Assembly: GCA_013359125.1 (NCBI GenBank)
Contig: JABWCR010000006.1
Location: 76,643-111,460, forward strand
Direction of reading: 5' to 3'
DNA length: 34,818 nt
From: Armatimonadota bacterium
Lineage (GTDB): Bacteria > Armatimonadota > Fimbriimonadia > Fimbriimonadales > GBS-DC
Shown here: in pieces, positions 1-34,818 of the stretch
How the letters are laid out: every line of letters begins with the position of its first letter
Position numbering within the stretch: the first letter of the stretch is position 1
Translations under genes and position numbers: made by a program
The notes under the pieces: model-generated
Told to the model about the DNA's origin: nothing
Database searches by the model: none
What the model saw: the letters and a program-made list of their open reading frames with translations, nothing else

Positions 1-762
1 GCGCCTTGCATAACCGACGCGGCCAACGCTGGCAAGCACGTGCTTTGCGAGAAGCCGCTCTGCATGAACGAACGCGAGGCGGACGCGATCACTGAAGCCA
101 TCGAACGAAATCGGGTTACTTTGATGTGCGCCCACAATCAGGTCTTCGACCCTGCAGTGCGACGCGCCAAGCAGCTGTTGGACGAGGGCGCTATCGGCCA
201 TCTATGGCAGGTTCGCACGATGGATTGCTTTACGGCTCGCAACTACGCGCCAGGCGCTTGGGGATGGCGAGGCGACAAGGCGACCATGGGTGGCGGCGTG
301 TTGATCGACACCGGCTATCATCCCAGTTACTTGCTATTGCACCTTGCCGGGCAGAGGCCCAAGAGCGTCTGCGCGATGGTCAGCAAGCACAGCGCGAATT
401 CGTTAGAAGGCGAGGATACCGCCGAGGTGTTGGTGACTTTTGAAAACGGCGTTCGCGGCGCGATTCACACCAGTTGGGCCTACGATGCGCCGAACGGCAA
501 TTGGCAGTTTCACATGATCGGCGATAAGGGGCAGCTTTACGGGCGCGGCAACAAGATCTATGTGCAACCGACCGGCTTTCATCAGGGCGCGATGATCGAG
601 TTGGGCGCTGTCAACGTATTTGCCGAGGAGATGCGCCACTTTGCCGAGTCTCTGCAGAACGGAACGCGCCCCGTGCAGGATCACCAGGACGGCATCGACG
701 TGTTGAAGCTGATTCTGGGCGCCTACCGTTCTGTTGAAGAGGGACGAATCGTTACGTTTTGA
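1..762 (+). CDS. Gfo/Idh/MocA family oxidoreductase, 5' truncated by window edge
   Basis: The frame is open from base 1, so the N-terminal Rossmann half lies outside the window. What remains begins just before the family's EKP motif (HVLCEKPL), which carries the conserved lysine near the nicotinamide site, and continues with the GGGVLIDTGYHP segment typical of the C-terminal alpha/beta domain. These enzymes are NAD(P)-dependent sugar or cyclitol dehydrogenases; the substrate cannot be told here. The stop (TGA 760-762) overlaps the TTG start of lpxK, so the two are probably cotranslated. A second family member lies at 30275-31330. Confidence 0.9.
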   Translation, partial: APCITDAANAGKHVLCEKPLCMNEREADAITEAIERNRVTLMCAHNQVFDPAVRRAKQLLDEGAIGHLWQVRTMDCFTARNYAPGAWGWRGDKATMGGGVLIDTGYHPSYLLLHLAGQRPKSVCAMVSKHSANSLEGEDTAEVLVTFENGVRGAIHTSWAYDAPNGNWQFHMIGDKGQLYGRGNKIYVQPTGFHQGAMIELGAVNVFAEEMRHFAESLQNGTRPVQDHQDGIDVLKLILGAYRSVEEGRIVTF

Positions 763-1739
763 GCACTGATTGGTCGTCGGTCTGGCTAAATCCTAATCCC
801 CCTGTCTTGTTGCGTATTCTGGCCGCTCTTTATCGCTTTGGCTGGCGGGCGTATCAACTTTGGTACCGGCTTGGCTTCAAGAGGCCGGTACGGGTTGGGG
901 CGCCGGTGATATGTGTAGGTTCCTTGCTTGTCGGAGGGTCCGGCAAGACGCCTGCGACGATCGCGATAGCCGAACTGCTCCATGTTCGATTTCCCGATCT
1001 TTCGATTGCGATTCTGACCGGAGGTTATGGCGGCTCGAAGCGGCATGAGACGACCGTAATCAATCCTGGCGAAAGCGCTCTGGCTGAGGAAGTCGGGGAC
1101 GAGACGGCGATGATTCGACAGCGGCTGCCTTGGGCGCTCATTGTTGTCGGTCGCCGCCGGGTTGCCGCAGCCAGAGTCGCTGTGGATGTGGGCGCACGGC
1201 TTATCATAATGGACGATGGTTTTCAGCACTTGCCGTTGTATCGGGACATCAACCTTTGCGCGATGCCCGCTCGACTGCCAAACAACTACTGTTTACCTGC
1301 AGGGCCGCTTCGGGAGCCTTTGGACGGTCTGACCAGAGCAACCCGCGTTGTCAAAATGGACGACGATGCGATCAAGGTTCCTGGATCGCCGATTCGCCTG
1401 GACGACGGTCGGACGCCATTGCCGGAGGGCGCGCCAGTCATCGCGCTGAGCGCGATCGCTCAACCGGAAGCGTTTGAAGGCTTTGTTCGATCTCTAAACG
1501 TCGATTATCAAGGTTCTAAGCGTTTTGGAGACCATCACACTTACTTAAGGCCAGATATAGAGCCGTTGATGCAGAAGGCGTTTCTCGTTACAACCGAGAA
1601 AGATGCGACTAAGTTGGCGTTTTTGACCCCCGAGGAGCAAGGGCGCGCGTTCGTCGTACCGTTGCAATTGAGGTTTTCGTCGGAGTTTGAGCAGTGGCTA
1701 GTCGATCAAGTCCTGGGTATAAGTAGACGCGATGGGTAA
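759..1739 (+). CDS. lpxK: Tetraacyldisaccharide 4'-kinase LpxK
   Basis: LpxK phosphorylates the 4' position of the lipid A disaccharide at the inner face of the cytoplasmic membrane. The 326-aa product has the expected length. A hydrophobic N-terminal helix (about 15-30) is followed by the P-loop GGSGKT (59-64), then GRRR (131-134), DDGFQH (152-157) and PAGPLREPL (180-188), all in family order. The start is TTG at 759, overlapping the stop of the preceding oxidoreductase; the N-terminal residues from there look like the family's usual start. The 3' end overlaps the next acyltransferase gene by 8 nt, giving a tight three-gene operon. Its presence implies that this organism makes lipid A and so has an outer membrane. 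Confidence 0.93.
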   Translation: MSTDWSSVWLNPNPPVLLRILAALYRFGWRAYQLWYRLGFKRPVRVGAPVICVGSLLVGGSGKTPATIAIAELLHVRFPDLSIAILTGGYGGSKRHETTVINPGESALAEEVGDETAMIRQRLPWALIVVGRRRVAAARVAVDVGARLIIMDDGFQHLPLYRDINLCAMPARLPNNYCLPAGPLREPLDGLTRATRVVKMDDDAIKVPGSPIRLDDGRTPLPEGAPVIALSAIAQPEAFEGFVRSLNVDYQGSKRFGDHHTYLRPDIEPLMQKAFLVTTEKDATKLAFLTPEEQGRAFVVPLQLRFSSEFEQWLVDQVLGISRRDG

Positions 1740-2622
1740 GAAGCGTTTGATAAAGCGGGCCGAACTGTTCGCCGGTCGAAATGCGCTCAAGTTCTTTTCT
1801 ATCTTGTTCCGGGCGCTTCCTTGGAATCTTGCCTATTCGATTGGTCGGGGGGCGGGGTCGGCGGCCTATCGGCTGAGCAAGAAGCGCAGGCGAATCGCCC
1901 ATCAAAACCTGACGCTCGCTTTTCCCCATCTCTCTACGCAGGATAGATCGGCCATTGCTCGGCGGTTGTTCAAGAACCTGGGCATGGGGATCGTCGATTT
2001 CTTCAAAATGCCTTCGTTGTCGGACGATCCGTTTTGGCGTCGAGTCGAGTTTTGCGGCCAAGAGGCCATCGACGAGGCATTGGCAGAAGGCCGTGGATTG
2101 TTGTTTGTAACCGGGCATTTTGGCGCATGGGAGATTATGGGTTCGGCCATGGCCCGTCTGGGCTATGACTTTAGCGTCGTGGCGCGCGATACAAACGACG
2201 AAGAGACGACCGACTTGGTCAATCAGACGCGGGAGAAAGCGGGCATGTCGGTACACGCTCGCGGCAATGCGGCGCGATTCATCTTGAGCAAGCTCAAGGC
2301 CAACAAGGTGATCGGTATTGTTCCCGATCAGAACGCAGGAGATGCGTTTATCACTTTCTTTGGACATCCTGTAGGTACAGTGGTGGGTCCCGCTGTAATG
2401 TCGTTGCGAACCGGCGCGGCTATTGTAACGGCGTTTGCAATCCGCAAGCCCGACGGATCGATCAGAGTGGAGGCTGAGCGGATGGTTTTGGGAGCAGACG
2501 AACGGGCGATCATGCAGTCGATTCACGACGCGATTGAGAGGTATGCGCGAGCATACCCGGACCAATATTTGTGGATTCACGATCGGTGGAAGTCGGCGCG
2601 ACAGGCTGGGATGCTGGGTTAA
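1732..2622 (+). CDS. LpxL/HtrB-type lipid A acyltransferase
   Basis: This is a member of the lysophospholipid/lauroyl acyltransferase family that adds secondary acyl chains to lipid A or to a similar glycolipid. The catalytic HX4E motif appears as HFGAWE (H129 to E134), and a DQN segment with FFGHPVGT follows, as in the family. The length of 296 aa is normal. The start ATG overlaps the end of lpxK by 8 nt, which indicates translational coupling. Which acyl chain it transfers, and whether it is LpxL, LpxM or a phosphatidylinositol mannoside-type enzyme, cannot be decided; adjacency to lpxK favours lipid A. Confidence 0.87.
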   Translation: MGKKRLIKRAELFAGRNALKFFSILFRALPWNLAYSIGRGAGSAAYRLSKKRRRIAHQNLTLAFPHLSTQDRSAIARRLFKNLGMGIVDFFKMPSLSDDPFWRRVEFCGQEAIDEALAEGRGLLFVTGHFGAWEIMGSAMARLGYDFSVVARDTNDEETTDLVNQTREKAGMSVHARGNAARFILSKLKANKVIGIVPDQNAGDAFITFFGHPVGTVVGPAVMSLRTGAAIVTAFAIRKPDGSIRVEAERMVLGADERAIMQSIHDAIERYARAYPDQYLWIHDRWKSARQAGMLG

Positions 2623-2641
2623 TAGGGGGCTACAAATGAAA

Positions 2642-2662
2642 GAAGGCCAGTCCCTGGCCTTC
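2642..2662 (+). terminator. Hairpin after the lipid A operon
   Basis: A perfect 9-bp inverted repeat (GAAGGCCAG / CTGGCCTTC) with a 3-nt loop lies 20 nt after the acyltransferase stop. The plus-strand tail is not U-rich; the minus-strand tail (TTTCATTTG) is somewhat more so. It probably ends the lpxK operon as a U-poor hairpin. The rest of the 204-bp gap to 2827 holds only the next promoter. Confidence 0.5.
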
Positions 2663-2811
2663 ATAAAGCTGCGGATTTTCCTTTGGATCCTCCCCAGCAG
2701 CGCGCCATCCTTAGCGTTGACGACACTATACCCTATGGGATTTCGGTTTGTCAACCCCTACGGGTAGCGTCGATAGTCGGACGTATTGGGTCATGGCGCG
2801 GTTACAGTCGG

Positions 2812-2817
2812 TATACT
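2812..2817 (+). promoter_or_regulatory. -10 box (TATACT) for the YyaL-type gene
   Basis: TATACT ends 9 nt before the ATG at 2827, with no Shine-Dalgarno between. Transcription would start within a base or two of the ATG, so the mRNA would be leaderless. No convincing -35 is seen at standard spacing. Confidence 0.6.
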
Positions 2818-2826
2818 CCGGCAGAT

Positions 2827-5001
2827 ATGGCAAACCGACTGTCAGACGAGAAAAGCCCTTACCTCTTGCAACACGCGCACAACCCGATCGACTGGATGCC
2901 GTGGGGCGATGAGGCGTTTGAGAAAGCCCGCGCAGAGCGGAAGCCGATCTTTCTGTCCGTCGGCTATGCGGCCTGCCATTGGTGCCATGTGATGGAGCGC
3001 GAATCGTTTGAAAGCGAAGAGATTGCGCGGATATTGAACGAGCGATTTGTGTCGATCAAGGTCGATCGCGAGGAGCGGCCCGACGTTGACGAGGTTTATA
3101 TGACCGCGGTGCAACTCATCACAAGGCGAGGCGGATGGCCGATGTCGGTGTTTTTGATGCCGGACGGCGATCCGTTCTATGCGGGCACCTACTTTCCGCC
3201 GGACGTTTTCAAGACTGTGCTGACGAACGTGGTGGCCGCCTTTGATCGGGACTACTTGGCGCTGAAGAAAGAAGCAAGCGCAGTGGCCGAGGCTGTGCGC
3301 TCTGCGCTCAACTTTAAGGCTTCGGAAGTCAAAGGCGAGCCGGACATTCGTGTTTTGGCGAACTATTTGGAGCAGACTCAGCGAACTTTTGATTGGGAGC
3401 ACGGAGGGTTTGGCGGCGCGCCCAAGTTTCCTCCTGGCATGGCGCTGCCCCTGCTCTTGTGGGTCGCGCAGTCATCCGAACAGCCGGTCGCGCTACAAAT
3501 GGCGCTGAAGACGCTTCGCGAGATGGCTCTGGGCGGATTTCACGATCTGGTCGGAGGCGGGTTTCATCGGTACTCGACCGACCGGGGTTGGTTTGTGCCT
3601 CATTTTGAGAAGATGCTGACCGACAATGCGCTTTTGATTCGAGCCTATGCGGAGGCTTGGTCGATAACGGGCGAGCCTGTCTTTCGCCTTGTTGCAGAGG
3701 CTGCGGCCGATTGGGCTTTGCGGGAGATGCGCTTGAGAGAGGGCGCGTTCGCCTGTTCGATCGACGCGGACAGCGAGGGCGAAGAGGGTCGGTTTTATAC
3801 TTGGACGGTGGATGAAATTCGCGAGGTCTTGCCCGACGATAGCGCGATTCCGTTCTGCAAGGCGTTTGGCGCTTTGAAGGAGGGAAATTATCTGGAAGAG
3901 GCGACTGGCGAAGCGACCGGGCGCAATATCCTGAGGGCTGAGAGTTTTGAGGCGCTGCCGTCCTTCATGTCGGAACGAAGGGCTTTATTGGAGGCTCGGG
4001 ATAGAAGGCCGCGGCCTTTGTTGGACGATAAAGCGCTGACCGGCTGGAACGGTTTGATGATCGGCGCATTGGCCTATGCGGGCGGGGCGTTCGACCGTAC
4101 TGATTACATCGATGCGGCCCAGTTGGCTGCCGACTTTGTCTGGCAGACTATGAAGGTTGAGAACGGCTTGCTTCGCCGTTATCGGGATGGCGAGGCGGGG
4201 ATTTCGGCGTTCCTGGAAGATTACGCGCTGTTTGGCGGCGGACTGGTGGCATTGGCGGCAGTTACGAAGGATTTGGACTATCTGCGTCGTGCTGAGACAT
4301 TGGCCGATGAGATGATCGAACAGTTTGCCGATACCGAACATGGCGGTTTTTTCAATGCCGGATCGGCGAACGAGACTTTGATCGCACGTTCCAAGGCGGC
4401 TCACGATTCGGCTTTGCCTTGCGGCAACGGAGCGGCGACGATGTTCTTGGCGCATCTGGCGCTGGTTACCGACGAGCCGCGCTATCGTCAGCTGGCATTG
4501 GAAGCGGCGGGGTCGGTCTGGAATCTGATCCTAGCGTCTCCGCAGGGAAGCGAAAGCCTGTTGTATGCGCTGGCGATGTTGCAGCAAGGAGGGGTGGAGA
4601 TTCAGGAGGCTGTGCCCGTGCCCCAACTGGAAGGCGGCGTCATCGCGCCAAACGTGCGATTGGAACCGGACGCAATCGTGTTGGAGCTTCTGATCTCAGA
4701 AGGATGGCGGGTTTATGCGCCGGGACATGCGCCGCCTAACATGACGCCGTTGCAGGCGACCTTCTCGACCGATTTGCCGTTGGAGTTGCAGCCAGCGGTC
4801 ATGCCGCTGGCCCAGCGCGAGGGGGATTTCGCGGTCTATAAGGGCGAGTTGGCCATACGCGCGCCCTTTGCCGTTGCGACGGATGCTAATGTCGGCGAAG
4901 GCCGCATTCTGATCGAATTGACCTACCAAGCCTGTAGCGATAACGCCTGCCTTGCACCGTTGACGCTAAACTTGGTGACAAGGGTTGCGATTGGAGAGTA
5001 G
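2827..5001 (+). CDS. YyaL/SPATA20-type thioredoxin-domain protein with DsbD-alpha-like tail
   Basis: The 724-aa product has an N-terminal thioredoxin-like domain (DUF255 type: KSPYLLQHA at 10-18, then CHWC at 50-53), followed by the long alpha/alpha-barrel region of this family (about 180-580), which includes the GGGFHRYS and PHFEKML signatures. The family's true reaction is unknown. About residues 600-724 are extra: they end in a YQAC-SDNAC pair (cysteines near 703 and 708) that matches the N-terminal domain of DsbD, which exchanges disulfides. I chose the ATG at 2827 because it follows a TATACT box and starts the family's conserved [13 protein letters not shown] segment. An in-frame ATG at 2683 would add residues from the intergenic hairpin region. 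No signal peptide is seen, so the fused redox domain would sit in the cytoplasm unless export occurs by another route. Confidence 0.9.
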
Positions 5002-5007
5002 CGCTCC

Positions 5008-6426
5008 TCACATCTTATGGATACAGTGCCCGGCGGCGTCGTGGAAGGCTTCCATCAGCGCTTCGGTCAGCGTCGGGTGCGGGTGGATCGTCTCGGCCAG
5101 ATCGTCCAAAGTCGCCTCTAACTTGATGGCCAACACCGCCTCCTGAAGCAGGTCGCTAGCGTGAGGGCCGCAGATGTGCGCGCCGAGAATTTCGCCGTAT
5201 TTAGAATCGGCGATCACCTTGACGATGCCGCCTCGCTCGTTGACCGCCATCGCCCGACCTAGCGAGCCCGGTTGAAACTTGCCGATGCGCAGGTCGTAGC
5301 CTTGCTCTTTGGCCTCTTTCTCGGTCAGCCCAACGCTGGCAATTTCTGGCACGGTGTAGACGACGTTGGGCACGGCTTTGTAGTCCATCTGTCGGCTTAA
5401 GCCGTAGCAGTTCTCAGCAGCGAAGATGCCTTCCATCGAGGCCACGTGCGCCAGTTGGATGCGGCCGGTGCAGTCGCCGATCGCGAACACGTTGGCTATG
5501 TTGGTGCGCATAAAGGGATCGACTTCGATGCCGCGCTGGTGGGTTTTGATGCCGAGCTCTTCAAGCCCTATGTTCTCGATGTTCGGCTTGCGGCCGACGC
5601 CCAACAGGACCAACTCGGCTTCGAGCATCTCGACGCCTTTGCCGGTTTCGATTTGAAGCTGCCACTGGCCTTTGACCCTCTCGGCGGACTTGGCCGATGC
5701 GCCGGTCATGATTTTGATGCCTTGGCGAGAGAGCTGTCGCTCGGCCTCTTTGGCAATGTCGGCGTCCATGGTGGGCACGATCTGATCCATCAGTTCCAGG
5801 ACGACCACTTTTGAGCCCATGGCGTTGAAGACGTAGGCGAACTCAAGGCCGACCGCGCCGCCGCCGATGATAATCATCGACTTGGGCACAAAGGGCGCGT
5901 TGACCGCGTCGTCGCTGGTCCAGACGTTCTCGCCGTCCAAGCCCGGAATTGGAAGCTTGATCGCTCTAGAGCCGGTCGCGATGATGATGTTTTTGGCCGT
6001 TATCGCACGCTTGCCGCCTTTGTCGTCGATCACTTCGATCGTGTTGGGATCGACCAATTTGCCCGTACCGCCGATGTGTTCGATCTTATGTTTCTTAAAG
6101 AGGTTGGCGATGCCGCCGCGCAGGGTGGTTACGACTTTCTCCTTCCGGGCTTGCATTGCGGCAAAGTCGTAGCCAACGTCGCCATTGACCTGGACGCCCA
6201 TGTCTTTGGCGTGCAAAACGTGCTGATACCGCTCGGCGTTGGCGATCATGACCTTGCTGGGGATACAGCCCCAGTTGAGGCAGGTGCCGCCTAAGAACTC
6301 CTTTTCGATGCAGCCTACTTTTCCGCCCATCTCGGCGGATAGTTGTCCGGCGCGGATGGCGGCGACGTATCCGCCCGGCCCGGCGCCTAAGACGATGGTT
6401 TCAAACTCATATGATGAACTCGACAT
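5008..6426 (-). CDS. lpdA: Dihydrolipoyl dehydrogenase
   Basis: This is the E3 flavoprotein that reoxidises dihydrolipoamide in 2-oxoacid dehydrogenase and glycine cleavage complexes, passing electrons to NAD+. The 472-aa product shows the FAD-binding GAGPGGY (15-20 region), the redox-active disulfide GGTCLNWGC (C49, C54), a second dinucleotide motif GGGAVGLEF, the FAD motif AIGDCTG, and the C-terminal HPHPTLTE with the catalytic His-Glu pair. The ATG at 6426 is preceded by GAGGAGG at 6434-6441, which fixes the start; an upstream in-frame extension would run through the promoter. No E1 or E2 genes are nearby. It is convergent with the YyaL-type gene, with a 6-bp gap. Confidence 0.96.
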   Translation of the reverse strand: MSSSSYEFETIVLGAGPGGYVAAIRAGQLSAEMGGKVGCIEKEFLGGTCLNWGCIPSKVMIANAERYQHVLHAKDMGVQVNGDVGYDFAAMQARKEKVVTTLRGGIANLFKKHKIEHIGGTGKLVDPNTIEVIDDKGGKRAITAKNIIIATGSRAIKLPIPGLDGENVWTSDDAVNAPFVPKSMIIIGGGAVGLEFAYVFNAMGSKVVVLELMDQIVPTMDADIAKEAERQLSRQGIKIMTGASAKSAERVKGQWQLQIETGKGVEMLEAELVLLGVGRKPNIENIGLEELGIKTHQRGIEVDPFMRTNIANVFAIGDCTGRIQLAHVASMEGIFAAENCYGLSRQMDYKAVPNVVYTVPEIASVGLTEKEAKEQGYDLRIGKFQPGSLGRAMAVNERGGIVKVIADSKYGEILGAHICGPHASDLLQEAVLAIKLEATLDDLAETIHPHPTLTEALMEAFHDAAGHCIHKM

Positions 6427-6469
6427 TCGAGTCGCCTCCTCGGGTTGTGCGATGGAATCGATCTGCCCG

Positions 6470-6498
6470 ATTAGAATGGGGTTGACGTCGGTTGTCAA
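6470..6498 (-). promoter_or_regulatory. Sigma70-type promoter of lpdA
   Basis: TTGACA (6493-6498) and TCTAAT (6470-6475) on the minus strand are separated by exactly 17 bp, near consensus. The predicted start is about 6463, giving a leader of roughly 37 nt that carries the GAGGAGG ribosome site. The -35 box is also part of the 3' arm of the upstream hairpin. Confidence 0.75.
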
Positions 6499-6520
6499 AG
6501 CCCCTTCGATCATGGGGCTT
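6498..6520 (-). terminator. Hairpin downstream of tRNA-Leu
   Basis: On the minus strand AAGCCCC, a 9-nt loop and GGGGCTT form a 7-bp stem 40 nt past the tRNA 3' end. The tail has only a short T run, so termination may be partial. Its 3' arm overlaps the lpdA -35 box. Confidence 0.5.
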
Positions 6521-6560
6521 CGGACAAGGGTTTGGTTCGATTCCATCGCGATTGGTTTGC

Positions 6561-6645
6561 TGGTGCCCGGGGCGGGACTCGAACCCGCACGGGCAAAGCC
6601 CAGGGGATTTTAAGTCCACCGCGTCTGCCATTCCGCCACCCGGGC
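6561..6645 (-). tRNA. tRNA-Leu (anticodon TAA)
   Basis: This is an 85-nt gene including an encoded 3' CCA. The acceptor stem GCCCGGG/CCCGGGC pairs perfectly. The D arm (TGGCGGAATGGCAGACGC), the long variable arm (CTGGGCTTTGCCCGT region) and the T arm GCGGG-TTCGAGT-CCCGC identify a class II tRNA. The anticodon loop CTTAAAA gives TAA at 6610-6612, which reads UUA/UUG leucine codons. The anticodon stem GTGGA/TCCCC has a U-C mismatch at its second pair. Confidence 0.97.
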
Positions 6646-6660
6646 CAGATCAGCAGATTT

Positions 6661-6666
6661 AGTATA
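6661..6666 (-). promoter_or_regulatory. -10 box (TATACT) of tRNA-Leu
   Basis: TATACT on the minus strand lies 15 nt before the tRNA 5' end, a fitting place for the tRNA's own promoter. It sits between the end of metY and the tRNA. No clear -35 is seen. Confidence 0.55.
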
Positions 6667-6677
6667 CCTATGGGCGA

Positions 6678-7961
6678 TTAAACGGCGCCCAGGCCGCGAT
6701 CCAAGTCCCAAATCAAGTCGTCAAGCGTCTCCAATCCGATGGACAGTCGGATCAGTTCGGGGCCAACGCCGCACATTTCGAGTTCTTCGTTCGAAAGTTG
6801 CTGATGGGTGGTGGAGGCGGGGTGAATGACGAGGCTCTTGGCATCGCCCACGTTGGCCAGGTGGCTGAAGAGCTGCAGGTTGTGGATGAAGCGTTTGCCG
6901 GCCTCCCGCGGTTCGTTCGATTTGAGGCCGAAGGCAAAGATCGAGCCGGCGCCTTTGGGCAGATAGTTTTGCGCTTTGGCGTAATCGGGATGGCTGGGCA
7001 ATCCGGCATAGGAGACCCACGCGACTTTGGGATGTTCGCTGAGCCATTTGGCCACGGCGACGGCATTTTGGACGTGCCGATCCATGCGGATGGAAAGCGT
7101 CTCCAGCCCGAGCAGCAAGAGAAAGGCATTAAAGGGCGATAGGCAGGCGCCCGTATCGCGCAGCGTCTCTGCCCGTGCCTTCATTAGGAAGCCGTAGTGT
7201 CCAAACGTCTCATAAAACTTTAGGCCATGATAGGAAGCGGACGGCTCTGAAATGGTCGGGTAGCTGGAATAGTCGAACTGGCCCGATTCGGCCAGCACGC
7301 CTGCGATCGCCGCGCCGTGTCCGCCTATGAACTTGGTGGCGGAGTGGACGACGATGGTGGCGCCGTGCTCGATAGGTCGGCATAGCCAAGGGGTGGCAAA
7401 GGTGTTATCGACGATCAGCGGGATGCGATGGGCGTCGGCGATGTCCGCGACAGTGCGAATGTCGAGAATGGCGCCTTGGGGGTTGCCGATGGTCTCGCCA
7501 TATAGGGCGCGGGTGTTGGGCTTGATCGCCGCTTCCCAAGCGGAGAGGTCTCCCGGATCGACGAAGGTCGTTTCGATGCTCAACTTTTTGAGGGTGTGTA
7601 CAAACTGGGTGTAGGTGCCGCCATAGAGCTTGGAGGAGGCGACCAGGTGGTCGCCGGGCTGCATAAGAGTCATGACGGCGGCCAGTTGCGCCGCCATGCC
7701 GCTAGCGGTCGCTACCGCTCCTGCGGCGCCCTCCAGCGCGGCTATGCGCTCTTCGAAGACGGCTGTCGTCGGATTGTTGATCCGAGTGTAGATATTGCCG
7801 TACTGTTTGAGTTCGAAGAGCTGGGCGGCGTAGTCGGCGTCTGGGAAGACGTAGGAAGTGGTTTGGTAGATGGGCGCTGCGCGGGCGCCGGTGGCTCCGT
7901 CGGGAATCTGCCCGGCGTGAAGCATCCGAGTTTCAAATCCAAACTCTCGCCGGTCGCTCAT
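6678..7961 (-). CDS. metY: O-acetylhomoserine sulfhydrylase
   Basis: This is a PLP enzyme of the Cys/Met metabolism family that makes homocysteine from O-acetylhomoserine and sulfide. The 427-aa length and sequence (ETRMLHAGQ at the N-terminus, APIYQTTSYVF, YTRINNPT, and the PLP lysine K210 in SATKFIGGHG) match the MetY branch rather than shorter cystathionine synthases or lyases. The ATG at 7961 lies 8 nt past TATAAT with no ribosome site, so the mRNA is probably leaderless; this leaves no room for a SAM riboswitch in the 5' leader. It is divergent from dnaB and shares the overlapping -10 region. Confidence 0.94.
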   Translation of the reverse strand: MSDRREFGFETRMLHAGQIPDGATGARAAPIYQTTSYVFPDADYAAQLFELKQYGNIYTRINNPTTAVFEERIAALEGAAGAVATASGMAAQLAAVMTLMQPGDHLVASSKLYGGTYTQFVHTLKKLSIETTFVDPGDLSAWEAAIKPNTRALYGETIGNPQGAILDIRTVADIADAHRIPLIVDNTFATPWLCRPIEHGATIVVHSATKFIGGHGAAIAGVLAESGQFDYSSYPTISEPSASYHGLKFYETFGHYGFLMKARAETLRDTGACLSPFNAFLLLLGLETLSIRMDRHVQNAVAVAKWLSEHPKVAWVSYAGLPSHPDYAKAQNYLPKGAGSIFAFGLKSNEPREAGKRFIHNLQLFSHLANVGDAKSLVIHPASTTHQQLSNEELEMCGVGPELIRLSIGLETLDDLIWDLDRGLGAV

Positions 7962-7969
7962 CGTTGGCT

Positions 7970-7977
7970 ATTATACT
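7970..7977. promoter_or_regulatory. Overlapping divergent -10 boxes of metY and dnaB
   Basis: The 8-bp stretch ATTATACT reads as TATAAT on the minus strand (7970-7975, toward metY) and as TATACT on the plus strand (7972-7977, toward dnaB). RNA polymerase can melt this stretch for one gene or the other but not both at once. The metY ATG is 8 nt away and an ATG toward dnaB is 6 nt away. Confidence 0.65.
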
Positions 7978-7983
7978 CAGGGT

Positions 7984-8004
7984 ATGATTCGAGTCCCGAA
8001 ATGA
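7984..8004 (+). CDS. Six-codon leaderless mini-ORF ending at the dnaB start
   Basis: ATG at 7984 follows the TATACT box by 6 nt, so it would be at or near the mRNA 5' end. It encodes MIRVPK and stops with TGA at 8002-8004, overlapping the dnaB ATG (8001-8003) as ATGA. dnaB itself has no Shine-Dalgarno before its ATG. I infer that ribosomes load on the leaderless mini-ORF and re-start at dnaB. The peptide is too short to have an obvious function of its own. Confidence 0.45.
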   Translation: MIRVPK

Positions 8005-9377
8005 GCGTCATAGACCGCGTCTTGCCCCATTACGAGGATGCCGAGCTGAGCGCATTGGGCGCGATGATGCTGGACATGCACGCGGCCGAGGCGCTCTCGC
8101 ACATGCTGCAGCCCGATGATTTCTATGCTCCCCGTCATCGCGTCTTGTTTAACGCAATTCAGGAGCTGACGCGACGGAGCGACGCAGTGGACCTCGTTAC
8201 CGTTCGCGCCCAGTTGGAGCGGCAGGACTCGTTGGAAGATGCGGGCGGCTTGGCCTATCTGGCCCATGTGGCCGACTACACTCCCAGCGCATCGAACGCA
8301 GAGCATTACGGCCGCCTGGTGAAGGAGGCTTCGATCCTGCGAAGGCTCTACTTCGCTTCGCAAGAGATTTCGAAAATCGTCTTTCAGTCGGAACTGACGG
8401 CGAAAGATGCCGTGGACCAGGCCGAACAGTTGGTTTTCGACGTAGCCTCCGAGAAGGACGACCAGAAGCTGGAGTCGGTGGGCGCGCTGTTGACGCCCGC
8501 AATGGATCAGATCGAACTGATTCAAAAATCTGGTCGCGGGATGATGGGGCTGCCCACAGGTTTTCGCGATCTGGATCGGATGACCGCCGGTCTGATGAAC
8601 GGCGATCTGATCATCATCGCGGCACGCCCTAGTATGGGAAAGACCAGCCTGGCGCTCAACATTGCAGAGAACATTGCCCACAGCGGCGAGGTAGCGGTCG
8701 CTCTCTTTAGTCTCGAAATGTCCAAGGAGCAGTTGGTTACGAGGTTATTGTGCGCTGAGGCCAAAGTCAATTCGCAGCGCATACGTCTGGGGGCCATCAG
8801 CGACAGCGATTGGACGAAGCTGACCAAGGCGTGCAACCGCTTGGATCGAGCGCCGCTTTACATTGACGACACCCCTGCAGCGACAATGTTCGATATTCGA
8901 GCAAAGTGCCGGAGGTTGAGAGACGAAAAGCCGTTGGGCCTGGTCGTTATCGACTACTTGCAGCTCATGTCCACGGCCAATCGGTCCGAGAATCGCAATC
9001 AAGAGATTGCGGAGATTGCGCGCGGGCTCAAGGCTTTCGCGCGCGACTTTAAGACTCCTGTGATCGCCCTTTCTCAACTGAGTCGAGCCATAGAAAAGCG
9101 CACCAGCAACGAGCCCTTGCTATCCGACCTGCGCGAGAGCGGCGCGATTGAGGCAGAAGCCGACGTCGTGATGTTCATTCATCGCGATCTGTACTACGAC
9201 AAGAAGGAGGCCCAAGACGAGGAACCGGTCGAAGGTCACGACCGCACCGAAACGGCCGACATCATCATCGCCAAACAGCGCAACGGTCCGACGGGCAAGG
9301 TGCGCATTGGCTTTCAGCCTGACTACACCAAGTTTGTAACGCTGGAGCGCAGCACGCCGCCAGACGACGACTATTAG
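8001..9377 (+). CDS. dnaB: Replicative DNA helicase DnaB
   Basis: This is the hexameric 5'-3' helicase that drives the replication fork. The 458-aa product has the N-terminal primase-interacting domain (1-100: ELSALGAMMLD, YAPRHRVLFNAI), a linker, and the RecA-like domain with Walker A ARPSMGKTS (208-216), FSLEMS, the Walker B VIDYLQLM (about 315-322) and the DnaB C-terminal signatures SQLSRAIEKR and DLRESGAIEAEAD. No intein is present. The start at 8001 begins the family's usual N-terminus; the frame is open further upstream only as an antisense run through metY. Its stop codon interlocks with that of pilT on the other strand. Confidence 0.96.
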   Translation: MSVIDRVLPHYEDAELSALGAMMLDMHAAEALSHMLQPDDFYAPRHRVLFNAIQELTRRSDAVDLVTVRAQLERQDSLEDAGGLAYLAHVADYTPSASNAEHYGRLVKEASILRRLYFASQEISKIVFQSELTAKDAVDQAEQLVFDVASEKDDQKLESVGALLTPAMDQIELIQKSGRGMMGLPTGFRDLDRMTAGLMNGDLIIIAARPSMGKTSLALNIAENIAHSGEVAVALFSLEMSKEQLVTRLLCAEAKVNSQRIRLGAISDSDWTKLTKACNRLDRAPLYIDDTPAATMFDIRAKCRRLRDEKPLGLVVIDYLQLMSTANRSENRNQEIAEIARGLKAFARDFKTPVIALSQLSRAIEKRTSNEPLLSDLRESGAIEAEADVVMFIHRDLYYDKKEAQDEEPVEGHDRTETADIIIAKQRNGPTGKVRIGFQPDYTKFVTLERSTPPDDDY

Positions 9378-10450
9378 TGCCGCAGCATCTGGCGCAGTTC
9401 CGACTGGATGCCTGCGTAGTTGAGGGCGTCTTCCTCGGTGATCAAGCCCGTTCGAACGTACTTGTGCAGGCACTGGTTCATCGTCTGCATTCCCCAGAAA
9501 CTGCCCTCTGCGATCGCGCGATAGATCTCGCCAAAGTGGGCGTCCTCGATCAGTTTGGCGATGGTCGGCGTGTTGATCATGATCTCGATAGCGGCGATTC
9601 GGCCTTTGCCGCCGGAGCGCGGCACGAGTTTTTGCGCCATAACGGCTCTGAGGGAGTTTGACAGTCGTTCGGCCACCAGCTTCTTGTCTTGGGGCGGGAA
9701 CATGTTGACGATTCGGTCCAGGGTTTCCGCAGCGCTGGGCGTGTGGACCGTAGAGAAGACGAAGTGGCCCGTTTCGGCGGCTTGCAGACAGGTCTGCATC
9801 GTTTCTGGGTCGCGCATTTCGCCGATCAGGATGATGTCCGGGCTTTCTCGCACCACGTATCGAAGCGCGTCGAGAAACGATTCGCAGTCGATGCCGACCT
9901 CGCGCTGGCTGACGATGCTGAGCTTATCGTCGTGCACAAATTCGATCGGGTCTTCGATCGTTACGATATGGGACTTGCGAACGTCGTTGATGCGGTCGAT
10001 CATGGCCGCCAGCGTGGTCGATTTTCCGCATCCCGTCGGCCCGGTGATCAGCACCAACCCTTGTCGCACTCTGCAGAGCCCGTCCAGAGTTTTGGGCGTT
10101 TGGGGGTCTTCCGGCCAAAGTTCCTCCAATTGAGGCTTATTGATCGGAATCAGACGAAAGACGCCGGAGACGGTGCCGCGCTGCTGATAGACGTTGGCGC
10201 GCACGCGGCAAGCGTCGGCTACGGCAAAGGCCAAGTCGATGGAGAGACGGTGTTCAAAGCGCGCGATCTGTTCGTGCGACATCATGCTAAAGCAGAGGTC
10301 GCGGGATTCCGATGGCGACAGCGTCTCCAAGCCCTCGAACGGTTGAATTTTTCCATCCAATCGAATGGTCGGGGGGCCATAGGCTTTGATGAAAATGTCC
10401 GACGCTTTCAGTTCAAAGGCTCTCAACACCAGTTCTTCCATCGTTACCAT
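9374..10450 (-). CDS. PilT-type twitching motility ATPase
   Basis: This is a type IV pilus retraction-type ATPase of the secretion ATPase superfamily (358 aa). Visible motifs are Walker A GPTGCGKST (137-145), the Asp box TIEDPIE (164-170), Walker B IILIGEMRD (206-213), the His box STVHT (233-237), and a C-terminal helix IAKLIEDAHFGEI (297-309) that corresponds to the PilT AIRNLIRE motif though diverged. The start ATG at 10450 follows GGAGA at a workable spacing; a second ATG at 10441 is possible. The gene overlaps the end of dnaB by 4 nt on the opposite strand. It could be PilU or a second PilT paralogue. Confidence 0.91.
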   Translation of the reverse strand: MVTMEELVLRAFELKASDIFIKAYGPPTIRLDGKIQPFEGLETLSPSESRDLCFSMMSHEQIARFEHRLSIDLAFAVADACRVRANVYQQRGTVSGVFRLIPINKPQLEELWPEDPQTPKTLDGLCRVRQGLVLITGPTGCGKSTTLAAMIDRINDVRKSHIVTIEDPIEFVHDDKLSIVSQREVGIDCESFLDALRYVVRESPDIILIGEMRDPETMQTCLQAAETGHFVFSTVHTPSAAETLDRIVNMFPPQDKKLVAERLSNSLRAVMAQKLVPRSGGKGRIAAIEIMINTPTIAKLIEDAHFGEIYRAIAEGSFWGMQTMNQCLHKYVRTGLITEEDALNYAGIQSELRQMLRH

Positions 10451-10464
10451 TGATCGTAAGTCTC

Positions 10465-11181
10465 CTATTGACGGGATTTTTCTGGGGCTATCGCGTTCGA
10501 ATGCAGTTTTCGCCGCATTGTGGCATAGACGGCGATTGAAACGACCGTCGCGACGACAAAGCTGGCGAAAATCCCCGCCCAGAGGTAAGGAGAAGGCTGA
10601 GTCTGCCGGGCGGGGGGGGGCGGCGGTTCTTTTGGCGCGAGTTTCGGAATAGTCAGAGCTGCCGGGTCGTGAGCCTTGAGCCTTATAAAGAACTCCCATG
10701 CGCCTGGTTGTATCGTCGATCGCATGGAGAGCGAATCGGAATCAAATTGCAACGGGCCGGCATAGGCAACGGTTGCGGCCGGCAGCGCGATGATCCGAAG
10801 GGTGTCGTATTCGGCAAAAGCGGCCAAAATGGGATCGAGCCAAGCGGCGCCGGCGGTGGTGTCGATCAGTCCGGATGCCTGCGCTTCGACGACGGTCAAG
10901 TAGTCGGAAGGTTTGGGATTGTTGGCTAGAGTGCGCTCTTGCGACTTGACGTTAGTCAATGTCATGCCCGCTTTGTCTCCCATGGCTTTCGCATGGCGAT
11001 CGACCGTTTCTCTGTCGGCTTTGAAGGCATAGGTCCAGGTAACGACTTCGGAACCGTTGCCCTGAGGCATGACGAGCAGTACGACGTCCGGCTTTGTAGA
11101 CAGCGAAGGTTCGTCTTGGGAGAATGCGCATTGGCAGACCAAGATTGCAGCCATCATTGTCGAGCCAAGAACGCCGCGCAT
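10465..11181 (-). CDS. Unknown secreted, C-terminally membrane-anchored protein
   Basis: I do not recognise the family. The 238-aa product has an N-terminal signal peptide (about 1-21, cleavage likely near AFSQ), an extracytoplasmic domain of about 165 residues, a proline-rich linker (EPPPPPARQ at about 183-191), and a C-terminal membrane helix (about 201-223) ending in a basic RRKLH tail. This is a type I topology with a short cytoplasmic tail. It sits 14 nt upstream of pilT and 6 nt after nnr. A TACAAT box inside the end of nnr, 8 nt before the ATG, suggests its own leaderless start. A role linked to pili or surface sensing is only a neighbourhood guess. Confidence 0.8.
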   Translation of the reverse strand: MRGVLGSTMMAAILVCQCAFSQDEPSLSTKPDVVLLVMPQGNGSEVVTWTYAFKADRETVDRHAKAMGDKAGMTLTNVKSQERTLANNPKPSDYLTVVEAQASGLIDTTAGAAWLDPILAAFAEYDTLRIIALPAATVAYAGPLQFDSDSLSMRSTIQPGAWEFFIRLKAHDPAALTIPKLAPKEPPPPPARQTQPSPYLWAGIFASFVVATVVSIAVYATMRRKLHSNAIAPEKSRQ

Positions 11182-11187
11182 AGCGCT

Positions 11188-12639
11188 CTATTGTACCTGC
11201 GCCTTTTTGGGGCCGCCTATCAGCGCTCGGCTCAAGTCATCGGCTGTAAAGCCAAAACCCGGCGTCTTTGCCAGGTTTTGGCCGATTTTGGCGTGATGCC
11301 AGGCGCCTGCGATTGCGGCATTTAACGGCGAGAGGCCTTGCGCCAAGAGACCGCCTATCAGCCCCGCAAGAACGTCGCCCGAGCCTGCCGTGGCTAATGC
11401 CGGTTCTGAGACTGGGATCGCGAACAGTTCGTCGCCTTGGGCGACCAGCGTGCAGGCGCCTTTGAGCACGACGACGGCGTTGAACGCTCGAGCGAGTTCT
11501 TTTGCAGCCTGCATACGGTCGGACTGGATCTGCTCGACCGTTTTCTTAAGGAGTCTGGCTGCCTCGCCAGGATGCGGCGTTAGGACGGCGTTCGACATCA
11601 GATCGATCGGCGGTTTCTCTGCCAGCGCATTGAGGCCGTCGGCATCGATCGCCTTTGGGGCAGAGATTGCTTCAATGAGACTTCTGGCAAACGCTCTCGC
11701 CTTGTCGCTCTCGCCCAATCCGGGACCGATGATCGCCGCGTCTGTGTTCGCATCGAATGGGTCTTCAAGACTTTTCGTCATCAGTTCCGGGTAGTAGGCG
11801 GCTGTAACCGATCGTGTTTCGGAGGGCACGAACAGCGTTACCAACCCAGCGCCCGAGCGCAAGGCGGAGATGCCGCTGAGCGCGGGAGCGCCCGGCATAG
11901 AGGCGCTGCCTCCAAAAACGCATACCCGCCCTCGATGGCCCTTGTGAGCATCGGGCGAATGCAGAGGCCACAGATCGCTGGCATCGAGGACGACGCTCGC
12001 GATGCGCTCATCTTGGGTTGGCGCTGCAAGGCCGATGTCGGCGATTAAGGCGCGGCCACAGTGAGACGGTCCGTTTTGAAGATACAATCCCGATTTCGGC
12101 AGGCCCAAGGCAACTGTGATGTCGGCTCGTACGATTTCGCCTAGACTGGCTCCTGTGTCGGCGTCTAAGCCGGATGGGAGATCGACCGCAATGACAGGTT
12201 TGCCGCTTTGGTTGACAGCGCGAACCGCTTCGGCATAGACAGAAGCGAGGCTGCCGCGGGCGCCCGTGCCGAGGAGGCCGTCGATAATCAAACAATAGTC
12301 CGAGAGCGGCCCTATGCCTTGCCGAATCTCTACGCCAGCACACTGAGCGCGCTCGAGCTGAATTGTCGCGTCGTCCGACAGATCGATAGGAGCCGCGATC
12401 AAGAAAGCGGTCGTATCGGCGCCGCGCTGTTTCAACAGTCGAAGGGCGACCAAGGCGTCGCCGCCGTTGTTTCCCTTGCCGCAGATGGCTGCTACGGGTC
12501 CGATGGTTATCAGTTCGAGGGCCGCGCCTGCTACCGCTTCGCCCGCGCGCTCCATCAAGTCAAGCGAGGAGACGCTCGTCATGGCGGCTCGTTCCAGCAG
12601 CCGCATCTGTTCTGCCGTTACGATCGGTATAGATCGCAT
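11188..12639 (-). CDS. nnr: Bifunctional NAD(P)H-hydrate epimerase/dehydratase
   Basis: This enzyme repairs hydrated NAD(P)H. The N-terminal YjeF-type epimerase half (about 1-205) shows GKGNNGGDAL (54-63) and DLPSGLDADTG. The C-terminal ADP/ATP-dependent dehydratase half (about 220-483) shows HKGHRGRV, LTPHPGEAARL and the catalytic GSGDVLAGL. At 483 aa it is a normal length for the fused enzyme. The ATG at 12639 lies 7 nt past TACAAT without a ribosome site, so a leaderless start is likely. An upstream in-frame ATG near 12717 would start inside the terminator hairpin and was not used. The membrane protein and pilT follow on the same strand. Confidence 0.94.
   Translation of the reverse strand: MRSIPIVTAEQMRLLERAAMTSVSSLDLMERAGEAVAGAALELITIGPVAAICGKGNNGGDALVALRLLKQRGADTTAFLIAAPIDLSDDATIQLERAQCAGVEIRQGIGPLSDYCLIIDGLLGTGARGSLASVYAEAVRAVNQSGKPVIAVDLPSGLDADTGASLGEIVRADITVALGLPKSGLYLQNGPSHCGRALIADIGLAAPTQDERIASVVLDASDLWPLHSPDAHKGHRGRVCVFGGSASMPGAPALSGISALRSGAGLVTLFVPSETRSVTAAYYPELMTKSLEDPFDANTDAAIIGPGLGESDKARAFARSLIEAISAPKAIDADGLNALAEKPPIDLMSNAVLTPHPGEAARLLKKTVEQIQSDRMQAAKELARAFNAVVVLKGACTLVAQGDELFAIPVSEPALATAGSGDVLAGLIGGLLAQGLSPLNAAIAGAWHHAKIGQNLAKTPGFGFTADDLSRALIGGPKKAQVQ
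11190..11195 (-). promoter_or_regulatory. -10 box (TACAAT) inside the end of nnr
   Basis: TACAAT on the minus strand overlaps the nnr stop codon and lies 8 nt before the ATG at 11181. It would make a leaderless internal transcript for the membrane protein and pilT. Confidence 0.45.
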
Positions 12640-12646
12640 GTTTGGG

Positions 12647-12652
12647 ATTGTA
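12647..12652 (-). promoter_or_regulatory. -10 box (TACAAT) of nnr
   Basis: TACAAT ends 7 nt before the nnr ATG, which places the expected transcription start on the A of the start codon. Confidence 0.55.
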
Positions 12653-12658
12653 CCTATC

Positions 12659-12699
12659 AAAGAAAGAAAGCTCGGTCGGAGCGGTTGCCCCGACCGAGC
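12659..12699 (-). terminator. Intrinsic terminator of the amine-oxidase-like gene
   Basis: On the minus strand a perfect 10-bp stem (GCTCGGTCGG / CCGACCGAGC, 12690-12699 and 12670-12679) with a 10-nt loop is followed by TTTCTTTCTTT. It lies 31 nt past the stop of the gene at 12730. This is a classical Rho-independent terminator and separates that gene from nnr. Confidence 0.85.
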
Positions 12700-12729
12700 C
12701 GGAGGACTTAGACGCACAAGGCCTGGGTG

Positions 12730-14460
12730 CTACCAGTTTCGAAGAACGATGTCGGGGCCCAAGGGCGGGCAGTCCCAATCGTCCGGATAGCTAGCCGAAC
12801 CGGTCTTTCGAAGGTGCACGCCGTACCAGACCACGAGGTTCTGGTTGACCGTGCTCTCTCGATTGGCGAAGCTATCGATCTTGATTTGCGTGCCGCTCTG
12901 TCCGGTGCCGCTGTCGTCGATCTGCTGATCGGTAGTGCCGTTGCCGGCATATCGAAGCACCCAGAGGTCGCCCTTGCCATAGTCGACGGGGCTGGTGCCT
13001 GGCCAGTTGGTGTAGCCGTCCTTCTCGTTCGGGATGATCTCGGCCACTTCGCCGCTGGCGGTGTTGCGCACTCGCCAGCGCCGGTCGACGCCTGGCCGCC
13101 GAAATCGCTTGCTCTCCATTCGGATCAGATCCCATCGAGCGCGCGGGTCGCGGGTAGGGTTGTCAATCTCCTCGACCACGTGGTCGGCTGTGCCGTTCAG
13201 GTCAAAGTCAAGTCGCCAATAGGCGTGGTGGGTTCGACCCGAGCAGACGCACGACTGCATGGTGTAGCCATACTTAAAGCGCGGTCGGATGATGCCGTCG
13301 CGATGGAAGCGCCACTCCATGATGTAGCGGTACCAACCAGCGGAGCACTCGCACATCATCACCAGTTCGTTGCCGCTTTCATAAACGCCGACTCCGGTGA
13401 AGTTGCCTGCATCGTTCCGCACGTCGCAAATATTGGTCGAGGGGTTGTTCGACCAGCGGTAGCCTGGACCTAAGTCTGTGCCCGTGGCGGTGATACAGTT
13501 CTCGTTGTACATCCAGTCTCGGTAGGGTCCGCAGGCGTTGCCGTCGTAGTAGACGTTCAGTACGGGCAGTCCGCCTCGCTTGAGCACGCGCTTGCCCATA
13601 TAATCGACCGAGAAGATCTCTATCCCGCTTCCGCTGCCTCCCGAGGAGGACGACGGTCGCGTGGTATTGATGCGCCAGACGGGATTGCCGGTGGGCCACT
13701 CGATCCAGATGTTGCCAGCCAGGCCTCGGCCGTTCGATCCGCACGCGCTGGACGGCGCGCCGCACGCCATGATGAAGGCATCGCCAAACTCCACCGTATT
13801 GTTGACCAGATCGACCCAATAGACCGCATGATCGGGGTTGCCGGACAGGATGCCAGCGTCGTTAAAGTGCACGATGACCGAAACGGTTCGGTTGACGGGA
13901 GGCTTGCCGCCGATGGGCATTGCGTCAAATCTACGCTTGACTCCGGGCTCGGCGACGTAGTCGAGAACCGAAGGCATTCCTCTCGATGTCGTCGCGCGGC
14001 CTGTGCGGAGCGGCTCGCCAAACTTAGGATGCTGTCGGACGATCTCGACGGCATGGAGGTGCTCCTCCCAGCTCGATTCGGGCTGATGCTCCATGCGCTT
14101 GACTTCGACGTTTCGAGCGCGGGGGAAATCCGCCATGACCTCGAGGGGCTCGTTGCGGTCGTAATTGTAAATCTGTAGCCGATAGGCGCCGGGCGTAACC
14201 GGCAGTCCATTGCGGTCGAACGTCATTTCGGGGATGATCTGCACCACCCGATAGCGAGCGTTCTCTAAAGACTTCAGTTTGGGATGTCGCACAATGCCTG
14301 CGACGAAGTCCTCGATCATTCGGTCGGTTACTTCATAAGCCAGACCTGCCGAGATAGTTGTGCCGCGCACTGGCATCAAGTTTTCGCCAGTGGGGCGCAA
14401 CGGCAACCGCATCGGGTTCTCGGTTTTCAAACCTTGCAACGCCCTGTACATCCGTTTCAT
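12730..14460 (-). CDS. Copper amine oxidase-like protein with degraded cofactor motifs
   Basis: The 576-aa product follows the copper amine oxidase fold in order: an N2/N3-like region (about 40-200), then the catalytic domain with DYMGKRVLKR (286-295), GWYRYIMEW (375-383), WRLDFDLNG (415-423) and LVVWYGVHLRK (542-552). In true enzymes the cofactor tyrosine lies in T-x-x-N-Y-D/E; here Y377 is kept but the flanking residues are W and R. The first copper pair HxH is reduced to one aligned histidine (H411), with H412 next to it, while the third, H549, is kept. The catalytic aspartate position appears as N (MYNE). No signal peptide is seen. AGGAGG lies 11 nt before the ATG. It may be a non-enzymatic relative or use a different chemistry. 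It has a strong terminator and stands as a single gene. Confidence 0.75.
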   Translation of the reverse strand: MKRMYRALQGLKTENPMRLPLRPTGENLMPVRGTTISAGLAYEVTDRMIEDFVAGIVRHPKLKSLENARYRVVQIIPEMTFDRNGLPVTPGAYRLQIYNYDRNEPLEVMADFPRARNVEVKRMEHQPESSWEEHLHAVEIVRQHPKFGEPLRTGRATTSRGMPSVLDYVAEPGVKRRFDAMPIGGKPPVNRTVSVIVHFNDAGILSGNPDHAVYWVDLVNNTVEFGDAFIMACGAPSSACGSNGRGLAGNIWIEWPTGNPVWRINTTRPSSSSGGSGSGIEIFSVDYMGKRVLKRGGLPVLNVYYDGNACGPYRDWMYNENCITATGTDLGPGYRWSNNPSTNICDVRNDAGNFTGVGVYESGNELVMMCECSAGWYRYIMEWRFHRDGIIRPRFKYGYTMQSCVCSGRTHHAYWRLDFDLNGTADHVVEEIDNPTRDPRARWDLIRMESKRFRRPGVDRRWRVRNTASGEVAEIIPNEKDGYTNWPGTSPVDYGKGDLWVLRYAGNGTTDQQIDDSGTGQSGTQIKIDSFANRESTVNQNLVVWYGVHLRKTGSASYPDDWDCPPLGPDIVLRNW

Positions 14461-14572
14461 CGGTGTAGTATCCTCCTGCTTTCATTGCGACCGCAACAGG
14501 CCGCGTAGTCTAATTATGGCCTATCGGCCGGGTTTGACCGGCAAATGGCGGCTTAAGGCCGCCCAGCCCATA

Positions 14573-14583
14573 GTATATTATAC
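14573..14583. promoter_or_regulatory. Palindromic AT-rich element in the divergent gap
   Basis: GTATATTATAC is a perfect 11-bp palindrome with -10-like sequence on both strands. It is in the 204-bp gap between the amine-oxidase-like gene (minus) and the transglycosylase (plus). It may be a bidirectional promoter core or a small operator; nothing else stands out in the gap. Confidence 0.35.
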
Positions 14584-14664
14584 GGCGCTTTTGCAACGGT
14601 TCGGCTTCCGAGACGGCAGGAAATCTTGGCAGGCGCCGAAAATAAGAGTCCTGTTGGAGGATCT

Positions 14665-15699
14665 ATGCGATCGACATTACTGATTTTGAGCCTATGGGCC
14701 GCCTTGGGCGCAGGGTCTCAAGAATTGGACGAATACATAAAGGAAAGACAGTCGAAGGGCGTGAAGGGCCTGACGACATCGGCCGCTATCGACGTTCTGG
14801 CGGGCAGTTGCACGATCGAAGTCGAAGGCATTGTTCAAGGCACCGTTTCTTGCGACGGCGCAATCTCAGTGCTGCTTAAGACGTCGGACGGGAAGAGCGT
14901 AAGCCTTCAATGCGCCCAGTGGCCGGAGTGGGCCGGGGTTGGTCGAACGCCTGTACGGGTCATTGTCCAATTCGATCGCGAGAACGAGATCGTGGCGCCT
15001 AGCTATCGGGCCCTGGCAGTGGCCGTCGCAAGCGAGGTCGCATTGTGGGAAGCCAAAGAGGCCGAGAAAAAGAAGACGGTCATTCTAGCAACAAAGAAAC
15101 CGCCGGTGAAGCCGCCTACGATCAGACAGCAAACCAGCCGTCCGCTGACCAGTCGCGGAAACGTAACCGGCCGAGGAGAGCGGGTCTCTTGGGCAGCGTT
15201 CAAAGCAAATCTTGATCGATATTTTCCCGAGTATTACAACGCGGTGCGTCATTTCAACCCTCGATTGACCGACGCGCAGGCCAGGGAGATTGCCAACGCG
15301 ATCTTGACGTATAGCTGCCACTATGAGGTCGATCCTCGGTTGGTGATGGCGCTGGTATTGGCCGAATCGGGTTTCAACCCCAATGCCACCTCTCGAAAGG
15401 GCGCGATGGGACTGGGACAGCTTATGCCCGGAACGGCTAAGGGCTTAGGCGTCTCGAACGCGTATGATCCCAAGCAGAACTTGGCAGGCTCGGTCCGTCT
15501 TTTGCGCGGTCATCTGGAAAAGTATTGGAACCAGACAGGACGAAAAGACAGTTGGGATCACGTCGTCCTAACGTTGGCGGCCTACAATGCCGGCTCTGGC
15601 GCGGTCCGCAAGCATGGGGGCGTGCCTCCGTACAAAGAGACCCAGGCCTATGTGGACAAGGTGATTCGAATCTACAAGCAGCTTTGCGGACAGCAGTAA
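14665..15699 (+). CDS. Secreted lytic transglycosylase (SLT family)
   Basis: This is a peptidoglycan-cleaving enzyme of the periplasm. The 344-aa product has a signal peptide (1-18, ALGAGSQ), an N-terminal region of unknown fold with two cysteine pairs (about 40-130), a basic proline-rich linker (135-165), and a C-terminal SLT domain. The catalytic glutamate is E234 in LAESGFNP, followed by [13 protein letters not shown] (247-259) and [11 protein letters not shown] chose the ATG at 14665 for its signal peptide and the GGAGG at 14656-14660, although the spacing of 4 nt is short. An upstream ATG at 14626 would spoil the signal peptide. It heads a run of plus-strand genes. Confidence 0.9.
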
Positions 15700-15704
15700 C
15701 TCCG

Positions 15705-16712
15705 ATGAGTGTACTATTGAGCCGAGATCCCAGCTTCTACCTGTCTCGGCTCAAGTCGCTTCACTCAACATTGCGCGCGCATCTTCGTACGATGTCCTCT
15801 ACGGTCGGCTCATCGACCATGTCGACGCTTGCTCCCAGCCATGAAGGCGATACTCAATATGGCATCGATGCCAGCATTGAAAGTTTGATGCTGGACGAGT
15901 GCCGAAAGTGGGCAGAGGAAACGCCGTTCGTGCTGATCGCCGAGGGATTCGAAGGGGACGGATGGCATATTTTGCCCGAGGGCACGGACTTGAATCGCGC
16001 CGAGTTCATGCTGATCATCGATCCAGTGGACGGCACTCGGCAGATCATGTACGACAAGCGGAGCGCCTGGATTCTGAGCGGCATCGCGCCGAATTTAGGG
16101 CACGAAACGACGATGGAGCACATTGTGATCGCCGTTCAGACCGAGATTCCGACGACGCGCCAAGCCCAGAGCTATCAGAGTTGGGCTGTCAAGAGTCAAG
16201 GCGCCCGATCGGACATTCACGACCTTCAGACGGGCGAATCTCGGGCAGTTTCCATCGCCCCGAGCAAGGCTGCCGGCGTCGAGCATGGTTTTGCTTCCTT
16301 TGCCAAATTTTTCCCTGCAGGCAAGGATCGGATTGCAGAGTTGGAAACCCGACTGTGGAAGGAGGTCGTCGAGCCGGACCCGCGCGGCAATCCGATGGTG
16401 TTCGAAGACCAGTACATGGCTTCTGGCGGTCAGTTGTTCGAGTTAGCTTCTGGCAGAGACCGCTTTGTCGCCGACCTGAGGCCTTGGGCGTTTAGGGACC
16501 TCCATAAGGATCGCCGACCTCTCTGCTGTCATCCCTACGATGTTTGCACCGAGCTGATCGCGAGGGAATACGGCGCCATCGTAACCGACCTTGAAGGCAA
16601 GCCGTTGGCCTCTCCGCTCGACGTTCGGCACGATGTCGGATGGATCGGCTATGCGAACGAGTCGATTAGACAACAGATCGAACCAACCCTGTTAAGATTG
16701 CTGTGGGGTTAG
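15705..16712 (+). CDS. Inositol monophosphatase-family phosphatase
   Basis: The 335-aa product carries the metal-binding motif IDPVDGTR (about 103-110), which matches the family's DPxDGT, and a C-terminal HPYDVCTELIAREYGAIVTD that corresponds to the second motif WDxAAGxxIxxEAGG. Here HPYDV replaces the usual WD.A, so the substrate preference may differ. Members hydrolyse inositol phosphates, sugar bisphosphates or nucleotide 3'-phosphates; the exact substrate is not clear. The start ATG lies 5 nt after the transglycosylase stop with no ribosome site, so it probably depends on translational coupling. An upstream open frame from 15525 only shadows the transglycosylase. Confidence 0.78.
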   Translation: MSVLLSRDPSFYLSRLKSLHSTLRAHLRTMSSTVGSSTMSTLAPSHEGDTQYGIDASIESLMLDECRKWAEETPFVLIAEGFEGDGWHILPEGTDLNRAEFMLIIDPVDGTRQIMYDKRSAWILSGIAPNLGHETTMEHIVIAVQTEIPTTRQAQSYQSWAVKSQGARSDIHDLQTGESRAVSIAPSKAAGVEHGFASFAKFFPAGKDRIAELETRLWKEVVEPDPRGNPMVFEDQYMASGGQLFELASGRDRFVADLRPWAFRDLHKDRRPLCCHPYDVCTELIAREYGAIVTDLEGKPLASPLDVRHDVGWIGYANESIRQQIEPTLLRLLWG

Positions 16713-16740
16713 GGCGGGTGTGATAAACTATGGCTAAACG

Positions 16741-16755
16741 CAGGAGGAGGAGGAG
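16741..16755 (+). promoter_or_regulatory. Repeated AGG ribosome-binding tract touching the gmk ATG
   Basis: Four AGG units and a final AG run directly into the gmk ATG at 16756. Several registers of Shine-Dalgarno pairing are possible. The tract also lies in a short frame from ATG 16730 (MAKRRRRRR) whose TGA overlaps the gmk ATG. The frame follows TAAACT (16724-16729) directly. Confidence 0.55.
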
Positions 16756-17367
16756 ATGAGCGCGACCAACCCAGTTGTTCAACAGTCTCAGCGCGGCCTG
16801 ATGGTCGTCGTGTCCGGCCCGGCGGGCGTGGGCAAAGACACGTTGCTCGAACGGCTTCAGTCGGCTTGGCCGCGTCTAAAGCGAGTCGTAACCTATACGA
16901 CCCGTCCGCCTGCCGAGGGCGAGCGGCATGGCGTGGACTATCTCTTTGTCAAAGAGGAGGAGTTCAAGCAACTCGTGCAAGAGAGCGCCTTTTTGGAACA
17001 TGCTGTGGTCCATGGCAATCACTACGGCACGCCGCGGCGAGAAGCCGAGGCCTTTCGAGAGGCGGGCGACGACGCCGCGCTCAAGATCGACGTTCAAGGC
17101 GGCCTGCAGATAAAGGAAAAGAACCCCGACGCTGTCTTGATGTTCATTCAGCCGCCGGACATGGGGGAATTGGAAGCCCGAATGCGAAAGCGAGGCCGCG
17201 ATAGCGAAGAGACCATACAACTGCGGCTGAAAAACGCTTGGGACGAGATGGCCAAAATCCCGTTCTACGACTATCTAGTAACGAACGACGACATCCAGCG
17301 CGCGGTCGATGCCATGCGCAGCATTTTGGTGGCCGAAAAGTCGCGGATTAGTCGCATGAAGCTCTAG
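16756..17367 (+). CDS. gmk: Guanylate kinase
   Basis: This enzyme converts GMP to GDP with ATP. The 203-aa product has the P-loop GPAGVGKDT (21-29), the GMP-binding segment TYTTRPPAEGERHGVDY (about 45-61), and GNHYGTP with a following LKIDVQGG (about 92-119). The family usually has KGT in the P-loop; here it is KDT. It is followed 4 nt later by coaBC, an order common in bacteria, but the usual rpoZ between them is absent here. Confidence 0.96.
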   Translation: MSATNPVVQQSQRGLMVVVSGPAGVGKDTLLERLQSAWPRLKRVVTYTTRPPAEGERHGVDYLFVKEEEFKQLVQESAFLEHAVVHGNHYGTPRREAEAFREAGDDAALKIDVQGGLQIKEKNPDAVLMFIQPPDMGELEARMRKRGRDSEETIQLRLKNAWDEMAKIPFYDYLVTNDDIQRAVDAMRSILVAEKSRISRMKL

Positions 17368-17371
17368 GATC

Positions 17372-18565
17372 ATGTTCGCAGGCAAGAAAGTCTGCCTGGG
17401 CGTTACGGGCAGCATCGCCGCCTACAAAAGCGCAGACTTAGCGCGGGAGCTGATGCGTCAAGGGGCAGAAGTTACGGTCGTCCTGACCAAGTCCGCTGCC
17501 AAACTGATCGCTCCCGCCACATTTGAAGCGCTGACCGGACGCCCTGTAACGGTCGATGCGTTCGATGAGCCTTTTGCTGGCAAGATCGCGCACATCGAGC
17601 TGGCGCAAGGGTCGGATTTGATCGTCGTGGCGCCTTGTACGGCAGATTTTTTGGCTAAGATGGCTCATGGCTTGGCGGACGACATGCTCAGCACCGTACT
17701 CTTGGCAACAGACGCGCCGGTGTCGGTCGCGCCTGCAATGAACCCGAAGATGCTCGACCACCCAGCGACCCAGGCCAATATTGCGACCCTCAAATCGCGC
17801 GGCGTTCAGTTCGTCGAGCCGGCCTACGGCCTGATGGCATGCGGCGACGAGGGTTACGGCAAAATGGCCGACGTGGCGGACATCATCGCGATAGCGCGAG
17901 CGATCTTGACTGGCAAGAGAGATTTTGAAGGCGAGCAGGTTCTGGTTACCGCGGGGCCGACGCACGAGCCGATAGACCCTGTGCGGCATATCGCCAACCG
18001 AAGCAGCGGGAAGATGGGCGTTGCCTTAGCCGAGGCGGCCAGAGATCGCGGCGCAACCGTTGTGCTTGTGCTGGGCCCGTCGCCTTTGAAAGACCCTATC
18101 GGCGCAGAGACGATCCGCGTAACAACAGCCAAAGAGATGTTGCGAGCGGTCGAATCGAAGTGGGACTCATGCTCCCTTTTCATCAGCGCTGCAGCGGTCG
18201 CCGACTATCGACCGGTCGAGTCGCTGCCCGACAAACGCAAGAAAGAAGAGGGCAGTTGGACCCTGAAGTTAGAGCCGAATCCGGACATTTTGCAGCACAT
18301 GGCCAAGAAGAAAGGCGATCGCATTTTCGTCGGGTTTGCCGCCGAGACTAAATCGGTCAAGAAGAATGCAAAGGAAAAGCTGACCAAGAAGAGTCTTGAT
18401 CTGATCGTCGCCAACGATGTGAGTCAAAAGGGAATCGGGTTCGACTCGGACGATAATCAGGTTATCCTATTGAGCAGGGACGGTCAGGAGAAGGCCTCGC
18501 CCAAGATGTCCAAGCGGGCGATTGCCGACTTCATTCTAGACGCCGTCTCGGGGATGTTGAAATGA
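17372..18565 (+). CDS. coaBC: Bifunctional phosphopantothenoylcysteine decarboxylase/synthetase
   Basis: CoaBC joins cysteine to phosphopantothenate and decarboxylates the product on the way to coenzyme A. The 397-aa length is typical. The N-terminal flavoprotein decarboxylase half shows GSIAAYKS (13-20), the active histidine H74 in AHIELAQ, PAMN (121-124) and the catalytic C157 in MACGDEGYGKM. The C-terminal synthetase half shows ITAGPTHEPIDPVR-like residues, NRSSGKMG, AAVADYRP and the KKxxxxLI-type lysine region. The end overlaps the next gene as ATGA. Confidence 0.96.
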   Translation: MFAGKKVCLGVTGSIAAYKSADLARELMRQGAEVTVVLTKSAAKLIAPATFEALTGRPVTVDAFDEPFAGKIAHIELAQGSDLIVVAPCTADFLAKMAHGLADDMLSTVLLATDAPVSVAPAMNPKMLDHPATQANIATLKSRGVQFVEPAYGLMACGDEGYGKMADVADIIAIARAILTGKRDFEGEQVLVTAGPTHEPIDPVRHIANRSSGKMGVALAEAARDRGATVVLVLGPSPLKDPIGAETIRVTTAKEMLRAVESKWDSCSLFISAAAVADYRPVESLPDKRKKEEGSWTLKLEPNPDILQHMAKKKGDRIFVGFAAETKSVKKNAKEKLTKKSLDLIVANDVSQKGIGFDSDDNQVILLSRDGQEKASPKMSKRAIADFILDAVSGMLK

Positions 18566-20247
18566 AACGCCTCATCTCGCTCGCGCTGGTTTTCATGGTC
18601 GTGCCTCTTTTTGCTCAAAGGGCCAGCGGATGGAACGGTTGGCTCGACCCGGGCGTTTACTTCGAGGTGCTTTCGGGCAGCGGATACAACTCGTTTCAAT
18701 GGGCCCAGCTGAGAGCCGATCAGGACGTCCCGCCCAGAACCGTTCGCTATGGCCATTTGCAAACGGTGCTACTGACGGAAGGCGGCGATGCGTTCGGTCG
18801 AATGGTTCTCTTTTGGAGCGGCTATCAACAGAACGGGGGCGATCGGTCGCAATATTGGCTGCACAATGTCTTGAACGCATCGCCGATCCTGCAGGGCGGA
18901 CGAGCAGGCGCATTGTACGACATGCCTCGACTCATGCAGGTTCGGATTTGGAACGAGCAGCTTTTCTCTTGGCAACCGCGCTACTCGGCCGCAAGCCTCT
19001 ATGTGTCCAATGCGCCGAGCGTCCAACTGGTGGCCGCGCCCGAGCCGCGCTGGACAGACGTTTCTTGGCTCGATATCAATCCTCACAAACCAGGCATTCA
19101 GATCGATCCGAAGTATCTGCCTGATCTGAACTTGGAATGGTCAACGGGCAGCGCTACTGCAAGAAGAACCATGACATCGGTCAAGAAGCTAGTCGGTCGA
19201 AACCAGTATGCGGATGCCAACTTTCCATCGCCGTTCAGGGACGACTTTGGACTGAGGGCGAACGTATCAGTACGTGTAGGCGATCAGCGATTTCCCTGGT
19301 GGCAAGCCTCGCCTTCTTTGCCTTTCTTGCCAGGCGGCCTGATCGAACAGCGCACAATCGTGTCCGAATATGGTTCGACCGCAATCGGGCTGCGTTCGCT
19401 TCCTTTAGGAACGACCATCGCGCTCGCATTCGAGGTTGAAGCGCGGCGCGGCGCATATGACGAACTGGGGCAAGCAATAGAGCCGAACATCGTTCGCGAG
19501 CCGATGGACGATCTTCGAGATGCCGCTTCGCTCAATTTCGACATCCGGGCGCTGACCTATCGCTATTCGGGCGCCTTGAGCGGCGGTGGCGACGTAAGGG
19601 ACGAAGAAGCCGATCCGATCTGCGTTTCAAAGGAAGCGGGCTCGCTGGACATAAGGCTCAACCTCATCGATCTGGGCTTGCCTTACGATGTGCCGGTCGT
19701 CTTTTCTGGCTCGCGCATAGATGCTGAGACGATCGAATGGACGCTCAACGCTCAGCCCAACCTCTGTGTGAACTTAGGCGCATTTGACGCCTTAATCAAG
19801 CGAATCGCGGGCAAACTGAGAGGACGGATCGTAGCCGAGCCGCTTTTCTTCGATCCCCTTTGCAACGCCTTCTTCAACCTTCAGATCACGCCGATAGGCG
19901 GGGACGCCCACAATTGGCTGGACGCAGAGGTGTACGCGCTCTGTTTTGAGTCGTCCATTACCCGCGTCAACGTAACGGCACGATCGATCGACTATCGAGC
20001 TTTGAGCGGAAGTCCGGCAGCGTTCGCCGATCCCCGAGTCTTGTCAAGAGTTGCTCTGGCACAAGCCATCGAGCTCGCGCCGTTCGGAGACATCAATCAG
20101 GACGGTTGCGTGGACGACCAAGACTTAGCCGAATTGCTGGCTGACTTCGGAATGTCTGGCGCTCATCGTTCGGACATCAGCGGCAATGGATTCGTGGACG
20201 ATTACGACCTAGCGATCCTATTGGAGAACTTCGGGCGCGGCTGTTGA
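18562..20247 (+). CDS. Secreted protein with C-terminal dockerin-like EF-hand pair
   Basis: The 561-aa product has a signal peptide (1-19, PLFAQ). The central 500 residues are a beta-rich extracytoplasmic region I do not recognise. It ends in two calcium-loop repeats, DINQDGCVDDQDL (about 511-523) and DISGNGFVDDYDL (about 539-551), each followed by a short helix and a LLxDFG/LLENFG motif, as in type I dockerins. In bacteria without cellulosomes such tails are common on surface proteins and may bind calcium or sort the protein. The second loop has N at position 5 in place of D. The ATG overlaps the coaBC stop by 4 nt, an odd coupling of a housekeeping gene to a secreted protein. Confidence 0.82.
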   Translation: MKRLISLALVFMVVPLFAQRASGWNGWLDPGVYFEVLSGSGYNSFQWAQLRADQDVPPRTVRYGHLQTVLLTEGGDAFGRMVLFWSGYQQNGGDRSQYWLHNVLNASPILQGGRAGALYDMPRLMQVRIWNEQLFSWQPRYSAASLYVSNAPSVQLVAAPEPRWTDVSWLDINPHKPGIQIDPKYLPDLNLEWSTGSATARRTMTSVKKLVGRNQYADANFPSPFRDDFGLRANVSVRVGDQRFPWWQASPSLPFLPGGLIEQRTIVSEYGSTAIGLRSLPLGTTIALAFEVEARRGAYDELGQAIEPNIVREPMDDLRDAASLNFDIRALTYRYSGALSGGGDVRDEEADPICVSKEAGSLDIRLNLIDLGLPYDVPVVFSGSRIDAETIEWTLNAQPNLCVNLGAFDALIKRIAGKLRGRIVAEPLFFDPLCNAFFNLQITPIGGDAHNWLDAEVYALCFESSITRVNVTARSIDYRALSGSPAAFADPRVLSRVALAQAIELAPFGDINQDGCVDDQDLAELLADFGMSGAHRSDISGNGFVDDYDLAILLENFGRGC

Positions 20248-20250
20248 CGG

Positions 20251-20256
20251 TATAAT
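20251..20256 (+). promoter_or_regulatory. Consensus -10 (TATAAT) of the M23 gene
   Basis: TATAAT lies 4 nt after the dockerin gene's stop and 20 nt before the ATG at 20277. The leader carries GAGGAGG at 20264-20270. No -35 box at normal spacing is clear. Confidence 0.65.
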
Positions 20257-20276
20257 GGCGCGCGAGGAGGCCCGTT

Positions 20277-21443
20277 ATGAACAGGACGTTCGTGCTATTG
20301 CTCGTCTCGTTGCTGACGCTTGTTGCATCGATCGGCATCTCCCAGACCAAGAAGCCCGCCCCTAAGCCCGCCCAGAGCCAAACCCAACTTCAGAAACAGC
20401 TGAAAGAGGCCGAAGCCAAGAAAAATCAAATTAGAAGCGCTCTTCGAAAGACTCGCGCAGAAGCCACCAAGGTCAAAAAGGACATTCGCGAGTTAGACCA
20501 CCGCCTTATTGTTACGGGCGACCGATTGGACAAGACCCAAAATCAGTTGGGCAACGCTCGTGCCGAACAGGCCGAACTCAAATCCAGGCTCTCGACGTTG
20601 GAAAAGCAATTGGCCGAGCGCGAGCGATTGTTGGCCAGTCGAATTCGATCTTCCTACACCAGCGGCCAAGTCAGTTACGTGTCGGTGCTCAGCGGCGCTC
20701 GCTCGATGAACGACTTGAGCAGCCGAGGCTATGTCGTCCAGCGGATATTGGAGACCGACCGGAAGTTGATGAACGACGTGCGCTATATGCGCAACGCCGT
20801 CGAGGCGGCCAAGAAAAGAAAGGACGCACTGGTCGGACGCATTGCCGCCTTAGAGAAGAACTTGAAGGTCGAATCGGCGCAGTACCAATCGGCCAAGACC
20901 GAAAAGGGCGTCGCGCTCAAAGTACTGCGATCGCAAGAAAGCACCTATCTTCAGCAGCTGCGAGAGATCGAACAGGAATCGAACGCCATTGCCAGCGCGC
21001 TGCGAGCCATGCAGCGTTCGAGTGCCGGCGCCGCACGGGCCGCGACGCCATGGACGGGGCGATTCGTGAAGCCCGTTGCGGGACGCACGACCTCTCCCTA
21101 CGGTAATCGATTGCACCCTATTGCCAAAGTTACGAAGCTTCACACGGGTGTCGATTTTGGGGCCTCGCACGGCACAAAGATCGTGGCCGCAGACGACGGC
21201 GTGGTGATCGAAGCGAGCTATCGGCGAGGTTACGGCAATACCGTGATCATCGATCATGGCGGCGGGATTGCGACGCTTTACGCGCACTGCTCGTCGCTTC
21301 TGGTATCCGCCGGACAGAACGTCAGTCAGGGACAGACGATCGCCCGAGTAGGCTCGACGGGGTATTCGACAGGCCCGCATCTGCACTTCGAGGTCAGAGT
21401 CAACGGCGAACCGGTCAATCCATCTCGATACGGCATACGGTAA
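20277..21443 (+). CDS. EnvC-like M23 murein endopeptidase with coiled coil
   Basis: The 388-aa product has a signal peptide (1-22), a long coiled coil (about 35-245, rich in K, E, Q and R heptads) and a C-terminal LytM/M23 domain. The zinc ligands are present: H289 and D293 in HTGVDFG, and H370 in HLHF, with H337 and H368 as catalytic histidines. It should therefore be an active endopeptidase, unlike E. coli EnvC, which lost these residues and only activates amidases. It probably acts in cell separation or wall remodelling together with the transglycosylase upstream. ATG 20277 is fixed by GAGGAGG with a 6-nt spacing. Confidence 0.92.
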   Translation: MNRTFVLLLVSLLTLVASIGISQTKKPAPKPAQSQTQLQKQLKEAEAKKNQIRSALRKTRAEATKVKKDIRELDHRLIVTGDRLDKTQNQLGNARAEQAELKSRLSTLEKQLAERERLLASRIRSSYTSGQVSYVSVLSGARSMNDLSSRGYVVQRILETDRKLMNDVRYMRNAVEAAKKRKDALVGRIAALEKNLKVESAQYQSAKTEKGVALKVLRSQESTYLQQLREIEQESNAIASALRAMQRSSAGAARAATPWTGRFVKPVAGRTTSPYGNRLHPIAKVTKLHTGVDFGASHGTKIVAADDGVVIEASYRRGYGNTVIIDHGGGIATLYAHCSSLLVSAGQNVSQGQTIARVGSTGYSTGPHLHFEVRVNGEPVNPSRYGIR

Positions 21444-21447
21444 GAGA

Positions 21448-21480
21448 TCCGTCGCAAGGGCGCGTTGCCCTTGCGACGGA
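21448..21480. terminator. Long perfect hairpin between convergent genes
   Basis: A 14-bp perfect stem (TCCGTCGCAAGGGC / GCCCTTGCGACGGA) with a 5-nt loop begins 4 nt after the M23 stop and ends 11 nt before the end of the minus-strand gene at 21492. Neither strand has a T run, so it may act as a U-less bidirectional terminator or as an mRNA 3' stabiliser. Confidence 0.65.
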
Positions 21481-21491
21481 TTGGCAAGCGG

Positions 21492-21701
21492 TCAAGCGGC
21501 CTGAGCCATGTCGATCGCTTGTACTTCGACAATGCGGTCTAGTCGCACCTCCCGCACGTCCGTGAGCATGCAGAGGCCGTACATCGGAACGTACGAAACG
21601 TCCACTATATGCATGGTCTCTCTGAGCACATCTCCGTGGCGGTCTTTGTAAGCCACCTCGCAGGTGTAACCCACGTACTGTTGGGCATCCCTGAATTGCA
21701 T
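21492..21701 (-). CDS. Small 69-aa protein, possibly WYL-like
   Basis: The ATG at 21701 is preceded by GGGGAGGAAG at good spacing, so this is a real small gene. The pattern AYKDRHGDVLRE followed by a central hydrophobic strand region and EVRLDRIVEV resembles the core of the WYL sensor domain, in which a Y-x-x-x-x-G strand is followed by FRLDRI. It lacks the helix-turn-helix and WYL motif of full regulators. It could be a stand-alone ligand- or nucleic-acid-binding barrel. The family match is by eye only. Confidence 0.65.
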   Translation of the reverse strand: MQFRDAQQYVGYTCEVAYKDRHGDVLRETMHIVDVSYVPMYGLCMLTDVREVRLDRIVEVQAIDMAQAA

Positions 21702-21762
21702 TGGATGCTTCCTCCCCTGTTTGTAATTGAACGAGACCGCAGTCCCGTTTTCCCCAATCTCC

Positions 21763-22350
21763 TTATTCCGCCGAAGGCGCCTGGGGACTGCCAGGAGAGG
21801 CGCTGGTTTTGTACGGAGCGTAGAATCGGAGGCATATCCAAGCCATCGCGGCGCCGAGCGCCGCTCCCGCGATAACGTCCGACGGATAGTGCACTCCGCG
21901 ATAGATGCGCGAGAGCGCAATGAGCGCGGCCAACACCCATGCCGCCCATCCAAAAGAGCGATATCGGGTGCCTCTTGTGATGGACCAGACATACATGGCC
22001 ATGGCAAAGCTAGTGGTCGCATGACCGGACGGAAAGGAGTTGTAGAAGATGCGTTCGTCCGGCGCGACGATGGCTTCGGGGAGGTTGGAAGGCCGCTCTC
22101 TCGGTATCAGACGCTTGACGATTTGCGCCCCGGCGCCGCTGGCAACGACTACCAGCAAGGCCGGCAGAAAATAGAGCCTTAGATAGGGCTGAGATTTGGC
22201 TATTTGGGCGATGCTCGCAAACGCCAGCGCTCCAGCGCCTTGCACCCAGCCAAGCCCGAGGGTTGTAACAACCACCATGACTGCATCCATCCAGGGCGCG
22301 TTCCATCCGTGATTGATCTGAAAGAAGAGAGACTTGTCCAGTTCGTACAT
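21763..22350 (-). CDS. PAP2-family membrane phosphatase
   Basis: The 195-aa product has six likely membrane segments and the three PAP2 active-site motifs: KRLIPRERP (about 79-87), PSGHATTSF (about 107-115) and SRIYRGVHYPSDV (about 147-159). Such enzymes remove phosphate from undecaprenyl diphosphate, phosphatidate or lipid A at the outer face of the inner membrane; the substrate is not determined by sequence. Its ATG overlaps the stop of the preceding gene as TGATG, indicating coupled translation in the minus-strand chain. Confidence 0.9.
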   Translation of the reverse strand: MYELDKSLFFQINHGWNAPWMDAVMVVVTTLGLGWVQGAGALAFASIAQIAKSQPYLRLYFLPALLVVVASGAGAQIVKRLIPRERPSNLPEAIVAPDERIFYNSFPSGHATTSFAMAMYVWSITRGTRYRSFGWAAWVLAALIALSRIYRGVHYPSDVIAGAALGAAMAWICLRFYAPYKTSASPGSPQAPSAE

Positions 22351-22883
22351 CAGCGGCGGCGACCCTGTGTTTGGTCCAGAATCTCGGAGGTCCGCCCATC
22401 CGCATAGATAACGAGATTGCCGCCCCGATGCCTGGAAGGCTTAGGGAGCGACTCCACTTTGTCATGCGCATTGCGCCTTGCAAGGCTGGATTCGAAGAAT
22501 AGAACAGTACGCTTTCGATTCTCGATCTCCGATAGCTTCTGTCCGCTCAAATCGCTGTTCATTGCATACCCATAGCTGGACGCCCGCAATCGAGGGCATT
22601 CGAACGCGGTCTTGTCAGCGCCCTTGTCTATCAGCGCATCGGACCAAGAATCGGCCAGCGGAAGGCGGCCGTCGTTCTCCTGTGCGTACAGTTGCGCCGC
22701 GCTGTAGAGCGCTCGAAGATTTATGACGCACTGCATCGAGTCGGGCGGCGCTTTTTCTTGCGCGCGGGAGAGAATCTGTGCTGAAAGAAAAGCCAAGAGC
22801 ATCCACGATCCAACCATGCCCGCCAGAGCGCCTAATACGACGATGCACGCCACGGTGCGGTTGGGTCGTTTTGGCTGTTCCAT
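22350..22883 (-). CDS. H-X9-DG pseudopilin-like membrane protein
   Basis: The 177-aa product has one N-terminal membrane helix (about 12-35), then a pilin-like segment (MQCVINLRALYSAAQLYAQ, followed by NDGRLP), and a C-terminal H-RGGNLVIYA-DG that fits the H-X9-DG motif exactly. This is the architecture of the prepilin-type proteins common in Planctomycetes and Armatimonadota. The usual GFTLIELLVVIAII cleavage site is missing, so it would be a fixed membrane protein instead of a processed pilin. The ATG at 22883 overlaps the stop of the DUF1854 gene as TGATG, and the PAP2 gene is coupled in the same way. Confidence 0.78.
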   Translation of the reverse strand: MEQPKRPNRTVACIVVLGALAGMVGSWMLLAFLSAQILSRAQEKAPPDSMQCVINLRALYSAAQLYAQENDGRLPLADSWSDALIDKGADKTAFECPRLRASSYGYAMNSDLSGQKLSEIENRKRTVLFFESSLARRNAHDKVESLPKPSRHRGGNLVIYADGRTSEILDQTQGRRR

Positions 22884-23383
22884 CAAAAGAGACGCTCTAC
22901 CTGTCGATGGCTGTGCTCGTCCAACGCTTCATAGTCTGGAATCTCGTAGCGATTGCCATCCATCGCCCAGATGAGATAGCGATTGGAAGTCAGCTCGTGA
23001 ACGTTGTCTCGCCAGTTGCGGCAGAAGAAGAGTCGATTGCCCCGATCGGTCTCCACATCCCACTTAAGCAGCCCGAACTCTTCACGAAGCAAGTTGATGC
23101 GGCTAATCTTGGGGATAAAGTAGCGGCGGTCTAATTCGGCTTCCAAAGTCGCTAGCGATTCATGATCCATGCCTCTCAGGTCGCGAAACATGCCGATCTC
23201 TTCGCCATCGGGCAAGAGCGCCGAGATGTATCGGTATGGGTCGGAGAATGGCTGTGCCCGGGCAAACTCGGCACGCATGTAGCATCGATCCGACAACATC
23301 AGACGCGCATCCAAGCCGTTTGGCGCGCGCCGTATCTTCACCTTGTCGGCCTCCAACCACTCGATCTCCGCTCTGCCGCTCAT
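22883..23383 (-). CDS. DUF1854-family protein
   Basis: The 166-aa product shows the DUF1854 pattern: LPDGEEIGMFRDLRGMD, then LEAELDRRYFIPKISRI, FGLLKWDVETDRG and a C-terminal GNRYEIPDYEALDEHS. Some members are found beside cyanophycin genes, but no such genes are visible here. No signal peptide or membrane helix is seen, so it is probably cytoplasmic. TAGAAT lies 8 nt before the ATG, and GGAG touches the start, so either a leaderless or an SD-led start is possible. It heads the coupled chain with the H-X9-DG and PAP2 genes. Confidence 0.85.
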   Translation of the reverse strand: MSGRAEIEWLEADKVKIRRAPNGLDARLMLSDRCYMRAEFARAQPFSDPYRYISALLPDGEEIGMFRDLRGMDHESLATLEAELDRRYFIPKISRINLLREEFGLLKWDVETDRGNRLFFCRNWRDNVHELTSNRYLIWAMDGNRYEIPDYEALDEHSHRQVERLF

Positions 23384-23391
23384 CTCCGCTT

Positions 23392-23397
23392 ATTCTA
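23392..23397 (-). promoter_or_regulatory. -10 box (TAGAAT) of the DUF1854 chain
   Basis: TAGAAT on the minus strand ends 8 nt before the ATG at 23383, the same spacing as at metY, nnr and the membrane-protein gene. Confidence 0.45.
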
Positions 23398-23448
23398 CCG
23401 CCGCATAGGAAACCGGAGAATGCCTAGCGAATCTCTACGACCAATGCC

Positions 23449-24102
23449 ATGAATTTAAGCGCACATGAGAAGGCGCGACTGGGCTTGGGCGGCCTTGCGA
23501 TCGCTTGCATCGTTGCAGTGGGCGCCTATGAATTTGGCAAGAGCGGGGCTCCGCCAGCTGCTTCGAACCAATCGGTGAGCGAGTATATCCCGCTCAATGC
23601 TCCTGAGCGCACAGAAGAAGATCCTCCCAATGAAGCGATAGCGACCAAGCGCATCACTGTCCATGTTGCGGGCGGGGTCAAAAAACCGGGATTGATCGAG
23701 CTTTCGAGCGACGCCCGCGTTTCGGACGCCATCGCGGCGGCGGGCGGCGTTGCAGAGGGTTCGGACGCAAACGGTTTGAATCTCTCCAGACGCTTGGAAG
23801 ACGGCGAAAAACTGGTGGTACCCACCATCGCCGAAGCCAAGAAGGTTCTGATCGAAGAAGGCAAGCAAGCCGTAGAAGCCTCGAAGCCTGAAGCAAAGGC
23901 GTCCGGCCCCAAGATCGTCAACATCAACACGGCCACGGCCGCTCAGCTAGAGGCTCTTCCCGGCATCGGCCCGGTCATTGCAGAGAGGATAATTCAGTTA
24001 AGAAAGGAGCGAGGCCGGTTCGAATCGGTGGACGAACTGCTCGATGTGAGCGGCATCGGCCCCAAGAAAATGGAGAAAATCCGGCCCGTCGCTCGACTTT
24101 GA
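23449..24102 (+). CDS. comEA: ComEA-type DNA-binding competence protein
   Basis: The 217-aa product has an N-terminal membrane anchor (about 11-28), an acidic linker, an SLBB domain (about 67-120: ITVHVAGGVKKPGLIEL, VSDAIAAAGG), and a C-terminal double helix-hairpin-helix DNA-binding domain (about 150-217: VNINTATAAQLEALPGIGPVIAERI, LLDVSGIGPKKMEKI). ComEA binds incoming double-stranded DNA at the outside of the membrane during natural transformation. Together with pilT in this window it suggests competence, but no comEC is present here. It is divergent from the DUF1854 gene. Confidence 0.93.
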   Translation: MNLSAHEKARLGLGGLAIACIVAVGAYEFGKSGAPPAASNQSVSEYIPLNAPERTEEDPPNEAIATKRITVHVAGGVKKPGLIELSSDARVSDAIAAAGGVAEGSDANGLNLSRRLEDGEKLVVPTIAEAKKVLIEEGKQAVEASKPEAKASGPKIVNINTATAAQLEALPGIGPVIAERIIQLRKERGRFESVDELLDVSGIGPKKMEKIRPVARL

Positions 24103-24198
24103 GAGCTTTGGCACAAAACGTGCTAATAGAGAGCGCGAGGGTAAAGACCATCACTTTCTTCTGATTTTTTTGGCTTGAAGGATAAGATAAAAGGAGAT

Positions 24199-24250
24199 GC
24201 GCGGTTGAGGTCGGGAGCGAAAGTTCTCGGCCTTTGCTGCGCGTTTTTTT
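24199..24250 (+). terminator. Two-part intrinsic terminator after comEA
   Basis: A 6-bp outer stem (GCGCGG / CTGCGC) and a 10-bp inner stem (GGTCGGGAGC / GTTCTCGGCC, with G-U pairs) are capped by a GAAA tetraloop, then followed by G and seven T. It is 97 nt past the comEA stop. The 24103-24198 leader region contains another T7 run but no convincing RNA family. A short hairpin AAGCAG/CTGCTT at 24256-24271 follows. Confidence 0.75.
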
Positions 24251-24330
24251 ACATCAAGCAGGAATCTGCTTCCTCCGCGTCGTATCGCTTAGTTATCTAT
24301 GAGCAAAGACCCGTAATGTTGCGGAGTTCC

Positions 24331-24360
24331 TTGCAATCGTACGGGGAATCGCGCTATAAT
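24331..24360 (+). promoter_or_regulatory. Sigma70-type promoter of the conserved hypothetical gene
   Basis: TTGCAA (24331-24336) and TATAAT (24355-24360) are spaced by 18 bp. The predicted start is about 24367, only a few bases before the ATG at 24371, so the mRNA has almost no leader. Confidence 0.7.
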
Positions 24361-24370
24361 GGAGATGTCG

Positions 24371-25117
24371 ATGGAAGGCGGACGCAGCTTGGCCGGCGAA
24401 CGCCGGTGGAACAGCGCCCAATTGGAAAGTGCGTTGACGGAGCTGAAAAGCGTTACGGCCGCGCGCGCCGTGTTGGGCGAGGATGGGAGCGTCAAAGAGA
24501 TCCATCTGGTCGTTGAGGCGGATCGCAATCCGAAACAGGTGGTCAGGGACGTGGAAACGACCCTGCAAGCCCAGTTTCGATTGGTTGTGGACCACCGCAA
24601 GATCAGCGTGGCTCAAAAAGACCTGGCCGAGAAGCCAGTAGACTTTCCAAGGCTGAGATGGGTTGACGTCGAAATTGCCCAAGTCAGCACGCGCGCCAAA
24701 GTAACCGTGATGGTGGAGCGAGCAGGAAAAGTGTACACCGGCACGGAACTGGGCGTGAAGTCGACGTCAAACGTTTATCGATTGGTCGCGACGGCCTGTC
24801 TTCGGGCAGTCGAAGCGGCGCATGGATTGCACGAGCGATTCGCGCTGGACGACTTGAACGCATCGGTCATGCTGGCCGGGCGGCCCGTAGTGGTCGCCAT
24901 GATCAGCGTGGTGGGCGATCAAGGCGAAGACGTGCTGATCGGCTCGGCCATAGTCAGGCAGGATCCGCAGCGCGCGGTGATCGCCGCCACGCTGGACGCG
25001 CTGAACAGACGGGTGCTCAACCTGCCCGCAGATTTGGCGCCCATCTTGGGCAACGACTTGATCGCGGTCGAAACAAGCGCCGGTCAACCGGCAAGCGTCG
25101 ACGGCAATCCATACTGA
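24371..25117 (+). CDS. Conserved hypothetical protein with two similar domains
   Basis: The function is unknown to me. The 248-aa product has an N-terminal region (about 20-90) with an EIHLVVEADRNPKQVVRDVE segment and then DHRKISVAQ, a pattern I recall from unannotated actinobacterial and clostridial proteins. Two later segments (about 107-165 and 180-230) share a strand-strand-helix pattern, each ending in a long helix (LVATACLRAVEAA, VIAATLDALNRRV); they loosely resemble the LeuA regulatory domain. No signal peptide or membrane segment is seen. The start could be 24359 or 24365, but those ATGs lie at or before the expected transcription start. It heads a possible operon with the small peptide and the HD-GYP genes. 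Confidence 0.75.
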   Translation: MEGGRSLAGERRWNSAQLESALTELKSVTAARAVLGEDGSVKEIHLVVEADRNPKQVVRDVETTLQAQFRLVVDHRKISVAQKDLAEKPVDFPRLRWVDVEIAQVSTRAKVTVMVERAGKVYTGTELGVKSTSNVYRLVATACLRAVEAAHGLHERFALDDLNASVMLAGRPVVVAMISVVGDQGEDVLIGSAIVRQDPQRAVIAATLDALNRRVLNLPADLAPILGNDLIAVETSAGQPASVDGNPY

Positions 25118-25156
25118 GCGGAATGGATCCCCAAGAAGGGACAAGGAGCGACAATA

Positions 25157-25414
25157 GGGACGACGGTCAACGAACGCTGAGCGAAGCGAACCCCTTGAGC
25201 GGAGAGATGCTATCTCATTCAATGGAGGGGTCAAGCTATGAAGCGATGGTTCACCGTCATGGCGGCCATGGTAACGCTCGTCTCGATGGCAGGGGCGAAA
25301 CTCGTTCTCTATCCGCCGCCGGACAAAGCGCCGCCGAGCCAAGACTCTCGGCAATAGAAGGTCGTTGAGACGTTAGGCGACTAAATCGTATAGGCGCGTT
25401 CGGGCCGTCGTCCC
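25157..25414. repeat. 10-bp inverted repeats flanking the small peptide gene
   Basis: GGGACGACGG at 25157-25166 and its perfect reverse complement CCGTCGTCCC at 25405-25414 bracket the 39-aa gene. They may be chance matches, or regulatory sites for the peptide gene and the HD-GYP gene. Confidence 0.3.
25238..25357 (+). CDS. 39-aa secreted or membrane peptide
   Basis: This short gene has a clear ribosome site (GGAGGGG, 7 nt before the ATG). The product starts MKRWFTVMAAMVTLVSMAG, a basic start plus a hydrophobic stretch, and ends in a hydrophilic proline-rich tail (YPPPDKAPPSQDSRQ). It looks like a small exported or single-pass membrane peptide. It lies 120 nt after the conserved hypothetical gene and 84 nt before the HD-GYP gene. 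A signalling or regulatory role toward the HD-GYP protein is only a guess from position. Confidence 0.6.
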   Translation: MKRWFTVMAAMVTLVSMAGAKLVLYPPPDKAPPSQDSRQ

Positions 25415-25441
25415 TGAGTCGCACGGATCTGGCCAATCCGG

Positions 25442-26737
25442 ATGAAGAAAGTCCGAATCAACGTCGACGAAACGTTCTTTTGGCTGGTGTCGGTTGCCGG
25501 CCTCCTCATTCTGTATCGCGTCTCGACTTCTCTGCCCGACTCCTCGGCATACTGGGCTATAGCCGGTTTCGCCCTTTTTGCCTTTGTCGCTGAGTTCTTT
25601 CTCATCCGGCTGCCCGTCGGTCGAGCCTATGCGTCCTCGTTATGGATCAGCGTCAGCACGCCCCTGGTCTGTACGGCCGCGGCGCTCTATGGGATGGCGG
25701 CGGGGATCTACGTCGATGCCTTTACAACGGTCATCGCAGGTTTGCTGAACACCTGGCTCAAGCAGACCAAGCCCCGCTGGGTGCTGTTCAACGTCGGTCA
25801 AAGCGTGCTAAGCGCCAGCGCCTGCGGATTGGCGTTTTCTGCGATACAGCCACAACGGTTTTCGTTCGATTTGATCTCCGTCGCGGCGCTGATCGCCGCG
25901 CTTGCCAGCTATGTCGCGGTCAACGTTAGCCTCGTTAGCATCATGATGTCGCTGATGCATCGGTTGCCGCTGAGATGGCTGCGCGAAAAGATTGGGCCAT
26001 CAATCTTGACGCAAGCTGTCGCGATGCTGCCGCTTGCGTTGCTTGTGGCCGCTGCGACACTGTTCTATGGCGCGTTTGGGCTGTTCGCCATCTTGGCGCC
26101 GTACTTTGCAGTTCGACACGCGCTATTGGCTTTCGATCGGCAGTTTGCCGTTCATCGGCAGACCATTCGAAGCCTTGGCTTAATCATCCAACGAGCCCAC
26201 CCCTATACCAGCGGCCATCTTCAGCGAGCAGCTGAACTGGGCCGCGCCACTGCCGAGCGACTGGGGATGCCGCCGCATCGGTCGGAACTGGTCTACGATG
26301 CGGCTCTCTTGCACGACTTGGGCAAAATCGTACTGGATGAGAGAGTCCTGAACAAACCCGGCAAACTGACCGAGGAGGAATTTCGTCAAGTGCAGAAACA
26401 TCCCTCCTTGGGCGCCGAGATCTTGCGCGAAGCGCCCTTCCTCGATACGATCGTGCCTTGGGTGCTCTATCATCACGAGCGGCCGGACGGAAGGGGCTAT
26501 CCTGCTGGTTTGAAAGGGGACGAGATTCCGATAGAGGCAAGCATCATCAGCGTGGTCGATGCCTTTGACGCGATGGTAGGCGGCGAAACTCCCGACGAAC
26601 GACGCACCTACCGTCAGCCCCGTTCTATGGACGATGCCTTGGCCGAACTGCGCCGATGCTCGGGCGCCCAATTCAACGAGGACGTCGTCGATGTCTTTGA
26701 AAAGGTGGTGAGAGAGTCTTCAACAGCCTCTGGATAG
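25442..26737 (+). CDS. Membrane-bound HD-GYP cyclic-di-GMP phosphodiesterase
   Basis: The 431-aa product has about seven membrane segments (13-230), which may form an MASE-type sensor, then a HD-GYP domain (about 240-425). The conserved residues are present: H259 in TSGHL, HD at 291-292 in LLHDLGKI, HH at 344-345, DGRGYP (349-354) and D373 in VVDAFDAM. It should therefore be an active phosphodiesterase that degrades c-di-GMP (or a related dinucleotide) in response to a membrane signal. The start has no strong ribosome site. A second, degraded HD protein follows 17 nt downstream. Confidence 0.92.
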   Translation: MKKVRINVDETFFWLVSVAGLLILYRVSTSLPDSSAYWAIAGFALFAFVAEFFLIRLPVGRAYASSLWISVSTPLVCTAAALYGMAAGIYVDAFTTVIAGLLNTWLKQTKPRWVLFNVGQSVLSASACGLAFSAIQPQRFSFDLISVAALIAALASYVAVNVSLVSIMMSLMHRLPLRWLREKIGPSILTQAVAMLPLALLVAAATLFYGAFGLFAILAPYFAVRHALLAFDRQFAVHRQTIRSLGLIIQRAHPYTSGHLQRAAELGRATAERLGMPPHRSELVYDAALLHDLGKIVLDERVLNKPGKLTEEEFRQVQKHPSLGAEILREAPFLDTIVPWVLYHHERPDGRGYPAGLKGDEIPIEASIISVVDAFDAMVGGETPDERRTYRQPRSMDDALAELRRCSGAQFNEDVVDVFEKVVRESSTASG

Positions 26738-26754
26738 TCGGCGGAGCGGCCTTC

Positions 26755-27369
26755 TTGAGCGTTGCGGCGCTGTTCTATTACGCCTACGCCTACCTGCCGC
26801 GCCAGATGTACAAATGGCAGCGGCGCAGCCTCCAGGCGTTTGCCAGAGCCATGGAGCTTCGTTCCGGCGGACGATTTGGCGATTCGAAAAAGATCGCTCG
26901 CATGGCTGTAGAAGTGGCCGAAGCGCTCCGGCTGTCGCCCAAGCGAAGGCGACAGCTGGAACTGGCCGTTTACCTGCGCGACATCGGCATGGCCGCTGTG
27001 CCGTACTTTATACTAAACGCCGAGCGACCGCTCTCGACTATGGAGCAACTCACTTTGGACCGCCATGTGGAGATCGGCGCATCGATGGTCGAGCAGATTC
27101 CGAACCTCCAGAGCCTGAAGAGGCTGGTGTTGCTGCATCACGCGCGATACGACCGACATCCCAAGATCATGCTCGAAGCGCATATCCTTTCGGCCCTCAG
27201 TAGCTTCTTCGAGATCGCCTGGTCGCACGGACTGGATCGGGCCGTGTTGGCGCTCAAACAGGGCGCAGGGACCCTCTACCATCCGCGCGTGGCGGCCGCA
27301 ATCATCGACCATCTTCCGACGGCAGGCGGCGCTGCGATCGATGCGACTGGAAACGTTCAAGCCTCTTAA
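26755..27369 (+). CDS. Degenerate HD-GYP-like membrane-anchored protein
   Basis: The 204-aa product has a short N-terminal hydrophobic segment (1-15) and a single HD-type domain that aligns with the HD-GYP gene before it. The key HD pair is changed to R75-D76 in VYLRDIGMA, the GYP motif is missing after HHARYDR (128-134), and the later VVDAFDAM aspartate is replaced in LSALSSFFEIA. It therefore probably does not hydrolyse c-di-GMP but may bind it or regulate its partner. The start is TTG at 26755, chosen because GGAG lies 8 nt before it and no ATG exists in the open frame after TGA 26698-26700. Its stop interlocks with that of hpf on the other strand. Confidence 0.78.
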   Translation: MSVAALFYYAYAYLPRQMYKWQRRSLQAFARAMELRSGGRFGDSKKIARMAVEVAEALRLSPKRRRQLELAVYLRDIGMAAVPYFILNAERPLSTMEQLTLDRHVEIGASMVEQIPNLQSLKRLVLLHHARYDRHPKIMLEAHILSALSSFFEIAWSHGLDRAVLALKQGAGTLYHPRVAAAIIDHLPTAGGAAIDATGNVQAS

Positions 27370-27962
27370 GGCTCGATCTCGTACATGGCATAGTGCCCAT
27401 CGTTGCGACGATAAATAACGCAAGTGTCCCCAGACTCTTCTTGACTGAACACCAGAAAACCCTGTGCGGAAAGCTCCATCTGTAAGATCGCTTCGTCGAT
27501 CGTCATTGGCTTCAGATTCAATCGTCGCACCTCGACCAATTCTGCCGAGCCGTCTGCCATCTCCGTCTCTTCAACATGAACGGCCGAGAGAAGTTCCTCT
27601 CGCGTCTTTCGAGGCGCATTCTTGCGCATCCGATCCTTGTGGCGATTGAGCTGATGCTCCATTCGATCAAAGAGCTCATCGACCGCGCGCTTCTGCTCCG
27701 CGTGGGTTTGGCTGACGTGCAAGACGCGACCGTCCGCGTCCAAATTGACCGAAACCGTATGCTTGCCGCGAAGCTCCTCGTGAGTAACGCTGACCGAGAG
27801 AATGCGCGTAAAGAACTTGGTCAGCTTCTGGAGCCGCTTTTCGACGTGTCTCTTGAGACTTTCGGGAAACGAGGCGTGAGGGCTCCTATAGAGCGCCTCT
27901 ACCATATTAGGTTCCGGCTTGGGCTTATTCTTCTTTGGGGCTTTGTTCTTCGATTTGTCCAT
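27366..27962 (-). CDS. hpf: Long-form ribosome hibernation-promoting factor
   Basis: HPF binds the small subunit decoding site and dimerises ribosomes in stationary phase. The 198-aa product has a lysine-rich leader (1-18, KSKNKAPKKNKPKP), the S30AE domain (about 20-125, with the usual HVSQTHAEQKRAVDELFDRMEHQLNRHKDR helix region split across it), and the C-terminal dimerisation domain (about 140-198: RLNLKPMTIDEAI, LVFSQEES, VIYRRNDGHY). This two-domain form is the long HPF that makes 100S ribosomes alone. GGAGG is 7 nt before the ATG. It lies 3 nt after ispDF in the same operon. Confidence 0.94.
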   Translation of the reverse strand: MDKSKNKAPKKNKPKPEPNMVEALYRSPHASFPESLKRHVEKRLQKLTKFFTRILSVSVTHEELRGKHTVSVNLDADGRVLHVSQTHAEQKRAVDELFDRMEHQLNRHKDRMRKNAPRKTREELLSAVHVEETEMADGSAELVEVRRLNLKPMTIDEAILQMELSAQGFLVFSQEESGDTCVIYRRNDGHYAMYEIEP

Positions 27963-27965
27963 TCT

Positions 27966-29105
27966 TTAACCTCCACAATCATCCAGCGGCGCCGCAATCA
28001 GGGCTGCTGCAAAACAAGCGATTCCCTCTTCTCTGCCAAGCGAGCCGACTCCTTCATGGGTGGTGGCTTTTAGGCCGATTTTTCGGTGCGATACGCCCAT
28101 CGCACTGGCAAGATTGGCCTTCATTTGTTCGGCGAAGGGCGCCATCTTGGGCGCCTGCGCGACGATAGTGGCATCGATGTTCAGGATACGGCATCCGCTC
28201 TCGGTCAGTTCCTTTGCGACGCTTGCCAATAAGCTCAGACTATTGGCGTCTTTCCACGTTGGGTCGGTGTTCGGAAACCGGCAACCAATGTCGGGCAGCC
28301 CTGCCGCGCCCAACAGCGCGTCCATAATCGCATGAGTCAGCGCGTCCGCGTCGGAATGGCCGGCAAGGCCCTTGTGCCAAGGAATCTCAACGCCGCCCAA
28401 GATAAGCCTTCGGCCCTCGGCGAACGCATGAATGTCGTACCCGTGGCCAACTCGCACTTCTGTAGGAACCAGCCGGTTCAACAGTTTCATATCCTCCGTT
28501 CTCGTAATTTTTACGTTGGTCGGTTCCCCCGGTACAAAGCGCAACGGATGGCCCGCGCGGCGCACTAACTCCGCATCGTCCGTGGCCTCTTCGCCCGTTG
28601 CATAAGCCTCGGCAAGCCATTCTCGTCTAAAAACCTGCGGCGTCTGGACGGCCCTTAATCCGGAGCGATCGACCGGTTCGCCAAGTTCGTTCTTGAGCGA
28701 ATCGACCACAGGCAGTGCAGGGATCGCGCTGCCATGTTCGCTGGCCGCCTCAAACAATTTTGTTAAGAGCGACTGCGATACCAGCGGCCTGGCCGCATCG
28801 TGCACCGCGATCAATGCCGCATCTCGGGGCGCGACGGCCAGTCCGAGTCGAGCCGATTCGGCCCTTGTCCTCCCGCCTTCGACGACCGTTGCGCGGTTGC
28901 CGATCTCTTTTCTATAATCAGCGATCCGATCGGGCGGGCAAACCACCGCAACGCCGGACACCATCGGATGTTTGGCGAACTGCTCGAAACTGAACTGCCA
29001 GACCTTGCGGCCGAGCAACGATTGCCAAAGCTTATCGCCGCTACCGAAGCGGGCGCCGCTTCCGGCCGCCAGTATAAGCGCGAAAACTTCCCTGGTTGAT
29101 ATCAT
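27966..29105 (-). CDS. ispDF: Bifunctional IspD/IspF isoprenoid enzyme
   Basis: This is a fusion of two non-consecutive steps of the MEP pathway: IspD (CDP-ME synthesis) and IspF (MEcPP synthesis). The N-terminal IspD half (about 1-220) shows LILAAGSGARFG, VHDAARPL and VQTPQVFR. The C-terminal IspF half (about 222-379) shows VGHGYDIHAF (metal ligands D and H), the GHSDADALTHAIMDALLGA region and DIGCRFPNTD. The ATG at 29105 has GGAGG just before it and the gene overlaps the end of the PIN/TRAM gene by 65 nt, longer than the usual few bases. hpf follows after 3 nt. Confidence 0.94.
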   Translation of the reverse strand: MISTREVFALILAAGSGARFGSGDKLWQSLLGRKVWQFSFEQFAKHPMVSGVAVVCPPDRIADYRKEIGNRATVVEGGRTRAESARLGLAVAPRDAALIAVHDAARPLVSQSLLTKLFEAASEHGSAIPALPVVDSLKNELGEPVDRSGLRAVQTPQVFRREWLAEAYATGEEATDDAELVRRAGHPLRFVPGEPTNVKITRTEDMKLLNRLVPTEVRVGHGYDIHAFAEGRRLILGGVEIPWHKGLAGHSDADALTHAIMDALLGAAGLPDIGCRFPNTDPTWKDANSLSLLASVAKELTESGCRILNIDATIVAQAPKMAPFAEQMKANLASAMGVSHRKIGLKATTHEGVGSLGREEGIACFAAALIAAPLDDCGG

Positions 29106-30165
29106 CCGCCTCCGGTTCGCCTTCCATCGGTTTGGCAAACACCATCTTGCCTTGCGAGGATTGCAGCACGCTGGTTACGGCCACTCGAATCGTCTCCGAG
29201 ATGTGCGGCTTGCCGCCTTCCACCACGACCATGGTGCCATCTTCCAAATAGGCGATGCCCTGGCCTTCCTCCTTGCCCTCTCGGATGATGGCCAGCACCA
29301 ACTCCTCGCCCGGCAACACATGGATCCGAACGGCCTCCGCCAGCTCGTTGATGTTCATCACGCGCACTTCTTGCAGCTCGGCCACTCGATTGAGGTTGAA
29401 GTCGTTGGTAACGATGTCGGCGTGCATCGCTTTGGCCAAGCGAACCAACCGAGCGTCCACCGCGTCGCCCATGTGCGGCGCCAGCCGGTCTTGATTCTTG
29501 ATCTCCAGCGTAAAGTCCTGCTGCAGCCGCTTCAGCACGTCCAATCCGCGCCGCCCTCTTGCCCGCTTGAGCGGATCGGTCGAGTCGGCTATGTGCTGCA
29601 GCTCGTCCAACACAAATCCCGGCACATATATCCGCCCCTCCAAGAAACCCGTGCGCATGATGTCGTAGATGCGTCCGTCGATAATGACGTTGGTGTCCAA
29701 GACTTTGGTGCCGCGAGACTTGCGCGACATCTGCGCTGTGATGGGCAGGTAGTCTTTCATGCTCATTAGGCTGACGCAACTGATGTAGACGATGACCACC
29801 AGCGCCACCAAGGTCAGCGCCCAGCCCAATTTAGGATTGAACGCCACAAAGAGCGGATTGAGCAAGAAGGTGATCAGCGCGCCAGCGATGACGCCCAATC
29901 CGATCGCCAACTTCTCGTCCGGCTCCGTTTCTTCCAGCCGATGCGCCAAGGCCGAGAGCGCCAAGTAGAGCAGATGGCCCAAGAAGATGCCCAACACCAT
30001 GCCCGCCGCAGCCATTCGCCACTTAGTGCCCGGGTCTACGCTAACCTTTTCGCCTGGCGCAGAAAGCGCCCCAAATAGGGTCTCAGAAACGCCAAATCCC
30101 AAGAAAGCGCCCAACATCGCCCCTAGGACGATGAACATCAGTTGCATGAATCGATGGATGGACAT
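29041..30165 (-). CDS. PIN and TRAM domain membrane protein (YacL family)
   Basis: The 374-aa product has four membrane helices (about 8-28, 50-72, 86-108, 115-134), a PIN nuclease domain starting VLDTNVIIDGRI (acidic D157, about 155-270; later acidic residues in VTNDFNLNRVAEL), and a C-terminal TRAM domain (about 280-345, GIAYLEDGTMVVVEGG). This is the YacL family, found beside ispD in many Gram-positive bacteria; the exact role is unknown but RNA cleavage is likely. I chose ATG 30165 because GGAGG lies 7 nt before it. The C-terminal tail is basic. Confidence 0.92.
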   Translation of the reverse strand: MSIHRFMQLMFIVLGAMLGAFLGFGVSETLFGALSAPGEKVSVDPGTKWRMAAAGMVLGIFLGHLLYLALSALAHRLEETEPDEKLAIGLGVIAGALITFLLNPLFVAFNPKLGWALTLVALVVIVYISCVSLMSMKDYLPITAQMSRKSRGTKVLDTNVIIDGRIYDIMRTGFLEGRIYVPGFVLDELQHIADSTDPLKRARGRRGLDVLKRLQQDFTLEIKNQDRLAPHMGDAVDARLVRLAKAMHADIVTNDFNLNRVAELQEVRVMNINELAEAVRIHVLPGEELVLAIIREGKEEGQGIAYLEDGTMVVVEGGKPHISETIRVAVTSVLQSSQGKMVFAKPMEGEPEADDINQGSFRAYTGGRKRRPLR

Positions 30166-30181
30166 AGCTCGGCCTCCACTC

Positions 30182-30187
30182 ATTATA
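30182..30187 (-). promoter_or_regulatory. -10 box (TATAAT) of the PIN/ispDF/hpf operon
   Basis: TATAAT on the minus strand lies 16 nt before the ATG at 30165. The expected start falls at the edge of the GGAGG, so the leader would be very short. Confidence 0.55.
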
Positions 30188-30229
30188 CGTCTTAGACGCG
30201 CATCGGCGCCTTCCTTTGCGCCGTTTAGG

Positions 30230-30235
30230 TATACT
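30230..30235 (+). promoter_or_regulatory. -10 box (TATACT) of the Gfo/Idh and MFS genes
   Basis: TATACT in the divergent gap, 39 nt before the TTG at 30275. The leader carries GGGAGGG. It is about 45 bp from the opposing TATAAT of the PIN operon. Confidence 0.5.
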
Positions 30236-30274
30236 TCGCCGACTATCACCACTCATTTTCGGGAGGGTCTTCCT

Positions 30275-31330
30275 TTGATCAACATCGGCATCATCGGCAG
30301 TGGGGGAATCGCGCAGGCGCAGCACATGCCAGCCTATGCGAGGCTGACGGACAAAGCGCAAATCGTAGCCGTGGCGGACGCTAACGAAGAAACTGCGAGA
30401 TCCGCGGCAGAAAAGTTCGGAGCCCAGCGCTGGTTCACCGATTACAGGGAACTCCTGGCGATGAGCGAGATCGATGCGGTCAGCGTCTGCACCCCCAACT
30501 TTATGCACATGGAGCCGACCATCGCCGCTCTCGAATCGGGCAAGCACGTGCTGTGCGAGAAGCCGCTGGCCCGCAACGCCGACGAGGCCCGAAAGATGGT
30601 CGAGGCCTCTAGAAGAAGCGGCAAAATCCTCCAAGTAGCGCTGCAGTGGCGATTCACCGGCGTGGCGCAGTTCCTGCATCGATATATCGGCGAGGGCAAT
30701 CTGGGCGACGTCTACTTTGCCCGAGCGCGAGCGTTACGACGAAGGGGCATCCCCGGCTGGGGCGTCTTTATCGACAAAGAGAAGCAGGGCGGAGGGCCGC
30801 TGATCGATATTGGTGTGCATATCTTGGATGCCACGCTCTGGCTGATGGGCTATCCCAAGCCGGTCAGCGTCTACGGCTCGGCCTACGCCAAATTTGGCCA
30901 TCGCCACGATGTGGTCGGGCTGATGGGCCAATGGGACGTAGAAAAGTTCTCGGTAGAAGATTACGCCGTCGGCCTGATCAAGTTCGACAACGGCGCGACG
31001 GTCTCGCTGGAATCAAGCTTCTGCGCCAACATCGCTCAGGACGAGTTCAACACCCTCCTATTGGGCGATAAAGGCGGCGCCTATGCCGATCCCTTCAACA
31101 ATCCGCCATGCCAGATTTTTACCGAGCAGAACAAGACGCTGTTCGACATGACGCCGCGACACCTGCCGGAAATTAACGCCTACCATGCGGAGGTGGAGGC
31201 GTTTGTGGATGCGATCCAAAATGGGAAGCCATCGCCCGTGCCGGGCGAACAAGGCTTGGCGCTCAACCTAATCTTGGACGGCATCTATCGGTCGGCCGAA
31301 ACCGGAAAAGAGGTCGAGATCGCGCTGTAA
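30275..31330 (+). CDS. Gfo/Idh/MocA family oxidoreductase
   Basis: The 351-aa product has the N-terminal Rossmann fold (GIIGSGGIAQAQH at about 4-16), the VCTPNFMH segment, the EKP lysine motif (HVLCEKPLARNADEA at about 89-103) and the C-terminal domain with GGGPLIDIGVHILD. It is an NAD(P)-dependent dehydrogenase of unknown sugar or cyclitol substrate. I chose the TTG at 30275 because GGGAGGG precedes it by 7 nt and the Rossmann strand starts right after. An MFS transporter follows 21 nt later, so the pair may import and oxidise the same compound. Confidence 0.92.
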   Translation: MINIGIIGSGGIAQAQHMPAYARLTDKAQIVAVADANEETARSAAEKFGAQRWFTDYRELLAMSEIDAVSVCTPNFMHMEPTIAALESGKHVLCEKPLARNADEARKMVEASRRSGKILQVALQWRFTGVAQFLHRYIGEGNLGDVYFARARALRRRGIPGWGVFIDKEKQGGGPLIDIGVHILDATLWLMGYPKPVSVYGSAYAKFGHRHDVVGLMGQWDVEKFSVEDYAVGLIKFDNGATVSLESSFCANIAQDEFNTLLLGDKGGAYADPFNNPPCQIFTEQNKTLFDMTPRHLPEINAYHAEVEAFVDAIQNGKPSPVPGEQGLALNLILDGIYRSAETGKEVEIAL

Positions 31331-31351
31331 GGCCCTTGGGTTGGCACAACG

Positions 31352-32608
31352 ATGGCGGCCCCCAATCTGAAGCCGGATCCGAGCGAGAGAACGTCTAAAT
31401 CGCCAACGCTCAGCCCCATGATGACGCTGGTCATTATGGCTGGACTGGCCGAATTAGGCTACGCGACGCTCAACATCTCGCAGGTGCCGGTCTATCTTCG
31501 CGATCAACTCAACTATTCCGAAAGCGAAGTAACGGCGATCGGGGCGATCTTTCTGCTGGCCGAGGGAATCCTCCGTGCGCCCATGGGACTGCTCAGCGAT
31601 CGCTTCGGTCGCAAGCGGCTGATGATGCTAGCGCCCATGCTCACCCTTGTAACCAGCCTCCTGAGCCTGGTGATCCATGACAAATACGGCTTTATGCTGT
31701 TGCGCGCGCTGGACGGACTGGGCGCCGCAATGCTCTGGCCGACCGCCTTTGCCGCCGTGGCCGACTCGGTAGACAAGAAAAACAGAGCGCAGGCCATGAG
31801 CTTTCTCAATCTGACCTATATGGTGGGGGTGGCGTCCGGTCCGTTTGTGGGCGGCGCGGCCAACGACTTCTTTAACGATCAGCAAGCCGCCTACTATGTC
31901 ATCAGCGCGCTCTTCTTAACGACGACCTTGGTGGTCTATCGCTGGTTTCCAGCCGATAGGCCCGAGCAGCACGCGCACGACGAGGACGACCCGGGCAGCC
32001 TGAGCAAGATCTGGTCGGCCATAAAGTTGGCCCCAGGCTTCATGCTCCTATCGCTGACGGTCTTTTTGGGCATCGGACTGGTCATGCTGTTGATCAAGCT
32101 CTTTGCGATGGACGAGTACGGTTTCTCCGAGTCGAAATTTGGGGCGTTGCTGTTGGTTCCGGCTGTCATGATGGGCTTGGCGAGCGTGCCCCTGGGACGA
32201 TTGGCGGACAAAATGGGACGACCGACCGCAATCCACATGGGCTTGCTGGCATCGGGGCTTTGCCTTTGGATCATCGCTTCGCAACATCACTTGGCTGTGA
32301 TGGCTATAGCGGGCGGGATCACAGCGATTGGGTTCTTACTGGCGTTCCCGGCCTGGATGGCGGAGGTGAGCGAAGTCGACCCGTCTCGCCGAGGGGCTAT
32401 ATTGGGCGCCGTTACGATGGCGCAAGGCATCGGTAGCGGCATCGGCGCAATGGTCAGCGGCTACCTCTATCAGCACGTTTCGATCGACTTTTTCGGGGTG
32501 GCGGAGTTCGCCTCTCGCCGCACGCCGTTCTTTGGATGCGCCCTAATGATCACCTTAAGCGCTCTGATCAGCTTCTGGGTCGTCAAACGCCGCCCGCACC
32601 ATGAGTGA
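31352..32608 (+). CDS. MFS transporter
   Basis: The 418-aa product has a hydrophilic N-terminal tail of about 20 residues and twelve likely membrane segments in two halves. The MFS loop 2-3 motif appears as GLLSDRFGRKR (about 79-89), with a repeat GRLADKMGRP (about 283-292) in the second half; the central loop (about 205-225) is acidic and histidine-containing. It should be a proton-coupled exporter or importer of a small molecule. The preceding oxidoreductase suggests a sugar-like substrate, but multidrug-type efflux is equally possible. No clear ribosome site precedes the ATG. Confidence 0.88.
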   Translation: MAAPNLKPDPSERTSKSPTLSPMMTLVIMAGLAELGYATLNISQVPVYLRDQLNYSESEVTAIGAIFLLAEGILRAPMGLLSDRFGRKRLMMLAPMLTLVTSLLSLVIHDKYGFMLLRALDGLGAAMLWPTAFAAVADSVDKKNRAQAMSFLNLTYMVGVASGPFVGGAANDFFNDQQAAYYVISALFLTTTLVVYRWFPADRPEQHAHDEDDPGSLSKIWSAIKLAPGFMLLSLTVFLGIGLVMLLIKLFAMDEYGFSESKFGALLLVPAVMMGLASVPLGRLADKMGRPTAIHMGLLASGLCLWIIASQHHLAVMAIAGGITAIGFLLAFPAWMAEVSEVDPSRRGAILGAVTMAQGIGSGIGAMVSGYLYQHVSIDFFGVAEFASRRTPFFGCALMITLSALISFWVVKRRPHHE

Positions 32609-32638
32609 GGGGTTTCGTCGGTCAACAAAAGTGCGCTT

Positions 32639-32656
32639 CGCCCTTCTTCTTGGGCG
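32639..32656. terminator. Hairpin between the MFS gene and the RHS fragment
   Basis: CGCCC and GGGCG form a 5-bp stem with an 8-nt loop. On the plus strand CTTTGGTT follows; on the minus strand outer bases reach a CTTTTG tail. It may end transcription from both sides of this convergent junction. Confidence 0.45.
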
Positions 32657-32663
32657 CTTTGGT

Positions 32664-33170
32664 TCAATGTCCTAAATCACCGTACAAATCGCCAATCGGG
32701 AGGGCAAGCGTCCGCGCGAGCCGAACACAGTCATAATTGCAATGCGTCTCGATGGCCGAGCCGCCCGCAGGGTCGATCCGCTCCCAAACCCGTCGCCCGA
32801 ACGCATCGTAAGCGGCCTCGTACTCGCCCACGCACGGCGAGCCCGCATAGACCAGATTGCCGCCGTCGTCGTACTCGAAAGCCGTGGTCGAACTGCCGAT
32901 CGTCTCGTAATGCAGCGAGCCGTCCGGGTTGTAGTCCCATTCGTAGCTGCGCGAGGTCGATCCTGCCGTGTCCGCCGCCTCGGCCAAAGCGCCGTCCGCA
33001 TAATAGGCATAGCCGAACGACGCGAAAGGAGAGCCGGTATTGATCTTGTAGCTGAGCGACCCCAGCGACCCCGCCAACTGAGAATCGGCATACGAGGCGG
33101 TTCCATACAGCGTCGCGCCGGTTCCGATGATCGCGTCGATGGATGAGGGACGCCTAGGTATCACGATTGC
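32664..33170 (-). pseudogene. Orphan RHS/YD-repeat core fragment
   Basis: About 165 residues of RHS shell repeat sequence are open here: SYEWDYNPDGSL, TTAFEYDDGGNLVYAG and YEAAYDAFGRRVWERIDP. An in-frame TGA lies just upstream (33171-33173), and the only start is a GTG at 33164 inside the end of the immunity gene, so it lacks the beginning of any RHS gene. It ends before the RHS C-terminal DPxG-type core end. It is GC-rich like the upstream RHS core, unlike the immunity gene between them. I read it as a leftover core piece of an older or duplicated RHS gene and think it is not expressed as a useful protein. Confidence 0.75.
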
Positions 33171-33990
33171 TCATATCGACTTCGTGTGAAACCACGAGGT
33201 CGCTCAGGATGTTCATTCCGAGCCTCAACCCGTGCTTCGCTAGCGCTTCACGGCAACGATCCGAAATCACAATCTGGCCGCGAGAGCCAAACTGAGCAAA
33301 ATCTACTTCTGCTTCGACGGAGTTAAGATCTATTTCTAGGGCCCTCTCCCCCTTAAGCCAAACTTCTCCGCATTCCGGGCATTCCCACCAACAACCTTCT
33401 GCCGAATCGGGCGAAGGCCGACACTGCCCAATAATCACCAGTTCATGCCAGTCCGCAACGCTTGCCGCCGACTCACATTCATACACTAATACCCCACTCA
33501 GTTTTTCTTCAATTATTACACTTAATGCTCGTTGAGATACAATGATATATCCAAGCAATGGACTTCCTATTACATCATACTCTCGAAATATTCTAGACTT
33601 ATTCAAGCGCAACGGGCCGATCCCGCGACTAGGCAGGATCGGGTGTTCCGGCGGGAGATTAAGGGCATCTCTGATCAATCCCGCAATCTCAGCGAATTCA
33701 CGAGGCGTCAATGTCCCAAACCGCTCGACATGGCTCCAAACGTATCGGTCGGCCTCATCGCCAATCTCAAATGCGACTATCTTCAATAGGAACTGAAAAA
33801 TGTCCGAGATGACCTCAAATGGCCTTAATAGTGACTGTATAGCCTTAGAAGGCCGAGCCGGGACGCGTTGACAATTGTATCGGGGGGAAAGCGCACAAGT
33901 TGGACAGTACCTGCGAGGCGTGCACAATATGCTATGATCATGTGAAAGAGGGTCGGGCAATCCGCTTAAGTGGTCGAGTAAATGCACCAT
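33154..33990 (-). CDS. Double-CXXC immunity protein (SitI6-like)
   Basis: The 278-aa product carries two CXXC pairs, RYCPTCA (C29, C32) and ECPECGE (C204, C207), which may bind zinc, and a central RGIGPL segment (about 122-127) followed by SQRALSVIIEEKLSGV and WHELVIIGQCRP. This layout matches the double-CXXCG family known in Myxococcus as immunity partners (SitI6) of TIGR02269/DUF2380 toxins. It follows the toxin tail by 40 nt, as expected for a toxin-immunity pair. The first pair has A in place of the usual G. No signal peptide is seen. The coding sequence is more AT-rich than the rest of the window, a sign of transfer. The exact start is uncertain; no strong ribosome site is seen. Confidence 0.72.
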   Translation of the reverse strand: MVHLLDHLSGLPDPLSHDHSILCTPRRYCPTCALSPRYNCQRVPARPSKAIQSLLRPFEVISDIFQFLLKIVAFEIGDEADRYVWSHVERFGTLTPREFAEIAGLIRDALNLPPEHPILPSRGIGPLRLNKSRIFREYDVIGSPLLGYIIVSQRALSVIIEEKLSGVLVYECESAASVADWHELVIIGQCRPSPDSAEGCWWECPECGEVWLKGERALEIDLNSVEAEVDFAQFGSRGQIVISDRCREALAKHGLRLGMNILSDLVVSHEVDMSNRDT

Positions 33991-34030
33991 GGTCTTTAGC
34001 TATCTCCGTCAAACATCGGACATGTCAATC

Positions 34031-34174
34031 TCACCTTCTCAAGAACTCTTCATACTTGACATCCGTTAGACCAACCTTTTGTAAAAGTTTGCGCAAAAAT
34101 TTCGCCGCATCATCTGGCGTTCTTCCGGGCACCTTAAAGAACTCTTCCCATTGATTATTCCACCATCCTCCCCC
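34031..34174 (-). pseudogene. Out-of-frame tail of the DUF2380-like toxin domain
   Basis: After the toxin frame stops at 34155, the next part of the conserved domain continues in another frame: IGGGWWNNQWEEFFK, then a helical segment (DDAAKFLRKLLQKVGL) and a stop at 34031. In DUF2380 relatives the HxWLHSG motif is followed by GGWWN-type residues and EW..FF in one frame. The break therefore lies in the short stretch between, where the minus strand has GGGGG (34170-34174). Removing one G would join the frames as NRGGWWNNQW. The break may be a decay event, a sequencing slip or a phase switch. Confidence 0.7.
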
Positions 34175-34818
34175 GATTCTCGCCACTATGCAACCATTTA
34201 TGGAAGAAATCGGGAACTCGCAACAAGTACTTATCAATATGTATTCCAATACCCTTGAATTGTTCGCGCAACATCTGAGGAAAAACATGATGTAGTCGAG
34301 TCGTGGCAAGATTTTCCATCGCGCTAGTCCAAGCGTTGGTGGCCCGAATTGACGCATGTTGCCCAAACTGTACTGTCAGGGCGCTAAACTGGCCCCAACA
34401 GATCATCGCCTGCGCAAGATAGCCGTGAGGAGTGCGCGGACTATCAATCGCAGGTAAAGGCGGCTGCAATCCGCTCGGATCGGCCAGATTGACAGGATCG
34501 TTTCCGCAATACCGATAGAGGTTCGGGTCGCCGGAGGATTGGCCGATGGGGTCTCGTTGCAGCCAGCGGGCGGTCCGAGGGTCGTATTCGCGAGCGTCGA
34601 CGTGGTAGAGACCGGTGAAGGGAACGTGCTGGCAGCCCGCCGCCGCGTTCCATTTGAACAGATTGGGCGTCGAGCCGTAAGACCCCGGCAAAACATTGCC
34701 CCAGGCATCGTACTCGTAGTAGTCCGTTGCCGAACCCGTGCTGTCAACCATCGCCCGCGCATGGCCGCGAGCGTCCAAAACATAATACCTCGCGTTCGCG
34801 CCGTTCTGCAAATCGACC
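34155..34818 (-). CDS. RHS protein C-terminus with DUF2380/SitA6-like toxin domain, truncated by window edge
   Basis: The frame is open to the right edge, so most of the RHS shell lies outside. The visible part has YD repeats (TDYYEYDAWGNVLPGSYG), the conserved RHS core end (REYDPRTARWLQRDPIG, NLYRYCGNDPVNLADPSG), then a variable C-terminal toxin region. That region ends with LHHVFPQ (HH codons at 34287-34292), GIHIDKYLLRVP and HKWLHSG, which match DUF2380/TIGR02269 toxins and suggest a histidine-based nuclease-like site. RHS proteins deliver such tips into neighbouring cells. The frame closes early at 34155 owing to a one-base shift. The toxin part is AT-rich while the core is GC-rich. Confidence 0.83.
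   Translation of the reverse strand, partial: VDLQNGANARYYVLDARGHARAMVDSTGSATDYYEYDAWGNVLPGSYGSTPNLFKWNAAAGCQHVPFTGLYHVDAREYDPRTARWLQRDPIGQSSGDPNLYRYCGNDPVNLADPSGLQPPLPAIDSPRTPHGYLAQAMICWGQFSALTVQFGQHASIRATNAWTSAMENLATTRLHHVFPQMLREQFKGIGIHIDKYLLRVPDFFHKWLHSGENRGRMVE

Follow-up and report, generated by a model that had tools for sequence, protein, structure and literature searches.

A distant copper amine oxidase relative from Fimbriimonadales that may have given up copper and topaquinone

The window analyzed here, a stretch of 34,818 nucleotides of Armatimonadota DNA taken as a whole, carries an open reading frame that raises a simple question: can a protein that resembles copper amine oxidases (CAOs), and in which most of the catalytic residues appear to have been replaced, still be an oxidase, and if not, what might it have become? 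The gene is as follows.

Positions 12730..14460, minus strand: CAO-fold protein of 576 aa (ORF calls, Pfam PF01179, hhalign, Foldseek)

The ORF opens with an ATG that matches the starts of its relatives in the alignment, and contains no internal stop. It is present in one copy in the 2.8 Mb source genome, in which a Pfam model search found no canonical CAO, and occurs in 16 of the 18 genomes of the same family; those relatives that public records name come from Fimbriimonadales (Armatimonadota) assemblies. A search of the genome contigs with the window protein as single query gave no matches, and an alignment-based scan of these contigs gave 15. No relatives were found among the PHROGs, phages and viral contigs searched. 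We note that the window also encodes, at 18562-20247, a secreted-looking protein of 561 aa with no Pfam match and with C-terminal dockerin-like calcium-binding repeats (GDINQDGCVDDQDL, DISGNGFVDDYDL). The end of the window (32664-34818) is occupied by Rhs/YD-repeat gene fragments with other ORFs in between, among them a Gmx_para_CXXCG-like ORF at 33154-33990.

The product of ORF 12730-14460 is a distant relative of CAOs, with homology far beyond chance. Pfam recognized the CAO catalytic domain PF01179 as its sole domain (E 4e-6), with a score of 26.4 bits that falls narrowly below the 27-bit cut-off; relatives L016, L024, L036 and L045 pass it. When an alignment of 11 divergent proteins was compared by hhalign to one of 7 canonical CAOs (from Armatimonadota and from the phylum to which the L036 genome belongs), the two matched across 425 columns with an E-value of 5.5e-20, and the match takes in the N-terminal D3-like region. 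A profile of the divergent clade matched Arthrobacter phenylethylamine oxidase among PDB sequences (2.5e-6), and phmmer with the window protein alone found no match there. The predicted model has a mean pLDDT of 58, with a better catalytic core, and its top 50 PDB matches in Foldseek are all CAOs (E about 1e-15 to 1e-13, probability 1.00). The model is poor in places, which keeps the TM-scores to CAOs low (0.34-0.40 on the query), and the fold was called from Foldseek ranking and E-values rather than from model geometry. For a Planctomycetes relative, whose predicted structure is poor (pLDDT 49), the Foldseek matches were still CAOs. The alignment to the CAO catalytic domain on which the original prediction was built is thus borne out by Pfam, hhalign, the PDB profile match and Foldseek, and the structure prediction that it proposed as a check agrees, with best E-values of about 1e-15.

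In order to follow the active site, we compiled a residue table of 27 sequences, made up of 19 divergent ones (12 full-length Fimbriimonadales proteins and 7 from outside this order) and 8 canonical CAOs. CAO copper is bound by three histidines, described as strictly conserved (PMC3382800), and the corresponding positions of the window protein are the following.

Positions 13225..13236, minus strand: R409-T-H411-H412, remnant of the H-x-H pair, with Arg for the first His (alignments)
Positions 12805..12807, minus strand: K552, at the third copper-His position, W+7 (MAFFT, hhalign, hmmsearch)
Positions 12814..12816, minus strand: H549, at W+4, in a column of canonical Gly/Ala/Ser (hhalign, residue table)

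In place of the triad the protein thus has R409, H411 and K552, with H411 as the sole ligand left, and the earlier claim that one histidine of the first HxH pair is kept holds for this residue. Position 409 is His in all seven outside divergent members and in all eight canonical CAOs; the third-ligand column is Lys in 12/12 full-length Fimbriimonadales proteins and His in all others. It had also been proposed that H549 is the third ligand, which would leave two of the three copper histidines. The ligand column is three residues away from H549, a distance that a local strand shift could conceivably bridge, but this assignment is improbable: the ungapped W-Y-x5-H anchoring, hhalign, hmmsearch to solved CAOs and MAFFT all give K552. 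In addition, W+4 and W+7 are both His in most outside members, and in L098 only W+7 is (Thr at the 549 position, His at the 552 position). H549 was rejected as a kept third ligand, since hhalign and the residue table place K552 there.

The cofactor site and the catalytic base are altered as well.

Positions 13324..13344, minus strand: S373-A-G-W376-Y377-R378-Y379, replacing T-x-x-N-Y-D/E-Y, in which the first Tyr is the TPQ precursor (four alignments)
Positions 13546..13548, minus strand: Y305, equivalent of the VPYGDP Tyr (HPAO-1 Tyr305), invariant in the 27 sequences
Positions 13501..13506, minus strand: N319 and E320; N319 stands opposite the base Asp in one alignment, and E320 does not vary within the divergent clade

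Only the Tyr of the T-x-x-N-Y-D/E motif is retained: Y377 is present in 27/27 sequences, and the W-Y-R in which it sits (Trp for Asn, Arg for Asp/Glu) shows no variation among the 19 divergent ones. The S-A-G-W-Y377-R initially read at this site stands. The base Asp is also missing, as had been stated; its reported replacement by Asn depends on the alignment, one giving N319 and the other T324. E320, one residue off the base column in one alignment, could be a displaced base.

A working amine oxidase that forms TPQ in an unusual sequence context would fit the retention of Tyr377, Tyr305 (whose HPAO-1 counterpart hydrogen-bonds TPQ O4; PMC3382800) and one copper His. It would, however, have to function with Arg and Lys for two of the three copper ligands and without the base Asp, the N and the D/E of the motif, and in known CAOs several such substitutions, taken singly, leave almost no biogenesis or catalysis or greatly reduce its rate. 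In HPAO-1, Asn404Ala yields only 5-10% TPQ and Glu406Gln makes biogenesis tenfold slower, and when the base Asp of ECAO was changed in twelve ways, Glu was the sole active variant (PMC3382800); in AGAO, N381A lowers the rate of TPQ biogenesis 180-fold and kcat 160-fold (PMC9491219). Since the window protein departs from CAOs at two copper ligands, on both sides of the Tyr and at the base, amine oxidase activity is very unlikely.

R409, K552 and the altered motif are fixed in Fimbriimonadales, being shared by 12/12 full-length copies, and partial copies carry the same residues; relatives with the same substitutions, for which a search had been suggested, therefore exist. As these substitutions are common to the whole clade, they are not sequencing errors. 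Pairwise dN/dS values of 0.06-0.25 within Fimbriimonadales indicate purifying selection, and thus a gene in use. The loss of catalytic residues might in itself suggest gene decay, or an error of sequencing or assembly, but this has next to no likelihood in view of full-length ORFs in independent assemblies of six genera and of these same dN/dS values, which refute it for the family.

Seven divergent relatives lie outside Fimbriimonadales: Armatimonadota G211, L036, L097, L098, G498, Variovorax sp. WDL1 and Nonomuraea. L036, L097 and L098 come from three related Planctomycetes-side genomes, and the Variovorax sp. WDL1 copies are on plasmids. Where annotated, these A-G-W-Y-R-Y relatives, Nonomuraea gerenzanensis included, are called "hypothetical". 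All seven combine W-Y-R with the full His triad (HxHH and W-Y-x5-H). In a maximum-likelihood tree built with the motif columns left out, the divergent A-G-W-Y-R-Y clade was monophyletic with 100/100 support and the Fimbriimonadales clade was recovered with 100/99; the arrangement of the seven outside relatives, as a sister clade or as a grade, is weakly supported (79/52). The motif state and the ligand state each require one change on this tree. Since W-Y-R coexists with an intact His triad, motif change and ligand loss are separate steps, and the change in the cofactor motif is older and wider than the loss of copper ligands. We also observed that genome G211 carries both divergent CAO-like and canonical CAO genes (L016, L041), the canonical one with one in-frame stop, and that in Variovorax sp. 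WDL1 (L045:8037-9842) the divergent gene, with copper His intact, precedes a galactose oxidase-like gene; galactose oxidase belongs to another copper radical oxidase family.

The neighbourhood of the gene points to a partner. In four genera, L022, L023, L024 and L026, a cytochrome gene ends about 14-65 bases ahead of the CAO-like start; the Fimbriimonadales cytochrome carries an fn3 domain, five CxxCH motifs and what looks like an export signal. A homologous pentahaem cytochrome directly follows the CAO-like gene in L097 (after about 70 bases) and L098 (after about 24 bases), and follows it with one gene between in L036; the Planctomycetes-side protein is 38% identical to that of Fimbriimonadales.

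L022:6067-7983: pentahaem cytochrome c gene
L023:6126-7982: pentahaem cytochrome c gene
L024:6123-7976: pentahaem cytochrome c gene
L026:5749-7932: pentahaem cytochrome c gene
L036:4614-6212: pentahaem cytochrome c gene
L097:2-2062: pentahaem cytochrome c gene
L098:8759-10789: pentahaem cytochrome c gene

The reversed gene order between the two groups suggests that the link between CAO-like and cytochrome genes is a real functional one. All 13 cytochrome-bearing genomes of the family are among the 16 with the CAO-like gene, and the 2 genomes without this gene also lack the cytochrome; this co-occurrence alone is weak (about 0.065, calculated by hand), with just 2 gene-lacking genomes, both incomplete. 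Members of the largest genus have the two genes at separate places in the genome, and in the window genome no cytochrome homologue was found with the query that finds it in 13 family members. A homologue of an inositol-monophosphatase-like gene located near the window gene adjoins the cytochrome gene in L023, which indicates that the neighbourhoods are related. By eye, Fimbriimonadales CAO-like proteins show no signal peptide, and upstream stop codons in several copies leave no room for one; the Planctomycetes-side proteins seem to have one. The Fimbriimonadales protein thus appears, as judged by eye, to be cytosolic, though the adjacent cytochrome appears exported.

The conserved cysteines of the divergent proteins include the following.

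Positions 13243..13251, minus strand: C404-V-C406, just ahead of the H-x-H position; a feature that the divergent clade conserves and canonical CAOs lack
Positions 13531..13533, minus strand: C310, in the clade-specific insertion ACGPYRDW; canonical CAOs are gapped here and Nonomuraea has Thr

The conserved set comprises C233, C310, C322, C345, C372, C404 and C406, and no signal peptide is visible in the protein. Nonomuraea keeps C406 and not C404, and the joint absence of C233, C310 and C404 from its protein suggests that these three may pair or share one site.

These residues bring forward the main rival to a loss of metal, a rebuilt site in which H411, H549, H412 and the C404/C406 CxC would bind copper or another metal, the protein being a redox partner of the cytochrome or of another acceptor. 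H411, H549, C404 and C406 are indeed invariant in the full-length Fimbriimonadales set, conserved Tyr377, Tyr305, Glu320 and several Cys would also fit a metal or redox site, and the cytochrome gene is adjoining in four genomes of the family. We nevertheless consider it unlikely, though well ahead of a working oxidase. C404, C406 and H549 are also found in most relatives with the full His triad, and thus did not arise as a replacement for it, which tells against the other metal site that the original prediction had offered. Moreover, all other Fimbriimonadales members have Asn in place of H412, L098 has Thr in place of H549, and the window genome lacks this cytochrome gene.

We therefore favour, with a probability of roughly 60%, a reading of the window protein as a copper-free, topaquinone-free pseudo-oxidase in a CAO fold. 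The first suggestion made for this locus, a non-oxidase that keeps the fold, gains support from the replaced ligands, motif and base, from their fixation in the clade and from purifying selection. In such a pseudo-oxidase the active-site cavity would no longer bind copper and Tyr377 would no longer be turned into a quinone, while Arg409 and Lys552 would place positive charge at the former copper location. Together with Arg378, H411, Y377 and Y305 they could line a pocket that accepts an anionic group, whether from a ligand or from a partner protein; the window protein would act through binding and not amine oxidation. Its ancestor was probably a copper-binding redox protein that may have passed electrons to the adjacent pentahaem cytochrome c in some lineages, the window's lineage presumably having lost the cytochrome gene later. 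Retention of the cytochrome by most Fimbriimonadales genera fits poorly with a complete loss of redox function.

The clade is an unnamed branch of the CAO family. It departs from one CAO feature described as strictly conserved, the N-Y-D/E motif, and its Fimbriimonadales branch departs from another, the copper His. A literature search, with most subscription journals outside its scope, found no description of such a clade, and one on catalytically dead CAOs returned no relevant match. The series from oxidase to W-Y-R with copper ligands, and then to W-Y-R without them, is a natural stepwise one, and would allow tests of what a self-made quinone cofactor requires. The wider clade, with its copper ligands and cytochrome partner, is the more interesting result, and the pentahaem cytochrome link suggests an acceptor other than oxygen. 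Tentatively, the A-G-W-Y-R-Y clade might represent copper-tyrosine redox proteins of a new type in the CAO fold, which combine three-His copper with W-Y-R and pass electrons to a pentahaem cytochrome c instead of O2. Its Fimbriimonadales branch, the window protein included, would later have swapped copper for Arg and Lys and kept the fold for another task.

When compared to the CAOs AGAO, ECAO and HPAO-1, the window protein shares the fold, the N-terminal D3-like region, the cofactor Tyr, the Tyr305 equivalent, the second His of H-x-H and the C-terminal W-Y strand. It differs in having W-Y-R for N-Y-D/E, Arg and Lys for the first and third copper His and no base Asp, in the added ACGPYRDW Cys insertion and CxC, and in an identity of about 20% or below. 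With its A-G-W-Y-R-Y relatives it has in common membership of a clade with 100/100 support, W-Y-R, E320, C406, Y377 and Y305; unlike the window protein, they keep three copper His, and the Planctomycetes ones appear to carry signal peptides. Cytochrome-coupled quinoprotein amine dehydrogenases have other folds and other cofactors (TTQ, CTQ), and may serve as an analogy for the wider clade only, in which a possible quinone or tyrosyl redox protein would be paired with a multihaem cytochrome.
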